Source: Lysobacter spongiicola DSM 21749
GTDB lineage: Bacteria; Pseudomonadota; Gammaproteobacteria; Xanthomonadales; Xanthomonadaceae
NCBI RefSeq assembly: GCF_900167055.1
Contig: NZ_FUXP01000001.1
Span: forward strand, 124,001-188,000
Reading direction: 5' to 3'
DNA: 64,000 nucleotides
Shown: positions 1-64,000 of the stretch, in pieces
Numbering within the stretch: position 1 is the first letter of the stretch
Layout: each line of letters opens with the position of its first letter
Translations under genes and position numbers: made by a program
The notes under the pieces: model-generated
What the model was told of the DNA's origin: nothing
The model's input: only the letters and a program-made list of their open reading frames with translations
Databases searched by the model: none

Positions 1-258
1 CTCGGCATAGCGGTGGTTCCGCATGCCTTTGCCGACCACCATCGCTACCGTGCGGCGGACTTCGAGTTCGGCAGCCAGTTGCCGGTGCTGATGACGGAGA
101 AGGACGCCGTCAAATGCGCCGAGTTCGCCACCGACGCCTTCCATAGCGTGCCGGTGCGCGCCGAGCTGCCCGAAGCCTTCTGGATCTCCCTGCTGGACCG
201 CCTCGATTCGATCTCGGCCCCGTCGTCGCCCCCCGACATCTCTGTAGGAGCGACGTAA
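1..258 (+). CDS. lpxK: Tetraacyldisaccharide 4'-kinase, C-terminal end (partial)
   Basis: This is the last 85 codons of a gene that begins before the window. LpxK is the inner-membrane kinase that phosphorylates the lipid A precursor at the 4' position. The visible stretch has the family's C-terminal signature: HAFADHH, then an aromatic/acidic segment, then MTEKDAVKC. kdsB follows closely, as is usual in xanthomonads, where lipid A and Kdo genes are grouped. The last residues (about PPDISVGAT) are atypical because the stop codon lies inside a REP-like palindrome, which has probably replaced the original C-terminus. The identification is firm; the length cannot be judged because the 5' part is missing. 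Confidence 0.88.
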
Positions 259-268
259 GTCGCGACCC
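243..268. repeat. GTAG-type REP palindrome overlapping the lpxK stop
   Basis: The sequence starts TGTAGGAGCGAC, has a GTAA loop, then GTCGCGACC. GCGAC (250-254) pairs with GTCGC (259-263). The GTAGGAGCGAC...GTCGCGACC form is that of the dispersed GTAG/SMAG-like REP elements of Stenotrophomonas, Xanthomonas and Lysobacter (established knowledge). It supplies the last lpxK codons and the stop TAA at 256-258. Confidence 0.65.
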
Positions 269-323
269 GTTCCCAAGGCAGACGTTGACAGCCCCAGCGC
301 CGCCACATGCAACAATCCCGGCC

Positions 324-1091
324 ATGAGCCAGCCCGATTTCGTAGTCGCCATCCCCGCCCGCCACGATGCCTCGCGCCTGCCGGGTAAACCGCTGCGGTT
401 GCTGGCGGGCGAGCCCCTGGTCCTGCACGTGGCTCGCCGCGCCCTGGCCGCCGGTGCATCCGAGGTATGGGTTGCGGCGGATGACGACCGCATTGCCGCG
501 GCGCTCCAGGGTGCCGGCGTCCGGGTTGCCATGACGGCGAAGGACCACGCGTCGGGCTCGGACCGCCTCGCCGAATGCGCCCGCATCGCCGGTTGGAGCG
601 AGGACACCATTGTCGTGAACCTGCAGGGCGACGAGCCCTTCGCACCGGCCGCCGGTATCAGCGCCGCCGCCGCCCTACTGGAAGAAAGTGGGGCGGAGAT
701 GGCGACGCTTTCCACCCCCGTCGAGTCGCTCGGGGACCTGTTGGACCCCAACACCGTGAAGGTGGTGCGCGATGCGGCCGGTGATGCCCTGTACTTCAGC
801 CGCGCGCCGATGCCGTGGCCACGCGACCACTTTGCCGGAGGTCGTGACAGCATGCCGCCGGGCGGGCACTGGCTCCGGCATATCGGCATCTACGCCTACC
901 GGGCCGGGTTCCTGCAGCACTTCACCGCATTGCCCCTGGGCCGCCTGGAGCAGATCGAATCACTCGAGCAGCTGCGCGTGCTGGAAGCCGGCCACCGCAT
1001 CAGCGTGGGCCTGACCCCCGAGCCGTTCCCGCCCGGCGTCGATACCCCCGGGGACCTGGCGCGTGCCGAGGAGAGGCTCGCACATGCCTGA
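324..1091 (+). CDS. kdsB: 3-deoxy-manno-octulosonate cytidylyltransferase
   Basis: This enzyme activates Kdo by coupling it to CMP from CTP, giving CMP-Kdo for attachment to lipid A in the LPS inner core. It is cytosolic. The protein of 255 aa has the usual family length. It opens [20 protein letters not shown], which includes the nucleotide-binding IPARxxSxRLPGKPL motif, and continues with VNLQGDEPF and [11 protein letters not shown] in the expected order. I chose ATG 324 because it begins the conserved domain directly. An upstream in-frame TTG at 285 would add 13 non-conserved residues. The last 8 bases overlap the following phosphatase gene, so the two are probably translationally coupled. 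It lies 65 bp after lpxK. Confidence 0.95.
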
Positions 1092-1557
1092 GAAGCTCCG
1101 GTTGCTCATCGTCTGCCTCGGCAACATCTGCCGCTCGCCGATGGCCGAGGGCATCCTGCGGGCGCGGCTCCTGTCCGAGGGCCTCGCCGAACGCGTGGAG
1201 CTGGATTCGGCCGGTACCGGCGACTGGCACGTGGGCTGTGAACCCGACCGCCGGGCCATAGAGACCGCGGCTGAGCGCGGGGTGGACATCGCAGGCCTGC
1301 GCGGGCGCCAGTTCACACCGGAAGACTTCGAACGCTTCGACTGGATACTGTGCGCCGACCGCCAGAACCTGCGGGATGTGCGTGCGCTGGCACCCGACGA
1401 CGCTGCGCGGGAGCGCGGCGCGTTGCTGCTGGAGTGGACGGGCGTGCCGGACGCATCCGAGATCCCTGATCCGTATACCGGCGGCCCGGAGCATTTCCAG
1501 GAGGTGTGGAACATGCTGGAGCAGGCCGCCGACGGGGTGGTTCGCAGGCTGCGTTGA
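1084..1557 (+). CDS. Low-molecular-weight protein-tyrosine phosphatase
   Basis: A 157-aa cytosolic phosphatase of the LMW-PTP family. The P-loop CLGNICRS supplies nucleophile Cys11 and Arg17 (C-x5-R), and the general-acid Asp lies in D129-P130-Y131 near the C-terminus. Members dephosphorylate tyrosine kinases of capsule and exopolysaccharide export or act more generally. No Wzc-like kinase is visible in this window, so the substrate is unknown. ATG 1084 is preceded by GAGGAGAG, a good ribosome site, and overlaps the end of kdsB by 8 bp. The gene converges on the DUF445 gene with only 8 bp between stop codons. Confidence 0.9.
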
Positions 1558-1565
1558 CCCGCGGC

Positions 1566-2885
1566 TCAGGCAGCCGTTGCCAGCCAGCCGATCGCCTGCA
1601 CCATGCCGTAGAGCAGTCCACCGATCAGCGCGCCGATCGCGGTGCCGTTGTAGCGGATGTACTGCAGGTCGCTGCCGACGCTGAGCTCCAGTTGTTCGAC
1701 CAGCTCGCTGGTATCCCATCGACTGATGCGCTCGACGATGAAGCCGCGGATGCTGCCCCGGTAGCGCTCGACCATCGGTTCGACCGCATCGAACAGCCAC
1801 TGGTTGATCCACGCCTGGAGCTCCCGGTCCGCGGCAAGCCGCGCACCCACGGCCAGGGCTGCGTCGGATGCCTTGCGGCGCGTCACCGAACCCGGGTGCT
1901 CGAGGTCGGCGCGCAGCCACGACATCAGGTCGCCCCATACGCCCCGGATGTAGCCGGGCAGGGCAGGGTCGTCGATCACGCGGTCGCGCAACTGTTCGCC
2001 CTTCAATCGCAGGGACGGATCCGTGCGCAGGCGCTCTACGAAATCTTGGACGTAGTCATCGAAGCGCAGGCGGAGCTCATGCTGCGGGTCCTCGCCCATG
2101 TCCAGCACTAGCTCGCCCACGCCGGACACGACCTGCGCGGCCAGACGACGCGCCAGCGGCTCGTCGAGCCGCGCAAGCCGCAGCACCGACCACAGCTGGG
2201 GCGTGATCCTGTCGGCGACCATGTCACGCGTGGCCGGGTCCGCCAACACGGAGCCCAGGTCGCGCAGCACGCTGTCCAGCAGCGCCTGGTGGCGCCGTTC
2301 ATGGGTCAGCGTCTCCAGGACCTGTCCGGCCAGCGCCGACACATCCACCTGGCGCAGCGCATCACGAGCCAGGTTGTGCAGCAGGCGATGGAGGCGCTCG
2401 CTGTCCAGCAGCTCCAGCAGGTGGGGCGCCAGGTTGACCACGAATCCGCCCACCTTCTCGGCGTTTTCCGGCCGGGACAGTGCGGCCGCCACGCGACCGC
2501 CCGGATCGAACTCGCGCACCTTGCGCAGTACCTCCTCCTTCTCCAGGAAGTGTTCGCAGATGAAGTCAGCAAGGGCTGCGCCCAGCGCTTCCTTCTTCGC
2601 CGGGATGATGGCCGTGTGCGGGATCCACCGTTGCCCCAGCGGATGCCGGAACAGCGCCACCACGGCGAACCAGTCCGCCAGCCCGCCGATCATCGCTGCC
2701 TCCGCCATCGCCACCAGCAGTTCGAAGCCCCAGTGGGGATGGCGCATCTCCAGCCAGGTGCCGACCAGGAATACCAGGGCAGCCACGGCCAGCATCGCCA
2801 GCGCGATCTGCTTGCGGCGGGCGAGGGCGGCGGCGCGGCCTGGAGTGCGGCTGGCGGAGGCCGTCTGCGTGCCGTCAGGTGCCAT
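1566..2885 (-). CDS. DUF445 family membrane protein (YjiN-like)
   Basis: A 439-aa protein of the DUF445/YjiN family, whose biochemical role is not established. A hydrophobic helix lies near residues 28-44. It is followed by the family signature LADWFAVVALFRHPLGQ and the IIPAKKEALGAAL segment. A long, mostly helical charged middle region follows, then a final hydrophobic segment near the C-terminus (AIGALIGGLLYGMVQAI). Together these suggest an inner-membrane protein with a large soluble coiled domain. It is transcribed divergently from uvrC across about 170 bp. Family membership is clear; function is not. Confidence 0.85.
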   Translation of the reverse strand: MAPDGTQTASASRTPGRAAALARRKQIALAMLAVAALVFLVGTWLEMRHPHWGFELLVAMAEAAMIGGLADWFAVVALFRHPLGQRWIPHTAIIPAKKEALGAALADFICEHFLEKEEVLRKVREFDPGGRVAAALSRPENAEKVGGFVVNLAPHLLELLDSERLHRLLHNLARDALRQVDVSALAGQVLETLTHERRHQALLDSVLRDLGSVLADPATRDMVADRITPQLWSVLRLARLDEPLARRLAAQVVSGVGELVLDMGEDPQHELRLRFDDYVQDFVERLRTDPSLRLKGEQLRDRVIDDPALPGYIRGVWGDLMSWLRADLEHPGSVTRRKASDAALAVGARLAADRELQAWINQWLFDAVEPMVERYRGSIRGFIVERISRWDTSELVEQLELSVGSDLQYIRYNGTAIGALIGGLLYGMVQAIGWLATAA

Positions 2886-3054
2886 CGGTTTCGGGCCGGT
2901 TGTTCAGCATCTTCCTTCCGGTATCGGGGCGGTTGGGGTTGGCTGACGCATAATCTGCCCCATCCATGGAGTCGATGCGTCCACCTTTCCTCCCCGATCC
3001 TACGTGCCCGGCCGTCGAGGCGGCGATACCGCCGCCGCGCCAGGGGGTGTCGGC

Positions 3055-4968
3055 GTGAGCAGGGGCGGCAGCGAATTCGACGGCAAGGCCTTCGCCAAGG
3101 GCCTCAGTACCGCGCCCGGCGTCTACCGGATGATCGGCGCCGACGACAAGGTCCTGTACGTTGGCAAGGCCAGCGCGCTGAAAAACCGTGTCTCGAGCTA
3201 CTTCAACGCGACGCCGAAGTCGTCGCGCATCATGGCGATGCTCTCGCAGACGGTGCGCATGGAGGTGACGGTCACGCGCACCGAGTCCGAAGCGCTGATC
3301 CTCGAGAACCAGCTGATCAAGTCGCTCAAGCCGCGCTACAACGTGCTGCTGCGCGACGACAAGAGCTACCCGTACGTGTTGCTGACCCAGGAGCAGTGGC
3401 CCCGGATCGCCATGCACCGGGGGCCGCGCTCGGTACCCGGGCGGTACTTCGGCCCATACGCGAGCGTGGGCGCCGTACGCGACACACTCAACCTGATCCA
3501 CAAGCTGTTCAAGCTGCGCAGTTGCGAGGACAGCGTCTTCCGCAACCGCTCCCGGCCGTGCCTGCAGCACCAGATCGGCCGCTGCAGCGCGCCGTGTGTC
3601 GGCCTGGTGGCGGGGCGCGAGTACGCCGAAAGCGTGCGTCGCGCGACCCTGCTGCTGGACGGCCGAAGCGATGAACTCACTGGCGAGCTGGGGCGCGCGA
3701 TGGAGGCGGCGAGCAAGCGGCTGGAGTTCGAGGAGGCGGCGCGCCTGCGCGACCTGGTCGGCTCCATCCGCACGCTCCAGGCCCGGCAATACGTGGACGG
3801 GCGTGCCGCCGACCTCGACGTGCTCGCGGTATCGATGCAGGGCAGCGCGGCGTGCGTGGTCCTGCTGGCCTTCCGCGATGGCCGCAACCTGGGGACGCGT
3901 TCCTTCTTCCCACGCACCAACGGCAGCGAGAATCCCGAAGAGGTGCTGGCCGCGTTCGTCTCCCAGTACTACGGCGAGCAGATCCCGCCGCGCGAGATCG
4001 TGCTGGACCGGGACATCCCGGACCGGGAACTCATCGAGCAGGCACTCTCCAGCTCCGGCGAGCGCAAGGTACAACTGCGCTGCCGGGTGCGGGGCGAACG
4101 CGCCGGATACGTGGACATGGCGACGCGCAACGCGCAGGTCGCGCTGGCCACCGAGCGGACCAGCCACGCCGCCCAGCTGGCACGTGCCGAGGCGCTGCGC
4201 GACCTGTTGGGAATGGCGGCGCTGCCTTCGCGCATCGAATGCTTCGACATCAGCCACACCATGGGCGAGGCCACGGTGGCCTCCTGCGTGGTGTTTGACG
4301 CCGAGGGACCCGTGCGTGGCCAGTACCGCCGCTACAACATCGCCGGCATCGAGCCCGGCGATGACTATGCAGCCATGCACCAAGCGATCAGTCGCCGCTT
4401 CCGCCGCGCCGCGCCGGCGCCGGCCGAAGAGGTGGCGGACGCGGGAGTCAACGCCAAGGTGGGCAAGCGCGCCAGCAAGGCCGAGGCCGTATTGCCCGAC
4501 ATCCTCCTGATCGACGGCGGAGCGGGGCAGGTCGCGCAGGCGAAGTCGGTGCTGGACGAGCTGGGCATCGAAGGCGTGGCGCTGGTGGGCGTGGCGAAAG
4601 GACCGGCGCGGCGTCCGGGCGACGAGGAACTGCTGCTGCCGGATGGCCGCTGCGTGCGCCCGGGCGCGGACGCGCCGGCCCTGCAGTTGATCCAGCAGGT
4701 GCGCGACGAAGCCCACCGGTTCGCGATCACCGGCCACCGCGGCCGGCGCCAGAAGGCGCGCAACACCAGCCGGCTCGATGACATTGCAGGCATTGGCCCG
4801 CGGCGGCGCGGAAACCTGCTTCGCCACTTCGGCGGTTTGGGCGGCCTGAAGGCCGCTGGAGTGGAGGAGATCTCGCGCGTGGAAGGCGTCAATCACGCGC
4901 TCGCCGAGCGCATCTATGCCACCCTGCACGGGCTCGAAGGACAAGGCGCCAGTACGCCGACGGAGTAA
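3055..4968 (+). CDS. uvrC: Excinuclease ABC subunit C
   Basis: UvrC makes the 3' and 5' incisions around DNA lesions in nucleotide excision repair after UvrA/UvrB loading. The 637-aa product has the full domain order: N-terminal GIY-YIG nuclease (GVYRM and YVGK, residues about 20-95), a UVR helical hairpin (about 205-238) for UvrB contact, a C-terminal RNase-H-like nuclease (CFDISHTMGEA near 396 and LIDGGAGQV near 485), and tandem helix-hairpin-helix motifs (DDIAGIGPRRRG). I prefer GTG 3055 with AGGGGG upstream over an in-frame GTG at 3004, because homologs begin just before the FDGKAF segment. A possible -10 box CATAAT is at 2949-2954. pgsA follows 3 bp later, so the two form an operon. Confidence 0.95.
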   Translation: MSRGGSEFDGKAFAKGLSTAPGVYRMIGADDKVLYVGKASALKNRVSSYFNATPKSSRIMAMLSQTVRMEVTVTRTESEALILENQLIKSLKPRYNVLLRDDKSYPYVLLTQEQWPRIAMHRGPRSVPGRYFGPYASVGAVRDTLNLIHKLFKLRSCEDSVFRNRSRPCLQHQIGRCSAPCVGLVAGREYAESVRRATLLLDGRSDELTGELGRAMEAASKRLEFEEAARLRDLVGSIRTLQARQYVDGRAADLDVLAVSMQGSAACVVLLAFRDGRNLGTRSFFPRTNGSENPEEVLAAFVSQYYGEQIPPREIVLDRDIPDRELIEQALSSSGERKVQLRCRVRGERAGYVDMATRNAQVALATERTSHAAQLARAEALRDLLGMAALPSRIECFDISHTMGEATVASCVVFDAEGPVRGQYRRYNIAGIEPGDDYAAMHQAISRRFRRAAPAPAEEVADAGVNAKVGKRASKAEAVLPDILLIDGGAGQVAQAKSVLDELGIEGVALVGVAKGPARRPGDEELLLPDGRCVRPGADAPALQLIQQVRDEAHRFAITGHRGRRQKARNTSRLDDIAGIGPRRRGNLLRHFGGLGGLKAAGVEEISRVEGVNHALAERIYATLHGLEGQGASTPTE

Positions 4969-4971
4969 CAG

Positions 4972-5538
4972 ATGAAGTTGACGGTGCCGACCCTGCTGAC
5001 GCTGCTGCGGATTCTGCTGATCCCGGTGCTGGTGTTGGTCTATTACCTGGATTACCGGTGGACGAACTTCGCCGCCGCGATGATCTTCGCCTTCGCGTCG
5101 CTCACCGACTGGCTCGATGGCTGGATCGCGCGCCGCTACAACCAGTTCTCCGCCTTCGGCGCGTTCCTGGATCCGGTGGCCGACAAGTTGATGGTGGCCG
5201 TGGCGCTGGTGATCACGGTGCAGCAGCACCACACCGTCTGGATGGCGCTGTGGGCGGCGGTGATCATCGGCCGCGAGATTGCGGTGTCGGCCCTGCGCGA
5301 GTGGATGGCCGAGGTCGGCCAGCGTGCCAAGGTCAAGGTCGCCACGCTGGGCAAGGTCAAGACGGTGGTCCAGATGGTTGCGCTGGTGTTCCTGCTCTAC
5401 CGTGACCCGCTGTGGGGGCTGCCGATCTTCATCATCGGTGAGTGGCTGCTGGCGGCCGCGGCGCTGCTCACCCTGTGGTCGGGTTTCGCTTACCTGCGCG
5501 CGGCCTGGCCGTCGCTGAAGGAAGACGCCAAAAACTAG
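4972..5538 (+). CDS. pgsA: CDP-diacylglycerol-glycerol-3-phosphate 3-phosphatidyltransferase
   Basis: This integral inner-membrane enzyme commits CDP-diacylglycerol to phosphatidylglycerol phosphate, the precursor of PG and cardiolipin. The 188-aa protein carries the complete CDP-alcohol phosphatidyltransferase signature D49-G50-xx-A53-R54-(x8)-G63-(x3)-D67-(x3)-D71, whose aspartates bind the metal ions, among several hydrophobic helices. It starts 3 bp after uvrC; the uvrC-pgsA pair is conserved in many gammaproteobacteria. Its stop at 5536-5538 touches the -35 box of the tRNA-Gly promoter, and no terminator separates them, so read-through into the tRNA genes is possible. Confidence 0.95.
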   Translation: MKLTVPTLLTLLRILLIPVLVLVYYLDYRWTNFAAAMIFAFASLTDWLDGWIARRYNQFSAFGAFLDPVADKLMVAVALVITVQQHHTVWMALWAAVIIGREIAVSALREWMAEVGQRAKVKVATLGKVKTVVQMVALVFLLYRDPLWGLPIFIIGEWLLAAAALLTLWSGFAYLRAAWPSLKEDAKN

Positions 5539-5566
5539 TTGACAGTTTTTCTTCTATGCCTAAAAT
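5539..5566 (+). promoter_or_regulatory. Sigma-70-type promoter for the tRNA-Gly gene
   Basis: TTGACA (5539-5544) and TAAAAT (5561-5566) are separated by 16 bp, a near-consensus pair. The GGCGGC stretch right after the -10 box is a GC-rich discriminator, typical of stable-RNA promoters under stringent control. Predicted start is near 5573, about 6 bases before the mature tRNA. Confidence 0.8.
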
Positions 5567-5578
5567 GGCGGCTCCTCA

Positions 5579-5654
<76 letters not shown>

Positions 5655-5661
5655 GATTCAG

Positions 5662-5681
5662 CACTCCGGTTCGCCGGAGTG
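5662..5681 (+). other. UUCG hairpin downstream of tRNA-Gly
   Basis: CACTCCGG (5662-5669) pairs perfectly with CCGGAGTG (5674-5681) around a TTCG tetraloop. There is no T tract, so it is more likely a 3'-processing or stability element than a terminator. A true terminator follows at 5693-5718. Confidence 0.5.
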
Positions 5682-5692
5682 GCTTTGAACAA

Positions 5693-5718
5693 GCCCCGCT
5701 CGCGGGGTTTTGTTTTTT
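5693..5718 (+). terminator. Rho-independent terminator after tRNA-Gly
   Basis: CCCCGC (5694-5699) pairs with GCGGGG (5702-5707), followed by TTTTGTTTTTT. It would stop transcription between tRNA-Gly and tRNA-Cys, so tRNA-Cys should have its own promoter, which I could not identify clearly. Confidence 0.75.
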
Positions 5719-5778
5719 CAGGTGGTTGCGTTTCCGCAACCTGCGCCACAGGCGTTATGCTTGCGGTGCGCGTCATCC

Positions 5779-5852
5779 GGCCGGGTGGCAGAGTGGTTAT
5801 GCAGCGGACTGCAAATCCGCGTACGCCGGTTCAATTCCGACCTCGGCCTCCA
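5779..5852 (+). tRNA. tRNA-Cys (anticodon GCA)
   Basis: A 74-nt cloverleaf. Acceptor GGCCGGG pairs with CTCGGCC (one G-U), and CCA is encoded at 5850-5852. The anticodon arm GGACTGCAAATCC gives GCA for cysteine. The T-arm reads GGTTCAATTCC. Confidence 0.95.
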
Positions 5853-5860
5853 TCTTCAGA

Positions 5861-5887
5861 AACCGCGCTTCGGCGCGGTTTTTCTTT
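5861..5887 (+). terminator. Rho-independent terminator after tRNA-Cys
   Basis: AACCGCGC (5861-5868), TTCG loop, GCGCGGTT (5873-5880), then TTTCTTT: a textbook intrinsic terminator. It lies between tRNA-Cys and tRNA-Leu. Confidence 0.85.
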
Positions 5888-5901
5888 GTCGCGATGCTTC
5901 A

Positions 5902-5988
5902 GCCCGGATGGCGGAACTGGTAGACGCAACGGACTTAAAATCCGTCGGCCGCGAGGCCATCCGGGTTCGATTCCCGGTCCGGGCACCA
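5902..5988 (+). tRNA. tRNA-Leu (anticodon UAA)
   Basis: An 87-nt class II tRNA with a long variable arm. Acceptor GCCCGGA pairs with TCCGGGC, and CCA is encoded at 5986-5988. The anticodon arm ACGGA-CTTAAAA-TCCGT gives UAA, reading UUA/UUG. No terminator follows before the yeiH-like gene, whose ATG is only 22 bases downstream. Confidence 0.96.
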
Positions 5989-6010
5989 CGCGTTGCAATG
6001 GAAGCCATCG

Positions 6011-7042
6011 ATGCATGAAGTGGTCCCACGGCACCGGTCCCGGTGGCGTCCCCTGCAGACACTCGTCCCGCTCCTGCCCGGGTTGGCCCTCGCGATAGCG
6101 TTGGGGCTGGCTGGGCTCGCGCTTGCGGAACTACCCCTGTTGGCACGCTGGCAGCTCAGTGCACTTACCGTGGCCATCGTGCTGGGCCTGCTGGTCGGCA
6201 ATATCGCAGGCGACCGGCTGCCGTCGCGGCTCGCCCCCGGCATGCACGTGGCGCAGCGCACGCTGCTGCGTGCAGGCGTGGTGCTGTACGGCCTCAGGAT
6301 CAGCTTCCAGGACGTGATGGCGATCGGCGTCGCCGGGCTGGTGGTCGACGTGGTGGTGGTGGTGTCGGTGCTGGTGCTGGGCACCTGGGCGGGTCGGCGA
6401 TGGTTCGGCCTGGACCGGGACACCGCGCTGCTGACCGCGGCGGGCAGTGCGATCTGTGGCGCGGCGGCGGTGCTCGCGGTGGAACGGGTCATCCGCGCCG
6501 ACCCCAGCAAGGTGGCCGTGGCGGTGGCGACGGTAGTGCTGTTCGGCACGCTCGACATCTTCCTGTACCCGGCGCTGTATCCATACCTTGGACTGGACGC
6601 CGATGCCTTCGGCCTCTTCACGGGCGCCACCGTGCACGAGGTTGCGCAGGTGGTCGCGGTGGGCAGCGCGGTCAGCCCGGAAACGGCGGATGCGGCGGTC
6701 ATCGTCAAGCTGACGCGGGTATTGATGCTCGTGCCCGTGCTGTTCGTGCTCGGCTGGCACGAGTCGCGCCGGGGCGGGGAGCGCGCGATGGTCGTGCCGT
6801 GGTTCGCGCTGGGGTTCCTCGCGGTGGTGGTGTTGAACTCGTTCGTGACGCTTCCCGAAGGCTTCCGGTCGGCCTTGCTGCTGCTCGACACGCTGCTGTT
6901 GGCCACGGCGATGGCGGCACTGGGTGTGGCCACGCGTTTCGCCAAGCTCCGCGCGCTCGGCCCGCGGCCGCTCCTTCTCGCGGCCATGCTGTTCGTCTGG
7001 CTGTTGGGTGGCGGATACCTGCTGGTCCGCTTCCTTGCATGA
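6011..7042 (+). CDS. YeiH/UPF0324 family putative sulfate exporter
   Basis: A 343-aa polytopic inner-membrane protein of the YeiH (UPF0324) family, annotated elsewhere as a putative sulfate or anion exporter; the substrate is not proven. About ten hydrophobic helices are seen. Family landmarks are RTLLRAGVVLYGLRISFQD, TAAGSAICGAAAVLA and FTGATVHEVAQVVA. ATG 6011 has GGAAG at 6000-6004. An upstream in-frame TTG (5993) overlaps the immediate 3' flank of tRNA-Leu and is less likely. The gene probably shares its transcript with tRNA-Leu, since no terminator lies between them. No LysR-type yeiE-like regulator is adjacent. Confidence 0.85.
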   Translation: MHEVVPRHRSRWRPLQTLVPLLPGLALAIALGLAGLALAELPLLARWQLSALTVAIVLGLLVGNIAGDRLPSRLAPGMHVAQRTLLRAGVVLYGLRISFQDVMAIGVAGLVVDVVVVVSVLVLGTWAGRRWFGLDRDTALLTAAGSAICGAAAVLAVERVIRADPSKVAVAVATVVLFGTLDIFLYPALYPYLGLDADAFGLFTGATVHEVAQVVAVGSAVSPETADAAVIVKLTRVLMLVPVLFVLGWHESRRGGERAMVVPWFALGFLAVVVLNSFVTLPEGFRSALLLLDTLLLATAMAALGVATRFAKLRALGPRPLLLAAMLFVWLLGGGYLLVRFLA

Positions 7043-7106
7043 GGTGGCGTGCTGCCCGGCGTGGCACGATGACGGGCCCATCACGGTTGGCCGATAAGGT
7101 TTCCCA

Positions 7107-8372
7107 ATGATTCCGACTGCGTTCCTTCCCCGGCTTTCCGTATCCCTGCTTGCCGTCCTGCTCACGCCCATCGCCGCCGCCCAGGTGGCGTCGACACCGG
7201 AGGCCCCCGATTACGATCGCGGCGCTTACCGCTCGTGCCTGGACCGGCTCGGCCAACACGCATCTTCGGCGGGGATCGAGACCCCCGTGTTCGATCGCCA
7301 CGTGCGCAGTGTCGTGCCGGACACTTCGGTGCTGAAGCTGCTGGACAACCAGCCCGAGTTCAAGACGCCGATCTGGGACTACCTCGCAGGCCTGGTCGAC
7401 GAGGAGCGCGTAGAGGATGGCAAGGCCATGCTGGAGCGCCATGCCGATACCCTGGCGCGGGTGGAGAAGTCCTACGGCGTCGACCCGGCCACCGTGGTGG
7501 CGGTCTGGGGGGTGGAAAGCGACTTCGGCAAGGTCTTCGGGAAACGGCCGTTGCTGGAATCGCTGACTACGCTGTCGTGCATGGGGCGTCGCCAGGAGTT
7601 CTTCCGTGGTGAGCTGATCGACACGTTGCGCATCATCCAGGCGGGCGACGTGCCGGCCGAGCGGTTGGTCGGATCCTGGGCCGGCGCCTTCGGCCATACC
7701 CAGTTCATGCCTTCGACCTACCGCCGCATCGCGGTGGATTTCGATGGCGACGGGCGCCGCGACCTGGTCGACAGCGTCCCCGACGCGCTGGCCTCCACCG
7801 CCAACTACCTGAAGCGGTCCGGTTGGCGCAGCGGCCAACCCTGGGGACATGAGGTGCGCTTGCCCGCCGGGTTCGACACGGCTGTGTCGGGACGGACTTC
7901 GAGGCGGCCGTTGTCCTATTGGGTCGAGCGGGGAATCAAGCGCGTGGACGGGCTGCCGCTGGAGGGTTCGAGCACGCCCACCGCGCTCCTGTTGCCTGCT
8001 GGCAAGGACGGTCCAGCGTTCCTGGTGTTCAAGAATTTCGATGCGATCTACTCGTACAACGCGGCGATGAGCTATGCGCTGGCCATCTCGCTGTTGTCCG
8101 ACCGGTTGCGCGGATCGGATGGCCTGGGGGCCGGTTGGCCGACCCCCGACCCGGGCCTGTCCCGGCGCGAACGCAGGGAGTTGCAGGAGTTGCTGCTGGC
8201 CCGCGGCCATGACATCGGGGAGGTGGACGGCATCATCGGCAGCGCGAGCCGCGCGGCGATCGTGGCGGAACAGCGGAAGTTGGGCCTCGAGCCGGATGGC
8301 AGGGCAGGCCGCAATGTCCTGGCCGCACTCCGCAACGCCCGTCCGCCAGCCGGAGCTGGCACGCCCCGCTGA
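7107..8372 (+). CDS. Lytic murein transglycosylase, MltB-like, with peptidoglycan-binding domain
   Basis: A 421-aa exported enzyme that cleaves the glycan backbone of peptidoglycan with 1,6-anhydro ring formation. It has a signal peptide (hydrophobic residues about 9-22, cleavage near AAAQ) and an SLT_2/MltB catalytic domain with putative catalytic Glu137 in VWGVESDFG. GAFGHTQFMPSTY and DFDGDGRRDL are typical of MltB. A C-terminal peptidoglycan-binding_1 domain (about 345-410, GHDIGEVDGIIG) completes it. There is no lipobox, so it is probably periplasmic rather than outer-membrane anchored, unlike E. coli MltB. ATG 7107 is preceded by AAGG. It stands alone between the yeiH-like gene and the flavoprotein gene. 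Confidence 0.92.
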   Translation: MIPTAFLPRLSVSLLAVLLTPIAAAQVASTPEAPDYDRGAYRSCLDRLGQHASSAGIETPVFDRHVRSVVPDTSVLKLLDNQPEFKTPIWDYLAGLVDEERVEDGKAMLERHADTLARVEKSYGVDPATVVAVWGVESDFGKVFGKRPLLESLTTLSCMGRRQEFFRGELIDTLRIIQAGDVPAERLVGSWAGAFGHTQFMPSTYRRIAVDFDGDGRRDLVDSVPDALASTANYLKRSGWRSGQPWGHEVRLPAGFDTAVSGRTSRRPLSYWVERGIKRVDGLPLEGSSTPTALLLPAGKDGPAFLVFKNFDAIYSYNAAMSYALAISLLSDRLRGSDGLGAGWPTPDPGLSRRERRELQELLLARGHDIGEVDGIIGSASRAAIVAEQRKLGLEPDGRAGRNVLAALRNARPPAGAGTPR

Positions 8373-8426
8373 TCCACCGGTTCAACGGCTGGCGCAGCAC
8401 CGGCGCCGGCCCAAGATGGAGCCCGC

Positions 8427-10052
8427 ATGTCGCGCTATACCGCATACATCGTTGCCGTCGTCCTGACCGTTCTCTCCGCAGCTGCGGCGCTACTGTGGGG
8501 CGCCGGGTGGCTGTGGGCGGTGCTGGTCTTCGGGGCGCTCGCGGTCATCGGCACGGTGGACCTGTTCCAGACGCGCAGCACCTTGCGCCGGAACTATCCG
8601 CTGCTTGCGCACTTCCGTTACGGGTTGGAGTCCATCGGCCCGGAGATGCGGCAGTACTTCATCCAGTCCGATACCGCGGAGGTGCCGTTCTCGCGGCTGC
8701 AGCGGGCGCTGGTCTACCAGCGTGCCAAGTCGGTCAACGACACCCGGCCCTTTGGCACGCTCGAGGATGTCTACGGGACCGACTACGAATGGATCAACCA
8801 CTCGATGTTGCCCGCGCCCCGTTCCGGGGACGACTTCCGGGTGCTCGTCGGGGAGAAGCGCGAACAGCCGTACTCGGTAAGCGTGTTCAACATCTCGGCG
8901 ATGAGTTTCGGCTCGTTGTCGGCCAGTGCCATTCGTGCTCTCAACAAGGGCGCGAAGGCAGGCGGCTTCTACCACGACACCGGCGAAGGCTCGATCTCGC
9001 CGTACCACCGCGAGCACGGTGGCGACCTGGTTTGGGAGATCGGGTCGGGCTACTTCGGCTGCCGCGACGAAGACGGGCGCTTCAGTCCCGAGCGTTTCGT
9101 CGCCAACGCCACCGACCCGCAGGTCAAGATGATCGAGATCAAGCTCTCGCAGGGCGCAAAGCCGGGGCATGGCGGCGTCTTGCCGGCGCCGAAGGTCTCG
9201 GAGGAAATCGCCTTGACGCGTGGGGTGCCGGCGTGGGTGGAGTGCGTATCGCCGGCGCAGCACGGCGCGTTCTCGACGCCGATCGGCCTGCTGGAGTTCG
9301 TCGCCGAACTGCGCCGCCTCTCGGGCGGGAAGCCCACCGGCTTCAAGCTGGCGATCGGCCATCCGTGGGAGTGGTTCGGCATCGCCAAGGCGATGAAGGA
9401 GACCGGGATCATGCCGGACTTCATCGTGGTCGATGGTGCCGAGGGAGGAACGGGGGCCTCGCCTGCGGAGTTCATGAACCATGTCGGGCTGCCGATGCAC
9501 GAGGCCTTGATGCTGGTGCACAACACGCTGGTCGGACTGGAACTGCGCGACGACATCCGCATCGCGGCGGCCGGGCGCATCACCAGCGCCTTCGATATCG
9601 CCCGCACCCTCGCCATGGGCGCGGACTGGTGCAACTCGGGGCGGGGTTTCATGTTCGCGGTGGGCTGCATCCAGGCACTCAGCTGCCACACCGGGCACTG
9701 CCCCACGGGCGTCGCGACGCAGGACCCGCGCCGATGGAAAGGGCTGGACGTGAACGACAAGGCGGTGAGGGTGCAGATGTTCCACCGCAACACGGTGCAC
9801 GCGCTGGCGGAGCTGTTGGCAGCCGCAGGTCTGACCCATCCGCGGGAGATTGGCCCCGAGCACATCCTGAGGCGGCTGTCCGCGGTGGAAGTGCGCTCGC
9901 TGGCGAAGATCTACCGTTTCCTGGAGCCGGGCGAGCTGCTCAAGGGCGTGTCGGAGCACGCGGTCTTCAAGGAATACTGGGCCGATGCCCGCAGCGACTC
10001 TTTCGTGGCGCCGGACCACGTGCGCTCGATGCGGGAGAGCAAATCGTTCTGA
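8427..10052 (+). CDS. Membrane-anchored FMN-binding glutamate synthase-like protein
   Basis: A 541-aa protein related to the central and FMN domains of the glutamate synthase large subunit. Two hydrophobic helices at the N-terminus (about 3-20 and 24-40) are followed by a TIM-barrel with SAMSFGSLS, GEGSISPYH, VVDGAEGGTGASP and AAGRITSAFDIA. The cysteine cluster GCIQALSCHTGHCPTGVATQ matches the [3Fe-4S] site of glutamate synthases. It lacks the amidotransferase domain, and no gltD-like subunit is nearby, so ammonia-dependent glutamate synthesis is doubtful and another FMN/Fe-S redox role is possible. Family assignment is confident; the reaction is not. Confidence 0.85.
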   Translation: MSRYTAYIVAVVLTVLSAAAALLWGAGWLWAVLVFGALAVIGTVDLFQTRSTLRRNYPLLAHFRYGLESIGPEMRQYFIQSDTAEVPFSRLQRALVYQRAKSVNDTRPFGTLEDVYGTDYEWINHSMLPAPRSGDDFRVLVGEKREQPYSVSVFNISAMSFGSLSASAIRALNKGAKAGGFYHDTGEGSISPYHREHGGDLVWEIGSGYFGCRDEDGRFSPERFVANATDPQVKMIEIKLSQGAKPGHGGVLPAPKVSEEIALTRGVPAWVECVSPAQHGAFSTPIGLLEFVAELRRLSGGKPTGFKLAIGHPWEWFGIAKAMKETGIMPDFIVVDGAEGGTGASPAEFMNHVGLPMHEALMLVHNTLVGLELRDDIRIAAAGRITSAFDIARTLAMGADWCNSGRGFMFAVGCIQALSCHTGHCPTGVATQDPRRWKGLDVNDKAVRVQMFHRNTVHALAELLAAAGLTHPREIGPEHILRRLSAVEVRSLAKIYRFLEPGELLKGVSEHAVFKEYWADARSDSFVAPDHVRSMRESKSF

Positions 10053-10064
10053 GGTTTTGGCCTG

Positions 10065-10415
10065 CTAGAGCAGCTCGAGCACGCGCTCGGGCGGGCGGCC
10101 GATAACGGCACGGCCACCGCGCACGAAAACGGGCCGCTCGATGAGCCGGGGATGGGTGGCCATCGCCTGCAACATGTCCTCGTCCGTCGTGGCCTCCGAA
10201 CCCAGCCCCAGGTCGGCGAACTCCGCCTCTCCTGTGCGCAGCAACTGGCGTGGCGCCACACCGAGCATCCCGATCAGTTCCCGCAGTGCTTCCACCGTAG
10301 GCGGCGTCTCGAGGTACGGAACGAGGGTCGGCTCGACGCCGCGGTCCCGCAGCAACTGCAGAGCGGCGCGGGACTTCGAGCAACTGGGGTTGTGGTAGAG
10401 AAGGGTGTCGTTCAT
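10065..10415 (-). CDS. ArsC-like arsenate reductase (glutaredoxin-dependent type)
   Basis: A 116-aa thioredoxin-fold protein of the ArsC/YfgD family. The putative catalytic Cys12 lies in NPSCSKSR. The arginines that would bind the oxyanion are in RTGE and in RPVFVRGGRAVIGRP. Many members like this, outside ars operons, have unproven arsenate activity. No arsR, arsB or acr3 gene is nearby, so a housekeeping YfgD-like role is as likely as arsenic resistance. ATG 10415 has GGAAGAGG upstream and is preferred to a start five codons earlier. It converges on the flavoprotein gene with 12 bp between them. Confidence 0.85.
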   Translation of the reverse strand: MNDTLLYHNPSCSKSRAALQLLRDRGVEPTLVPYLETPPTVEALRELIGMLGVAPRQLLRTGEAEFADLGLGSEATTDEDMLQAMATHPRLIERPVFVRGGRAVIGRPPERVLELL

Positions 10416-10460
10416 CGCGGCCTCTTCCAATGGTCTGGGTGCAAACTCTAGATCGGACTG

Positions 10461-10586
10461 CTACTCGAAATTGGGGGGGGCGTCGGACCAAGCATCCACT
10501 AGCCCCCTATGACACTCGGACTCTACTTGGAGAGGCGTCTCTTCGCCCGACTCGTCGCACACCAGCAGTTCGATCCTGTACCCCAT
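10461..10586 (-). CDS. Small hypothetical protein
   Basis: A possible 41-aa acidic protein starting MGYRIELLVCDESGEETP, not recognised. Support is modest: AAGGA lies 8 bases before the ATG, and the reading frame stays open further upstream, reaching the hicA start on the other strand. It sits alone in the stretch between the ArsC-like gene and the hicA promoter. It could be a small gene belonging to the accessory hicAB patch, or chance. Confidence 0.3.
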   Translation of the reverse strand: MGYRIELLVCDESGEETPLQVESECHRGLVDAWSDAPPNFE

Positions 10587-10656
10587 AGCAGCATCCTTGG
10601 CGACGAGAACGCCCCGGCGCAGTCGGTCTGCAACCTTAACGGAGGCGGGGTGCCCG

Positions 10657-10691
10657 TTGACCGACTGTCTTCCTGTGTGTATGGTACACAC
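10657..10691 (+). promoter_or_regulatory. hicAB promoter with overlapping palindromic operator
   Basis: TTGACC (10657-10662) and TATGGT (10680-10685) are spaced by 17 bp. A perfect inverted repeat, GTGTGTA (10675-10681), TGG, TACACAC (10685-10691), covers the -10 box and ends 2 bases before the hicA ATG. This fits an operator for the ribbon-helix-helix domain of HicB. The predicted start near 10692 would leave almost no 5' leader on hicA. Confidence 0.65.
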
Positions 10692-10693
10692 CA

Positions 10694-10876
10694 ATGAAGA
10701 GCGGCGACCTTATCAAGGAGCTAGAGGCCCACGGTTGGACGCTTGACCGGGTGCGCGGTTCCCATCACGTCTTTATCCACCCGGACATCCCCGAAATCAT
10801 TACCGTCCCGCATCCAAAAAAAGATCTGGGTAAGGGGCTGGTTAACAACCTGCGAAAGATCGCGGGGCTGAAGTAG
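10694..10876 (+). CDS. hicA: HicA-family toxin
   Basis: A 60-aa mRNA interferase of the HicA family with the double-stranded-RNA-binding-like fold. The putative catalytic His24 lies in RGSHHVFIHP, and the C-terminus ITVPHPKKDLGKGLVNNLRKIAGL is typical. It would cleave mRNA when HicB is lost. ATG 10694 has no Shine-Dalgarno sequence and lies right behind the predicted transcription start, so it may be translated from a leaderless message, which would keep its level low relative to hicB. hicB follows after 9 bp with a strong ribosome site. Base composition is less GC-rich than the flanking core genes, consistent with acquisition. Confidence 0.92.
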   Translation: MKSGDLIKELEAHGWTLDRVRGSHHVFIHPDIPEIITVPHPKKDLGKGLVNNLRKIAGLK

Positions 10877-10885
10877 GAGGCATTT

Positions 10886-11272
10886 ATGCGCTATCCCGTC
10901 ATGATTGAAGCTGGCGACGAGAACACCGCATGGAGCGTTGTGGTTCCCGACCTTGCTGGCTGTTTCTCGGCCGGCGACACGTTGGACGAAGCAATGTCTG
11001 CCGTAGAAGAGGCGGCAGCAGCATGGATAGACGCTGCCTTGGATCGGGGGAGGGAGATTCCTCGTCCCTCGTCCGCACAGTCCGCCATGGAAAAGGGGGA
11101 TTTCTCCGGCTGGATCGTGAGCTATGTCAACGTGGACCCCGCGCTTCTCGATGACACCATTGAACGGGTCAACATCACGCTTCCCAAGCGTGTCCTGATG
11201 CGGCTCGACGCGAAGGCAAGAGAGTCGGGGCAGAGTCGGTCCGGCTACATCGCCCACATGGCCATCGGCTAA
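10886..11272 (+). CDS. hicB: HicB-family antitoxin
   Basis: A 128-aa antitoxin. Residues 1-60 form the partial RNase-H-like HicB fold (YPVMIEAGDENTAWSVVVPD, LAGCFSAGDTLDEAM) that neutralises HicA. The C-terminal 35 residues (ERVNITLPKRVLMRLDAKARESGQ...) are a ribbon-helix-helix DNA-binding domain, so it should repress its own promoter through the palindrome at 10675-10691. AGGAGG (10875-10880) sits just before ATG 10886, giving much stronger translation than hicA, as needed for antitoxin excess. An intrinsic terminator follows. Confidence 0.93.
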   Translation: MRYPVMIEAGDENTAWSVVVPDLAGCFSAGDTLDEAMSAVEEAAAAWIDAALDRGREIPRPSSAQSAMEKGDFSGWIVSYVNVDPALLDDTIERVNITLPKRVLMRLDAKARESGQSRSGYIAHMAIG

Positions 11273-11303
11273 GCCATCCTGGCCTGTGCGCGATGCGGCG
11301 CCT

Positions 11304-11337
11304 GGCCCCCTGCCCATGTGGCGCGGGGCATTTTTTT
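11304..11337 (+). terminator. Terminator of hicAB
   Basis: GCCCC (11305-11309) pairs with GGGGC (11325-11329), closing a loop of about 15 bases, and is followed by seven T (11331-11337). It lies about 30 bp after the hicB stop. Confidence 0.6.
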
Positions 11338-11342
11338 GCCCG

Positions 11343-11552
11343 CTACTGATTCGGTGCGTGGTGGCGTAGCCATTTCTCTACACCCCGCTTGGCTGCTGCC
11401 ACTGACCGGGAGCGACCTCCCAAGGTCTCCCACATCATGCGGGCATCAATCCAGACTTCGACGCCACCGGCGGCCGGAGTGACCTGTGCGATGACTCTTC
11501 CGCCTCGGACCAGCTCCCATCTCCCCATTCGCTCGCGCCACGTGTCAGCCAT
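11343..11552 (-). CDS. Small basic hypothetical protein
   Basis: A 69-aa protein (MADTWRERMGRWELVRGGRV... ending in EKWLRHHAPNQ) that I do not recognise. It is rich in Arg and Trp, and the pattern of short beta-strand-like segments followed by a basic helix could suit a nucleic-acid-binding protein, but that is a guess. An in-frame start at 11678 would add 42 low-complexity, Pro-rich residues, so I prefer ATG 11552, although no clear ribosome site is visible. It lies between hicAB and tRNA-Val, downstream of the tRNA terminator. Confidence 0.4.
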   Translation of the reverse strand: MADTWRERMGRWELVRGGRVIAQVTPAAGGVEVWIDARMMWETLGGRSRSVAAAKRGVEKWLRHHAPNQ

Positions 11553-11703
11553 GCGGCGAGGGTAGGGAGGTGGTGCCGCAGAAGTTGAGATCGCTTTCGC
11601 GCAATTCGACGCGTTCGGTGCCGATGTCGGCGGGACGGGCTCGGCCGTCGGTCGGGGAGTTGCGAAATCGTAGGGCACTTTCGGTACCCCTGTCCGTACA
11701 ACG

Positions 11704-11732
11704 AAAAAGCCACCCGGTGAGGGGTGGCTTTT
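11704..11732 (-). terminator. Terminator downstream of tRNA-Val (bidirectional form)
   Basis: GCCACCC (11709-11715) and GGGTGGC (11722-11728) form a 7-bp stem with AAAAA on one side and TTTT on the other, so it can act on either strand. The natural client is the minus-strand tRNA-Val. Confidence 0.75.
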
Positions 11733-11765
11733 CGGCGGTAACTTACTGATGTTTCTGGTGTTTCG

Positions 11766-11840
11766 TGGTGGGCGGTGCAGGGATCGAACCTGCGACCCTT
11801 GCCGTGTGAAGGCAATGCTCTACCGCTGAGCTAACCGCCC
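11766..11840 (-). tRNA. tRNA-Val (anticodon CAC)
   Basis: A 75-nt cloverleaf on the minus strand. Acceptor GGGCGGT pairs with ACCGCCC, and CCA is encoded. The anticodon arm TTGCC-TTCACAC-GGCAA gives CAC, reading GUG valine codons. Its 3' end faces the hicAB patch. Confidence 0.96.
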
Positions 11841-11857
11841 GGTGTTTCGGGCCGCGC

Positions 11858-11888
11858 AGTATACAGCAGGGTCCCGGCAAGTGCGCAA
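11858..11888 (-). promoter_or_regulatory. Probable tRNA-Val promoter
   Basis: On the minus strand TATACT (11863-11858) is a good -10 box, about 18 bases before the mature tRNA. TTGCGC (11888-11883) is a possible -35 box at a long 19-bp spacing, so the -10 assignment is the firmer part. Confidence 0.45.
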
Positions 11889-11913
11889 GATGCCGGTGGA
11901 TTTTTTGCTGCCC

Positions 11914-12687
11914 TCAGCGCGCGGTGTAGCCGCCGTCGATCACCAGTTCCGAGCCTGTCACGAACCTCGACTCGTCCGACGCGAGGTAGACCACGCCCCA
12001 GGCAACGTCGTCGGGTTGTCCCACCCGCCCCAGGGGATGCAGTTGTGCGAGGTCCGACTTGCCGTTCTCCATGTCCGGCTGCCCGCTGTCGCGCAGATGC
12101 TGTTCGACCAGGGGGGTCCAGATGTAGCCCGGGTGGACCGAGTTCACCCGGATGCCTTCTGCCGCGTAGATCATGGCGTCGGTCTTCGTCATCAGCGTCA
12201 CCGCACCCTTGGAGGCGTGGTAGGGCGGCAGGTCCGGCGCTCCCACCAGCCCGTAGATCGAGGAGAGGTTGATGATGCTGCCGCCGCCGGCTTGCCGCAG
12301 ATGGGGCAGGGCGTGCTTGGTGCAGAAGAAGACACCCTTCACGTTGATGCGTTGCACCCGGTCCCATTCGGCCTCGCTGATCTCGTGGGTGGGCTTGTTG
12401 GCGCCTGCAATCCCGGCGTTGTTCACCAGCACGTCGATGCTGCCGAACGTCTCGGAGACGCTGTCCATCGCCTGGGCCACGTCGGATTCGTCGCCGACAT
12501 CCACGTGCCAATAGCGGGCGCTGAGGCCCCGCGCCTCCAATGCCGACACCAGCTCCCGTCCTGCCTCGTCCTGCAGGTCCATGACGGCCACGCGGGCGCC
12601 TTCTTCGGCCAACCGTTCCACGCAGGCCCGCCCGATACCGACGGCTCCCCCGGTGACGACGCAGGTCTTGTTCTTCACGCGATTCAT
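11914..12687 (-). CDS. SDR family NAD(P)-dependent oxidoreductase
   Basis: A 257-aa classical short-chain dehydrogenase/reductase. The Rossmann cofactor loop TGGAVGIG is at 12-19, NNAG at 89-92, and the catalytic Ser142/143 (INLSSIYG), Tyr156 and Lys160 (YHASK) are intact. Asp37 (VAVMDL) after the second beta strand favours NAD(H). The substrate cannot be read from the sequence; homologs include 3-beta/17-beta-hydroxysteroid and cyclopentanol-type dehydrogenases. ATG 12687 has AAGGAG upstream and overlaps the stop of the preceding MBL-fold gene (ATGA), so the two are translationally coupled. This is unusual for these unrelated families. Confidence 0.9.
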   Translation of the reverse strand: MNRVKNKTCVVTGGAVGIGRACVERLAEEGARVAVMDLQDEAGRELVSALEARGLSARYWHVDVGDESDVAQAMDSVSETFGSIDVLVNNAGIAGANKPTHEISEAEWDRVQRINVKGVFFCTKHALPHLRQAGGGSIINLSSIYGLVGAPDLPPYHASKGAVTLMTKTDAMIYAAEGIRVNSVHPGYIWTPLVEQHLRDSGQPDMENGKSDLAQLHPLGRVGQPDDVAWGVVYLASDESRFVTGSELVIDGGYTAR

Positions 12688-13604
12688 GTCGGACTCCTTG
12701 GCAGGGACGGTGGGGTGGCAGTGCAGGGAAAGGCGGAGCTCGAGGTCAGGTCCACGTGGTCCCGGAACTCCGGCACGCATACCGGGATGCCAAGCTCCCG
12801 TTCCACCCGCTGGCGAAGCGCATCGGCGGCATCCGGTTCGCCGTGGGTCAGGAATACCCCTCGCGGTTGGCGGGGTGCCGATCCCAGCCAGGCGAGCAGC
12901 TCGTCGGCGTCGGCATGTGCCGAGCCCGTGTCCAGCTGGAAGACCTGTGCCCGGACATCGATATCGCACACGATCCAGTGGCTGTCGGCAGGCGCCTGCG
13001 GGGCGTGCATCACCGGGTCGGACGGGCGACCAATGTCACCGCTGAAAGTGATGCGGCTGCCGGCATGCTCCAGCGTGACCGCCCCGGCACCGAGGATGTG
13101 GCCCTGTGGACGGATCGAAGCGGAACACCCGGGAACGGGTTCGAACTGCTCCCCGAACTCGATCGTCACCATTCGCTGGAGCGCCGCGGCGGCTTCCTCC
13201 TCGGTGTAGAGCGGCCTGGCGGGGTGGTGGCGGGAGGAGCCGATGCGGTTGGCGTGCACGGCCTCTTCCTGCAGCAGTCGCGCAGAATCCGGCAGCAGGA
13301 TCGAGCACAGGTCGCGGGTGCCGCGGGTGCACCAGACGGGCCCGTCGAATCCCTCGGCGACGAGCCGTGGCAAATAGCCGCTGTGGTCCAGGTGGGCGTG
13401 GGTCAGGATGACCGCATCGATGCTTTCGGGTTCGACGGGGAACGCCGACCAGTTCTTCAAGCGCAATGGCTTGTAGCCCTGGAAAAGCCCGCAGTCGACC
13501 AGTACGCGGGCACCTCCAGCCTGCACCAGGTAACGTGAGCCGGTGACAGTCCCTGCGGCGCCGAGAAAGGTGAGCGCAAACCCATTTTCAGCCGGGCCGC
13601 TCAT
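12684..13604 (-). CDS. MBL-fold hydrolase of the CPSF/RNA-specificity type, lacking the beta-CASP domain
   Basis: A 306-aa protein whose N-terminal part matches bacterial metallo-beta-lactamase-fold 'RNA specificity factor' exonucleases: FLGAAGTVTGSRYL, the metal motif HAHLDH (69-74), GHILGA with His169, and FSGD with Asp190. Full-length relatives have about 450-470 aa with a beta-CASP domain inserted after the VEST-YGD motif. Here the sequence jumps near residue 213 from the HWIVC strand to DIDVRAQVFQLDTGSAHADADE, which belongs after beta-CASP. It keeps the late motifs SAHAD (His230) and THGE (His254) but loses motif A and about 150 residues in frame. The C-terminus also runs on about 20 non-conserved residues into the SDR gene start. 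It may be a minimal hydrolase or a decaying gene; RNA cleavage seems unlikely. Confidence 0.75.
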   Translation of the reverse strand: MSGPAENGFALTFLGAAGTVTGSRYLVQAGGARVLVDCGLFQGYKPLRLKNWSAFPVEPESIDAVILTHAHLDHSGYLPRLVAEGFDGPVWCTRGTRDLCSILLPDSARLLQEEAVHANRIGSSRHHPARPLYTEEEAAAALQRMVTIEFGEQFEPVPGCSASIRPQGHILGAGAVTLEHAGSRITFSGDIGRPSDPVMHAPQAPADSHWIVCDIDVRAQVFQLDTGSAHADADELLAWLGSAPRQPRGVFLTHGEPDAADALRQRVERELGIPVCVPEFRDHVDLTSSSAFPCTATPPSLPRSPT

Positions 13605-13759
13605 CCTCGCGCCCCGGAGTGGGACTTATCGTTGGACTGTCTGCATCCGGCATCCATCAGTGCGCTCCGTCATTGGAAGTGTTCTCTAATGGAACCCTTT
13701 CCACCGGACGCCGTATTGATCGGGATCAACCCGGTCGATCACGCATGGCAGCGCGGATG

Positions 13760-14611
13760 TCAGCCGCGGGACGGGGCGTCCGCCTCCGCTGCCGCCCGTG
13801 CCAACCGTCCCGCCGGGCAATCGAGGAATTGCGAAGACGCGAGCCACTCCTCGTCCGGGTAGTACGCGAACACCAGGTGTCCGTCCTTGATCGTATCGAT
13901 GACCTCCCGCGCGACCTGCTGCCGCAGGGCGGGGCAGCCGAGGCTGCGACCCAGCCGGCCCTGGCGCAGGGCCTGCTCCGGGTCCACGTAAGGGGCGCCG
14001 TGGATGACGATCGCACGCGCCCGTGCGGCGTCGTTGATGCCGGGCTCGAGGCCGTCCATGCGCATGGAGTAGCCGTTGCTGCCCACGTAGGATTCGGCGG
14101 TGGAGAAGAGACCCAGGCTCGACTGGTAGCTGCCTTCGACGTTGGAGAACCGCTGTGCCATGTTCTCGCCGGTATTCCGTCCGTGCGCCACGTGTTCGGC
14201 GTACAGCAGGCGTTGGGAGGCGAGGTCGAACACCCACATCCGGGGCTCCGTGGACGGCCTGGAATAGTCGATCAGGGTGAGGTTCGCATCCGGACTGGCC
14301 TGGCCGGAGGCGACGGCGCAGTCCCGTGCCGCCAACGCGAGTCCAAGCGCGCGCGTATCCACGGAAGGTGCCGTGGCGACCAGCGTGGCCAGCATGCTCG
14401 TGGAAAGCGAGGCATTGCCGACGGTCGCTGCTGCCGTTCCGCCCGCTACGGTCTTGGCAGCCGTGGCAGAGGCTGTCGTGGCCGGAGCCGGGGTGCCAGC
14501 GGTTGAGCGACTGGACGAGGCGCCGCTGTCGCTGCCACCGGCGGGCGGAGCCGCGAGCGCCAGTGCCACTGTGGTTGCGAGGAGGACGGCGGGGAATCGG
14601 AATCCGGTCAT
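13760..14611 (-). CDS. Murein L,D-transpeptidase catalytic domain family protein (YkuD_2 type)
   Basis: A 283-aa exported protein with a signal peptide (residues about 1-22), an Ala/Thr/Ser-rich linker to about residue 75 and a YkuD_2-type catalytic domain. The active-site region reads AIVIHGAPYV followed by GRLGRSLGCPALR, giving the catalytic His and Cys of this subfamily. WVFDLASQRLLYAEHVAHGR and SSLGLFSTAESYVGSNGYS are family landmarks. It would act in the periplasm, forming 3-3 crosslinks or attaching ligands to peptidoglycan. It sits directly upstream, on the same strand, of a second L,D-transpeptidase of the ordinary YkuD family. Whether it performs transpeptidation or hydrolysis is not determined by sequence. 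Confidence 0.88.
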   Translation of the reverse strand: MTGFRFPAVLLATTVALALAAPPAGGSDSGASSSRSTAGTPAPATTASATAAKTVAGGTAAATVGNASLSTSMLATLVATAPSVDTRALGLALAARDCAVASGQASPDANLTLIDYSRPSTEPRMWVFDLASQRLLYAEHVAHGRNTGENMAQRFSNVEGSYQSSLGLFSTAESYVGSNGYSMRMDGLEPGINDAARARAIVIHGAPYVDPEQALRQGRLGRSLGCPALRQQVAREVIDTIKDGHLVFAYYPDEEWLASSQFLDCPAGRLARAAAEADAPSRG

Positions 14612-14681
14612 GAGTGAAAACTACGTGATAGCCGGGCCCGGGTCGACCCTTGGCACAACATCCTGTTCACCTTCGCCCCGT

Positions 14682-15728
14682 TTATTCATGTGCAGGTTCA
14701 GGTGCCTGCTGCGGCCGTGGTGCGCTCTCGAAGACGGTCATTCCCTGGTTGCTCACGGCGGAAACCGGCTCCGGGGTGACCAGGAGCGTGCTTCCGGGAG
14801 CGAGGGCGTCGTGCACCCGCTTCGCGAATTCCGGATCGATCCTGACCGCGCCGCCCCCGATCGCGGCGCCAGCCGCATCGACGTTCCCCGCGCTGCCGGC
14901 TTCCAATGGATCCCGCTGGAGATCCCGCTGGAGATCCCGCTGGAGATTCCGTTGGATCGGGATCCGCATCCAGTTCAGCGCCGGCCGGCCCGGCACCAGG
15001 CGGCTCTCACCGGCCGGGGTTCCGCCCATGACTGCGTAAGCCTGTGTGTGGACGTCCGGTGCGTCCACCGCGACATCGCCGCGTCCGATCTCGACACCCC
15101 CGCGCATGACGACGAGTTGCTGGTCGGCGATGCTCAGCACCATGGTGACCGGCCCCTGGTCCATTCGCTCAGGCTGCCAGGTCCATCGTGAGTCGGGCGA
15201 TGCACCTGTGCTGGCGGTTGCCATGCCGAGGGGCTCCGGCGACTGCAGTTGCGGCTGCCCAAGGCTCTGCGCCACCACCACCGTCATGCCGCGTTCGGTG
15301 ATGCCGAACAGGGCTTCGGAGAACTCGTACGGAAGCCGCACGCATCCGTGGGATGCGGGATAGCCCGGCAGATGGCCCGCATGCAGGGCGATGCCATCCC
15401 ACGTGAGGCGCTGCATGAATGGCATCGGCGCATTGTTGTACAGGTTGGAGTAGTGCTCGCGCCGCTTCTGCAGGATGTTGAAGATCCCGGTCGGCGTCTC
15501 GTGCCCCTCCTTGCCGGTACTCACGGGCGAGCTTCCGATGCGCACGCCGTTGCGATAGACCACCGCTCGTTGCTCATCGAGCCCGATAACGATGAGCACC
15601 GGCCCTTGCGGTGCCACTTCCGGCATCCAGGTGAATGGCACTGGCGGCTCGGCAGCGGCCGGGGTGGGCGTGGCGGAGATCGACAACATGCCCACTGCCA
15701 GGGCAGCAACGGCGAGAAAACCCCTCAT
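14682..15728 (-). CDS. L,D-transpeptidase (YkuD) with a degenerate second YkuD domain
   Basis: A 348-aa exported protein. The signal peptide is residues 1-26 (cleavage near AAAE). YkuD domain 1 (about 42-157) has the complete active site: TPTGIF, ALHAG and SHGCVRLP with putative nucleophile Cys129. Residues about 191-325 repeat the same order: GPVTMVLSIADQQLVVMRGG mirrors GPVLIVIGLDEQRAVVYRNG, and GGAVRIDPEFAKRV mirrors HGCVRLPYEFSEAL, but the His-Gly-Cys is replaced by Gly-Gly-Ala, so domain 2 should be inactive. Between them in domain 2 lies an LQRD repeat tract (12-bp DNA repeat). I chose ATG 15728 because AGGAG sits 8 bases upstream and it starts the signal peptide; ATG 15767 has no ribosome site. 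Confidence 0.9.
   Translation of the reverse strand: MRGFLAVAALAVGMLSISATPTPAAAEPPVPFTWMPEVAPQGPVLIVIGLDEQRAVVYRNGVRIGSSPVSTGKEGHETPTGIFNILQKRREHYSNLYNNAPMPFMQRLTWDGIALHAGHLPGYPASHGCVRLPYEFSEALFGITERGMTVVVAQSLGQPQLQSPEPLGMATASTGASPDSRWTWQPERMDQGPVTMVLSIADQQLVVMRGGVEIGRGDVAVDAPDVHTQAYAVMGGTPAGESRLVPGRPALNWMRIPIQRNLQRDLQRDLQRDPLEAGSAGNVDAAGAAIGGGAVRIDPEFAKRVHDALAPGSTLLVTPEPVSAVSNQGMTVFESAPRPQQAPEPAHE
14909..14956. repeat. In-frame 12-bp tandem repeat, four copies
   Basis: The unit GATCCCGCTGGA occurs three times exactly (14909-14944), followed by a fourth copy with two changes (14945-14956). On the minus strand it encodes repeated L-Q-R-D within the degenerate domain of the L,D-transpeptidase. 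Because the unit is 12 bp, copy-number change would alter protein length without a frameshift. Confidence 0.9.
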
Positions 15729-15843
15729 TCTTCGGACTCCTGCAACGCGCCTGATCAGCCAGCCCATGTTGCCCGACAGCCGAGGAGTCCGTTTGATCCC
15801 GATCAAGGGGAGCGCACGGGGACGGTAACCCTGCTTCCTCGGG

Positions 15844-16797
15844 CTAGAACGCCGTGCACTGTACGAAGCGCACCGGGATCCCACTCTCTTCGGGCGGTTG
15901 CAGCTGGATGCGGGAGTTGCGGATGTCCTCGTACTGCTCCAGCACCTGGCAGATCGCGTCCACGTGCTCCTTGCCGGCGGCTCCAGGCAGATACACCACC
16001 AGCGTCGAGCTGGTCGCCCACTGCACGCGCACGACGTCTGCCAGCGTCCCCACAGCCTGCGCAGCCTGTTGCCTTTGCTGGTCTTCGGTGAGGGTCGGGC
16101 GGGCAGGGGATAGCTCGCCTGCCGTGGGGGGGGCGACCGGTGCCGCGACCGGCGCAGGTGCCGGCGCGGGGTCCACGCGGGGCAGCGAAGTCGCCTCCGT
16201 TCCCGCCATTGCACTGGCCAGCCACGCCACGGCCAGGCAAGCCAGCACCACCACCACCCAGGTCATCGCAGTGGTCCGGACCGTCTTCCTGCGGGCTTGC
16301 GTCAGCAGGTCGTTGTGCACGCTGGGTGGTAGCAGCGGATCGATCAATGGCCACAGCGTGCGGCCATCGATCACCTCGATCTGCGCATGGCGTGTGGTGG
16401 AATCGGTATCGGCCTTTCCCAGCGTGGCGAGGATCCCGCCACTGGCGCCGCTGTCGCGCACGGCCCCGGCGAGCTCGTCCACCATCCCTGGCCTGATGCG
16501 GTGGTGCGTGCCCTGCTTGCAGCTGAGCAGCCAGATCTGGCCACCGCGGTTGAGCAGCAGGTCCGCCTTCTGGCCGCGGCTGGCATCGGGTTCGACACGG
16601 CTGGCCTCGAAGCCCTGCGCCTGCAGCGCCTCGATCACGAAGCGCGAGAATTCGCGCCAGCGCATCGCGCTCAATGTCTTCAGGCCCGCCTCGACCACCA
16701 GCCGCTGCGACCAGGTGGTCCACAGCCAGGCGGTGAAGGCGGCGCCGGCCACCACGATCAACAACAGTGCGGCGGGTGCCAGTGAAGCGTTGAGCAT
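15844..16797 (-). CDS. Membrane-anchored protein with Mrr-like restriction endonuclease fold
   Basis: A 317-aa protein: N-terminal transmembrane helix (about 8-28), a PD-(D/E)xK nuclease-like domain of the Mrr_cat type (about 40-150), a second transmembrane helix (about 176-198), a Pro/Ala-rich linker, and a C-terminal soluble domain ending in FVQCTAF. The nuclease core shows MRWREFSRFVIEALQAQGFE, K78-A79-D80-like acidic strand (KADLLL) and WLLSCKQ, where S-x-K replaces the usual Q-x-K. Such proteins are annotated 'restriction endonuclease', but the cleavage target is unknown. With two helices flanking it, the nuclease domain would probably be cytoplasmic. No methyltransferase is nearby, so a classical restriction system is unlikely. 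Confidence 0.75.
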   Translation of the reverse strand: MLNASLAPAALLLIVVAGAAFTAWLWTTWSQRLVVEAGLKTLSAMRWREFSRFVIEALQAQGFEASRVEPDASRGQKADLLLNRGGQIWLLSCKQGTHHRIRPGMVDELAGAVRDSGASGGILATLGKADTDSTTRHAQIEVIDGRTLWPLIDPLLPPSVHNDLLTQARRKTVRTTAMTWVVVVLACLAVAWLASAMAGTEATSLPRVDPAPAPAPVAAPVAPPTAGELSPARPTLTEDQQRQQAAQAVGTLADVVRVQWATSSTLVVYLPGAAGKEHVDAICQVLEQYEDIRNSRIQLQPPEESGIPVRFVQCTAF

Positions 16798-16888
16798 CTG
16801 CGGTAGGCCTTGTCGCGGTGCAGGGGGATCGGTGGCCGAATATACGCGGGCGGTGGCGACGGTGGGGTGAGCTGGCGCACAGCTCCGC

Positions 16889-17164
16889 CTAGCCGAATCG
16901 CTGCTCCAGGACGCGACGGATCTCGGCCTCGATCGGGCCCTTCATCGCTGCCAGCAGGAAGCCCAGCTGCGCACTCACGTGGACCTCGTGCGGCAGCAAC
17001 GCTATCCGCCCATCCACGCCATGCCGGGAGAAGCCGAGGATGTCGCCGTTCCACTGGCAGTCGACACCGAAGCGGTCGTGCAGTTTGTCCGCGATCTCCT
17101 GCACGGCCTGGCGTGCCTGCGCCGGCGGCATGGAGTGGGGCTGGGTGATGTCGATGCTGGACAT
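16889..17164 (-). CDS. Polyhydroxyalkanoic acid system family protein
   Basis: A 91-aa protein matching the PHA_gran_rgn family (small proteins found near polyhydroxyalkanoate genes or alone). It begins MSSIDITQPHSMPPAQARQA, continues with IADKLHDRFGVDCQW, and ends GPIEAEIRRVLEQRFG. A beta-helix pattern is likely. No PHA synthase, depolymerase or phasin is present in the window, so a storage-granule role is not supported by context. ATG 17164 has AGGAG upstream. It is divergent from the FHA gene. Confidence 0.8.
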   Translation of the reverse strand: MSSIDITQPHSMPPAQARQAVQEIADKLHDRFGVDCQWNGDILGFSRHGVDGRIALLPHEVHVSAQLGFLLAAMKGPIEAEIRRVLEQRFG

Positions 17165-17253
17165 GGTGTTCTCCTGTGTTGGGTGCCATTGTGCGTGCGC
17201 AGGCGGCGGCGGCAAGAGCGCATTCGCTGGACAGCGTGGTAGATTGCCGCGGC

Positions 17254-18057
17254 GTGAACGCCCTCAGACTGCGATTTCCCGATAACCAACGTGACGACCT
17301 GGTGCTCGACCAGGGCGTGCATGCCCTTGGACGCGATCCGGCCGGTGGCCTCTCCCCGGTTGAAGGCGGCGATCCGCTCCTGCAGGTCTGCGTGGACCGC
17401 CGCGGTGCATGGCTCCAGGTGCGGGAGGGTGTGCAGGGGTTGCATCTGAATGGTCGGCCGGTGCGCCGGATGGCGATGCTGCGCCCCGGCGATGCGTTGC
17501 ATCTGGACGGGAGCGAGCTGACCGTGCTCGGCGAGCAACCGGCGCCGGCACCGCCCGCTTCTGAAACCGTCGCTGCGCCGGCGCCGCGCCACATGGTGCT
17601 GCGAGGTATCGGTGGCAAACACCACGGACGCTGTTTCAGCCTGGATCACCCTTGCGTGGTCGGCCGGGACGTGGCGGCGGATGTGCGGATCACCGATCCC
17701 GCTTTCGCCGGGCAGCATGCGCGGCTTGAGCCGCACGCCGACGGGGTGGTACTACGCGACCTGGGGTCCACCGACGGAACGCTGGTCAACGGCCATCGGG
17801 TGCAGGACGGGTTGTTGCGCGCCGGTTCCCAGGTTGTCTTCGGGGCCGGCCATCGATTCATCCTGGAAGCGCCACTGACCGAGGGTGTGGCCCACGCGGT
17901 CACGGCGGAAAGCGCGGAGGTGGCCGCCGAAGAGGAGCTCCCCGTGCCGGAGACGGCCCGCGCGCCCAGGGCATGGCGGCGTATGCCGTGGTTGCTGGTG
18001 GCCGCTTTGCTGCTGGCCGGCGCGCTGGCCCTGCTCCTGATGTACGGGACCCGCTAA
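17254..18057 (+). CDS. FHA-domain protein with C-terminal membrane anchor
   Basis: A 267-aa protein. Residues about 115-208 form a canonical forkhead-associated domain: VVGRD (Gly137-Arg138), HARLEP (His155) and GSTDGTLVNGHRV (Asn179), which bind phosphothreonine peptides. Residues about 15-95 (GVHALGRDPAGG, LNGRPVRRMAMLRPGDALHL) look like a second, diverged FHA-like domain. A hydrophobic helix at about 246-265 would tether it to the inner membrane with the FHA part in the cytoplasm. No Ser/Thr kinase or type VI genes are nearby, so the partner is unknown. The GTG 17254 start is inferred from where the domain begins; the ribosome site is weak. Its stop overlaps the msrQ stop by 4 bp on the other strand. 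Confidence 0.82.
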   Translation: MNALRLRFPDNQRDDLVLDQGVHALGRDPAGGLSPVEGGDPLLQVCVDRRGAWLQVREGVQGLHLNGRPVRRMAMLRPGDALHLDGSELTVLGEQPAPAPPASETVAAPAPRHMVLRGIGGKHHGRCFSLDHPCVVGRDVAADVRITDPAFAGQHARLEPHADGVVLRDLGSTDGTLVNGHRVQDGLLRAGSQVVFGAGHRFILEAPLTEGVAHAVTAESAEVAAEEELPVPETARAPRAWRRMPWLLVAALLLAGALALLLMYGTR

Positions 18058-18680
18058 CGCCGCCGGACAACCCTGCGGCTGATCCGCCAACCGAGCAGTA
18101 GCGCCAGGATGCCTGCATACAGCAAGGGCTCGCGGATGTCCGACTTCACCACCCACCAGAAGTGCAGCACCGCGAGGATCGCGATCGGGTAGACAAGCCG
18201 GTGCAGTCGCCCCCAGTTGCGGCCGAGGCGGCGCATTGCCGCGCGGGTCGAGGTCAGGGCCAGCGGCAGCAGCAACAGCCAGGCCAGGAAGCCGACGGTG
18301 ATGTAGGGCCGCTTGGCGATCTCTTCGAAGATCAGCGCCCAATAGCCGCGCAGGTCGAGCACCAGGTAGGCGGCAAAGTGCGCCGTCGCATAGAAGAAGG
18401 CGTACAGCCCCAGCATCCTGCGGAACTTCAGCAACGATGCCAGTCCGGTGAGCTGGCGCAGCGGCGTGATCGCCAGGGTCAGCAGCAGCATGCGCAGTGC
18501 CCAGATGCCGAGATGGTGTTCGACCGCCGCGACCGGATCCGCACCGAGGGCTCCCGAGCCGGTCAACAGCTCCGAACGGATCTGCCAGGCCAACACCAAC
18601 GCTGGCGACAGTGCCAGCAGGTGAGCCACCGCCTTCAACAGCGCGAGCCGGCGGCTGCCCGGATCCGGTCGCGAGCTCAA
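18054..18680 (-). CDS. msrQ: Protein-methionine-sulfoxide reductase haem-binding subunit
   Basis: MsrQ is the b-type haem membrane subunit that passes electrons from the inner membrane to MsrP to repair oxidised methionines in periplasmic proteins. The protein has about six hydrophobic helices. Conserved histidines are seen in ATAHFAAYL and LHRLVYPIAILAVLHFWW, and PLRQLTG is typical of the YedZ family. I chose TTG 18680 (MSSRPDPGSRR...; 208 aa), 16 bp after the msrP stop, since the longer reading from 18752 overlaps msrP with non-conserved residues. The exact start is uncertain. It is the second gene of an msrPQ operon. Confidence 0.9.
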   Translation of the reverse strand: MSSRPDPGSRRLALLKAVAHLLALSPALVLAWQIRSELLTGSGALGADPVAAVEHHLGIWALRMLLLTLAITPLRQLTGLASLLKFRRMLGLYAFFYATAHFAAYLVLDLRGYWALIFEEIAKRPYITVGFLAWLLLLPLALTSTRAAMRRLGRNWGRLHRLVYPIAILAVLHFWWVVKSDIREPLLYAGILALLLGWRISRRVVRRR

Positions 18681-18696
18681 CGCTGGGCCACCGGGG

Positions 18697-19665
<969 letters not shown>

Positions 19666-19790
19666 GCGATGGCTCCGGCGAATCGGTCACATGATAAGAC
19701 CTCATACCGGGTTAAGAAGTTGCAGCGCCACGGGGCTGGCGCTGGTGCTGCGGTGCGGCATACTGCCCGATCACCACAGGAGTGTTCAGG

Positions 19791-20876
19791 ATGACGCGCG
19801 CCTACAACTTCAGTGCAGGTCCCGCGACGCTGCCCGAGCCGGTCCTCCAGCAGGCGCGGGAGGAACTGCTGGAATGGCATGGCGCAGGCGCCTCCATCGT
19901 CGAACTGAGCCACCGCGGCCCGGAGTTCATGCAGGTGGCGGCCGAGGCCGAGAGTGACCTGCGCAAGCTGCTCTCCGTTCCGGACGATTACGCGGTGCTG
20001 TTCCTGCAGGGCGGGGCAACCACGCAGCAGGCGCTGTTCGCGCTCAACTTCGCCAAGGCCGGGCAGCCGGTCGACTACGTGGTCACCGGACACTGGGGAA
20101 AGACCGCGGTCAAGCAGGCGGAGCCCTGGGGCAAGGCCAACGTGGCCGCCGATGCCGAACCCGGCGGCTTCCACGACATCCCGGCGCGCTCGCAGTGGCG
20201 GCTCTCGCCGGATGCCGCGTATGTGCATTACACCGCCAACGAGACCATCCACGGCGTGGAGTTCCGCGACATACCCGACGTCGGCGCGGTGCCGCTGGTG
20301 GCCGATTTCAGCTCCAGCATCGCGTCGGAGCCCCTGGACATCTCTAAGTTCGGTGTCATCTATGCGGGCGCCCAGAAGAACCTTGGGCCGGTGGGCCTGA
20401 CCGTGCTCATCGTGCGCGCCGAACTGCTTGCGCGCACCGGGCAGCCACGGCCGCCGATACTCGATTACCGCGCACATGCCGAGCACGAATCCATGCTCAA
20501 CACGCCGCCGACCTTCAACTGGTACCTGGCCGGACTGGTGTTCAAGTGGATGCTGGCCGAGGGTGGCGTGGACGCGTTCGCGAAACTCAACGCGACCAAG
20601 GCCGCGATGTTGTACGAAGTGATCGACGGCTCCGGTGGCTTCTATCGCAACGAGGTCGCAAAGCCGGTGCGGTCCCGCATGAACGTCCCGTTCTTCCTGC
20701 ACGATCCCGCGCTGGATGCCGATTTCCTGGTGGAAGCCAAGGCGGCGGGGCTGATCTCCCTGAAGGGCCATCGCGCCCTCGGCGGCATGCGTGCCTCCAT
20801 CTACAACGCGATGCCGGTGGAAGGGGTGCGGGCGTTGGCCACTTTCATGCGCGACTTCCAGAAGCGGCGCGGCTGA
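19791..20876 (+). CDS. serC: Phosphoserine aminotransferase
   Basis: SerC converts 3-phosphohydroxypyruvate plus glutamate to phosphoserine in serine synthesis and acts in pyridoxal phosphate synthesis. The 361-aa protein begins [19 protein letters not shown], and Lys196 in [12 protein letters not shown] is the PLP-binding lysine. ATG 19791 has AGGAG 8 bases upstream and is preferred to GTG 19782. aroA begins at the very next base after the serC stop, so the two form a tight operon. In many relatives pheA lies between serC and aroA; here it does not. Confidence 0.96.
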
Positions 20877-22199
20877 GTGGGCGCACGGCGAATCGATTGG
20901 CTGGCTGCCCCCGCCGGTGAACCTCTGCGGGGCAAGCTGCGTGCGCCGGGCGACAAGTCGATCTCGCACCGCGCGGTGATGCTCGCGGCACTGGCCGAGG
21001 GAACCAGCGAGATCTCAGGCTTCCTCGAGGGCGAGGACACGCGGGCTACCGCTGCAATCTTCCAGGCGCTGGGCGTGGCCATCGAATCGCCCGGTCACGA
21101 CCGGCGCATCGTGCATGGCGTCGGGCTGCGGGGCCTTCGCGCCAGTGGCAGTGCGCTCGATTGCGGGAACTCCGGCACGGGGATGCGGCTGCTTGCGGGC
21201 CTGCTGGCGGGGCAGGCGTTCGACAGCGTCCTGGTGGGCGATGCCTCGCTCTCGCGCCGACCGATGGCGCGCGTGATCGAACCGCTGACGGCGATGGGAG
21301 CCCAGCTCTCCAGCGAGGCGGGCGGGCTTCCACCGCTGCGCATCCGCGGTGGTGCGATGCTGAGGGGCATGGCGCACGCACCCGCGGTAGCGAGTGCCCA
21401 GGTGAAGTCGGCACTGCTGTTCGCCGGCCTCTATGCGGAAGGCACCACCGAGGTGCATGAGCCCCATCCGACGCGTGACTACACCGAGCGCATGCTCTCG
21501 GCGTTCGGCTGGCCGGTGGAATTCTCGCCTGGCCGGGTGCGGCTGTCCGGTGGCCACCGGTTGCAGGCAATGGACGTGCATGTGCCGGTGGACTTCTCGT
21601 CGGCAGCGTTCTTCCTGGTCGCGGCCTGCGTGATCCCGGGTTCGGTGCTCACCCTGGAATCGGTCGGCATCAACCGGCGGCGCACAGGCCTGCTGCGGGT
21701 GCTCGAGATGATGGGCGCACGGATCCGGATGGAGGGCGTGAGGGAGCACGGTGGAGAGCCGGTCGCCGACCTCGTGGTCCAGCATGCGCCGCTCCGTGGC
21801 ATCGAGGTACCGGCGGCGCTGGTCGCGGACATGATCGACGAGTTCCCTGCGCTGTTCGTGGCCGCTGCCTGCGCACAGGGCCGCACCATCGTCAGCGGCG
21901 CGGCGGAGCTGCGGGTCAAGGAGTCCGACCGGATCACCACGATGGCGACGGCGCTGCAGGCGCTGGGCGTGAGGATCGAAGAGACACCCGACGGGGCCAT
22001 CATCGAGGGCGGCGGGATGACCGGCGGCGTGGTCGACAGCCACGGCGACCATCGGATCGCGATGAGCATGGCGGTTGCCACGCAGCTTGCTTCGGGGCCC
22101 GTGCGGATCCGCGACGTGGCGAACGTCGCCACCTCGTTCCCGGGGTTCGACGCGCTGGCCGCGCAGGCCGGCATGCAACTGCGGACAGCGACGGACTGA
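20877..22199 (+). CDS. aroA: 3-phosphoshikimate 1-carboxyvinyltransferase (EPSP synthase)
   Basis: AroA joins phosphoenolpyruvate to shikimate-3-phosphate in aromatic amino-acid synthesis. The 440-aa product has the family motifs in order: APGDKSISHRAVMLAALAEG, DCGNSGTGMRLLAG, GDASLSRRPM, VPVDFSSAAFF, ELRVKESDRI and DSHGDHRIAMSMAVA. The first domain lacks nothing and the length is normal. The GTG start at 20877 abuts the serC TGA with no gap, which implies re-initiation or coupling. A TonB-like gene converges from the other strand 30 bp later. Confidence 0.96.
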   Translation: MGARRIDWLAAPAGEPLRGKLRAPGDKSISHRAVMLAALAEGTSEISGFLEGEDTRATAAIFQALGVAIESPGHDRRIVHGVGLRGLRASGSALDCGNSGTGMRLLAGLLAGQAFDSVLVGDASLSRRPMARVIEPLTAMGAQLSSEAGGLPPLRIRGGAMLRGMAHAPAVASAQVKSALLFAGLYAEGTTEVHEPHPTRDYTERMLSAFGWPVEFSPGRVRLSGGHRLQAMDVHVPVDFSSAAFFLVAACVIPGSVLTLESVGINRRRTGLLRVLEMMGARIRMEGVREHGGEPVADLVVQHAPLRGIEVPAALVADMIDEFPALFVAAACAQGRTIVSGAAELRVKESDRITTMATALQALGVRIEETPDGAIIEGGGMTGGVVDSHGDHRIAMSMAVATQLASGPVRIRDVANVATSFPGFDALAAQAGMQLRTATD

Positions 22200-22229
22200 C
22201 TCGACCGCCGATACCTGCCCCCGGAACCG

Positions 22230-24285
<2,056 letters not shown>

Positions 24286-24309
24286 CGGCGTCGTAACGCT
24301 CCCGGCCGA

Positions 24310-24888
24310 TCAGGCGGCCTCGCGCACCGGCTCGGGGATCGACGCCAGCGCTTGGGTCACCGCGCTTTGGCGGTGGTCGCTCGACAGCGCCACCCCTTCG
24401 GCCCGCACGAACGTGATGTCGGTGACACCGAGGAACCCGAACAGGAACCTCAGGAACGGTTCCTGGAAGTCGCTTGGCGCGTCCTGGTGCATGCCGCCAC
24501 GCCCGCTGGCAATGATGACCTTCTTGGCGCCAGCCAGCCCCTCGGGGCCGTTCTCCGTATAGCGGAACGTGCGGCCGGCTACCGCGATCCGGTCGATCCA
24601 GGCTTTCAGTGTGGACGGAACCGTGAAGTTGTACATCGGTGCACCCACCACCACCACGTCCGCCTCCAGGAACCCGCCCAGGATTTCTTCGGCCTCGGCG
24701 GCCGCGGCCGGGTCCGCCTTGGCCAGGGCGTGGCCGTTGAGATGGGGGAGGGGGTCTGAGTCGAGATCCCGGTAGCGGACCTGCAGATCCGGCACGCTGT
24801 CGGCCCAGCGGGCCACGATGGCGGCGCTCAGTTCACGAGTGACGGAGCCGGCGCCCAGCGCGCTCGAATCGATGTGGAGTAGCTTCAT
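24310..24888 (-). CDS. azoR: FMN-dependent NADH-azoreductase
   Basis: A 192-aa flavodoxin-like-fold enzyme that reduces quinones and azo compounds with NADH. The start MKLLHIDSSALGAGSVTREL and the flavin-binding stretches GAPMYNFTVPSTLKAWIDR and ASGRGG are characteristic of AzoR. Biologically it is usually a quinone reductase protecting against electrophile stress. ATG 24888 has AGAGGA upstream. It is divergent from a LysR-type gene across 112 bp, and that regulator is the likely controller. Confidence 0.93.
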   Translation of the reverse strand: MKLLHIDSSALGAGSVTRELSAAIVARWADSVPDLQVRYRDLDSDPLPHLNGHALAKADPAAAAEAEEILGGFLEADVVVVGAPMYNFTVPSTLKAWIDRIAVAGRTFRYTENGPEGLAGAKKVIIASGRGGMHQDAPSDFQEPFLRFLFGFLGVTDITFVRAEGVALSSDHRQSAVTQALASIPEPVREAA

Positions 24889-25000
24889 GGGGAATCCTCT
24901 TGGGGCGGCAACGCCGCGTCGAGGACCAATCTAGGTTGTTGTGCTGGTGGGATAAACCTGCTCAAATGCCACTGTACGTTCTGTACTTGGAATTATCCGC
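24889..25000. promoter_or_regulatory. azoR-lysR divergent control region
   Basis: This 112-bp spacer should hold both promoters. Near 24973-24985 is GTACGTTCTGTAC, an interrupted dyad (GTAC-N5-GTAC) just upstream of the LysR gene. It is a candidate binding site for the LysR-type regulator. I could not assign -35/-10 boxes with confidence. Confidence 0.4.
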
Positions 25001-25975
25001 ATGCAGGATCTCAACGATCTCTACTACTTCGCGATGGTGGTCGAGCACTCCGGCTTTGCCGCCGCCGAGCGCGCACTGGGCATCCCGAAGTCGCGACTGA
25101 GCCGTCGCATCAGCCAGCTGGAAAGCGACCTGGGCGTGCGCCTGCTGCAGCGCTCCACCCGGCGCTTTGCCGTCACCGATGTCGGCAACAGCGTCTACCG
25201 CCACGCCCAGACCATGCTGGCCGAGGCGCACGCCGCGCGGGAGGTCGTGGACAGGCTCAGCGCCGAGCCACGCGGTGTCGTGCGGGTGAGCGTGCCGGTG
25301 GGTGCGGCCCAGCAACAGATGCCCAAGCTGCTGCCGGAGTTCCTGGCGCGCTATCCGCAGGTGCGGGTGCAGTTGCAGGTGACCAACCGCCGGGTCGATG
25401 TGATCAACGAAGGAATCGACGTCGCCTTGAGGGTCCGCAACAAGCTCGATGACGACGGCAGCCTGGTGATGCGCAGCTTCGGCCAGATCCAGGAACTGCT
25501 GGTGGCCAGTCCCGACTACCTGCGCAAGATGGGCCGGCCAACGGCACCGGCCGAGCTTGCCGACCACGTCACCATGAGCATGAGCGAAGACGACGCCCGG
25601 CAGCGATGGGAACTGCATGGGCCGGACGGTGCTCGCGAGCGCATCGAGCTGGCCCCCAGGGTGATGGGCTTCGACTTCCCGATGCTGATGGCGCTGGCCA
25701 AACAGGGCATCGGCATCACCATGCTGCCGGAAACCGTCTGCGCCGACGCCGTACGCAAGGGCGAGCTGGAGGTGGTGCTGCCGGAGTGGCGATTGCCCCA
25801 GGGCATCTTCCACGCGGTGTTCGCCTCGCGGCGCGGCATGCTGCCGGCGGTTCGGGTGTTCATCGACTACCTCGCCGAGAAGGTCCCCGAGCTGGTGGAG
25901 AGCGCCCGGCTGGGGTGCAGCGACATCACCGGCCGCCCCTGCAACGAAGACGAACTCAAGGCGTTCGGCCGCTGA
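25001..25975 (+). CDS. LysR-family transcriptional regulator
   Basis: A 324-aa regulator with an N-terminal winged helix-turn-helix (residues 1-60: LNDLYYFAMVVEHSGFAAAE, GIPKSRLSRRISQLESDLGV) and a C-terminal periplasmic-binding-protein-like effector domain (about 90-295). Its position, divergent from azoR, is the classical LysR arrangement, so activation of azoR in response to a quinone or electrophile is the natural inference. The tail after residue 295 (CSDITGRPCNEDELKAFG) contains two cysteines, which could serve redox sensing; this is speculative. The ribosome site is weak (GGAATT). Confidence 0.9.
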   Translation: MQDLNDLYYFAMVVEHSGFAAAERALGIPKSRLSRRISQLESDLGVRLLQRSTRRFAVTDVGNSVYRHAQTMLAEAHAAREVVDRLSAEPRGVVRVSVPVGAAQQQMPKLLPEFLARYPQVRVQLQVTNRRVDVINEGIDVALRVRNKLDDDGSLVMRSFGQIQELLVASPDYLRKMGRPTAPAELADHVTMSMSEDDARQRWELHGPDGARERIELAPRVMGFDFPMLMALAKQGIGITMLPETVCADAVRKGELEVVLPEWRLPQGIFHAVFASRRGMLPAVRVFIDYLAEKVPELVESARLGCSDITGRPCNEDELKAFGR

Positions 25976-26022
25976 GCGGAACCGCCCGTCTCGTGCGAGA
26001 ATGCGCCCGCTGAAAGCACACC

Positions 26023-26112
26023 GGAGAGATGGCCGAGCGGTTTAAGGCACCGGTCTTGAAAACCGGCGAAGGGTCAAACCTTCCGTGGGTTCGAATCCCA
26101 CTCTCTCCGCCA
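26023..26112 (+). tRNA. tRNA-Ser (anticodon UGA)
   Basis: A 90-nt class II tRNA. Acceptor GGAGAGA pairs with TCTCTCC, G discriminator, CCA encoded at 26110-26112. The anticodon arm CCGGT-CTTGAAA-ACCGG gives UGA, reading UCA/UCG. The variable arm is CGAAGGGTCAAACCTTCCG. No intrinsic terminator follows; the convergent M28 peptidase gene ends 2 bases away. Confidence 0.96.
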
Positions 26113-26114
26113 CA

Positions 26115-27035
26115 TCAGCCCGCGGCCCCCTGCAGTTCCGTCCCCACCTGCGAATCCCACGCACGCAACGCATTCTCGACAGCGTCGATGCCGCGCACCG
26201 CGGCGTTGGGATCCAGTTCGATGACCGTGTCCAGTTCGCTGTGGATCACTTCCATCAGCCTGGGGGTCTGTTCCGGAGGCGTGCCGGCGTAGGCGGCCAG
26301 GATCCCGTCGATCTCTTCGCGACCGACCAGTGCGAACGATGCCGCCGGCCAACCGGCCTTGCGGAACGCGAGGTGGTCGGTGGGCGGGTAGTTGTCTGCC
26401 GCCGACAGTTCAAGGCCTACCGTATCTGCCGCGCTGCGGCTCGAAGCGAGCAGGGGATGTTCGGGCCCCGGCGGCGACATCCACAGGGTGTCGCCCCAGC
26501 CGAACACATCGAAATTGACGTAGAGGACGGCCGGCGCGTTGTCCTGGGCGACGAAGGCGCCGGCGCCGAGCAGCCCGCGCTCCTCCTGGTCCCAGAAGCC
26601 GACGACCACCCGGTGGTGCTCGAGCGGATCCGACCCGAACCGCTCTGCCAGCTCGAGCACCACCGCGCTGCCCGATGCGTTGTCGACCGCACCGTTTCCG
26701 GAATCCACACGATCGGAATGCGCGCCGAGCAGGAGCATCGGTGCATCGGCGGGACCGCCAACCTCGGCCAGCAGGTTCTCGCCCGGGCCGTGTTCGCTGT
26801 CGAAGTTTTCCGCGCGGGCTTCCAGACCGATCGATGCAAGTTGCTGGCGGATCGCTCCGCGGCGGGCAGCATTGTCATCCTCTTCGGCGATATCCGAGAC
26901 CACTTCCAGCCACTCCGTGGCAGCCTGGCTGGTGGGCACGATTGCTTCGGAGGCCGGTGCGACCGTCGAGGAGGGCGAGCAGGCGCAGAGCAGGGCTGTG
27001 ATGGTGCCGGCGAGGAGGGCGCGGGGTGGCTGCAT
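26115..27035 (-). CDS. M28-family metallopeptidase lipoprotein
   Basis: A 306-aa zinc aminopeptidase-like protein. The signal peptide ends in a lipobox (LCAC, Cys19), so it is probably lipid-anchored in the envelope. The M28 metal-binding pattern is visible: GAHSDRVDSGNGAVDNASGS (His, Asp), DQEERGLLG (Glu pair) and DVFGWGD, with the distal His in PTDHLAF. It should remove N-terminal residues from peptides. ATG 27035 has AAGGA upstream. Divergent from the response-regulator gene. Confidence 0.88.
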   Translation of the reverse strand: MQPPRALLAGTITALLCACSPSSTVAPASEAIVPTSQAATEWLEVVSDIAEEDDNAARRGAIRQQLASIGLEARAENFDSEHGPGENLLAEVGGPADAPMLLLGAHSDRVDSGNGAVDNASGSAVVLELAERFGSDPLEHHRVVVGFWDQEERGLLGAGAFVAQDNAPAVLYVNFDVFGWGDTLWMSPPGPEHPLLASSRSAADTVGLELSAADNYPPTDHLAFRKAGWPAASFALVGREEIDGILAAYAGTPPEQTPRLMEVIHSELDTVIELDPNAAVRGIDAVENALRAWDSQVGTELQGAAG

Positions 27036-27110
27036 TCGATGTCCTTGCTTGCGTGGCGTGCGGGCGCTCAGTAGCCTGCGCCGCTGGAGCTTAACTCGCA
27101 GGGGTAAAGG

Positions 27111-27758
27111 ATGACCATCCGCGTTTTCATCATCGACGACCATGCGCTTGTCAGGACCGGCATGCGCATGATTCTTTCCGGCGAAGTCGACATCGAGGTC
27201 GTGGGCGACGCCGAAAGCGGCGAGCTCGGCCTGCCGCTGGTCCGCCAGCTCAAGCCCGACGTCGTGCTGTGCGACCTGCACCTGCCCGGGGTCAGTGGGT
27301 TGGAAGTCACCGAGCGCATCGTCAAGGGCGACCACGGCACGCGGGTCGTCATCGTGTCCGTGCTTGAGGACGGCCCGATGCCACGCCGCCTGCTGGAAGC
27401 CGGAGCCTCGGGTTACGTCGGGAAGGGCGGGGATGCCACCGAGCTGTTGCGCGCCGTCCGCGACGTGGCGCAGGGGCGACGCTACCTGGCGTACAGCATC
27501 GCCCAGCACCTGGCGTTGTCCGGGTTGGGCAGCTCGGGTTCCCCGTTCGACGAGCTGTCGCCGCGCGAGCTGGAGATCGCGCTGCTGCTGGCCCAGGGCC
27601 TGCGGCAGGAAGAAATCGCACGGCGGTTGAGCCTGAGCCCGAAGACGATCAACACGCACAAGAGCCGGCTGTTCGAGAAGCTGGAAATCACCGACACCAT
27701 CGCGCTCGCACGGCTGCTGGGACAGTACGGGTTGGCGGAACCCGCCATGGCCCTCTAA
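27111..27758 (+). CDS. GacA/UvrY-type NarL-family response regulator
   Basis: A 215-aa two-component response regulator. The receiver domain (1-120) has the acidic pocket Asp9-Asp10, phosphoacceptor Asp55 (VVLCDLHLPG) and Lys in GYVGKGG. The output domain (about 148-210: LSPRELEIALLLAQGLRQEE, LSLSPKTINTHKSRLFEKL) is a LuxR/NarL helix-turn-helix. The whole resembles GacA/UvrY, which in gammaproteobacteria activates small RNAs that titrate CsrA/RsmA. The cognate GacS-like kinase is not in the window. In many relatives uvrY lies upstream of uvrC; here they are about 24 kb apart. GacA identity is likely but unproven. Confidence 0.87.
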   Translation: MTIRVFIIDDHALVRTGMRMILSGEVDIEVVGDAESGELGLPLVRQLKPDVVLCDLHLPGVSGLEVTERIVKGDHGTRVVIVSVLEDGPMPRRLLEAGASGYVGKGGDATELLRAVRDVAQGRRYLAYSIAQHLALSGLGSSGSPFDELSPRELEIALLLAQGLRQEEIARRLSLSPKTINTHKSRLFEKLEITDTIALARLLGQYGLAEPAMAL

Positions 27759-27784
27759 CGGGACGTCCCGGGACGTACAGACAT

Positions 27785-27817
27785 AAAAAAGGGGCCGCGC
27801 GAGCGGCCCCTTCCTTG
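27785..27817. terminator. Bidirectional terminator between the response-regulator gene and rne
   Basis: GGGGCCGC (27791-27798), GCGA loop, GCGGCCCC (27803-27810). AAAAAA precedes and TTCCTTGTT follows, so it can end both the plus-strand response-regulator transcript and the minus-strand rne transcript. Confidence 0.85.
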
Positions 27818-27836
27818 TTGTCATGCCACCGCGCGA

Positions 27837-30800
27837 TCAGGCGCGGCGATCATGGTCTCCGTCACCGCCAGGCGTGTCCTGCGTGGATGCGCGGGTGCCA
27901 GCATCGCCTTCGACTGCGGCTTCGGCGGCCGGTGCTTCCGGCTCCTGCTGCTGCGTGTCGAACAGGCCGGCGGTGTGCTTGGCGATGCCGTTGCCGTCCT
28001 GGACGTGGCCCGAGGAGGAACCGGCTGCAGGCGTGGTGCCTGCCGGCGGCGTGCCCACGGCTGATCCCGCTTCCGGCTGCCGGGGCTTCTCGGCTTCCGG
28101 CTCGACCGGGACCGGAGCCGGTACGACCGACTCTTCGACTACGGTGGCGTCGGCGACGGGTTCCGGCTGCGGAACGACCTCTTCTTCCACCTTCTCGCTG
28201 TCGACGGACGACGGCCCTGCTTCCGTGGATGGCGTGCCGGTATCGGCCGCGATCACCGGGCTTGCGGCAGGCGAGGGGGCGTCACTATCGACCGCTGCGG
28301 CAGCCACCGGGATCGCGGCAGCGGCCGCAACCGCCGGCGTTGTCTCCGGTGCGTCGGCTGATGGCGCCTGCGCCGGCTGGTCCGGGCTCGCCTCGTCCTG
28401 CGTCTCCCCGGCCTGCGGCTTCGCAGCAGCCCGCTTGCGCGGCTGGCGCGGTGGCTTGGCCGGCTTCTCTTCCGCCCCGGTGGCGGCCTGGGCGTCGGGA
28501 GCGGCCTGGTCATCGAAGTCGAACTCCGGCTGCGAGCGCGTCGCTACCGGCGTGTTGCCGCCTTCGGTATCGCCGTCATCGTCCAGCAGCGACGTGTCAG
28601 GTCCGTTCTCCTCGCTGGAGCCCGCTTCGCCACCGCCGCGCCGACGACGACGTCCGCCGCGACGACCACGCCGGCGGCGTGCGGTGCCTTCACCGGTACC
28701 TTCGGTGGCCTCTGCAGCCGGTGCGCCGGTCTGGGTGCCGGAGGTGTCCTGCTCGGCCACGTCCTTCTGTTGCTGCTTCTCGTTGTCCTTGAAGTCAGCC
28801 GTGTGCGCCTCGACCGCGGCGGCCGGTGCCACTGCGACTTCCGGCGTGGCTTCGGCCGCGGCCTTCGCCGGCTTCTCTCCACGCGGCGGGCGGGGGCGGC
28901 TTCGGTTGCGTTTCGGCCTGCTGGCCGCGCTCGGTACCTGCCGCGGCGCGCTCGTCGGCCGCCTGTGGCTTGGGCTGCTTCTGCCGCCCCTGCTTGCCAC
29001 TGCGCCCGTTGGGCTTGTCCGAAGCCGCCGCCGGGGCGGATGCGCCGGCCTGGCCGTTGCCACGGCGCGAGTCGTCCCGGCGTCCGCCGTCGCGGGCGCC
29101 CTTGCCGCGGCGCTGGCCGTTGCGGTCGCCCCGGTCATTGCGTTCGTTGCGCTCGCCACGGTCGGTGCGCTCACCGCGTCCGCGCGAGGCCCGGTCCTGC
29201 TTGTCGGAGCCTGCCGTGTCGGGCTGGCTTCCGCGGAAGAAGCGCATGATCCGCTCGACCACGCCGATGGAGTGGGTCGGCGCCACCACGCTCGACACCG
29301 GCGCGGCTGCCTGCGGCTCCGGAGCGGCTTCACGCGGCTCGCGCAGCGGTGCAGGCTGGGCGGGCTTCACGTTGGTCACCGCCGGGGTCGCCGGGATGTT
29401 CAGGTGGGCCTTGGTGAGCGCGTGGGTCGGCAGCTTGCGCGGCGTGCCGCGGTGGTAGCTGGGCCGGTTGGTCTCTTCGCCCATCTCGTTCTCACGGATG
29501 CGCGTGACCTCGTAGTGCGGCGTGTGGAGCTGCTCGTCGGCGACAATGACGATCGGCGCATCGTGGCGCTTCTCGATTTCGCTGAGGGCGCGGCGCTTCT
29601 CGTTGAGCAGGTAGTTGGCGATCTCTGTCGGCGCCTGTACCAGGACCTGTCCGGTGTTCTCCTTCATCGCGTGCTCTTCGGCTACGCGCAGGATCGACAG
29701 TGACAGCGATTCCACCGACCGCATCCGGCCGTGGCCTTCACAACGCGGACAGACCAGCTGGCTGGATTCCCCCAGGCTCGGGCGCAGGCGCTGGCGGCTC
29801 ATCTCCAGCAGGCCGAAGCGCGAGATGCGGCCGACCTGCACGCGTGCACGGTCCTGGCGCAGCGCGTGCTGCAAGCGGTTCTCGACCTCGCGCTGGTGCT
29901 TGTTGGACGACATGTCGATGAAGTCGATCACCACCAGGCCGCCCAGGTCGCGCAGGCGCATCTGGCGGGCCACTTCCTCGGCAGCCTCCAGGTTGGTGTT
30001 GAACGCGGTCTCCTCGATGTCGCCACCCTTGGTGGCACGCGCGGAGTTCACGTCGACCGCGGTCAGCGCCTCGGTCTGGTCGATCACCAGCGCGCCGCCG
30101 GAGGGCAGGCGGACTTCGCGCTCGTACGCGTTCTCGATCTGCGATTCGATCTGGAAGCGATTGAACAGCGGCACGTCGTCGGTGTAGTGCTTGAGCTTGC
30201 GCAGGTTGTGCGGCATCACCTGTTCGACGAACTCGCGCGCCTCGGCGTACATCTCCTCGGTGTCGACCAGGATCTCGCCGACGTCCGGGCGCATGTAGTC
30301 ACGCAGGGCGCGGATGATCAGGCGCGATTCCTGGTAGATCAGGAACGGCGCCGGCTTGGTCAGCGCGGCCTCGGCGACGGACTTCCAGACCTGCAGCAGG
30401 TAGTCCAGGTCCCATTGAAGTTCTTCGGCGTCGCGGCCGACGCCGGCGGTGCGGATGATCACCCCCATGTCGTCGGGGATGGTCAGCGCGTCCATGGCCT
30501 TCTTCAGCTCGGCCCGGTCCTCGCCCTCGATCCGGCGCGAGACGCCGCCGGCGGTGGGGGAGTTGGGCATCAGCACCATGTAACGGCCGGCCAGCGAGAT
30601 GAACGTGGTCAGGGCGGCGCCCTTGTTGCCGCGCTCCTCCTTGTCCACCTGCACCACCACTTCCTGGCCTTCGCGCAGGAGTTCCTTCAGGCCGGCCTTG
30701 TTGTGGTCGACCCCGGACTGGTAGTAGTCGCGGGAAATTTCCTTCAGCGGGAGGAAGCCGTGGCGATCGGCGCCGTATTCGACGAACGCGGCTTCGAGCG

Positions 30801-30954
30801 AGGGCTCCAGCCGGGTGATCTTGCCCTTGTAGATGTTGGACTTCTTCTGTTCCTTCGACGGTTGCTCGATGTCGATGTCGTAGAGGTTCTGTCCGTCCAC
30901 GATCGCGACGCGCAGTTCTTCTGCCTGCGTCGCATTGATCAGCATGCGCTTCAT
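27837..30954 (-). CDS. rne: Ribonuclease E, apparent frameshift in the C-terminal scaffold
   Basis: RNase E initiates mRNA decay and processes rRNA and tRNA. ATG 30954 starts [20 protein letters not shown]. The S1 domain is about 36-120, the catalytic pair is Asp301 (AVDVNS) and Asp344 (VIDFIDM), and the zinc link is Cys402/Cys405 (CPRCEGHG): the catalytic half is complete. The first frame then ends at 28795 (719 aa) with a non-RNase-E tail. From about 28895 to 27837 another frame gives a typical scaffold: [16 protein letters not shown], an Arg-rich [16 protein letters not shown] block and a conserved-looking end. Skipping one base in the run of five G (28892-28896, plus strand) joins them into about 1037 aa. 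It is a sequencing error or a recent mutation that removes the degradosome platform. Confidence 0.9.
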
Positions 30955-31435
30955 TGTTGCGTCCTCGCGCGCTCTGACGCGCGGAACGCCGTGGCGTTTC
31001 GCCTCTGGAACCTGTGCCCCGCCGCCGCGACCGTGTTGCCTGCCGGACGATGTCGCTGTCCCGCGCGCGCTGGCGTTGCCTGACAATTTCCAGCGCTTCT
31101 GCACCACGGCATTCCGCGGGAGCGCTTGTTGCTTTCCAATCTTTCTGGGCCGGCGGCGCTCAGGGCAGGGGCCCTGTCGCCGCGCGGGTCGTGTTCATCT
31201 TCGACCGCCACCCGTGGCGATGGTTCGCCCCGGATACCGGGCGGGACGGGGCTCCACCGATCGCCGCTGATAACATGGCTGCCCCGAAGGCAGGAGTCAC
31301 GCGGGGAACGGAATCGCAGGTCGGGCTTTCGGCCCTGGTTCGACCACAGCCGGCACGCTGACGCGTCGGCGGGACAACTCCCTGCGAAATCAAAACCTTA
31401 TCTCGCGTCGCGAGTGTAACAGATAACCCCTCCGG
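30955..31435. other. Long divergent intergenic region between rne and rluC
   Basis: A 481-bp stretch without a credible gene. The side next to rne is probably a long 5' leader, as in E. coli where the rne leader mediates feedback by RNase E itself (established for E. coli, inferred here). The only compact element I can point to is the nested inverted repeat at 31398-31426. Several GC-rich hairpins are possible but not specific enough to list. Confidence 0.5.
31398..31426. promoter_or_regulatory. Nested inverted repeat upstream of rluC
   Basis: Outer arms TTATCT (31398-31403) and AGATAA (31421-31426) enclose CTCGCG-T-CGCGAG (31402-31414). The symmetrical placement resembles back-to-back weak promoter boxes and could be an operator or a divergent promoter for rluC and rne. 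Function is inferred. Confidence 0.35.
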
Positions 31436-32395
31436 ATGACCCATTCAGAAAGTACGAGCAACCGCCCCGGGGCACGCACCGTCAAGGTGCCCGAAGACCG
31501 CGAGGGACAGCGGCTGGACAACTTCCTGCTCGGGCAGCTGAAGGGGGCCCCGCGCTCGCTGGTCTACAAGCTGGTGAGGTCGGGACAGGTGCGCGTGAAC
31601 GGCGGCCGGGCCAAGGCGGAGCGCAAGCTGGAAGGGGGGGACGAGATCCGCATCCCTCCGGTGCGCGTGACCGAGGAGGGCGAACGCCCGACACCGCCGA
31701 AAGGCTTCATGGACGCCCTGGATGCCGCGATCGTCTTCGAGGATGCCCGCCTGCTCGCGCTCAACAAGCCCTCGGGCGTGGCGAGCCATGGTGGCAGCGG
31801 CATCAGCTTCGGGGCGATCGAGACGCTGCGGGCATCGCGGCCGGGACACACCCTGGAGCTGGTGCACAGGCTCGACCGGGACACCTCCGGCCTCCTGATC
31901 GTCGCCAAGAAGCGCTCGGCGCTGACGGAAATGCAGGCGCTGATGCGCGAGGGGGGCGGCATCGCCAAGCGCTACATGGCGCTGTTGACCGGCCGGATGC
32001 CGGACGGTGTCATGACGGTGGACGCGCCTCTGCACGTCGGGCTGCGACAGGGCGGCGAACGCCACGTACAGGTCAACCGGGCCGGGAAGGCATCCCTGAG
32101 CCACTTCCGGGTGCTCGAGCGCCGCGGGGGGCACTCCTACTGCGAGGTCCGCATCGAGACCGGGCGCACCCACCAGATCCGCGCCCACGCCCAGCACATC
32201 GGACACCCTGTCGCCGGGGACGACAAGTACGGCGACCCAGAGGTCAACAAGCGGCTGCGGGAGCAGGCGGGCCTGAAACGGCTGTTCCTGCACGCGGCGA
32301 CGCTTGAGTTCTCATTGGACGGTGGACGAGCCCACTACCTGCTGGACGCACCGCTGGCGCCCGAGCTGGTGCAGGTGCTAGACCGCCTGGCCTGA
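31436..32395 (+). CDS. rluC: 23S rRNA pseudouridine synthase RluC
   Basis: RluC makes pseudouridines at 955, 2504 and 2580 (E. coli numbering) in 23S rRNA. The 319-aa protein has an N-terminal S4 RNA-binding domain (about 24-85: QRLDNFLLGQLKGAPRSLVY) and an RluA-type catalytic domain with Asp147 in VHRLDRDTSGLL. ETGRTHQIRAHAQHIGHPVAGD is the usual distal motif. The rluC-rne divergent arrangement is conserved in gammaproteobacteria. ATG 31436 lacks a clear Shine-Dalgarno sequence. RluD is the alternative, but the rne neighbour favours RluC. Confidence 0.93.
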   Translation: MTHSESTSNRPGARTVKVPEDREGQRLDNFLLGQLKGAPRSLVYKLVRSGQVRVNGGRAKAERKLEGGDEIRIPPVRVTEEGERPTPPKGFMDALDAAIVFEDARLLALNKPSGVASHGGSGISFGAIETLRASRPGHTLELVHRLDRDTSGLLIVAKKRSALTEMQALMREGGGIAKRYMALLTGRMPDGVMTVDAPLHVGLRQGGERHVQVNRAGKASLSHFRVLERRGGHSYCEVRIETGRTHQIRAHAQHIGHPVAGDDKYGDPEVNKRLREQAGLKRLFLHAATLEFSLDGGRAHYLLDAPLAPELVQVLDRLA

Positions 32396-32407
32396 TGCCG
32401 GCGAGGG

Positions 32408-32833
32408 TCAGCGCGCGTCTTCCAGCTGGAAACATGCGTCCGGGCGTTCCACCGGCGGGGTGAAGGTCACCGGCACCCGGAGGTCGGTCTCCACCGGGCT
32501 GCCGCCACGGGTCCCTGGCCGGAACACCCAATCGGTGACCGCTTCGGCGGCCGCCGAGTCAAGCTGCGGGTGGCCGCTGCTGTTCTCGACGCGGATGTCC
32601 GTGGGGGCTCCGTCGGTGCCGATTTTCAGGATCAGGCCGACCGTTCCACCCACGTCCTGGCATGCGAGCTCCACCGGATACTCCGGCGGCGGGGTATCGA
32701 CTGCTGCGGGCTGGGTCGGCATGACCACGGGCACGGCGTCCCCGGCCTCCTGGTTGCAACCTGCCAACAGCAGGGTCGCCAGCGAGGCCGACAGCAGGAT
32801 GGTGGAGCGGGTGTTCGGGGTGGGCAGGCTCAT
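32408..32833 (-). CDS. Small lipoprotein with TonB_C-like domain
   Basis: A 141-aa protein with a lipoprotein signal (SLATLLLAGC, Cys26) followed by a TonB-C-terminal-like domain: PPPEYPVELACQDVGGTVGL, LKIGTDGAPTDIRVENSSGH, AAAEAVTDWVFRPGTRGG. Two further cysteines (in LACQDV and DACFQL) could pair. It has no transmembrane helix and no Pro-rich spacer, so it cannot act as a normal TonB transducer; a periplasmic-side partner of TonB systems or a receptor-binding protein is possible. It begins 3 bp after the pterin dehydratase stop, so the two are co-transcribed. Confidence 0.75.
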   Translation of the reverse strand: MSLPTPNTRSTILLSASLATLLLAGCNQEAGDAVPVVMPTQPAAVDTPPPEYPVELACQDVGGTVGLILKIGTDGAPTDIRVENSSGHPQLDSAAAEAVTDWVFRPGTRGGSPVETDLRVPVTFTPPVERPDACFQLEDAR

Positions 32834-32836
32834 CGT

Positions 32837-33178
32837 CTACTCCGTCAAGGCGTCGGCTTTCGCCGCACAGATGAAGTCGTTCTCGCTCAATCCGCCCACG
32901 TCGTGGGTGGAATAGCGGACCACGCAGCGATCGTAGTGCACGCTCAGGTCCGGGTGGTGGTCTTCGCGGTGGGCGATGAAGGCGAGGGCGTTCACGAAGG
33001 CCATGGTGCGGTGGTAGTCCTCGAAGCCGAACTCCTTGCGCAGCGCGTGGCCGTCTTCGACCACGTGCCAGCCCGGCACTTCCGGGAGCAGCTCATTGAC
33101 CCGCGCCTGGGTGAGCTTGTGCTCGATGCCGCGGCGGGGGATGCAGTGGGCCTGGGAGAGGGGGATCAGGTCGGTCAT
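32837..33178 (-). CDS. phhB: 4a-hydroxytetrahydrobiopterin dehydratase
   Basis: A 113-aa pterin-4a-carbinolamine dehydratase, which recycles the pterin cofactor of phenylalanine hydroxylase and may also act in molybdopterin-related metabolism. The signature [20 protein letters not shown] holds the catalytic histidines, and [12 protein letters not shown] is the standard C-terminal segment. No phhA gene is in the window. It lies upstream of the TonB_C lipoprotein gene and is divergent from nfuA across 103 bp. Confidence 0.92.
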
Positions 33179-33281
33179 GGCGGTACCTTCGGACGGGTCG
33201 CGGCTGAACGGGAAGCGGATCGGCCGTCGACGGTGGAGCGCGCTCGATGTCGTATAGCGTGCAGGCCGTTAGAATAGCGGC

Positions 33282-33878
33282 ATGATCCAGATTACCGAAT
33301 CCGCACAGACCCATTTCCGCAAGCTGATCGAACGCGAGTCCCTGCCGGGGCTGGGCGTGAAGCTGTCCGCGGTGCATGCCGGCACCCCGCGCGCCGACGT
33401 GCGGCTGGAATTCACCGAGCCGGCGGACCTGCAGGGCGACGAATGGGCCGTGGACTGCACCGGATTCACCCTGTGGCTCGAAGCTGCCAGTGTCAGCTAC
33501 CTGGATGGTGCGGAGATCGATTACGAAACGCGCGACACGGGCGGGCAACTGCAGATCCGTGCGCCGAAGATCAAGGGTGTCGCACCCGGCGAGTCGGCTT
33601 CGCTGGTGGAGCGGGTGCACTACATCGTGGAGAACGAGATCAACCCGCAGCTGGCTGCCCATCGCGGCAGCGTGGCCGTGGAAGAGGTCACCGCCGAAGG
33701 CGTGGTGATGCTGCGCTTCGGCGGCGGATGCCACGGTTGCGGAATGGCCGACGTGACCTTGAAGCAGGGCATCGAGAAGACCCTGCTGGAGAAGGTGCCC
33801 GGGGTGACCGCCGTCCGCGACGCCACCGACCACGACACCGGAGCGGCGCCCTACATCAGCCGCGGCAACGTAGCCTGA
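33282..33878 (+). CDS. nfuA: Fe-S biogenesis protein NfuA
   Basis: NfuA carries and delivers [4Fe-4S] clusters, especially under oxidative stress or low iron. The 198-aa protein has an N-terminal degenerate A-type domain (about 1-95) and a C-terminal Nfu domain with the cluster cysteines Cys150 and Cys153 ([14 protein letters not shown]). This two-domain layout is specific to NfuA. The transmembrane repetitive protein gene follows after 16 bp on the same strand. ATG 33282 starts [17 protein letters not shown], the standard N-terminus. Confidence 0.95.
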
Positions 33879-33894
33879 CAACGGCGTCGCGTCG

Positions 33895-35583
33895 TTGAGG
33901 ATCTCCGCCGACGCACTGATCCAGGCCCTGCAGCGGCGCATGCGGCTGTTCGCGCCGCACCTGCGGCGGCCACCCGGTGAGCTGCCCGCCGGCTGGAAGC
34001 AATGGCTCGATGCGGCTGGCCAACGCCCGGGCCGCGTGTCCGGCGCGGCTGCGGATGAAATCACGGCCGTGCTGGTGCGGCGGGAACCGGCGGTGCCGCC
34101 GAGGGCCTCGCGGGACCTCGGCCGCTGGCAGGCGTTCCGCTCCCTGTGGCTGCAGCAATGGCACTCGGCGGAGCCCGACGACCGCGGCACCCGGATCTTT
34201 GCGGGCGCCACCACGGTGGTGTGGCACGTGGCCATCGGGGCGCTGCTGCTCTGGCTGATGTACCTGGACCTAATAAGCGTCGCCCATCCGCCTGCAAAAG
34301 GGGAGGAGACGGTCATCCAGGTGGAGTACATCGGCCGCGGGACGCCCGAGGAGGTCGGTGGAGGCGAAGCCGAGCCGACGGAGGATCCGACCGATGCCCC
34401 CGCCGCCCCGGCTGCTGCGCCGGATGCCGTTGTTGGCGCCCCGGCAAGCCCCGAAACGACAGCCGAACCCTTGGAACCCGCGGCGCCGGCCATGCCGACC
34501 ATCCAGATCGCGACCGAGATGCCGATCGTGCCGACGACGCCACCCGAGGTGGTCGAACGGGACATCCCCCAGCCGCCGGCGGTTGAACAACCGCTGGTCG
34601 TCAGCGAGCCGGTGCCCGACAGCAGCGAGACCTTCGTGCTGCCCGCGACGACACCGCGGTCCGTGAACCGTTCGATCGAAATGCCGGAAATCGCCGCTGC
34701 CGCACCGGAGGTCCAGGAGATGGAGGTGGCGACAGTCCCCCGTCCGGCGGCGCGGGCGCTTCCACAGCCCGAGCTGGTGCAACCGACGATCGCAGCGACC
34801 GCTCCCGAATTGGCGAGTCGGGACATACCCGTGGTGCCCCGACCGACCGCCCGGCCCGTCGCCCAACCCGAGGTGTCGATGCCCCGGCTGGCCACGCAGG
34901 CACCCGAGCCACGCGTGCGCGAGATCGCCATCGAGCCGGGAAGTGGTGAAACCACGGCCTCCACGGCTGAAACCGAGTCCGGCGAGCGGTCGCCGCAGCA
35001 GGATGGAAGCAGGGCGACGGCCTCCGAGGCGACGCCGGAGGCTGCGGCCAGCACGACCGGCCCCGAGCCCGTCGCCACCGCCGGCGGATGGCCGTCACCG
35101 GAGCGCGCCGACGACTGGGGCATGTCCGACACCGAGACTCCGGGCGGCCAGCAGGGCCAACCGCCGGGTCTTTACAACAGTGACGGCAGCGTCCGGATTG
35201 CAAAGACGCCCGGCTCGGCCTCGCCGGGGCAGCCACCGGGAACGGTCACCGAAGAGATCGCCAACCTCGATCGGGCCGGCACCTGGCTGAAGCGACCGCC
35301 GACCGACTATGAGCCGACCGCCTTCGACCAGTACTGGCGTCCGGACGAGAACTTGCTGCAGGAATGGGTGAGGCGCAGCATCACGACCGTCCGCATTCCG
35401 GTGCCGGGCACCAACAAGCACATCGTCTGCCAGACCGTGCTGCTGGTGGTGGGCGGTGCGTGCGACATCAGCGACCCCAACCTCAATGAGCAGCCCGCCA
35501 CTGCGCGGCCGCCGCCGGACATTCCGTTCAAGCCCGAACTGCAGGAAGACAACGGCAGCGTCGCACCTGGCCCTGCTGGCTGA
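33895..35583 (+). CDS. Transmembrane repetitive protein (TonB-like layout, function unknown)
   Basis: A 562-aa protein of a kind annotated 'transmembrane repetitive protein' in xanthomonads; no function is known. Residues 1-98 are cytoplasmic and basic, and one hydrophobic helix spans about 100-125. A long Pro/Glu/Thr/Ala-rich periplasmic region follows with an imperfect repeat of about 33 residues (VPRPAARALPQPELVQPTI... then VPRPTARPVAQPEVSMPRL). A compact C-terminal domain (about 455-535) contains two cysteines (HIVCQTV, GGACDIS). The layout recalls TonB but the end domain does not look like TonB_C. The TTG start at 33895 is inferred; ATG 33940 is an alternative. An intrinsic terminator follows, so it probably ends the nfuA operon. 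Confidence 0.75.
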   Translation: MRISADALIQALQRRMRLFAPHLRRPPGELPAGWKQWLDAAGQRPGRVSGAAADEITAVLVRREPAVPPRASRDLGRWQAFRSLWLQQWHSAEPDDRGTRIFAGATTVVWHVAIGALLLWLMYLDLISVAHPPAKGEETVIQVEYIGRGTPEEVGGGEAEPTEDPTDAPAAPAAAPDAVVGAPASPETTAEPLEPAAPAMPTIQIATEMPIVPTTPPEVVERDIPQPPAVEQPLVVSEPVPDSSETFVLPATTPRSVNRSIEMPEIAAAAPEVQEMEVATVPRPAARALPQPELVQPTIAATAPELASRDIPVVPRPTARPVAQPEVSMPRLATQAPEPRVREIAIEPGSGETTASTAETESGERSPQQDGSRATASEATPEAAASTTGPEPVATAGGWPSPERADDWGMSDTETPGGQQGQPPGLYNSDGSVRIAKTPGSASPGQPPGTVTEEIANLDRAGTWLKRPPTDYEPTAFDQYWRPDENLLQEWVRRSITTVRIPVPGTNKHIVCQTVLLVVGGACDISDPNLNEQPATARPPPDIPFKPELQEDNGSVAPGPAG

Positions 35584-35610
35584 TCAGCCGAGGCAGGGTG
35601 CAGCGCCCAC

Positions 35611-35640
35611 GAAAAAGCCCGCTACGAGGCGGGCTTTTTC
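35611..35640. terminator. Bidirectional terminator after the transmembrane repetitive protein gene
   Basis: GCCCGC (35617-35622) pairs with GCGGGC (35629-35634), flanked by AAAAA and TTTTT, so it serves both this gene and the convergent cytochrome genes. Confidence 0.9.
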
Positions 35641-35669
35641 AATGCTGCGATCCGGAAGGAGCGGGGAGC

Positions 35670-36098
35670 TCAGTCGCCCACGCCCCGGATGGTGCGCAGC
35701 GAACCTTCACGCGATCCGAAATAGGCAGCGAGATCGGCGATCTGCTGGTCCGTCAGGTCCTTGGCCTGGCTCGCCATCAGCGCGTGGTCGCGATTGCCGT
35801 TGCGATAGGCCTGCAGCGCCTGCGCAGTGTAATCGGCGTACTGGCCACCGATGAGCGGATAGCTGGCATCGATGGGCGCGAGACCCTCGGCGCCGTGGCA
35901 GTCCACGCAGGACTGGCCGGTGGCCTCCCGCTTCTCCTGTGCGAGGCGTTCGCCCGCGGCGATGTTGCCGGCCGGCAGGCCCGCGGACGAAGAAACCGCG
36001 GCGTCGCTGTGGGTCACGCCGGACTCCTCGGAAGAGCAGGCGGCGAGCAGCAGGGCAGCGGCGAGTGCAGGGGCGATGGCGAAGTTGCGGATCGTCAT
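35670..36098 (-). CDS. Monohaem cytochrome c lipoprotein
   Basis: A 142-aa c-type cytochrome. The lipoprotein signal ends LLLAACSS (Cys at about 21), followed by a Ser/Ala linker, one haem site CVDCH and the axial Met in HALMASQA. PLIGGQYADYTAQALQAYRNG and LTDQQIADLAAYFGS are typical of class I cytochromes resembling half of cytochrome c4. It is probably membrane-anchored on the periplasmic side and shuttles electrons to a terminal oxidase. It follows a soluble partner gene by 11 bp in the same operon. Confidence 0.9.
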   Translation of the reverse strand: MTIRNFAIAPALAAALLLAACSSEESGVTHSDAAVSSSAGLPAGNIAAGERLAQEKREATGQSCVDCHGAEGLAPIDASYPLIGGQYADYTAQALQAYRNGNRDHALMASQAKDLTDQQIADLAAYFGSREGSLRTIRGVGD

Positions 36099-36109
36099 GG
36101 ACTGCACTC

Positions 36110-36430
36110 TCACTTCAGGTTTGAAAGATAGGCGGCGAGATCGGCGATGTCCTGGTCCGAGAAGCCCTGGGACTGGACCTGCATCGTCGGATGCTTGCGG
36201 CTGCCACGCTTGTAGTCGCTCAGCGCGTTCACCAGGTACTGCTCGGACTGCCCGCCGATCTTGGGCACGTGGTAGTTCGGATAGGCGTTCTTGTAGCCCT
36301 CGACGCCATGGCAACCCTGGCAGGTATAGGCCAGGAGGCGGCCGTTCTCGACGTTGCCCTCCTGGGCGGCGGCCGGGGCGGCGGCGATGGATAGGGCCAG
36401 GCAGGCGGCGGTCGTCAGCGGTCGCATCAT
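36110..36430 (-). CDS. Monohaem periplasmic cytochrome c
   Basis: A 106-aa c-type cytochrome with a cleavable signal peptide (to about AAAQ), one haem site CQGCH and axial Met in HPTMQVQS. VPKIGGQSEQYLVNALSDYKRG and FSDQDIADLAAYLSNLK match one lobe of cytochrome c4. With the downstream lipoprotein cytochrome, it looks like the two haem lobes of cytochrome c4 encoded by separate genes. The start could be ATG 36430 or 36427. Confidence 0.9.
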   Translation of the reverse strand: MMRPLTTAACLALSIAAAPAAAQEGNVENGRLLAYTCQGCHGVEGYKNAYPNYHVPKIGGQSEQYLVNALSDYKRGSRKHPTMQVQSQGFSDQDIADLAAYLSNLK

Positions 36431-36701
36431 GTCGTAGTCCGCAATCTCTTGTAGCTAGCGAAAGGTGTTGAAGCGGCGGGTCGGGGTACGCACAATGCGC
36501 TCCCCAGCGCACAAGCGGTGAAGTATAGCCCGCACGCGCCCGGCCGCGAAGGGAGCAGCGGCACCGGCCTCCAGCCCGTCCCCCTGTCGCACCTCACCAT
36601 GACCTTCGGCGGATGGGGATTCGGCCCGGGTACTGATATACCTATCTACAACACCGGCATGGCGCCGGTTCCCGCCTGCACCACCTGACTGGGGTCTTCC
36701 G

Positions 36702-37847
36702 ATGCTGCACCACATCCTGTTCCGTTCCCGCACCCGCGGCGCTGCCCCCGCAGCCGCCCTCGCGCTGGCCTGCCTGTTCGCCGTCGCCGCTTGCAGCGGC
36801 GGCGCGAAGGAGGCGGGCAAGGACGACGAAAAGGCCGAAGAAGCGGTGCCCGTGGAAGTGGCCGGGGTCACCCGCCAGGCCGTCGCGGCAAGCTACACGG
36901 GCACGGCACCGCTTGAAGCGCCCACCGAGGCGCAGGTCGTGGCGAAGACTTCCGGCGTGGCATTGGAGGTCCTGGTCGAGGAGGGCGACCACGTGCGTGC
37001 GGGGCAGGTGCTGGCGCGCCTCGACGCTGATCGGGCGCGCTTGCAGGCAGACCAGACCGCAGCGCAGATGAGGAAGCTGGAGAACCAGTTCGCCCGGGCG
37101 GAGCGTCTCGCGGCGGAGCAGCTGATCGCGGCCTCGGACCACGACCAGATCCGCTTCGACCTCGAGAATGCACGTGCCACCAACAGGTTGGCCAATCTGG
37201 AGCTGTCCTACGCCGAAGTGAAGGCTCCGATCGACGGCGTGGTCGCGTCGGTCAGCCCCAAGCCGGGCAACTTCGTGCAGATCAACACGCCGATCGTGCG
37301 CATCGTCGATACCTCCCGGCTCGAGGCGGTGCTGAACGTGCCCGAGCGTGAGCTGGCCACATTGCAGACCGGCCTGCCGGTGACGATGCAGGTCGACGCC
37401 TTGCCGGGCCAGACCTTCGAGGGCGTGATCGACCGGATGTCGCCGGTGGTGGACGCGGGCAGCGGCACGTTCCGGGTGATCATGGCGTTCGAGGGCGGTG
37501 GCGTGCTGCAGCCGGGCATGTTCGGCCGGATCAGCATCGACTACGACCAGCGTGCCGACGCACTCGTGGTACCACGGGTCGCCCTGCTCGAGGGGCAGGG
37601 CGAGCCGGCCGTGTTCGCGGTGCGCGAGGGCAAGGTCGCACGCACGCCGATCGAGCTGGGTTACCTGGACGGCCAGTGGGCCGAGGTCCGCGGCGGGCTT
37701 GAGCTGGGAGACCAGGTCGTGGTCGCCGGCAAGAGCGCCTTGCGCGAAGGCACGGCCGTCAGCGTCATCGGAGCGCCTGCACCGGCCGCTCTGGCGGATG
37801 GTGCAGGCGCCGAACAGGCTGCCTCGCCCACCGCCCAGAGCCAGTAA
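36702..37847 (+). CDS. RND efflux periplasmic adaptor subunit
   Basis: A 381-aa membrane-fusion protein linking an RND pump to an outer-membrane channel. The lipoprotein signal ends AACSGG (Cys about 28). Biotinyl-lipoyl halves flank an alpha-helical hairpin (GVALEVLVEEGDHVRAGQVL, ARLQADQTAAQMRKLENQ, APIDGVVASVSPKPGNFVQI), followed by beta-barrel and membrane-proximal domains. The adaptor is the first gene of a three-gene operon with two different pump genes. No TolC/OprM-like gene is present, so the channel must come from elsewhere. No dedicated regulator is adjacent. The 271 bp upstream hold no gene. Confidence 0.92.
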   Translation: MLHHILFRSRTRGAAPAAALALACLFAVAACSGGAKEAGKDDEKAEEAVPVEVAGVTRQAVAASYTGTAPLEAPTEAQVVAKTSGVALEVLVEEGDHVRAGQVLARLDADRARLQADQTAAQMRKLENQFARAERLAAEQLIAASDHDQIRFDLENARATNRLANLELSYAEVKAPIDGVVASVSPKPGNFVQINTPIVRIVDTSRLEAVLNVPERELATLQTGLPVTMQVDALPGQTFEGVIDRMSPVVDAGSGTFRVIMAFEGGGVLQPGMFGRISIDYDQRADALVVPRVALLEGQGEPAVFAVREGKVARTPIELGYLDGQWAEVRGGLELGDQVVVAGKSALREGTAVSVIGAPAPAALADGAGAEQAASPTAQSQ

Positions 37848-37858
37848 CGGAGGCGCCC

Positions 37859-40800
37859 ATGAGCGAGAACACACAGCCTTCCGGGCATGGCCCGAGTCCG
37901 GACGGCGGCGAAGCGATGCCCGATGCCGGGCGTTTCAGCCTGGTCGAGTTTTCCACCCGGCGCCGCGTCACCGTCGCGATGGTCACGATCACGTTCCTGC
38001 TGTTCGGACTGATCGCGCTGGGCAACCTCAACGTCAACCTGTTGCCGGATCTCAGCTACCCGACCCTGACGGTGCGTACCGAGTACACCGGCGCCGCGCC
38101 GGCCGAGATCGAGACGCTGATCAGCGAGCCGGTGGAAGAGGCGGTGGGCGTGGTCAAGGGGCTGCGCAAGCTCAAGTCGGTATCGCGTACCGGCCAGAGC
38201 GACGTGGTGCTCGAGTTCGCCTGGGGCACCGACATGGACCAGGCCAGCCTGGAGGTACGCGACAAGATGGAGGCGCTGCAGATGCCACTGGAGGCCGAGC
38301 CTCCGGTGCTGCTGCGTTTCAATCCTTCGACCGAACCGATCGTGCGCCTGGCGCTGTCGGCCACCGGCGACGCGGACGGCACCGCGCAACTGACAGCGCT
38401 GCGACGGTATGCGGACGACGACCTCAAGAAGAAGCTGGAACCGGTCGAGGGCGTCGCCGCGGTCAAGGTCGGCGGCGGCCTGGAAGACGAAGTCCAGGTG
38501 CTGATCGACCAGCAGAAGCTGGCGCAGCTCAACCTGCCGATCGAGCGCGTGATCGAACGGCTGCAGCAGGAGAACATCAACATCTCCGGTGGCCGCCTCG
38601 AGGAAGGCTCGCAGCGCTACCTGGTGCGCACGGTGAACCAGTTCGCCAGCGTCGAGGAGATCGGCAACATGCTGGTGTCCACCAGCGCCGGCGGCAACAA
38701 CGCGGCGCAGGATGCCGCATTGCAGATGGCACGCGTGGCCGCGGCCACGGGTTCGGCCGATGCCATGGCCGCTGCGGCGTCGGTTCAGAGCGCCTCTTCA
38801 GGCGCTTCGAGCACGGTCGCTGGCGGGATGCCAGTACGCCTGCGAGACGTCGCGATCGTCCGCCAGGGCCACAAGGAACGCGAGGCCATCATCCGGCTGG
38901 ACGGGCAGGAGGCGGTGGAGCTCGCCATCTACAAGGAGGGTGATGCCAACACCGTGGCCACGGCGGACGCCGTGCATGCCAGCCTGGAGAACATCCGCAA
39001 GCAGGTCCTGCCGGGCGTCGAGTTGACGGTGATCGAGGACCAGTCGACCTTCATCCGCCACGCCATCAGCGACGTCAAGGTCGACGCGCTCATCGGTGGC
39101 GCGCTCGCGATCCTGATCATCTTCCTGTTCCTGCGCGATGGCTGGAGCACGTTCGTCATCAGCCTGTCGTTGCCGGTATCGATCGTCACCACGTTCTTCT
39201 TCATGGGACAGCTGGACCTGAGCCTCAACGTGATGTCGCTGGGCGGCCTGGCACTGGCGACCGGCCTGGTGGTGGATGACTCGATCGTGGTGCTGGAGTC
39301 GATCGCCAAGGCGCGCGAGCGCGGGCTCGGCATCCTGCAGGCGGCGATCACCGGGACACGCGAAGTCAGCATGGCGGTGGTCGCCTCGACGTTGACGACG
39401 ATCGCGGTGTTCCTGCCGCTGGTGTTCGTCGAGGGCGTGGCCGGCGAACTCTTCCGCGACCAGGCCTTGACCGTGGCGATCGCGATCGCGATCTCGCTGG
39501 CGGTGTCCATGACGCTCATCCCGATGCTGAGCGCGCTCAAGGGGCGCCCGCCGCTGGCATTCCCCGAGGAGCCGCCGCACCCGGATTGGCGCCCGGATTC
39601 CCGCCTGCAGAAGCCGTTGGCCCTTGCCGGCCGTGGTGCGCGTGCCGGTGCCCGGGGTGGCTTCTTCGGCCTGGCGTGGGTGGTGGTGCGTGCATGGCGC
39701 GTGGGCGCGGCCGTGGTCGGCCCGATCATGCGCAAGGCGAGCGACATCGCCATGGCCCCTTACGGCCGTGCCGAGCGCGGCTACCTCAAGCTGTTGCCGG
39801 CAGCGCTGGACCGGCCGTGGCTGGTGCTGTCTTCCGCGGCGGGCGCCTTCCTGCTGACGCTGCTGATGGTGCCGATGCTGGGCTCCGACCTCATTCCACA
39901 GTTGGCGCAGGACCGGTTCGAGATGACGGTCAAGCTGCCGCCGGGCACCCCGCTGGCACAGACCGACGCGCTGGTGCGCGAACTGCAGGCAGGGCAGGCC
40001 GATGCGCCTGGTCTCCATGCAATCTACGGGGTGAGCGGCAGCGGCACCCGGCTGGACGCCAACCCGACCGAGAGCGGAGAGAACATCGGCAAGCTGAGCA
40101 TCGTGATGGCCGATGGCGGCAGCGAGGAAGTCGAATCGAACACTACCGAGCGCCTGCGCGAAGCCATGCAGGCACATCCCGGCGCACAGGTCGACTTCAG
40201 CCGACCGGAGCTCTTCAGTTTCTCGCCGCCCCTGGAGATCGAACTGCAGGGCAACGACCTGCAGGCGATCGAGCAGGCCGGGCGGGCGATGGCGGACATG
40301 CTCCGCGACAACCCGCATTACGCCGACGTCAGCTCCACCGTGGAGCAGGGCTTCCCCGAGATCCAGATCCACTTCGACCAGGAGCGCGCGGCCGCGCTCG
40401 GCCTGACCACCCGTCAGATCGCCGACGCGGTGGTGGCGAAGGTGCGGGGCGAGGTGGCCACCCGCTACAGCTTCCGGGACCGCAAGATCGACGTGCTCGT
40501 GCGGGCGCAGCAGGATGACCGGTCGTCGGTGGCCGACATCCGCAACCTGATCATCAACCCGGGTGGTAGTGCGACGGTCCGCCTGGGCTCGGTGGCCGAG
40601 GTGGTCGAAACCATGGGGCCTAGCGAGATCCATCGGGCCGACCAGGTGCGCGTCGCGATCGTGTCGGCGAACCTGCGCGACATCGACCTGGGCAGCGCGG
40701 TGCAGGAAGTGCAGGCGATGGTCGACGACAATCCCTTGGGGCCGGGCGTGCAGATGCGCATCGGGGGGCAGGGTGAAGAGCTGAGCCAGTCGGTGAAGTC

Positions 40801-41374
40801 GCTGCTGTTCGCGTTCGGACTGGCGATCTTCCTGGTCTACCTGGTGATGGCGTCGCAGTTCGAATCGCTGCTGCACCCGTTCGTCATCCTGTTCACCATC
40901 CCGCTGGCACTGGTGGGTGCGGTGTTGGCACTGCTGCTGACGGGTTCGTCGGTGTCAGTGGTGGTGTTCATCGGTTTGATCCTGCTGGTAGGCCTGGTGA
41001 CCAAGACGGCGATCATCCTGATCGACAAGGTCAACCAGTTGCGCGAGGCGGGTGTCGCCAAGCGCGAGGCGCTGGTGGAAGGCGCGCGCTCGCGCCTGCG
41101 GCCGATCATCATGACCACGCTGTGCACGCTGTTCGGCTTCCTGCCGCTGGCGCTCGCGTTCGGTGAAGGTTCCGAGGTGCGCTCACCGATGGCGATCACC
41201 GTCATCGGCGGCCTGCTGGTGTCGACCCTGCTGACCCTGCTGGTGATCCCGGTGGTCTACGACCGGCTCGACCGTCGCGCGGATGCGTACTACCGCGAGC
41301 GGGGCTCCCGGGCGGCGCGGTTGGCCGGTGGCACGGACGATGAAGACGGCGACGGACTGGAGCAGCCTGCATGA
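37859..41374 (+). CDS. RND efflux pump subunit 1 (HAE1 family, complete proton relay)
   Basis: An 1171-aa inner-membrane transporter, longer than the usual 1020-1050. Twelve helices and two large periplasmic loops are seen. The proton relay is complete: Asp473-Asp474 in GLVVDDSIVVLES and Lys1049 in GLVTKTAIILID. Extra length comes from an Ala/Ser/Gly-rich insert (about residues 272-322) in the first periplasmic loop and an insert of about 60 residues between helices 6 and 7 (from GRPPLAFPEEPP to the segment before LDRPW). It starts 11 bp after the adaptor gene and overlaps the next pump gene by 4 bp (ATGA), so the two pump proteins are made together and may form a mixed trimer. Confidence 0.93.
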   Translation: MSENTQPSGHGPSPDGGEAMPDAGRFSLVEFSTRRRVTVAMVTITFLLFGLIALGNLNVNLLPDLSYPTLTVRTEYTGAAPAEIETLISEPVEEAVGVVKGLRKLKSVSRTGQSDVVLEFAWGTDMDQASLEVRDKMEALQMPLEAEPPVLLRFNPSTEPIVRLALSATGDADGTAQLTALRRYADDDLKKKLEPVEGVAAVKVGGGLEDEVQVLIDQQKLAQLNLPIERVIERLQQENINISGGRLEEGSQRYLVRTVNQFASVEEIGNMLVSTSAGGNNAAQDAALQMARVAAATGSADAMAAAASVQSASSGASSTVAGGMPVRLRDVAIVRQGHKEREAIIRLDGQEAVELAIYKEGDANTVATADAVHASLENIRKQVLPGVELTVIEDQSTFIRHAISDVKVDALIGGALAILIIFLFLRDGWSTFVISLSLPVSIVTTFFFMGQLDLSLNVMSLGGLALATGLVVDDSIVVLESIAKARERGLGILQAAITGTREVSMAVVASTLTTIAVFLPLVFVEGVAGELFRDQALTVAIAIAISLAVSMTLIPMLSALKGRPPLAFPEEPPHPDWRPDSRLQKPLALAGRGARAGARGGFFGLAWVVVRAWRVGAAVVGPIMRKASDIAMAPYGRAERGYLKLLPAALDRPWLVLSSAAGAFLLTLLMVPMLGSDLIPQLAQDRFEMTVKLPPGTPLAQTDALVRELQAGQADAPGLHAIYGVSGSGTRLDANPTESGENIGKLSIVMADGGSEEVESNTTERLREAMQAHPGAQVDFSRPELFSFSPPLEIELQGNDLQAIEQAGRAMADMLRDNPHYADVSSTVEQGFPEIQIHFDQERAAALGLTTRQIADAVVAKVRGEVATRYSFRDRKIDVLVRAQQDDRSSVADIRNLIINPGGSATVRLGSVAEVVETMGPSEIHRADQVRVAIVSANLRDIDLGSAVQEVQAMVDDNPLGPGVQMRIGGQGEELSQSVKSLLFAFGLAIFLVYLVMASQFESLLHPFVILFTIPLALVGAVLALLLTGSSVSVVVFIGLILLVGLVTKTAIILIDKVNQLREAGVAKREALVEGARSRLRPIIMTTLCTLFGFLPLALAFGEGSEVRSPMAITVIGGLLVSTLLTLLVIPVVYDRLDRRADAYYRERGSRAARLAGGTDDEDGDGLEQPA

Positions 41375-44300
41375 GCGTCGCGGAACTGAGCCTGAGGCGG
41401 CCGGTCACGACGGTGATGCTGTTCGTGTCGATGTTCGTTATCGGCCTGATCGCCGCGGTGCGCTTGCCATTGGAGGCACTGCCTTCGCTGTCGTATCCTG
41501 CGGTGTTCGTGCAGTTGCCGTACCTGGGGTCCACGCCCGAGGAAGTGGAGCGGATGGTGTTGCGGCCGGCGGAGGAAGCGCTGGCCACGATGAGCGGGCT
41601 GGAGCGCATGCAGGGCGAGGCGAACGCGGACGGCGCGTTCGTCGGGGTGTTCTATTCCGACTGGGACACCGACGTGCAGATCGCCGCATCGGAAGCGCGC
41701 GAGCGCCTGGACGCGATCCGCGACGAGCTGCCCGACGACCTGCAACGCTACTTCGTCGGCAACTTCTCCACCGATGACCAGGCGATCCTGCAGGTGCGGC
41801 TGGCGGGCGAAACGGACCTGACCGGCAGCTACGAGATGATCGAGCGGGAGTTCCAGCGCCCGCTCGAACGCGTCCCGGGCGTGGCCAAGGTCGATATCGT
41901 CGGCGCGCCTCCCAACGAGATCGAGGTCGCGATCGACCCCGAGCGGCTGGGCGCCCACGGGATCAGCCTCAACGAACTCAACACCCGCCTGCGTACGGTG
42001 AACTTCTCCTTGTCCGCCGGCCAGATTGAAGCAGGGCAACAACGCCTGCGCGTACAGCCGGTGGGGGAGATGGCGAACCTCGACCAGTTGCGCGACCTGG
42101 TGATCAACCAGAGCGGCCTGCGTCTGCGTGACATCGCCGATGTACGGCTGAAGCCGCAGCGGATGAATTACGGGCGGCGGCTGGATGGCCAGCCGGCGGT
42201 GGGGCTGGAGATCTTCAAGGAGCGTAACGCGAACCTGGTGGAGGTCTCCACTGCGGCACTTGCGGAGATCGACCGCGTCCGAGAGCGGACGGACCTGAGC
42301 CACATCCAGGTCAAGGTCGTCGAGAATCTGGGCGAAGACGTCACCAGCTCGTTGTTGGAGCTGGCCGAAGCGGGTGGCGTCGGCCTGGTCCTGTCGATCG
42401 CGGTGTTGTTCTTCTTCCTGCGCCATTGGCCGTCGACGCTGATGGTGACCCTGGCCATCCCGATCTGCTTCGTGATGACGCTCGGCTTCATGTACTTCGC
42501 CGGCGTAACGCTCAACGTCCTGTCGTTGATGGGGCTGCTGCTGGCGGTCGGCATGCTGGTGGACAACGCGGTGGTGGTGGTCGAAAGCATCTACCAGGAG
42601 CGCGAGCGGCTACCCGGGCAGCCGATGCGCGCCTCGATCGTCGGTACCCGCAACGTCGCCATCGCCCTGTCGGCGGGCACGCTGTGCCACTGCATCGTGT
42701 TCGTGCCGAACCTGTTCGGCGAGACCAACGACATCAGCATCTTCATGACCCAGATCGCAATCACGATCTCGGTGTCGCTGCTGGCGTCCTGGCTGGTGGC
42801 GGTGAGCCTGATCCCGATGCTGTCGGCGCGGATGAAGACGCCGCCCGCCGTGCGCAACGAGAAGGGCGTGATCCAGCGCCTGCAGGCGCGCTATGCGCGC
42901 TTCCTGCGCTGGACCCTCGAGCACCGCGGCTGGAGCGTGCTGGGCATCCTGATGATCATCGCCGTCAGCATCGTGCCGATGACGCAGACCAAGTTCGACA
43001 TGTTCGGCGGAGGCGAGGACAGCACCGAAGCCAACGTCTTCTACCAGTGGAACGGCAGCTACACCAAGGAGCAGATCTCCGAGGAGGTGCGCCGGGTCGA
43101 GGCTTTCCTTAACGACAACCGCGAGCGTTTCCAGATCCAGCAGATCTACTCGTGGTACAGCGAGCAAGGCTGGGCCGGGACCGAAGTCACCTTCCGGGAT
43201 GGCGTCGAGAAGCCGTCCGAGCTGGTGGAGGCGATTGGCAAGGAACTGCCCAAGTCCGCGCGCGCGAAGATCGGCATCGGCGAACGCGGTGGCAATGACG
43301 ATGGTGGCAAGGTGCAGGTCCAACTGGTGGGCGACTCGACCCAGGAGCTGGCTGCGCTTGCCAAGGACATCGTTCCGATCCTGGCCGCGAACCCGGAACT
43401 GCGCGACGTGCGCGTGGATGCCGGTGACCAGAACAGCGAGCTGACGGTGCGGGTCGACCGCGATCGCGCGGCGGCTTTCGGGTTCAGTGCGCAGGAAGTC
43501 TCCCAGTTCGTCTCGCTGGCGTTGCGCGGGGCGCAATTGCGGGACTTCCGCCAGGGCGACCGCGAGGTGCCGGTGTGGGTGCGTTTCGAAGACGCCGAGC
43601 ATTTCGGGGTGGAGGACATCGCCGGTCTCACCGTACGCGCCGCCGATGGACGCACCGTCCCGCTGATGGCGATGGTGGACGTGGCGGTGCAGCCCGCAGC
43701 GACCGAAATCAGCCGGACCAACCGCCAGACGACGCTGACCATACAGGCCGGGCTCGCCGGCGAGACCACGGTACCCGAGGCCCGCGAGGTGATGGAGCGG
43801 GTGATGGGCAACGTCTCCTTCCCGGCCGGCTACAGCTACAGCTTCGACGGCAGCGCCTTCCAACGCGACGAGGACGCCGGTGCGCAGATGGTCTTCAACC
43901 TGGTCATCGCATTGGTGATGATCTACGTGGTGATGGCAGCGGTCTTCGAATCGCTGATCTTCCCCTCGGCGATCATGAGCTGCGTGCTGTTCTCCATCTT
44001 CGGCGTGTTCTGGCTGTTCTGGCTCACCGGCACGACCTTCTCGGTGATGGCCTTCATCGGCATCCTGGTGCTGATGGGCGTGGTGGTGAACAACGGCATC
44101 GTCATGATCGAGCACATCAACAACCTGCGCAGGAAAGGCCTGGCACGTACCGACGCACTGGTGGAAGGCAGTCGCGAACGCCTGCGGCCGATCATGATGA
44201 CCATGGGCACGGCGATCCTGGCGATGGTGCCGATCGGCCTGAGCGATACCCAGGTGCTGGGCGGGATCACGTACTTCCCGATGGCACGCGCTGTGGCCGG

Positions 44301-44445
44301 CGGACTGGCGTTTTCCACCGTCGTGAGCCTGCTGTTCCTGCCGACGATCTACGCGATCCTGGATGACCTGCGCAACAACACCGCGCGCATCGTGCGCCGC
44401 GCCCGCGGCGTGCCGGCCGCCGGCCCGCAGCCGAGGACGGCGTAG
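41371..44445 (+). CDS. RND efflux pump subunit 2 (HAE1 family, variant relay residues)
   Basis: A 1024-aa RND transporter of normal length and topology. The relay positions differ from subunit 1: GMLVDNAVVVVES has Asp398-Asn399 in place of Asp-Asp, and GVVVNNGIVMIEH has Asn907 where the lysine should be. The same residues occur in the SwrC/YerP-type branch of HAE1 proteins, so it may still be active by a different coupling. In a mixed complex with subunit 1 it could be the passive partner, as proposed for other two-gene RND pumps. ATG 41371 overlaps the stop of subunit 1. Confidence 0.92.
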   Translation: MSVAELSLRRPVTTVMLFVSMFVIGLIAAVRLPLEALPSLSYPAVFVQLPYLGSTPEEVERMVLRPAEEALATMSGLERMQGEANADGAFVGVFYSDWDTDVQIAASEARERLDAIRDELPDDLQRYFVGNFSTDDQAILQVRLAGETDLTGSYEMIEREFQRPLERVPGVAKVDIVGAPPNEIEVAIDPERLGAHGISLNELNTRLRTVNFSLSAGQIEAGQQRLRVQPVGEMANLDQLRDLVINQSGLRLRDIADVRLKPQRMNYGRRLDGQPAVGLEIFKERNANLVEVSTAALAEIDRVRERTDLSHIQVKVVENLGEDVTSSLLELAEAGGVGLVLSIAVLFFFLRHWPSTLMVTLAIPICFVMTLGFMYFAGVTLNVLSLMGLLLAVGMLVDNAVVVVESIYQERERLPGQPMRASIVGTRNVAIALSAGTLCHCIVFVPNLFGETNDISIFMTQIAITISVSLLASWLVAVSLIPMLSARMKTPPAVRNEKGVIQRLQARYARFLRWTLEHRGWSVLGILMIIAVSIVPMTQTKFDMFGGGEDSTEANVFYQWNGSYTKEQISEEVRRVEAFLNDNRERFQIQQIYSWYSEQGWAGTEVTFRDGVEKPSELVEAIGKELPKSARAKIGIGERGGNDDGGKVQVQLVGDSTQELAALAKDIVPILAANPELRDVRVDAGDQNSELTVRVDRDRAAAFGFSAQEVSQFVSLALRGAQLRDFRQGDREVPVWVRFEDAEHFGVEDIAGLTVRAADGRTVPLMAMVDVAVQPAATEISRTNRQTTLTIQAGLAGETTVPEAREVMERVMGNVSFPAGYSYSFDGSAFQRDEDAGAQMVFNLVIALVMIYVVMAAVFESLIFPSAIMSCVLFSIFGVFWLFWLTGTTFSVMAFIGILVLMGVVVNNGIVMIEHINNLRRKGLARTDALVEGSRERLRPIMMTMGTAILAMVPIGLSDTQVLGGITYFPMARAVAGGLAFSTVVSLLFLPTIYAILDDLRNNTARIVRRARGVPAAGPQPRTA

Positions 44446-44461
44446 GACCTGCAATGGCTGA

Positions 44462-44483
44462 GCATGCTCCTACAGGAGCGTGC
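44462..44483. repeat. Hairpin between the RND and TraB genes, REP-like half site
   Basis: GCATGCTCC (44462-44470) pairs with GGAGCGTGC (44475-44483) around TACA, with one G-T pair. The GCTCCTACA part is the complement of the GTAGGAGC head of the REP at the lpxK end. It lies between convergent genes and overlaps the stop codon of the TraB-family gene; it could block transcription from both sides. Confidence 0.45.
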
Positions 44484-45699
44484 CCAGCATGCGCAGCCCG
44501 CCGGTCCATACGCCGATGGCGGTGCCGAGGCTGGTGAGGAAGAAGTTCAGCAGCACCCGGGCCACCCGGTTGCGCCACCAGCCCCGCATGTTCTGGAGGT
44601 CGTCCCTCAGGGCCATGAAATCGGCGTAGGTCGGCTTGCGCAGCCAGGCCTCGGTCAGTGCGCTGAGCGTGCCGGAAGCCAGCGCCGGGTGCAGCGGCGT
44701 GATCGGAGAGGCGAGGAAGGCCACCAGGATGCTCAGCGGATGCCCCCCGGCAATGGCGCAACCGATGGCACCGAGGATGCCCGTGGCCAGTACCCACTGC
44801 AGCAGCAGGTCGCTGCCGACGTCGATGCCGCCCTGCCAGAAGCCCCAGGCGAAGCCGCCGATGACGAAGGTGGCGAGGATCAGCGTGAACCAGGGGATGT
44901 TGCTCTTGGGCGGCAGCGTCTCGAGTTCCGCGCGTAACACTTCGGCCGGACCCGTGTCTTCCCGCAGGTGGCGGGCGAGGCCCTGGAGATGCCCGGCGCC
45001 GACCACCGCCAGCACTTCCCGGGCCCCGTCGTGGTTGGTGTCCTCCCGGATCTCGCGCAGGCGCGCCGCCATGTAGCGGTCCCGCTCGGCAATGACCGTT
45101 TCGTAGACCGCTGGGCTCTCCTCCGCGAATTCATTGAAGCTGGCCTCAAGCATGTCGCCCTGCTTCAACTTCTCGATCTGGTCCTCGCCGACTTCCTCGT
45201 GGGCGAGCAGGGAGGCCAGAAGGCCCCCTCCGAGCTTGGCCCGGCCCCAGAACCCCAGCCGCGCCGACGCGCGCTTGAAGGTCAGGCCGATCTCGCGGTC
45301 GATGAGGTGGACAGCCAATGCCTGCTGGCGTGCCTCCTGCACTGCGCGCTTCAGTTCCGCCCCCGGTTCGACACCCAGCTGCTCGGCCAGCCGCCGCTGG
45401 TAGGAGGACAACGCGAGATTGGCCGCGAACATCGCGGTCCTCCCACTCCTGATCACCTGGATCAGGTCCAGCTTTGCGAGCACTCCGGAGTCGGTCAGCG
45501 CAGCCAGGCGCGGCTCGTCCAGCTCGACCGCGACCGCGTCGTAGCGGCCGCTGTGGATCGCATCGTGTACCGCGTCCACGCTCGCCTGCGAGACATGGGC
45601 GGTACCGAGCAGGGTGTAGCGCACCCCGTCCCGCTCGACGATCTGATGGGGCTGGGACTCCAGCACCTGCTCGGCGGTGCGGGCGCCGTCAGTGGCCAT
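44470..45699 (-). CDS. TraB/PrgY family protein (pheromone-shutdown-like)
   Basis: A 409-aa protein of the TraB/PrgY/TIKI fold family. The N-terminal domain has LLGTAHVSQASVDAV and VAVELDEPRLAAL, containing the conserved GTAH and E motifs seen in TIKI-like metalloproteases. HDGAREVLAVVGAGHLQGLA carries the distal GxxH motif. The C-terminal third has about three or four hydrophobic helices (IPWFTLILATFVIGGFAWGF and following). In enterococci PrgY limits endogenous pheromone; in proteobacteria the role is unknown. I chose ATG 45699, the first start before conserved sequence, over an in-frame start at 45822. Confidence 0.83.
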   Translation of the reverse strand: MATDGARTAEQVLESQPHQIVERDGVRYTLLGTAHVSQASVDAVHDAIHSGRYDAVAVELDEPRLAALTDSGVLAKLDLIQVIRSGRTAMFAANLALSSYQRRLAEQLGVEPGAELKRAVQEARQQALAVHLIDREIGLTFKRASARLGFWGRAKLGGGLLASLLAHEEVGEDQIEKLKQGDMLEASFNEFAEESPAVYETVIAERDRYMAARLREIREDTNHDGAREVLAVVGAGHLQGLARHLREDTGPAEVLRAELETLPPKSNIPWFTLILATFVIGGFAWGFWQGGIDVGSDLLLQWVLATGILGAIGCAIAGGHPLSILVAFLASPITPLHPALASGTLSALTEAWLRKPTYADFMALRDDLQNMRGWWRNRVARVLLNFFLTSLGTAIGVWTGGLRMLGTLL

Positions 45700-45858
45700 G
45701 TCGCCGCGCCTGGGGAAGGGTGGTGGCTGCAGCCGTGCAGGCGGGGAAGCGGATAGGGAAGGACATCGGAGGGGGCAGTGCGGAGGACGCTGGAGCTTAG
45801 AGAATCGGACCGGTAGCGGCAAACACGCCCACGCGGCCCAATACGGGCGGTTCAGCGT

Positions 45859-46785
45859 TCAGGCGACGCCGTAAGGGAGGTTCTCCGACGCCACCAGACG
45901 CTCGCCCACCGCCTCTCCACGAAGGAACGCGACGGCGGCCCCGATCACTGCCGGGTCATCCATGATCCGCCGATGTCCGAGTCCCGCGGTGCTGATCATC
46001 CGGGCTCGTGGCCAGTAGCGTGCCCAGCGTTCGCCCTCCGCCCATGGGACTTCGACATCCGCGACGTCGTGCACCACCAGTGCGGGGCAACCGATCGCGG
46101 GCGCATTGCGATGCGCCTGCAGTTCGTCCATGCGGATGCCGAGCATGGTTTCGAAGTTGCGCACCATGCTCTGGCACAACCGCTCGGACAGCCCGACCTG
46201 TCGTGCAAAGCGGTGTCTGGCGTCAAGCGGGTCGGCCGCCGGGGCGACCAGCACCGCGTGTTGCGCCCGCAGACCGCGCGCCAGGGCAACGCCGGCGGCG
46301 GCGCCTCCGAGTGAGTGGCCGATCACTGCCGCTGCTGGGCCGTGGCGCTCGGCCACCCGCGTCAGCGTGTCGATGAACGAGGGCAGGTTGCTCTGTGAGC
46401 CGCCGCTCCGGCCGTGGCCCAGCTGGTCGAAGGCCACCACGGCCATTCCGGCCGCCGCCAGGGGCTGCACCCAGGGAAGGATGCGGCAGCCGTGGCTCGA
46501 CCACCCGTGTGCGAACAGTACATAGGGCTGCGTGTTCGGATCGCCCCAGACGTACTCGGCGACGGTGTCCAGGCCGGCGTCGAAGCGGGTGGTCGATGCG
46601 CCGTCCGGCGACACCTTGAGCGCCCTCTGGCGCGAGCCCGGCAGCGGCGTCGCGAAAAGGGCTCCGGCTCGTGCCGCGGTGCGGTCCGGGGCAAGCAGTC
46701 CTCCGATGCGAAAGCTCGTGCGCAGGGCGGCCCATTTTGCGTAAGAACGAACGATCGTGCTATTTCGTGCAAGGAGGCTGGACAT
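45859..46785 (-). CDS. Alpha/beta hydrolase
   Basis: A 308-aa alpha/beta-hydrolase-fold enzyme. The oxyanion region is FAHGWSSHGCR (93-103), the nucleophile elbow GHSLGG has Ser158, a late acid lies near DVADVEVPW, and the His is in AGLGHRRIM. It probably acts as an esterase or lipase; the substrate is unknown. It lies 21 bp downstream of a TetR gene on the same strand. A copy of the motif found in front of tetR sits inside codons 7-13 of this gene, suggesting shared control. ATG 46785 is preceded by GGAA. Confidence 0.88.
   Translation of the reverse strand: MSSLLARNSTIVRSYAKWAALRTSFRIGGLLAPDRTAARAGALFATPLPGSRQRALKVSPDGASTTRFDAGLDTVAEYVWGDPNTQPYVLFAHGWSSHGCRILPWVQPLAAAGMAVVAFDQLGHGRSGGSQSNLPSFIDTLTRVAERHGPAAAVIGHSLGGAAAGVALARGLRAQHAVLVAPAADPLDARHRFARQVGLSERLCQSMVRNFETMLGIRMDELQAHRNAPAIGCPALVVHDVADVEVPWAEGERWARYWPRARMISTAGLGHRRIMDDPAVIGAAVAFLRGEAVGERLVASENLPYGVA
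46747..46765 (-). promoter_or_regulatory. Second copy of the TetR-associated 19-bp motif, inside the hydrolase gene
   Basis: On the minus strand AAATAGCACGATCGTTCGT, matching the copy at 47444-47462 with one difference (T for C), in inverted orientation relative to it. Its core AACGATCGT is a dyad. It overlaps early codons of the hydrolase, so a bound repressor could act as a roadblock. Confidence 0.55.
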
Positions 46786-46806
46786 GACGGGTTCCGTGTC
46801 AGTTGA

Positions 46807-47436
46807 TCAAGCTGGTTGGGGATTGGTGCCGGGAACGGAGCAGGAGGCCACCAGGCGCTCGAAAGCCCGCAGCCCGCGCTGAAGCGCCGGCTCGTAACCG
46901 AACAGGCCAGCGTCGTGGTGCACCACCAGGGCGATGGCGAAGATCTCGAAGGCCACCTGGGCCTGGTCGGTCTCGGGCCGGAGTTCGCCGGTCTCCACCG
47001 CCAGTCCGATGGCCCGCGCCAGCTCCTGTCGCCACTGGTGCTCGTGGCTGACCAGCCGGTCCCGGACCGGGCCCGGGCGATCGTCGAACTCGCTGACGGC
47101 GGCCACGAACAGGCACCCGCCATCGGACGCATGGCGGACCCAATCAAGCCACGCCACGACGATCGCACGCAGGCGCGGCAGCCCCCGCCGCGCCTTCAGG
47201 GCGGGATGCAGGACGTGGGCAACGAAGCGGTCACCCGCCTCATCGAGCACCGCGAGCTGCAGGTCCTCGCGCGAACCGAAGTGGCCGAAGACGCCACTCT
47301 TGGACATGCCTACGGCGTGGGCGAGGGTGCCGATCGAGAGGCCATCCAGTCCCCCGACACAGGCAAGCCCGTAGGCCCGATCAAGGATCAGGTCGCGGGT
47401 GGCTGCGCCTTTGGAGGTGGCGGGGATGGACGACAT
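46807..47436 (-). CDS. TetR/AcrR-family transcriptional regulator
   Basis: A 209-aa regulator. Residues about 11-58 form the TetR helix-turn-helix (ATRDLILDRAYGLACVGGLD, GTLAHAVGMSKSGVFGHFGS), followed by an all-helical ligand domain with a TetR_C-type pattern (WLDWVRHASDGGCLFVAA). It probably represses its own gene and the downstream hydrolase, as both starts carry the same 19-bp motif. The ligand may be a hydrophobic ester or acid handled by the hydrolase; this is inference. Confidence 0.9.
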   Translation of the reverse strand: MSSIPATSKGAATRDLILDRAYGLACVGGLDGLSIGTLAHAVGMSKSGVFGHFGSREDLQLAVLDEAGDRFVAHVLHPALKARRGLPRLRAIVVAWLDWVRHASDGGCLFVAAVSEFDDRPGPVRDRLVSHEHQWRQELARAIGLAVETGELRPETDQAQVAFEIFAIALVVHHDAGLFGYEPALQRGLRAFERLVASCSVPGTNPQPA

Positions 47437-47443
47437 CGGTCGA

Positions 47444-47462
47444 AAATAGCACGACCGTTCGT
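47444..47462 (+). promoter_or_regulatory. Candidate TetR operator upstream of tetR
   Basis: AAATAGCACGACCGTTCGT begins 7 bp beyond the tetR start codon. An inverted copy with one mismatch occurs at 46747-46765, so the two copies bracket tetR. Confidence 0.55.
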
Positions 47463-47498
47463 AATTGTCGCCGTGTCAGAGGCAAGTGCCTCGCGGGG

Positions 47499-48383
47499 TC
47501 AGTCGCGATAGCGCTTCAGCAAGTCGCCATAGGCGTCGATCCGACGATCGCGCAGGAACGGCCAGATGCGACGCACCTGCTCGCTGCGCCCGAGGTCCAC
47601 CTCGGCCATCAGGATTTCCGGCTCGCCGCCCGCCTGCGCCAGGAACTCGCCCTGCGGGCCCAGCACGTGGCTGTTGCCCCAGAAGTCGATACCGGATGCG
47701 CCGACCGGCGAAGGCTCATGGCCGACCCGGTTGCACGACAACACCGGCAGCCCGTTGGCGACAGCGTGGCCGCGGTGGCTGAGGATCCAGGCATCGCGCT
47801 GGCGGTCCTTCTCGGCCTGGTCGTCATCCGGGTCCCAGCCGATCGCGGTGGGGTAAAGCAAAAGGTCTGCGCCGGCCAGGGCCATCAGGCGCGCGCCTTC
47901 CGGATACCACTGATCCCAGCAGACCAGCACGCCGAGACGGCCGACGGAGGTGTCGATCGGCTCGAATCCGAGGTCACCCGGGGTGAAGTAGAACTTCTCG
48001 TAGAAGCCGGGATCGTCCGGGATGTGCATCTTCCGGTATTTGCCGGCGATCGAGCCATCGGTTTCGAAGACCACGGCGGTGTTGTGGTACAGGCCGGCGG
48101 CGCGGCGCTCGAACAGCGACGTGACCAGCACAACGCCGGCCTCCTTCGCGATCTTCCCGAGCCGCTCGGTGCTCGGGCCGGGGATCGGTTCGGCGAGGTC
48201 GAACGCATCCACGCATTCGTGCTGGCAGAAATAGGCCCCGTTGTGGAGCTCCTGCAGCAGGACCAGGCGCGCCCCCTGGGCCGCGGCCTCGCGGATGCGC
48301 CCTTCGATGACTTCGAGGTTGGCGTCGGCATCGCCCTGGTTGCGCTCCTGGATCAGGGCGACGGGCAGCGTTGGGTTCTTCAT
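47499..48383 (-). CDS. aguB: N-carbamoylputrescine amidase
   Basis: A 294-aa nitrilase-superfamily enzyme that hydrolyses N-carbamoylputrescine to putrescine, CO2 and ammonia. The catalytic triad is Glu45 (LLQELHNGAYF), Lys118 (YRKMHIPDDPGFYEKFYF) and Cys155 (GVLVCWDQWYPE). The stretch PTAIGWDPDDDQAEKDRQRD is typical of AguB. aguA lies just upstream on the same strand with an 85-bp gap, giving the complete two-step route from agmatine to putrescine. Confidence 0.95.
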   Translation of the reverse strand: MKNPTLPVALIQERNQGDADANLEVIEGRIREAAAQGARLVLLQELHNGAYFCQHECVDAFDLAEPIPGPSTERLGKIAKEAGVVLVTSLFERRAAGLYHNTAVVFETDGSIAGKYRKMHIPDDPGFYEKFYFTPGDLGFEPIDTSVGRLGVLVCWDQWYPEGARLMALAGADLLLYPTAIGWDPDDDQAEKDRQRDAWILSHRGHAVANGLPVLSCNRVGHEPSPVGASGIDFWGNSHVLGPQGEFLAQAGGEPEILMAEVDLGRSEQVRRIWPFLRDRRIDAYGDLLKRYRD

Positions 48384-48468
48384 GACGGGTCCGTTGTGGC
48401 GCGACGGCCGGGAGGAGGAAAGGGCAACGATGGCACGGCGGCTGTCGCCAGCCCATCAAACCGATGGG

Positions 48469-49518
48469 TCAGGCCAGGGCGCCGGCAGGCAACTGCATGG
48501 TGATGCAGTGCAGGCTGCCGTTCTGCCAGATCAGTGGCCGGCAGGGCACCGGCACGATCTCCCGGCCCGGGAAGGCCTCGGCCAGCACGGCAGCGGCGCC
48601 CGCGTCCGCAGGGTCGCCATAGGCCGGCATCAACACCGCGCCATTGATGATCAGGAAGTTCGCGTAGCTCGCCGCCAGTCGACGCCCCTCATCCAGCACG
48701 GGTTCCGGCCAGGGCAGGGGGAACAGGCGGTACGGGGCGCCATCGCGGGTGCGAAGTGCGGCCAGCTCCTTTGCCATCGCCTGGAGTTCGTCGTAATGCG
48801 AGTCGGTGGCGTCGTCGCAGGCCTGGTAGACGATGGCGTCCGCGGCGGCGAAGCGGGCAAGCGTGTCGATGTGGGCGTCGGTGTCGTCGCCTTCCAGGTA
48901 GCCGTGGTCAAGCCACAACACCCGGTCCTGCGCCAGCCATCCGCCGAGTCGCCTGGACAGCTCCTCCCGCGATGCATCGGGGTGGCGCTCGGCGAGGCAG
49001 CGGTAGGTGGTCAGGAGCGTGCCTTCGCCGTCGGTCTCTATGGCACCGCCCTCGAGCGCGAAATCGATGTCCTGGCGCTTGCCGTCGTTGAACACTCCGC
49101 CTTCGGACAGGGCCTCCACCAGCCGGTCGTCCAGGCCCGCCTCGAACTTGCCGCCCCAGCCGGTGAACCTGAAGTCGAGCAGGCGGAACCCCTCGGGACC
49201 ACGCAGCGTGATCGGGCCGGAATCGCGCAGCCAGGTGTCGTCGTAGGGGACCTCGACGAACCGTACCCGCTCCATGTCCACCCGCGCCGACGCCAAACGC
49301 GCCCGTGCGTAGGCCTGTACATTCTCGTCGGCCACGCAGACAACGGCATCCTGGAAGCGGGTGATGGCCGCCACCAGTGCGATGTAGGTGTCCTCCACGC
49401 CTGCGAGCCGGTCGGCCCAGTCGGTGCCGGGGTGTGGCCAGGCCAGCAGGATCGCGGACTGTGGTTCCCATTCCGCGGGAAAGTGGAACCCGCTCGTCGG
49501 GCTGGAAGAGTCGGTCAA
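48469..49518 (-). CDS. aguA: Agmatine deiminase
   Basis: A 349-aa PPAD-fold enzyme that converts agmatine to N-carbamoylputrescine plus ammonia. The opening FHFPAEWEPQSAILLAWPH, DDTWLRDSGPITL, GWGGKFEAG and the catalytic Cys338 in NGSLHCITMQLP all match the family. It feeds AguB encoded next to it. An arginine decarboxylase would have to supply agmatine; none is in the window. ATG 49518 starts the family N-terminus. Confidence 0.95.
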   Translation of the reverse strand: MTDSSSPTSGFHFPAEWEPQSAILLAWPHPGTDWADRLAGVEDTYIALVAAITRFQDAVVCVADENVQAYARARLASARVDMERVRFVEVPYDDTWLRDSGPITLRGPEGFRLLDFRFTGWGGKFEAGLDDRLVEALSEGGVFNDGKRQDIDFALEGGAIETDGEGTLLTTYRCLAERHPDASREELSRRLGGWLAQDRVLWLDHGYLEGDDTDAHIDTLARFAAADAIVYQACDDATDSHYDELQAMAKELAALRTRDGAPYRLFPLPWPEPVLDEGRRLAASYANFLIINGAVLMPAYGDPADAGAAAVLAEAFPGREIVPVPCRPLIWQNGSLHCITMQLPAGALA

Positions 49519-49557
49519 GGCAGTGCTTTTCAGGAGGAGATGCTCGTCAGGGTGCTG

Positions 49558-49890
49558 TCAGAGGATGGGCGGCTTGGGGCCGACTTCGGCGGCGTGGGCC
49601 TGGTTGACCACCACGTCGATCACCCGGTTCTTTTCGAAGTAGACGGTGAATCCGGGGTAGACCCAGCGGTTAATCGTCGGCCACTGGCGCTTCTGGCCGC
49701 CACGGGGATCGAGTCGCTGGGCCGGGGCGCCAAAGCGTGCTTCCACGTCCGACATCGCCTGGCCGCGCACGGGGACGTTGCCACTTTCCTGTTGGACCCG
49801 TTCGACCAGCAGGGTTTCGGCGGCGGCAACTGCCGGAACGGTGAGCAGGACGAGCAGCGAAAGCGCGAGGGCACCCGATTTGTTGGTCAT
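49558..49890 (-). CDS. Hypothetical exported protein with BamE/OmlA-like motif
   Basis: A 110-aa protein with a clear signal peptide (residues 1-24, cleavage near AAAE). The mature part VRGQAMSDVEARFGAPAQRL, then WVYPGFTVYFEKNRVIDVVV follows the G-x-x-x-x-x-V-x-x-x-x-G-x-P ... W-x-Y ... V-x-F pattern of small SmpA/OmlA (BamE)-fold proteins. It lacks a lipobox and is probably soluble in the periplasm. Function unknown. ATG 49890 with GGGGAA upstream is preferred; ATG 49905 is possible. It precedes aguA by 39 bp on the same strand. Confidence 0.7.
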   Translation of the reverse strand: MTNKSGALALSLLVLLTVPAVAAAETLLVERVQQESGNVPVRGQAMSDVEARFGAPAQRLDPRGGQKRQWPTINRWVYPGFTVYFEKNRVIDVVVNQAHAAEVGPKPPIL

Positions 49891-50017
49891 TTCCCCATTC
49901 CCCATTCCATTAAGTGAGGCGGCGATTGTAAGCACAAGGCGTCGCGACCGGCAGCAATGGCGGTCGCAGACCCCGAAAGCAGGTCACTGGGCGGGCACTT
50001 GCAGCCGCCCAAACGCA

Positions 50018-50040
50018 GAAAGCCGCCCTTGGGCGGCCTT
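50018..50040 (-). terminator. Terminator of rpmJ
   Basis: GCCGCCC (50022-50028) and GGGCGGC (50031-50037) form the stem. On the minus strand it ends in TTTC, a short T tract, so efficiency is uncertain. Confidence 0.55.
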
Positions 50041-50074
50041 CCGGACAACTGGGCGCACGAAGCGCCCGCGTAGC

Positions 50075-50200
50075 TCAGCGCTGGCGCGCCTTGAAACGCG
50101 GGTTCGACTTGCAGATCACGAAGACCTTGCCACGACGGCGGACGACTTTGCAGTCGCGGTGACGGTTCTTCGCCGACTTCAGGGAGGACAGGACCTTCAT
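50075..50200 (-). CDS. rpmJ: 50S ribosomal protein L36 (type B)
   Basis: A 41-aa ribosomal protein, [20 protein letters not shown] and then [20 protein letters not shown]. It is of the longer type B (YkgO-like) form, which lacks the four-ligand zinc ribbon of type A; two cysteines remain. Type B copies replace zinc-binding L36 when zinc is low in many bacteria. The gene stands alone with its own promoter (50238-50266) and terminator, not in the spc operon. GAGGT precedes ATG 50200. I see no clear Zur box. Confidence 0.93.
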
Positions 50201-50237
50201 GACAGACCTCGGCAACAGGAAAATGAGCAAGCCCGCG

Positions 50238-50266
50238 ATTATGCAGGCTTTCCGCAGGCACATCAA
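50238..50266 (-). promoter_or_regulatory. rpmJ promoter
   Basis: On the minus strand TTGATG (50266-50261) and CATAAT (50243-50238) are spaced by 17 bp. The predicted start near 50231 leaves a leader of about 30 nt before ATG 50200. Confidence 0.7.
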
Positions 50267-50352
50267 GTGTTTGCGGACCGCAGCGTACGATTCCGCTGTG
50301 ATGGCCCCGGGGGACGGCGACGGAATCGGCGCCTGCACATCATAATGGCAGG

Positions 50353-51039
50353 ATGAATACGACGACCGACCCCGCACCCGTCCTCACCATCGACGGCCCC
50401 TCCGGCTCCGGAAAGGGCACCATCAGCCGCCTGGTGGCGCGGCGCCTGGGCTGGCACTACCTGGATTCGGGCGCGCTCTATCGCGCGGTGGGGGTCGCCG
50501 CCGGCTGGGGCGACATCGACCTTGCCGACCCCGCCGCACTGGTCCGCTGCACCTTCGATACCGAGGTCAGCTTCCGTGAGCAGGGCGAGGACCTGCACGT
50601 CCTCGTCAACGGCTCGGACGCCACCCTGGAGCTGCGGACCGAAACGGCCGGCGCGGCGGCCTCGGCGATTGCCGCGATCCCGGAGGTCAGGGCCGCCCTC
50701 AAGGATCGCCAGCGCGCTTTCCGCCAACCCCCGGGCCTGGTTGCCGACGGCAGGGACATGGGTACGGTCATCTTCCCCGACGCCCCTTACAAGGTGTTCC
50801 TGACGGCCAGCGCGGAGGAGCGGGCGGAGAGGCGCTATAACCAGTTGAAGGACAAGGGAGTTTCCGTTACATTGGCTGGTCTGCTGCGGGAGATTCTTGC
50901 CCGTGACGCCCGCGATGCCAGTCGCGCGGTGGCGCCCTTGCGACCGGCCGATGACGCCGTCCGCATCGATACCACCGGGATCGGCATCGACGAGGTGGTC
51001 GAGCGGGTGCTGGCCTTGCTGCCCGCAACCGGGGCCTGA
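50353..51039 (+). CDS. cmk: Cytidylate kinase
   Basis: Phosphorylates CMP and dCMP with ATP. The 228-aa protein has the P-loop GPSGSGKG (15-22), the CMP-binding region [28 protein letters not shown] and the lid-region [19 protein letters not shown]. It lies upstream of rpsA, as in most gammaproteobacteria. A possible rpsA promoter lies inside its 3' part. Confidence 0.96.
50845..50873 (+). promoter_or_regulatory. Possible rpsA promoter inside cmk
   Basis: TTGAAG (50845-50850) and TACATT (50868-50873) are spaced by 17 bp within the cmk coding region. E. coli rpsA also has promoters inside and upstream of cmk; assignment here is from the boxes only. Confidence 0.35.
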
Positions 51040-51214
51040 TCGGCCGCAGCGGATAGCCCCGTCGCAATACCGCGGCGGATCAACCAACCGACACATGGTG
51101 CAGTTCCATCGCACCACATAACGGGTGGGTCGACCACGTGCTGCTTGCGTTACCCCCTTTCGGGGAACGATGACAGCCGGTGCGGCCCGTGTGTTCAACC
51201 GGATAAATTTTCCA
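51040..51214 (+). promoter_or_regulatory. rpsA leader
   Basis: A 175-nt leader between cmk and rpsA with hairpin TGGTGC (51096-51101) / GCACCA (51111-51116). There is no Shine-Dalgarno sequence before ATG 51215; the context is an A/T-rich GGATAAATTTTCCA. E. coli rpsA likewise lacks one and is translated through a structured leader under S1 feedback. The same mode is plausible here. Confidence 0.5.
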
Positions 51215-52906
51215 ATGACCGAATCATTTGCCGAACTGTTCGAACAGAGCGAGGCGTACCTCGCCAAGCTGAAGCCGGGTGCCATCGTCACCGGTACCGT
51301 CGTCGAGGTCCGTGGCGACGTGGTGGTGATCAACGCCGGCCTGAAGTCCGAAGGCATCGTGCCGATCGAACAGTTCCGTAACGACGACGGCGAAATCGAC
51401 GTCGGCGTGGGCGACCAGGTGAAGGTTGCCCTCGACGCCATCGAGAACGGCTTCGGCGAGACCGTACTGTCGCGCGAGAAGGCCAAGCGCGCCATGGTGT
51501 GGGACGAGCTGGAAGAAGCGCTCGAGAAGAACGAGACCATCACCGGCCGTATCAGCGGCAAGGTCAAGGGTGGTTTCACCGTCGACATCAAGGACGTCCG
51601 CGGCTTCCTGCCGGGCTCCCTGGTCGACGTGCGCCCGGTGCGCGACTCGACCTACCTGGAAGGCAAGGAGCTCGAGTTCAAGCTGATCAAGCTGGACCGC
51701 AAGCGCAACAACATCGTCGTCTCCCGCCGTGCGGTGGTCGAGAGCGAGCACTCGGAAGAGCGCGAGCAGCTGATGGAGAAGCTGGTCGAGGGCGCGATCC
51801 TGAAGGGCGTGGTCAAGAACCTCACCGATTACGGCGCGTTCGTGGACCTGGGCGGCATCGACGGCCTGCTGCACATCACCGACATGGCCTGGAAGCGCGT
51901 GCGCCATCCGTCCGAGGTGGTGGAAGTCGGCCAGGAGCTGGACGTCCGCGTGCTCAAGTACGACCGCGAGCGCAACCGCGTCAGCCTGGGCCTCAAGCAG
52001 CTGGGCGAGGATCCGTGGGACAACATCGCACGCCGTTATCCGGCCGACACCCGCGTGTTCGGCAAGGTCTCCAACGTCACCGATTACGGCGCGTTCGTCG
52101 AGATCGAGCCGGGCGTCGAAGGCCTGGTGCACGTCTCCGAGATGGACTGGACCAACAAGAACGTCAACCCGTCCAAGATCGTGCAGGTCGGTGACGAGGT
52201 CCAGGTCATGGTGCTGGACGTGGACGAGGAGCGTCGCCGCATCTCGCTGGGCATGAAGCAGGTCACCAGCAATCCGTGGGAGACCTTCGCCGTGCTGCAC
52301 AAGAAGGGCGACAAGGTGGAAGGCCAGATCAAGTCGATCACCGACTTCGGCATCTTCATCGGCCTGGACGGCGGCATCGACGGCCTGGTCCACCTGTCCG
52401 ACATCAGCTGGAACACCACCGGCGAAGACGTGGTCCGCAACTACAAGAAGGGCGACACGCTCGAAGCCGTCGTCCTGGCAGTGGACCCGGAGCGCGAGCG
52501 CATCAGCCTCGGCGTGAAGCAGATGGAGCAGGATCCGTTCGGCCAGTACATGGCGTCGAACACCCGTGGCTCGATCGTCACCGGTACGGTCAAGGAAGTC
52601 GACGCCAAGGGCGCGACGATCGAGCTGGCCGATGGCATCGAAGGCTACGTGGCTGCCCGCGACATCGCCAAGGAGCGCGTCGACGACGCCACCAAGCACC
52701 TGAAGGTCGGTGACGAGATCGAAGCCCGCTTCATCGGTATGGACCGCAAGGGCCGCAGCATGCAGCTGTCGATCAAGGCCAAGGACGAGGCCGAGATGCA
52801 GGAGGCCGTGTCCGATTACAACCGGGCCAGCGCCGACGCAGCCAGCGGCACCACCAAGCTGGGCGCGCTGCTGCGCGAACAGCTGAACAGCAACAAGTCC
52901 GAGTAA
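51215..52906 (+). CDS. rpsA: 30S ribosomal protein S1
   Basis: S1 binds mRNA on the small subunit and is needed to translate weak-SD messages. The 563-aa protein consists of six S1 repeats, each marked by patterns such as [38 protein letters not shown] and [20 protein letters not shown]. The last two domains are more diverged. ATG 51215 opens [20 protein letters not shown], the standard start; a longer in-frame extension upstream is not conserved. It is followed by a 15-bp perfect hairpin and then ihfB. Confidence 0.97.
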
Positions 52907-52945
52907 GTCGCAGCGTTGCTTTAAGCACGTCGCGAAGCTGTAACC

Positions 52946-52977
52946 AGGAACGGCCCGGCCTTGGCCGGGCCGTTCCT
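52946..52977 (+). terminator. Strong hairpin after rpsA
   Basis: AGGAACGGCCCGGCC (52946-52960) pairs perfectly with GGCCGGGCCGTTCCT (52963-52977), a 15-bp stem. The T tract is poor (CTCTGTCT), so it may act as a partial terminator, setting rpsA well above ihfB, or as a 3'-end stabiliser. Confidence 0.65.
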
Positions 52978-53005
52978 CTGTCTGCTATCCGAGTACCGGC
53001 ATCCC

Positions 53006-53308
53006 ATGACCAAGTCAGAGCTCATCGAGATCCTTGCCCAGCGCCAGGCCCACCTGAAGGCCGAGGACGTGGATCTGGCCGTGAAGTCGCTGCTGGAAAT
53101 GATGGGAGGCTCCCTCGCACAAGGGGAGCGCATCGAAGTGCGCGGGTTCGGCAGTTTTTCCCTGCACTACCGCCCGCCGCGCCTCGGCCGGAACCCGAAA
53201 ACGGGTGAGTCCGTCGCTTTGCCGGGCAAGCATGTGCCCCATTTCAAGCCCGGCAAGGAATTGCGCGAACGGGTCAGCAACGCGATGCCGGTCGACGAGT
53301 CCGACTGA
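53006..53308 (+). CDS. ihfB: Integration host factor subunit beta
   Basis: A 100-aa DNA-bending protein that pairs with IhfA to organise promoters, replication and recombination complexes. It begins [20 protein letters not shown]; the DNA-contacting arm [20 protein letters not shown] includes the intercalating Pro64. The position after rpsA is conserved. The ribosome site is weak. lapA follows after 94 bp. Confidence 0.96.
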
Positions 53309-53402
53309 CACCCCGTTGCAACCGCTTTACCCCGCTTCTGGTTGTGTCGCTGATGACGCCCGGTAAGCTAGCCGTCTTGCAAGGAGTGCCCGGGAGGCCG
53401 TC

Positions 53403-53666
53403 ATGCGTGTGATCCGTTACCTGTTCGCGTTCGCCTGCCTTGCACTGGGCGCGATCGTCGGCGCGCTCAACCGGCAGCCGGTCTCCATCGACCTGGGCTT
53501 TGCCCACCTGCCTACCAACCTCGGCATTGCCTTGCTGGTCGCGCTCCTGATCGGCGTACTCGCCGGCGGTCTGGCCATCAGTGCCAGCCTGGTACTGCCG
53601 CTGCGCCGGCGCCTGGCGCGGGCCGAGCGACAGCAGACTGCGCCGGAAACCCGTTCGGGGAACTGA
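53403..53666 (+). CDS. lapA: Lipopolysaccharide assembly protein A domain protein
   Basis: An 87-aa inner-membrane protein with two hydrophobic helices (about 4-22 and 39-62: LGIALLVALLIGVLAGGLAI) joined by a short periplasmic turn with QPVSIDLGFAHLP, then a basic cytoplasmic tail. It is co-encoded with lapB, with the lapB start 3 bp after its stop. LapA partners LapB in balancing LPS against phospholipid synthesis. Confidence 0.88.
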   Translation: MRVIRYLFAFACLALGAIVGALNRQPVSIDLGFAHLPTNLGIALLVALLIGVLAGGLAISASLVLPLRRRLARAERQQTAPETRSGN

Positions 53667-53669
53667 ACC

Positions 53670-54848
53670 GTGGCATTCATAAGCGAGTGGTTCTGGTTCT
53701 TCCTCCTGTTGCCGATCGCGGCCGTCAGCGGCTGGGTCGTGGGGCGCCGGGGCGGTGAACGCCACAGCACCACCCAGGTCAGCCGGCTGTCGACCACGTA
53801 TTTCCGCGGCCTCAACTACCTGCTCAACGAGCAGCCGGACAAGGCCATCGAGCTGTTCCTGCACATCGCGGAACTGGACAAGGACACCTTCGAGACCCAG
53901 GTCGCGCTCGGGCACCTGTTCCGCCGCCGTGGCGAGGTCGACCGTGCCATCCGGCTCCACCAGGCCCTGGTCCAACGCCCCGGCCTGAGCGACCAGCAGA
54001 AGGTGCAGGCCCTGCTTGCGCTCGGCGAGGACTACATGCGGTCGGGCCTGCTGGACCGGGCCGAGACCGTGTTCAGCGACCTGGTCAACCTGGACATGCG
54101 CGCGCCCTTGGCGCTGCGCCACCTCATCAACATCTACCAGGCCGAGCGTGACTGGGACAAGGCGATCGAGAACGCCCAGCGCTACGAGGCGGCGACCGGC
54201 GAACCCATGGGGAAGCTGATCGCCCAGTTCGAGTGCGAACTGGCCGACCGACACCGCGCCGCCGGCGATGCCGCCGCTGCCCGGGCAGCGGTTGCGCGCG
54301 CCTACCAGGCCGACGCGAACTCGGTCCGTGCAGGGATGCTGGAAGGACGGATCGAAGTCGAGGCTGGCAACGATGCCGGCGCGATCCGTGCGTTCGAGCG
54401 CGTGGCCCGCCACGATCCCGACTACCTGCCCGAGGTCATGCCCGCGCTGCTCTCCAGCTATGAGCGGGTTGGCGATGGCCCCGGTGCACGGGCATTCCTG
54501 TCGGAGATGTGCGAACACTATCGCGGCATCGCGCCCGTGCTGGCCTTGACCCGGATGGTCGAGCAGACCGAAGGCGTCGCGTCTGCCCGCGCCTACCTGG
54601 CCAAGGAACTCAAGGATCGTCCATCCGTGCGCGGCGAGGCGGCATTGATCGACCTCACGCTGGCGGAGGGTGCCGACCCGGCGGCGACGCTGGACGACCT
54701 CAAGCACATCACCGACCAGCTGCTGGTGCGTAATCCCAGTTACAGGTGCGGCCGCTGCGGTTTCGGCGCCCGGAGCCATCATTGGCAGTGCCCGAGCTGC
54801 AAGGAGTGGGGCACCATCAAGCCACTCCTGAACTACGCCGTCGTCTGA
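53670..54848 (+). CDS. lapB: Lipopolysaccharide assembly protein LapB
   Basis: LapB (YciM) is an inner-membrane anchored adaptor that directs LpxC to FtsH degradation and couples LPS synthesis to transport. The 392-aa protein has an N-terminal helix (about 5-22), a series of TPR repeats (about 45-340: RGLNYLLNEQPDKAIELFLH and on) and a rubredoxin-type metal site with Cys360, Cys363, Cys374 and Cys377 at the C-terminus. All key features are present. The start is GTG 53670. Confidence 0.95.
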   Translation: MAFISEWFWFFLLLPIAAVSGWVVGRRGGERHSTTQVSRLSTTYFRGLNYLLNEQPDKAIELFLHIAELDKDTFETQVALGHLFRRRGEVDRAIRLHQALVQRPGLSDQQKVQALLALGEDYMRSGLLDRAETVFSDLVNLDMRAPLALRHLINIYQAERDWDKAIENAQRYEAATGEPMGKLIAQFECELADRHRAAGDAAAARAAVARAYQADANSVRAGMLEGRIEVEAGNDAGAIRAFERVARHDPDYLPEVMPALLSSYERVGDGPGARAFLSEMCEHYRGIAPVLALTRMVEQTEGVASARAYLAKELKDRPSVRGEAALIDLTLAEGADPAATLDDLKHITDQLLVRNPSYRCGRCGFGARSHHWQCPSCKEWGTIKPLLNYAVV

Positions 54849-54852
54849 TCGC

Positions 54853-55833
54853 GTGCTGGTCTGGCTCATCCTGCATGCAGCGATCGGCGTCGTCGGTACG
54901 TGGCTGGCCCGGCGGTATGCATTGCAGCGGGACCTGCTCGATCACCCCGGTGAGCGGCGAAGCCATGTCGTGGCGACGCCCCGGGGAGGCGGCATGGCGA
55001 TCGTGGCTGCAATGCTGGTGGCGACCCTCTCGCTCGCCTGGAAGGATCCCTCGCAGCGGCAGTTGCTGCTCGCGCTTTCTGCATCCATCGGCCTTGTTGC
55101 CGGTGTCGGGCTGTTGGATGACCATCGGCCGCTTTCTCCGTGGTCTCGCCTGGCGGTACATGTCGTCGCCAGTGGCATCTTTGCCGCCACTGCATTCGTC
55201 GTGTTCTCCGACCCGTGGGTTGGCCTGATCGCCCTCGTTTCGACGTTGGTGCTGACCAACGTGTGGAACTTCATGGATGGCATCAATGGAATTGCTTCGA
55301 GCCAGGCGTTGCTGCTCTCGGTGGCGCTCGGACTCGCCCTCGGGGGCACCTGGGGGATGGTGGCGGTTGCGCTTGCGGCTGCGTCGGCCGGTTTCCTGCC
55401 TTACAATTTCCCGCGCGCCCGGATCTTCCTCGGCGACGGCGGCAGTGGCGCGATCGGTTTTGCAATCGCCGCGCTTGCCACCACGGCCGTGGGCGTTGGC
55501 GGCTTGAAGTCCGGTTGGTTGCTGCTCCCGCTGTCGGCATTCCTGGTGGATGCGGGGTTGACGCTGATTCGACGCGTGGTTCGTGGCGAGCGTTGGTGGA
55601 CCCCGCACGTCCAGCACGCGTACCAGGCCTGGGCGCGTCGTGGAGGCCACGCGGTCGTCACGTTGGCATATGCAGCATGGACCGCTGCCGGGATGCTGGC
55701 GATGTTCGCCGCTGCCGGCCTGCCGGAATCATGGCTGCTACCGGCCTGTGTGCTCTGGTATGCATCCGCCGTTCTGGCGTGGTGGTGGCTGCAACGCGCC
55801 GACCATCGTGCCGTGCGCCATTTACAGGGATAG
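54853..55833 (+). CDS. Polyprenyl-phosphate glycosyl-1-phosphate transferase (WbpL/WecA type)
   Basis: A 326-aa integral membrane enzyme of the MraY/WecA/WbpL family, which starts O-antigen synthesis by moving a sugar-1-phosphate onto undecaprenyl phosphate. It shows the catalytic motifs in order: LLDDHRPLSP, NVWNFMDGINGIA, FPRARIFLGDGGSG and HVQHAYQ, among about ten helices. The precise sugar (GlcNAc, FucNAc or QuiNAc) cannot be told from sequence, but the adjacent wbpM-like gene points to a 4,6-dehydratase-derived sugar. GTG 54853 lies 4 bp after lapB. Confidence 0.88.
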   Translation: MLVWLILHAAIGVVGTWLARRYALQRDLLDHPGERRSHVVATPRGGGMAIVAAMLVATLSLAWKDPSQRQLLLALSASIGLVAGVGLLDDHRPLSPWSRLAVHVVASGIFAATAFVVFSDPWVGLIALVSTLVLTNVWNFMDGINGIASSQALLLSVALGLALGGTWGMVAVALAAASAGFLPYNFPRARIFLGDGGSGAIGFAIAALATTAVGVGGLKSGWLLLPLSAFLVDAGLTLIRRVVRGERWWTPHVQHAYQAWARRGGHAVVTLAYAAWTAAGMLAMFAAAGLPESWLLPACVLWYASAVLAWWWLQRADHRAVRHLQG

Positions 55834-55836
55834 AAG

Positions 55837-57750
55837 ATGAAGCAGTGGCGGGATCGGTGGTCCGGAGGCATACCGCGGGTCGCGGTGGTGCTGCACGACC
55901 TGGCGATGGTGTGGCTGGTTTGGCAGGGCCTGCACCGTCTGCGTTTCGGCGTGATGCAGAGCCCTCCGGAAATGCCGTGGTGGTCGACCGAGATCGCCCT
56001 GGTATTGCTCGCGCAGGGGCTGGTGTTCTGGCAGGTCGGCCTCTACCGGGGACTGTGGCGGTTCGCGAGCGTCCCGGACCTCTGGAACATTTTCAAGGCG
56101 TGTGCGCTCGGCCTGTTCGCGGTGGTGCTGGGCCTGTTCCTGTACAACAGGCTCGATCTCGTCTCGCGCACCGTCCTGGTGCTGTACCCGCTCGTCCTGA
56201 TGGGCGTCCTTGGAGCCCCCCGGCTCCTGTACCGGGCCTGGAAGGACAGCCGGATGGAGCGGGGCGGCGGCACCTCCGTTCGGATCCTGATCCTCGGCGC
56301 AGGACACGCCGGCGAGGCCCTCGTCCGCGACCTGCGGCGGTTCGGCACCTATCAGCCGGTGGGCTTCCTTGACGATGCCTCGCGGTTGCGGGGCAGCAAG
56401 GTGCAGGGCGTGCCTGTCCTGGGAAGGGTGGAGGATGTCGCCGAGATCGCCCGGGAGACTGCCGCACGGTTGCTGGTGATCGCCATGCCCTCCGCGAATG
56501 CGGATGCCATGCGCCGTGTTGTGGCGTCATGCGAACGCTCGGGCATTCCGTTCCGCATGGTGCCGCGCCTGAGCGATGTCCTTGAAGGACGTTCGCTGCC
56601 GGGCGAGCTGAAGGAAGTCGCGATCGAGGACCTGCTCGGCAGGCAGCCGGTCCTGCCCGACTGGAAGGCGATCCGATCGTGGCTGGGCGCCCGGTCGGTA
56701 CTGGTGACGGGCGCCGGCGGCTCCATCGGGTCCGAGCTGTGCCGGCAGTGCGCGCGCCACGGTGCCCGCCGCATCGCGCTGGTGGAGATCGATGAGCTGG
56801 CGCTGGTGACCACCGAGGCGAGCCTTAAGCGCGACTTCCCCGATCTCGAGTTCATTCCGGTACTGGGCGACTGCGGCGACACCGCGGTAATCGAGTACGC
56901 CATCGGCGCCGCGCAACCCGAAGCCGTGTTCCACGCCGCTGCGTACAAGCAGGTACCGCTGCTGGAAACCCAGCTGCGCGAGGCGATCCGGAACAACGTG
57001 CTGGCGACCGAGACGGTTGCACGTGCCTGCCACCAGTCGGGAATTGGCACGTTCGTGCTCATTTCCACCGACAAGGCGGTCGATCCGGGCAACGTGCTCG
57101 GCGCCACCAAGCGCCTTGCGGAAATGCTCTGCCAGTCCCTGGCGGACCAGCGCGGCACCCGGTTCGTGACGGTGAGGTTCGGCAACGTGCTGGATTCAGC
57201 CGGCAGCGTGGTGCCGCTGTTCCGGAAACAGATCCGCGCCGGCGGACCGGTGACGGTGACAGACCCCGAGGTGACCCGCTTCTTCATGACGATCCCGGAA
57301 GCGTGCCAGTTGATCCTCCAGGCTTCCGCCATCGGGTCCCACGAGGCCGTCTATACCCTCGACATGGGCGAAGCGGTGCCCATCCGCCTGCTGGCCGAAC
57401 AGATGATCCGCCTCGCCGGCAAGCAGCCGGGGCGTGATATTTCGATCGCCTATACCGGGCTCCGGCCCGGCGAGAAGTTGCACGAAACCCTGTTCCATGC
57501 CGACGAGCGCTACCGCGCCACCGCCCATCCGAAGATCCTGCAGGCGGAGCCGCGCGCGGTCGATGCGGAGCAGATCCACGCCTCCTTGCGGAAGCTGCGC
57601 GAGGCTTCACAACGATACGACCGCGAAGCGCTGGCCCAGTTGCTGCGCCAGGCGGTCCCGGAGTTCCAGCCTGTCGGGCAGCATGCTCCGATCAAGGAGG
57701 ATTCCCCCACCGTCGTGGCTTTCCCGTCACGCACCGCCAGGAAGCTTTGA
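55837..57750 (+). CDS. UDP-N-acetylglucosamine 4,6-dehydratase (WbpM/CapD type)
   Basis: A 637-aa protein: four N-terminal membrane helices (about 15-130), a first nucleotide-binding Rossmann domain (about 145-265, ILGAGHAGEALVRDL) and the catalytic SDR domain (about 285-570). The latter has VTGAGGSIGSELCRQ, AAYKQVPL and STDKAVDPGNVLGATKR, with the altered catalytic Ser/Met-type triad of WbpM. YTGLRPGEKLHETLF is the usual C-terminal motif. It makes UDP-4-keto-6-deoxy-GlcNAc for N-acetylated 6-deoxy sugars in O-antigen. It is in the operon after the WbpL-like gene; galU begins at its stop codon. Confidence 0.92.
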   Translation: MKQWRDRWSGGIPRVAVVLHDLAMVWLVWQGLHRLRFGVMQSPPEMPWWSTEIALVLLAQGLVFWQVGLYRGLWRFASVPDLWNIFKACALGLFAVVLGLFLYNRLDLVSRTVLVLYPLVLMGVLGAPRLLYRAWKDSRMERGGGTSVRILILGAGHAGEALVRDLRRFGTYQPVGFLDDASRLRGSKVQGVPVLGRVEDVAEIARETAARLLVIAMPSANADAMRRVVASCERSGIPFRMVPRLSDVLEGRSLPGELKEVAIEDLLGRQPVLPDWKAIRSWLGARSVLVTGAGGSIGSELCRQCARHGARRIALVEIDELALVTTEASLKRDFPDLEFIPVLGDCGDTAVIEYAIGAAQPEAVFHAAAYKQVPLLETQLREAIRNNVLATETVARACHQSGIGTFVLISTDKAVDPGNVLGATKRLAEMLCQSLADQRGTRFVTVRFGNVLDSAGSVVPLFRKQIRAGGPVTVTDPEVTRFFMTIPEACQLILQASAIGSHEAVYTLDMGEAVPIRLLAEQMIRLAGKQPGRDISIAYTGLRPGEKLHETLFHADERYRATAHPKILQAEPRAVDAEQIHASLRKLREASQRYDREALAQLLRQAVPEFQPVGQHAPIKEDSPTVVAFPSRTARKL

Positions 57751-58649
57751 TGCCAGCAAGAATCCGTACCGCCGTATTTCCCGTCGCCGGCCTCGGCACC
57801 CGGTTCCTCCCCGCCACCAAGACCGTCCCCAAGGAGATGCTGCCGATCATCGACCGGCCGCTGATCCAGTACGCGGTGGACGAGGCAATCGAGGCCGGAT
57901 GCGAAACCCTCGTGTTCGTGACCAATCGCTACAAGCACGCGGTCGCCGACTACTTCGACAAGGCCTACGAGCTCGAACAGAAGCTGGAGAGTGCCGGCAA
58001 GCTGGAGCAGCTCGAACTGATCCGCAATGTCCTGCCGAAGGGCGTGCGGGCGGTGTTCGTGACCCAGACGGAGGCTCTGGGTCTTGGCCACGCCGTCCTG
58101 TGTGCCAAACCAGTGATCGGAAATGAACCTTTTGCCGTGATGCTGCCAGACGACCTGATCTGGAACCGCGGACCGGGCGCGCTCAAGCAGATGGCGGACG
58201 CGGCGGAAGCCAGCGGTGCGAGCATGATCGCCGTGCAGGACGTGCCACGCGAGAAGACGGCGAGCTACGGCATCGTCGCGACCGAGGATTTCGCCAATCG
58301 CCAGGGCAGGATCAGCGCGATCGTCGAGAAGCCACAACCGGCCGATGCGCCCACCACGCTCGCAGTGGTCGGGCGCTACGTGCTCAGCCCCCGCATCTTC
58401 GATTTCCTGGAGCGTACTGATCCGGGGGCGGGCGGGGAGATCCAGCTCACCGATGCCATCGCATCGCTGCTGGCGGAAGAGCCGGTGAATGCGTTCCGCT
58501 TCCAGGGCACCCGGTTCGACTGCGGTACCCACCTGGGCCTGATCGAAGCGACGATCCGCTACGCACTCGATCACGAAAAGCTGAGTGAAGCCGCCCAGGG
58601 GTTGATGCAGGACGCCCTGAAGGAGATGGGCGTGACCGAGCTCGAGTAG
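57750..58649 (+). CDS. galU: UTP-glucose-1-phosphate uridylyltransferase
   Basis: GalU makes UDP-glucose for LPS core, O-antigen, glycolipid and exopolysaccharide. The 299-aa protein shows AVFPVAGLGTRFLPATKTVP, KEMLPIIDRPLIQYAVDEAI, PDDLIWN and GGEIQLTDAIASLL. ATG 57750 shares its first base with the last base of the wbpM-type stop (TGATG), so translation is coupled. No ugd gene follows, unlike in some relatives. Confidence 0.96.
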   Translation: MPARIRTAVFPVAGLGTRFLPATKTVPKEMLPIIDRPLIQYAVDEAIEAGCETLVFVTNRYKHAVADYFDKAYELEQKLESAGKLEQLELIRNVLPKGVRAVFVTQTEALGLGHAVLCAKPVIGNEPFAVMLPDDLIWNRGPGALKQMADAAEASGASMIAVQDVPREKTASYGIVATEDFANRQGRISAIVEKPQPADAPTTLAVVGRYVLSPRIFDFLERTDPGAGGEIQLTDAIASLLAEEPVNAFRFQGTRFDCGTHLGLIEATIRYALDHEKLSEAAQGLMQDALKEMGVTELE

Positions 58650-58695
58650 GCGCGCTCCGGTTGACAGCGCCGGTCGGCCACGGCTGACTGGCGTG

Positions 58696-59991
58696 ATGGC
58701 TGATACCTACTACGACGCCACGCACCGACCCGATGCGCCTGCGCGCCCATCGCTCTCAGGGCGGCACGACGTGGACGTCTGCATCGTTGGCGGCGGTTTC
58801 GCCGGGCTGAACACGGCGATCGGGCTGGTCGAGCGTGGCGCTGTCAGCGTCGCGCTGCTCGAGGCACGCCGAATCGGCCACGGGGCTTCCGGCAGGAACG
58901 GCGGTTTCGTCTTCGGCGGTTTTTCGCTGGACGAGGCGATGCTCCTGAGGGAGCTCGGGCCGCATCGTGCCCGGGCCCTGTATCGCGGCACCCTCGACGC
59001 CGTCTCGCTCATCCGGCATCGCAGCCAGGCGATGGCGATTGATTGCGAGCTCGTAGACGCCGGCGTGGTGTGGGCCAATTGGTTCCGCGACAGCCGGATA
59101 TTGCGGGATCGGCAGGCGCTGCTGTCGGAGCACTTCGGTGTCCGGTGGGAATGGCTGTCACGCACCGAGCTGCGCGACCGGATCAATACCGAACGCTACA
59201 GCGAGGGACTGTTCGAGCGCGACGCGTTCCACTTCCATCCGTTGAAGTACGCCCGCGGCATCGCCGCCGTTGCGGAAATGGCGGGCGTTTCGATCCACGA
59301 GAACACGCCGGCCGTCGGGCTGGAGCCCGATGGAGCAGGGTGGAGGATACGGACCCCGTCCGGCGAGGTGCGTGCCAGGCATGTCGTGCTTGCCTGTGGG
59401 GGCTATCTCGCCGGACTGAGGAAGCAGGTCGACGCCGCCGTACTCCCGATCGCGACCTACGCCATGGCCACCGAGCCACTGGGTGCCCGGATGGCGGCGG
59501 TGCTCGGCTCGCGTGCTGCCGTCTACGACACCCGTTTCGCATTCGACTACTACCGGCCGATGGTCGATTCGCGACTGCTCTGGGGTGGGCGCATTTCGGT
59601 GCGGGATCGATCGCCCGAGGCCGTCAAGCGCCTGCTGTACCGCGACATGCTGAAGGTTTTTCCGCAACTGGAAGGCGTGCGTATCGAACATGCCTGGTCC
59701 GGCCTGATGAGCTACGCCCGCCACCAGATGCCCCAGGTCGGGATGATCGAGCCGGGATTGTGGCTGGCCCAGGCTTTCGGCGGCCATGGGGTGGCGCCGA
59801 CCACCTTTGCCGGCGAGCTTGTGGCCGCCGGAATCGCCGAGGGCGACGAACGTTGGCGGGAGCTCTCGGGATTCGGTCTGCAGTCGGCGTTCAAGCCGGT
59901 GGGATACATCGGTGCCCAACTGGCCTACTGGTGGGCACAGGCGAAGGACGGACTGAAAGCGGTCGCCGAAGAAAAAAGAACGGCCCATTGA
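58696..59991 (+). CDS. FAD-dependent oxidoreductase (DAO family, PuuB-like)
   Basis: A 431-aa D-amino-acid-oxidase-family flavoprotein. The FAD-binding VDVCIVGGGFAGLNTAIGLV (about 27-46) has GxGxxG, and GHGASGRNGGFVFGG and YDTRFAFDYYRPMVDSRLLW match the gamma-glutamylputrescine oxidase (PuuB/OrdL) group. LMSYARHQMPQVG and AFGGHGVAPTTFAGEL are the usual C-terminal FAD loops. It would oxidise an amine with O2. Because aguA/aguB elsewhere in the window make putrescine, a polyamine role is possible but unproven. ATG 58696 is preferred to GTG 58693. The stop codon lies in the loop of the following terminator. Confidence 0.85.
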   Translation: MADTYYDATHRPDAPARPSLSGRHDVDVCIVGGGFAGLNTAIGLVERGAVSVALLEARRIGHGASGRNGGFVFGGFSLDEAMLLRELGPHRARALYRGTLDAVSLIRHRSQAMAIDCELVDAGVVWANWFRDSRILRDRQALLSEHFGVRWEWLSRTELRDRINTERYSEGLFERDAFHFHPLKYARGIAAVAEMAGVSIHENTPAVGLEPDGAGWRIRTPSGEVRARHVVLACGGYLAGLRKQVDAAVLPIATYAMATEPLGARMAAVLGSRAAVYDTRFAFDYYRPMVDSRLLWGGRISVRDRSPEAVKRLLYRDMLKVFPQLEGVRIEHAWSGLMSYARHQMPQVGMIEPGLWLAQAFGGHGVAPTTFAGELVAAGIAEGDERWRELSGFGLQSAFKPVGYIGAQLAYWWAQAKDGLKAVAEEKRTAH

Positions 59992-60000
59992 GGGCCGTTC
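59972..60000 (-). terminator. Terminator of fadBA, overlapping the FAD oxidoreductase stop
   Basis: GAACGGCCC (59978-59986), loop ATTGA (59987-59991, containing the oxidoreductase stop), GGGCCGTTC (59992-60000). On the minus strand it is followed by TTTTTT (59977-59972), so it terminates the fadBA operon. Confidence 0.85.
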
Positions 60001-60025
60001 CAGGGGTTGCTACGAGGCAGGTCGC

Positions 60026-61228
60026 CTAGAGCGACTCGAACACGCCCGCCGCGCCCATGCCGGTGCCGATGCACATGGTCACCATGCCGTACTTCTGCTT
60101 GCGGCGACGCAGGCCGTGCAGCGCGGTGGCCAGGCGGATGGCGCCGGTGGCGCCCAGCGGGTGACCCAACGCGATGGCACCACCCAGGGGATTGACCTTT
60201 GAAGGATCCAGTCCCGAGTCGCGGATCACGGCCAACGCCTGCGCCGCGAATGCTTCGTTGAGCTCGATCCAGTCCAACTGGTCCTTCGTGAGCCCGGCCT
60301 GCTTCAACGCCTTCGGAATCGCCTCGATCGGACCGATGCCCATGACCTCCGGGCGTACGCCGGCCACCGAGAAGCTGACGAAGCGGGCAAGCGGTGTCAG
60401 ACCGTAGTCCTTGATCGCCTGCTCGCTGGCCAGCAGCACCGCACCGGCACCGTCGGACATCTGCGAAGAGTTGCCTGCGGTGACGCTGCCCCCGAACTGT
60501 CCATTGCGGAACACCGGGCGCAGCTTCGAAAGGCCTTCGATGGTCGAACCGGGACGGGGGCCTTCATCGGTGTCGACCATGGTCTTGTGGACGCGGATCG
60601 TGTTGCTGCCCAGGTCCGGCTGATGGGAGACCACCTCCAGCGGACTGATCTCGTCCTTGAACTCGCCGGTTTCGATGGCCTTGAGCGCCTTGAGGTGGGA
60701 TTCCAGCGCGAACTGGTCCTGGTCCTCCCGGCTGACCTTCCATTCTTCGGCGACCTTTTCGGCGGTAATGCCCATGCCGTAGGCGATTGCCACATTGTCG
60801 TCCTTGAAGACGGAAGGCGAGAGGGCGATCTTGTTGCCCATCATCGGCACCATCGTCATCGATTCGGTACCGCCCGCCAGCATCAGGTCGGCCTGCCCGA
60901 GGCGGATCTGGTCCGCCGCCAGGGCTACCGCCTGCACACCGGATGAGCAGAAGCGGTTGATGGTCTGCGCGGCAATGGTGTCCGGCAGGCCGGCCAGCAG
61001 CACGCCAATGCGGGCCACGTTCATGCCCTGCTCGGCTTCGGGCATCGCACAGCCGATGATCGCGTCCTCGATGCGGTTGACGTCGATGCCCGGTGCCTGG
61101 GCGATCACCGACCTGAGTACGTGCGCCAGCATGTCGTCGGGGCGGGTGTTGCGGAATGCGCCGCGCGCCTTGGCCACCGGGGTGCGGGTGGCGGCGACGA
61201 TGTAGGCGTCCTGGATCTGTCTGGTCAT
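60026..61228 (-). CDS. fadA: Acetyl-CoA C-acyltransferase (3-ketoacyl-CoA thiolase)
   Basis: The last step of fatty-acid beta-oxidation: thiolytic cleavage of 3-ketoacyl-CoA. The 400-aa protein has the nucleophile Cys94 (INRFCSSGVQAVALAA), the NEAFAAQ motif, GGAIALGHPLGATGA with the catalytic His, and MCIGTGMGAA with the acid/base Cys. It follows fadB by 20 bp. Together they form a trifunctional beta-oxidation unit. ATG 61228 is the first start of the conserved region. Confidence 0.95.
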   Translation of the reverse strand: MTRQIQDAYIVAATRTPVAKARGAFRNTRPDDMLAHVLRSVIAQAPGIDVNRIEDAIIGCAMPEAEQGMNVARIGVLLAGLPDTIAAQTINRFCSSGVQAVALAADQIRLGQADLMLAGGTESMTMVPMMGNKIALSPSVFKDDNVAIAYGMGITAEKVAEEWKVSREDQDQFALESHLKALKAIETGEFKDEISPLEVVSHQPDLGSNTIRVHKTMVDTDEGPRPGSTIEGLSKLRPVFRNGQFGGSVTAGNSSQMSDGAGAVLLASEQAIKDYGLTPLARFVSFSVAGVRPEVMGIGPIEAIPKALKQAGLTKDQLDWIELNEAFAAQALAVIRDSGLDPSKVNPLGGAIALGHPLGATGAIRLATALHGLRRRKQKYGMVTMCIGTGMGAAGVFESL

Positions 61229-61248
61229 GTCTTTGTCCTCGTCGTCGC

Positions 61249-63624
61249 TTAGTTGCGGAGTGGCTTGCCGGTCTTCAGCATGTGCGCGACGCGCTCCTGG
61301 GTCTTGGGCATCTGCGCCAGCGCCACGAAGTGTTCGCGCTCCAGCCTGAGCAGCCACTCCTCGTCGACCACCGCGCCGCGATCCACTTCGCCGCCGCAGA
61401 GCACGGTGGCGATGCGGGTGGCGATCTCGTAGTCGTGCTCGGAGATGAACCTGCCTTCGAGCATGTTCACCAGTTGCATCTTGAAAGTGGCGATACCGAC
61501 ATCACCCGCCACGCGGACCTTGCGTGCCGGCAGTGGCGGCCGGTATCCGCCATCGGCCAACGCCGTGGCCTGGGCCTTGGCGACGTGCAGCAGTTCGAAC
61601 GCGTTGAACACCACCACGTCCTCGGCGCGGGCCAGGCGCAGCGACTTGGCCTCCATCGCCGAGGTCGCGACCTTGGCCATCGCCACGGTTTCGAACACGG
61701 TCTTGAGTTCGCTGAAGACGTCGCCGTGGGGGCCCACCGCCTCCGAGGCGCGCACGGCGAACTCCTTCAGGCCGCCGCCTGCCGGCAGCAGGCCCACGCC
61801 GGCCTCGACCAGCCCGACATAGCTCTCCAGGCCGAACACCGTGCGTGCGGCGTGCATCTGGAACTCGCAGCCACCACCCAGTGCCAGGCCCCGGACCGCG
61901 GCAATCACCGGCACCAACGAGTACTTGATCGCCTGGCTGGTGCGCTGGAAGTTCGCCACCATCGCATCGAAGCCCTTGATATCGCCAGCCTTCAATAGTC
62001 CCAGCGCTCCCGACAGGTCGGCGCCGGCGGAGAAGGGCTCCCTGGGCTGCCAGATCACCAGTCCGCGGAAATCACGCTCGGCGATCCTGATCGCCTCCTG
62101 CAGGCCGTCCAGGACCTGGTCCGACACGGTGTGCATCTTGGTCTTGAAGCCCACCACGGCGATGTCATCGCCTTCGTCGGCCCACATGCGGACACCGTCG
62201 TTCTCGAACACGGTGCGACCCTGCGAGGACTTCTCGCCCAGCAACGCGTCGGGGTGCCGCTGGCGCGCATAGACCGGGTTGGTGGAGCGGGGCACCATGG
62301 CGTCGCGACCGGGGCTGTAGCTGCCGTCCTTGCCGTGCACCCCTTCGCGGCCATCGAAGACCCAGTCGGGCAGGGTGGCGTTGCTCATCGCCTCGCCGGA
62401 TACGATGTCCTCGGCGATCCACTCGGCCACCTGCTTCCAGCCGGCGGCCTGCCAGGTTTCGAACGGGCCTATCGACCATCCGTAGCCCCAGCGCATCGCG
62501 AAGTCGACGTCACGCGCGGTCTCGGCGATGTCCTTCAGGTGGAAGGCGCTGTAGTGGAAGGTGTCGCGGAAGCAGGCCCAGAGGAAGCGCGCCTGTGGAT
62601 GCTCGCTGGCGCGAAGGGCGGCGAACTTCTTCGCCGGATCCTTCTCCTTCAGCAGGGCCGCAACGTCCGGATCCAGCTCCGCACCGGAAGGCCGGTAGTC
62701 CTGGGCCTTGAGGTCAAGGACCATGATCTCCTTGCCCTTCTTGGTGTAGAAGCCCGCGCCGGTCTTGGCGCCCAGGGCGCCCTTGTCGACCAGTCCGGAC
62801 AACCACTTGGGCGCTTTGAAGTACTTGTGCCACGGGTCGTCCGGCAGGGTGTCGGCCATGGTTTTGATGACGTGGGCCATGGTGTCCAGCCCGACCACGT
62901 CGGCGGTGCGATAGGTGGCCGACTTCGGCCGGCCGATGGCGGGGCCGGTGAGCGCATCGACGGTGTCGAAGCCAAGCTTGAACTGCTCGGTGTGGTGCAT
63001 TGCGGCCAGCATCGAGAACACACCGATGCGGTTGCCGATGAAGTTCGGGGTGTCCTTCGCGGTCACCACGCCCTTGCCGAGGGTGGTGACCAGGAACGCC
63101 TCCAGCCCCTGCAGAATGGCCGGATCGGTGCCCTTGGCCGGGATCAGCTCGGCCAGGTGCATGTAACGCGGCGGGTTGAAGAAGTGCACGCCGCAGAAGC
63201 GGTGGCGCATTTCCTCGGGCAGCACTTCGGCCAGCTTGTTGATGCCCAGGCCGGAGGTGTTGCTGGCGAGGACGGCGTGTGAGGGGACATGCGGCGCGAT
63301 CTTGCGGTAGAGGTCCTGCTTCCAGTCCATCCGCTCGGCAATCGCCTCGATCACCAGGTCGCACCCTTCCAGCAGCTCGAGCCCGGTGTCGTAGTTGGCG
63401 GCGACGATGCGGGAGGCCAGCGCCTTGTCGGCCAGCGGGGCAGGGCTCAGCTTGGCCAGGTTGGCGATCGCCTTGTTGACGATGCCATTGGGATCGCCCT
63501 CTTTTGCAGGCAGGTCGAACAGCACCGTATCCACGCCGGCATTGGTCAGGTGCGCGGCGATCTGTGCGCCCATGACACCGGCACCGAGTACCGCGGCCCG
63601 TCGCACAAGTAGTTTCTCAGACAT
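61249..63624 (-). CDS. fadB: 3-hydroxyacyl-CoA dehydrogenase / enoyl-CoA hydratase
   Basis: A 791-aa multifunctional beta-oxidation protein. The N-terminal half is 3-hydroxyacyl-CoA dehydrogenase (VLGAGVMGAQIAAHL at about 11-25, VHFFNPPRYMHLAEL). The C-terminal half is an enoyl-CoA hydratase (FSAGADL, GLALGGGCEFQMHAARTV, VGLVEAGVGLLPAGGG, with both catalytic glutamates). This dehydrogenase-first order differs from E. coli FadB, where the hydratase comes first. ATG 63624 with AAGGAG about 9 bases upstream is preferred to ATG 63630. A TetR gene lies upstream. Confidence 0.93.
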   Translation of the reverse strand: MSEKLLVRRAAVLGAGVMGAQIAAHLTNAGVDTVLFDLPAKEGDPNGIVNKAIANLAKLSPAPLADKALASRIVAANYDTGLELLEGCDLVIEAIAERMDWKQDLYRKIAPHVPSHAVLASNTSGLGINKLAEVLPEEMRHRFCGVHFFNPPRYMHLAELIPAKGTDPAILQGLEAFLVTTLGKGVVTAKDTPNFIGNRIGVFSMLAAMHHTEQFKLGFDTVDALTGPAIGRPKSATYRTADVVGLDTMAHVIKTMADTLPDDPWHKYFKAPKWLSGLVDKGALGAKTGAGFYTKKGKEIMVLDLKAQDYRPSGAELDPDVAALLKEKDPAKKFAALRASEHPQARFLWACFRDTFHYSAFHLKDIAETARDVDFAMRWGYGWSIGPFETWQAAGWKQVAEWIAEDIVSGEAMSNATLPDWVFDGREGVHGKDGSYSPGRDAMVPRSTNPVYARQRHPDALLGEKSSQGRTVFENDGVRMWADEGDDIAVVGFKTKMHTVSDQVLDGLQEAIRIAERDFRGLVIWQPREPFSAGADLSGALGLLKAGDIKGFDAMVANFQRTSQAIKYSLVPVIAAVRGLALGGGCEFQMHAARTVFGLESYVGLVEAGVGLLPAGGGLKEFAVRASEAVGPHGDVFSELKTVFETVAMAKVATSAMEAKSLRLARAEDVVVFNAFELLHVAKAQATALADGGYRPPLPARKVRVAGDVGIATFKMQLVNMLEGRFISEHDYEIATRIATVLCGGEVDRGAVVDEEWLLRLEREHFVALAQMPKTQERVAHMLKTGKPLRN

Positions 63625-63654
63625 TGCCATCAACTCCTTGAAAAATATGGGTGT

Positions 63655-64000
63655 TCAACTTCTGAATCCTGCTGCTGAAAACCGGATGAGTTCCCGGGCG
63701 GCCCGCTCCCGGTGTGCTTTTTCGCCCGTCCCTGTCGGACGCTTGATCAGGCCGAAGTCGGCCATGGCGTAGGTCAGTGCACCGGCAAGGAAGTCGAGCC
63801 GCCAGTACAACTCCTCTTTGCTCATGTCCGGCAGGCACTTGGCGATGGCCTTGGCGAATTCCCGCAACACGTGTCCGTAGTGATCAGAGAGGAACTTGCG
63901 CAGGCTGTCGTTCTTCTCCGCATAGGCACGGGCGATGACCCGCACGAAGGCCGCGCCACCGCAGCGGTCCTGTGCAAGCGCCAGCGCCGGCTCGACGAAC
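63655..64000 (-). CDS. TetR/AcrR-family regulator, C-terminal part (partial)
   Basis: The gene runs off the right edge, so only the last about 115 codons are visible and the helix-turn-helix is missing. The visible all-helical part, PALALAQDRCGGAAFVRVIARA and WRLDFLAGALTYAMADFG, matches the ligand-binding half of TetR regulators that sit in front of fad operons. It ends 30 bp before fadB on the same strand and is probably an acyl-CoA-responsive repressor of fadBA; that role is inference. Confidence 0.75.
   Translation of the reverse strand, partial: FVEPALALAQDRCGGAAFVRVIARAYAEKNDSLRKFLSDHYGHVLREFAKAIAKCLPDMSKEELYWRLDFLAGALTYAMADFGLIKRPTGTGEKAHRERAARELIRFSAAGFRS

Follow-up and report, generated by a model that had tools for sequence, protein, structure and literature searches.

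An MBL-RMMBL protein without a beta-CASP domain in Lysobacter spongiicola DSM 21749, probably a lineage-specific deletion allele of a beta-CASP ribonuclease paralogue

The beta-CASP ribonucleases, which include RNase J, CPSF73, Integrator 11 and Cas14, consist of an MBL core with an inserted RNA clamp. A gene of Lysobacter spongiicola DSM 21749, located in a 64,000-nucleotide stretch of contig NZ_FUXP01000001.1 (positions 124,001 to 188,000; called the window hereafter, with positions counted from its first letter), encodes a member of this family from which the beta-CASP cassette has been removed. The variant is real and well defined, belongs to a known enzyme family and occurs in one genome. 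Judging from sequence comparison, it is best explained as a lineage-specific allele of a dispensable TTHA0252-type beta-CASP ribonuclease paralogue carrying an in-frame deletion of 519 bp, with a probability of about 0.6. An earlier reading of the DNA letters (the sequence-only reading) had proposed that the beta-CASP domain was removed in frame while the metal site was conserved, and the present comparison supports such a descent from a full-length ancestor.

The open reading frame begins with ATG and is intact as described earlier, with zero internal stops. In Pfam searches, its product matches Lactamase_B (66.4 bits, most strongly over residues 23-202) and RMMBL (65.8 bits, residues 214-278, cut-off 21.6), whereas Beta-Casp is not found at E <= 1. 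The same search recovers Beta-Casp in two positive controls, the orthologue L140 (110.2 bits, residues 256-375) and the full-length paralogue of the own genome (119 bits), which confirms the absence of the beta-CASP domain stated in the sequence-only reading. Among the hallmarks of beta-CASP ribonucleases, the protein displays MBL motifs 1-4, His230, His254 and RMMBL but not the beta-CASP domain. HAHLDH, His169, Asp190, SAHAD and THGE all lie at the positions first given for them (Table 1). The third-position G+C of the gene is 0.80, within the 0.71-0.89 of nine neighbouring genes.

Table 1. Features of the locus, in window coordinates.
Feature	Position	Strand	Basis
Gene of the beta-CASP-less MBL-RMMBL protein (306 aa)	12684..13604	(-)	Open reading frame; Pfam Lactamase_B and RMMBL
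Asp37, MBL motif 1	13494..13496	(-)	Invariant in the 36-row alignment A1
HAHLDH, residues 69-74, MBL motif 2	13383..13400	(-)	Invariant in A1
His169, MBL motif 3	13098..13100	(-)	Invariant in A1
Asp190, MBL motif 4	13035..13037	(-)	Invariant in A1
Deletion junction Cys213/Asp214	12963..12968	(-)	Alignment with L140/L141 at protein and DNA level
Retained segment ahead of SAHAD (residues 214-227), predicted to be a disordered loop	12924..12965	(-)	pLDDT <50 at 219-226
SAHAD, residues 228-232, motif B His230	12909..12923	(-)	Nearly invariant in A1
THGE, residues 253-256, motif C His254	12837..12848	(-)	H254 and G255 invariant in A1
C-terminal tail, residues 287-306	12687..12746	(-)	GC by codon position 0.40/0.90/0.70, unlike the rest of the gene
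SDR-family oxidoreductase, 257 aa	11914..12687	(-)	Start overlaps MBL stop (ATGA); orthologue 82% identical in L140

The closest full-length orthologues are L140 (genome G029) and L141 (G097). Identity to them reaches 74-75% over residues 1-214, left of the junction, and 86-88% over residues ~214-286, right of it, so that the frame cannot be a chance one. Aligning both parts with full-length homologues, as had been advised, yields two matching blocks; between them, exactly 173 codons of L140 (519 bp), those separating its Cys214 from its Asp388, have no counterpart. The announced gap is therefore real, although larger than the roughly 150 residues first estimated. The cut stands at 12965/12966, the boundary between codon 213 (12966-12968) and codon 214 (12963-12965), which bears out the junction placed near 12966. 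The Beta-Casp match of L140 is entirely comprised within the gap, and its RMMBL match covers residues 388-452 in Pfam, residue 388 being the first one kept after the gap. Asp214 occupies the place of motif A, which in L140 is held by the Glu of ESTYG, this Glu itself being deleted; by alignment and in the models, Asp214 lies at the end of the strand, at the place of that Glu, and is a candidate motif A acid. In MTH1203, the motif A Glu is described as positioning the pair of histidines, one each from motifs B and C, that bind zinc (PMC3095777). A deletion through short repeats was considered; in the relatives, the two flanks of the junction have only the bases GA in common, which may differ from the ancestral sequence.

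L140, 75% identical to the window protein overall, apparently comes from the same genome as L035 (NZ_JAINZW010000004.1, Lysobacter selenitireducens 13A). This orthologue resembles the window locus in both blocks (74% over residues 1-214 and 88% over 214-286) and in having an SDR gene downstream, but it counts 478 aa with the 173-residue segment and is followed by a BON-domain gene before the SDR gene. The own genome also carries a full-length paralogue (C16, ~259.5-260.9 kb) of 461 aa, 56% identical over residues 10-214, with a pyrimidine nucleoside phosphorylase-like gene and then a ribose-phosphate pyrophosphokinase-like gene on its 3' side. The same succession of the own-genome paralogue, a thymidine phosphorylase-like gene and a PRPP synthetase-like gene (L034:2121-5931) is found by Pfam in the alphaproteobacterial locus L055, and this operon thus crosses classes. 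One literature search on the association of the paralogue with phosphorylase and PRPP synthetase returned nothing.

The nearest solved relative is TTHA0252 of Thermus thermophilus (phmmer E 1.3e-35). The match falls into two segments: its residues 6-179 correspond to 14-207 of the window protein and its residues 364-410 to 214-264, the latter match being weak alone (i-E 0.16). It is also the best structural match and shares MBL motifs 1-4, the histidines of motifs B and C and RMMBL, but it has a beta-CASP domain, whereas the window protein has none and bears Asp214 at motif A. Profiles of other families are far from reached: 16.5 bits for RNase Z (ELAC) with TIGR02651 (cut-off 292.95), 181.4 bits for the Type VII CRISPR Cas14 MBL-CASP equivalog NF045584 (cut-off 800) and 21.1 bits for the subclass B3 metallo-beta-lactamases NF033105 (cut-off 240). 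LACTB2 and RNase Z (ELAC) are presented in PMC4770246 as MBL ribonucleases without a beta-CASP domain. LACTB2 is described as also missing the RMM domain and having an unrelated C-terminal domain, in contrast to the window protein with its RMMBL, and the RNase Z model scores the window protein very low.

A closed MBL fold is predicted by AlphaFold2 (mean pLDDT 84.3, pTM 0.86), in line with the check proposed in the sequence-only reading that the two pieces be shown to close; the method favours this outcome since the input alignment, made of the window protein and 35 homologues, is almost wholly composed of full-length sequences. The model superposes on TTHA0252, with residues from both halves of the window protein, at Z 30.3 and 1.7 A rmsd over 240 residues for the S378Q mutant and at Z 29.6 and 2.0 A over 246 residues for the wild type. 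Loops 41-45, 219-226 and 297-303 are of low confidence. In the full-length model, strands are formed by residues 387-390, which hold residue 388, and 394-398; the latter correspond to residues 220-224 of the window protein, a confident strand in the orthologue that becomes a low-confidence loop here. The removal had been called clean: by domain profile the cut is indeed exact, falling at RMMBL position 1, whereas the models would leave 14 residues, including a strand, without their neighbours.

The locus is an accessory one of variable gene content: the MBL gene and any SDR match above 44% are absent from the other genus members, a BON gene is missing here and a copy of the MBL gene elsewhere contains a stop. 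L139, L140 and L141 all have a BON-domain gene (by Pfam for L140) placed between MBL and SDR, whereas in the window the MBL gene, with its TGA at 12684-12686, overlaps the SDR gene, with its ATG at 12685-12687, and the BON gene is lacking. BON domains are found at four other places in the own genome, none of them within the window. The BON gene has likely been lost from the window locus; this is not certain because other genes fill that place in more distant loci: visual inspection suggests an ORF resembling CBS proteins in L040 and L042, and one resembling flavodoxin in L146. The ATGA overlap would then probably be the product of this second loss. The overlap reported by the sequence-only reading is real, but it was rejected as evidence of selection, for which it counts little because the nearest relatives have the BON gene in between. 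The MBL locus decays elsewhere too: the second copy of genome G215 (L139:2410-3795), beside the same BON and SDR genes, contains an internal stop, and its match begins only at residue 26-27.

Upstream of the MBL gene stand two adjoining L,D-transpeptidase genes (YkuD_2 and YkuD, 13763-15761), themselves adjoining a gene for a protein with an Mrr_cat restriction-endonuclease domain (15847-16797); a HicB-like antitoxin gene is located at 10889-11269. The adjacent L,D-transpeptidase gene has a homologue (56-61%) in seven of the nine other genus members; none of the nine gives an SDR match above 44% (three at 41-44% in G004). The YkuD_2/YkuD pair recurs in G355, close to its MBL orthologue (L164), and in stretches from four genus members that have no MBL gene there (L160-L163). 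A promoter and terminator scan gave nothing above chance.

No orthologue was found in the nine other members of the genus. Three of them have the full-length paralogue only, and the six others give no match at E <= 1e-10. In broader samples, overlapping with each other and with that of the genus, matches occur in 233 of 395 genomes of the family (E <= 1e-30), 58 of 398 of the order (E <= 1e-55) and 140 of 369 of the class (E <= 1e-35). Each species is represented by one genome in the collection. Among the matches listed for these samples (10 genomes for the genus, own included; the stronger matches for the family and the class), only the own genome is matched in one piece over residues 1-306, and the same junction, for which a search in other genomes had been suggested, does not appear. 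At least 576 relatives were confirmed in the genome collection, of which the best 80 were kept; among these 80 loci, L055 is also short and four others are cut by contig ends. All other rows are full length in the 22-sequence alignment (21 of 21), as are 34 of 35 in A1, the exception being L055.

Several candidate short forms were discarded. Those of G735 and G730, with open frames of 312 and 307 aa, belong to related full-length copies (L156 and L157) divided between two reading frames, the one in G705 begins just 21 bases away from the end of its contig, and G338 holds a more distant copy with one stop. Among plasmids, 268 records match, and the 25 listed all span ~1.3-1.4 kb, which corresponds to full length; among phages, seven records match, one spanning both ends over 1.36 kb and six covering the N-terminal part only. 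No relative was found in viral contigs with the peptide patterns used, and a limited literature search revealed no natural bacterial beta-CASP protein that has lost the cassette and kept RMMBL.

Purifying selection has acted on the frame along most of its branch, and the data are compatible with a wide range of ages for the deletion. A branch codon model, fitted to the 287 codons that eight sequences share and in which synonymous change is saturated, gives an overall omega of 0.035, with 0.049 for the window branch and 0.029 for the background, a difference that is not significant (2dlnL 0.51). A faster change or decay on the window branch, suggested by a longer FastTree protein branch (0.200 against 0.10-0.12 for the sister line), was not retained, as relative-rate counts disagree: relative to L140, 23 protein changes are counted against 20 (17 against 18 in the N part, 6 against 2 in the C part), with 15 against 13 for the SDR gene. 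When the window branch is allowed to end in a neutral period, 0.06 gives the highest likelihood of the values tried, with a drop of 1.9 units near 0.22 substitutions per codon (~0.07 per site; interpolated between 0.2 and 0.3), for a branch length of 4-7 substitutions per codon. The gene has thus been constrained for ~95% or more of the branch, and the data fit anything from a fresh deletion to one followed by ~0.07 neutral substitutions per site. A young deletion evolving neutrally and an older one kept under constraint would look alike in this analysis; relative to the age of the branch, the event was probably recent. The sequence-only reading deduced selection from the frame, which holds in the long term (omega 0.03-0.05, no protein-level acceleration relative to the full-length sister). 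It had also paired confinement to one strain with a dN/dS near 1 as signs against itself: the deletion is indeed seen in one genome only, but dN/dS is far below 1, perhaps mostly through constraint preceding the deletion.

Conserved positions were compared in two alignments. In the 22-sequence one (26 homologue loci given, five dropped as identical to others), 88 columns are invariant in the 21 orthologues, and the window protein departs from two of them (A53S and W273I), against 0-5 for the others. In A1, three of 66 columns conserved at 95% deviate (R50K, D209H and W273I), against 0-3 for the 34 full-length rows, R50K being common to L035. With eight sequences, ten changes affect invariant columns, four of them no more than 10 residues away from the junction (p 0.0018; 0.0018-0.037 over the five ranges tried). 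With 22 sequences, none of the two invariant-column changes does, and two of seven do at 90% conserved columns (p 0.03). This clustering was not accepted as proof of later adaptation, as it fades from eight to 22 sequences.

These features also bear on a tentative alternative, in which the protein is retained by selection as a functional small di-zinc hydrolase or non-processive ribonuclease with an open active site and broad substrates, similar to RNase Z or LACTB2. The intact frame and metal ligands, the cut at the RMMBL start with an acid, Asp214, at motif A, the predicted closed fold and the lack of protein-level acceleration relative to the full-length sister (17 against 18, 6 against 2) all suit it, and a clustering of changes near the junction (p 0.002 with eight sequences) would be expected if that part alone had been released. 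However, the clustering is weaker with 22 sequences, D209H and W273I alter nearly invariant residues, the low-confidence loop adjoins SAHAD, a full-length paralogue is present and the form exists in one genome only; besides, a catalytically inactive plant CPSF73 homologue minus beta-Casp gave no mutant rescue in the account of PMC6670113. Slightly more doubtful still is that a single internal deletion turned a beta-CASP ribonuclease into a working stand-alone di-zinc hydrolase. If this were true, all seven active-site motifs would survive without the clamp, the motif A acid being re-supplied by replacement of Glu with Asp214, and the protein would be a natural case of an MBL enzyme that has lost its specificity domain and is still under selection. 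The re-evolved stand-alone hydrolase suggested in the sequence-only reading goes beyond these data, the junction being seen in one genome and a fresh deletion being compatible with the data.

L055, from the alphaproteobacterial MAG Co_bin.385 (4010-4780), encodes a second in-frame beta-CASP-less form, of 256 aa, with Lactamase_B and a partial RMMBL and no Beta-Casp in Pfam. As in the window, the beta-CASP segment has been lost in frame, but the junction is another one, motifs A and B are lost, the genomic context is the thymidine phosphorylase-like/PRPP synthetase-like operon and the contig is of low coverage (1.03 according to its title). By eye against L156, its junction NADY/GEIL may derive from two short ADY-like repeats. 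Such an independent form beside intact phosphorylase-like and PRPP synthetase-like genes could indicate that domain loss is recurrent and adaptive in the family, with several origins; this is very unlikely, given the missing motifs A and B, the coverage of 1.03 and the fact that L055 is one of the best 80 loci, the own genome being the sole other case among the matches listed. An assembly or sequencing artefact hiding a full-length gene is just as unlikely: the species is represented by one assembly, but the gene lies inside an 895-kb contig of a genome given as 100% complete with 0.1% contamination, the reading frame is preserved exactly across the deletion, the flanks show ordinary divergence from the relatives throughout and the BON gene next to it has gone as well.

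The lineage-specific deletion of a dispensable paralogue agrees with the full-length paralogue in the same genome, the absence of the orthologue from nine genus members and the related copies with a stop (G215) or split frames (G735 and G730). On the other side, no stop, frameshift or metal-site change has appeared since the deletion, and neither an RMMBL-exact cut nor an acid at the motif A position is required of a random deletion; the two changed invariant columns, the omega of the window branch and the third-position G+C, all of them ordinary, also speak against it. According to this preferred explanation, a full-length TTHA0252-type paralogue would have lost 519 bp in frame in one lineage. 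The product should still fold as a complete di-zinc MBL core, into which the beta-CASP domain is merely inserted in full-length members. With the domain walling the RNA groove gone, the active site would be shallow and open, and by analogy with LACTB2 and RNase Z, little or no processive ribonuclease activity would be expected, at most a weak and unselective phosphodiester hydrolysis. Little or nothing of the beta-CASP-dependent role would remain, and the full-length paralogue could fill that role instead.

A core with its motifs and without its clamp offers a natural test of the part played by the clamp in folding, metal binding and RNA specificity. Even if the allele is merely decaying, it would still be a well-placed snapshot of gene loss.
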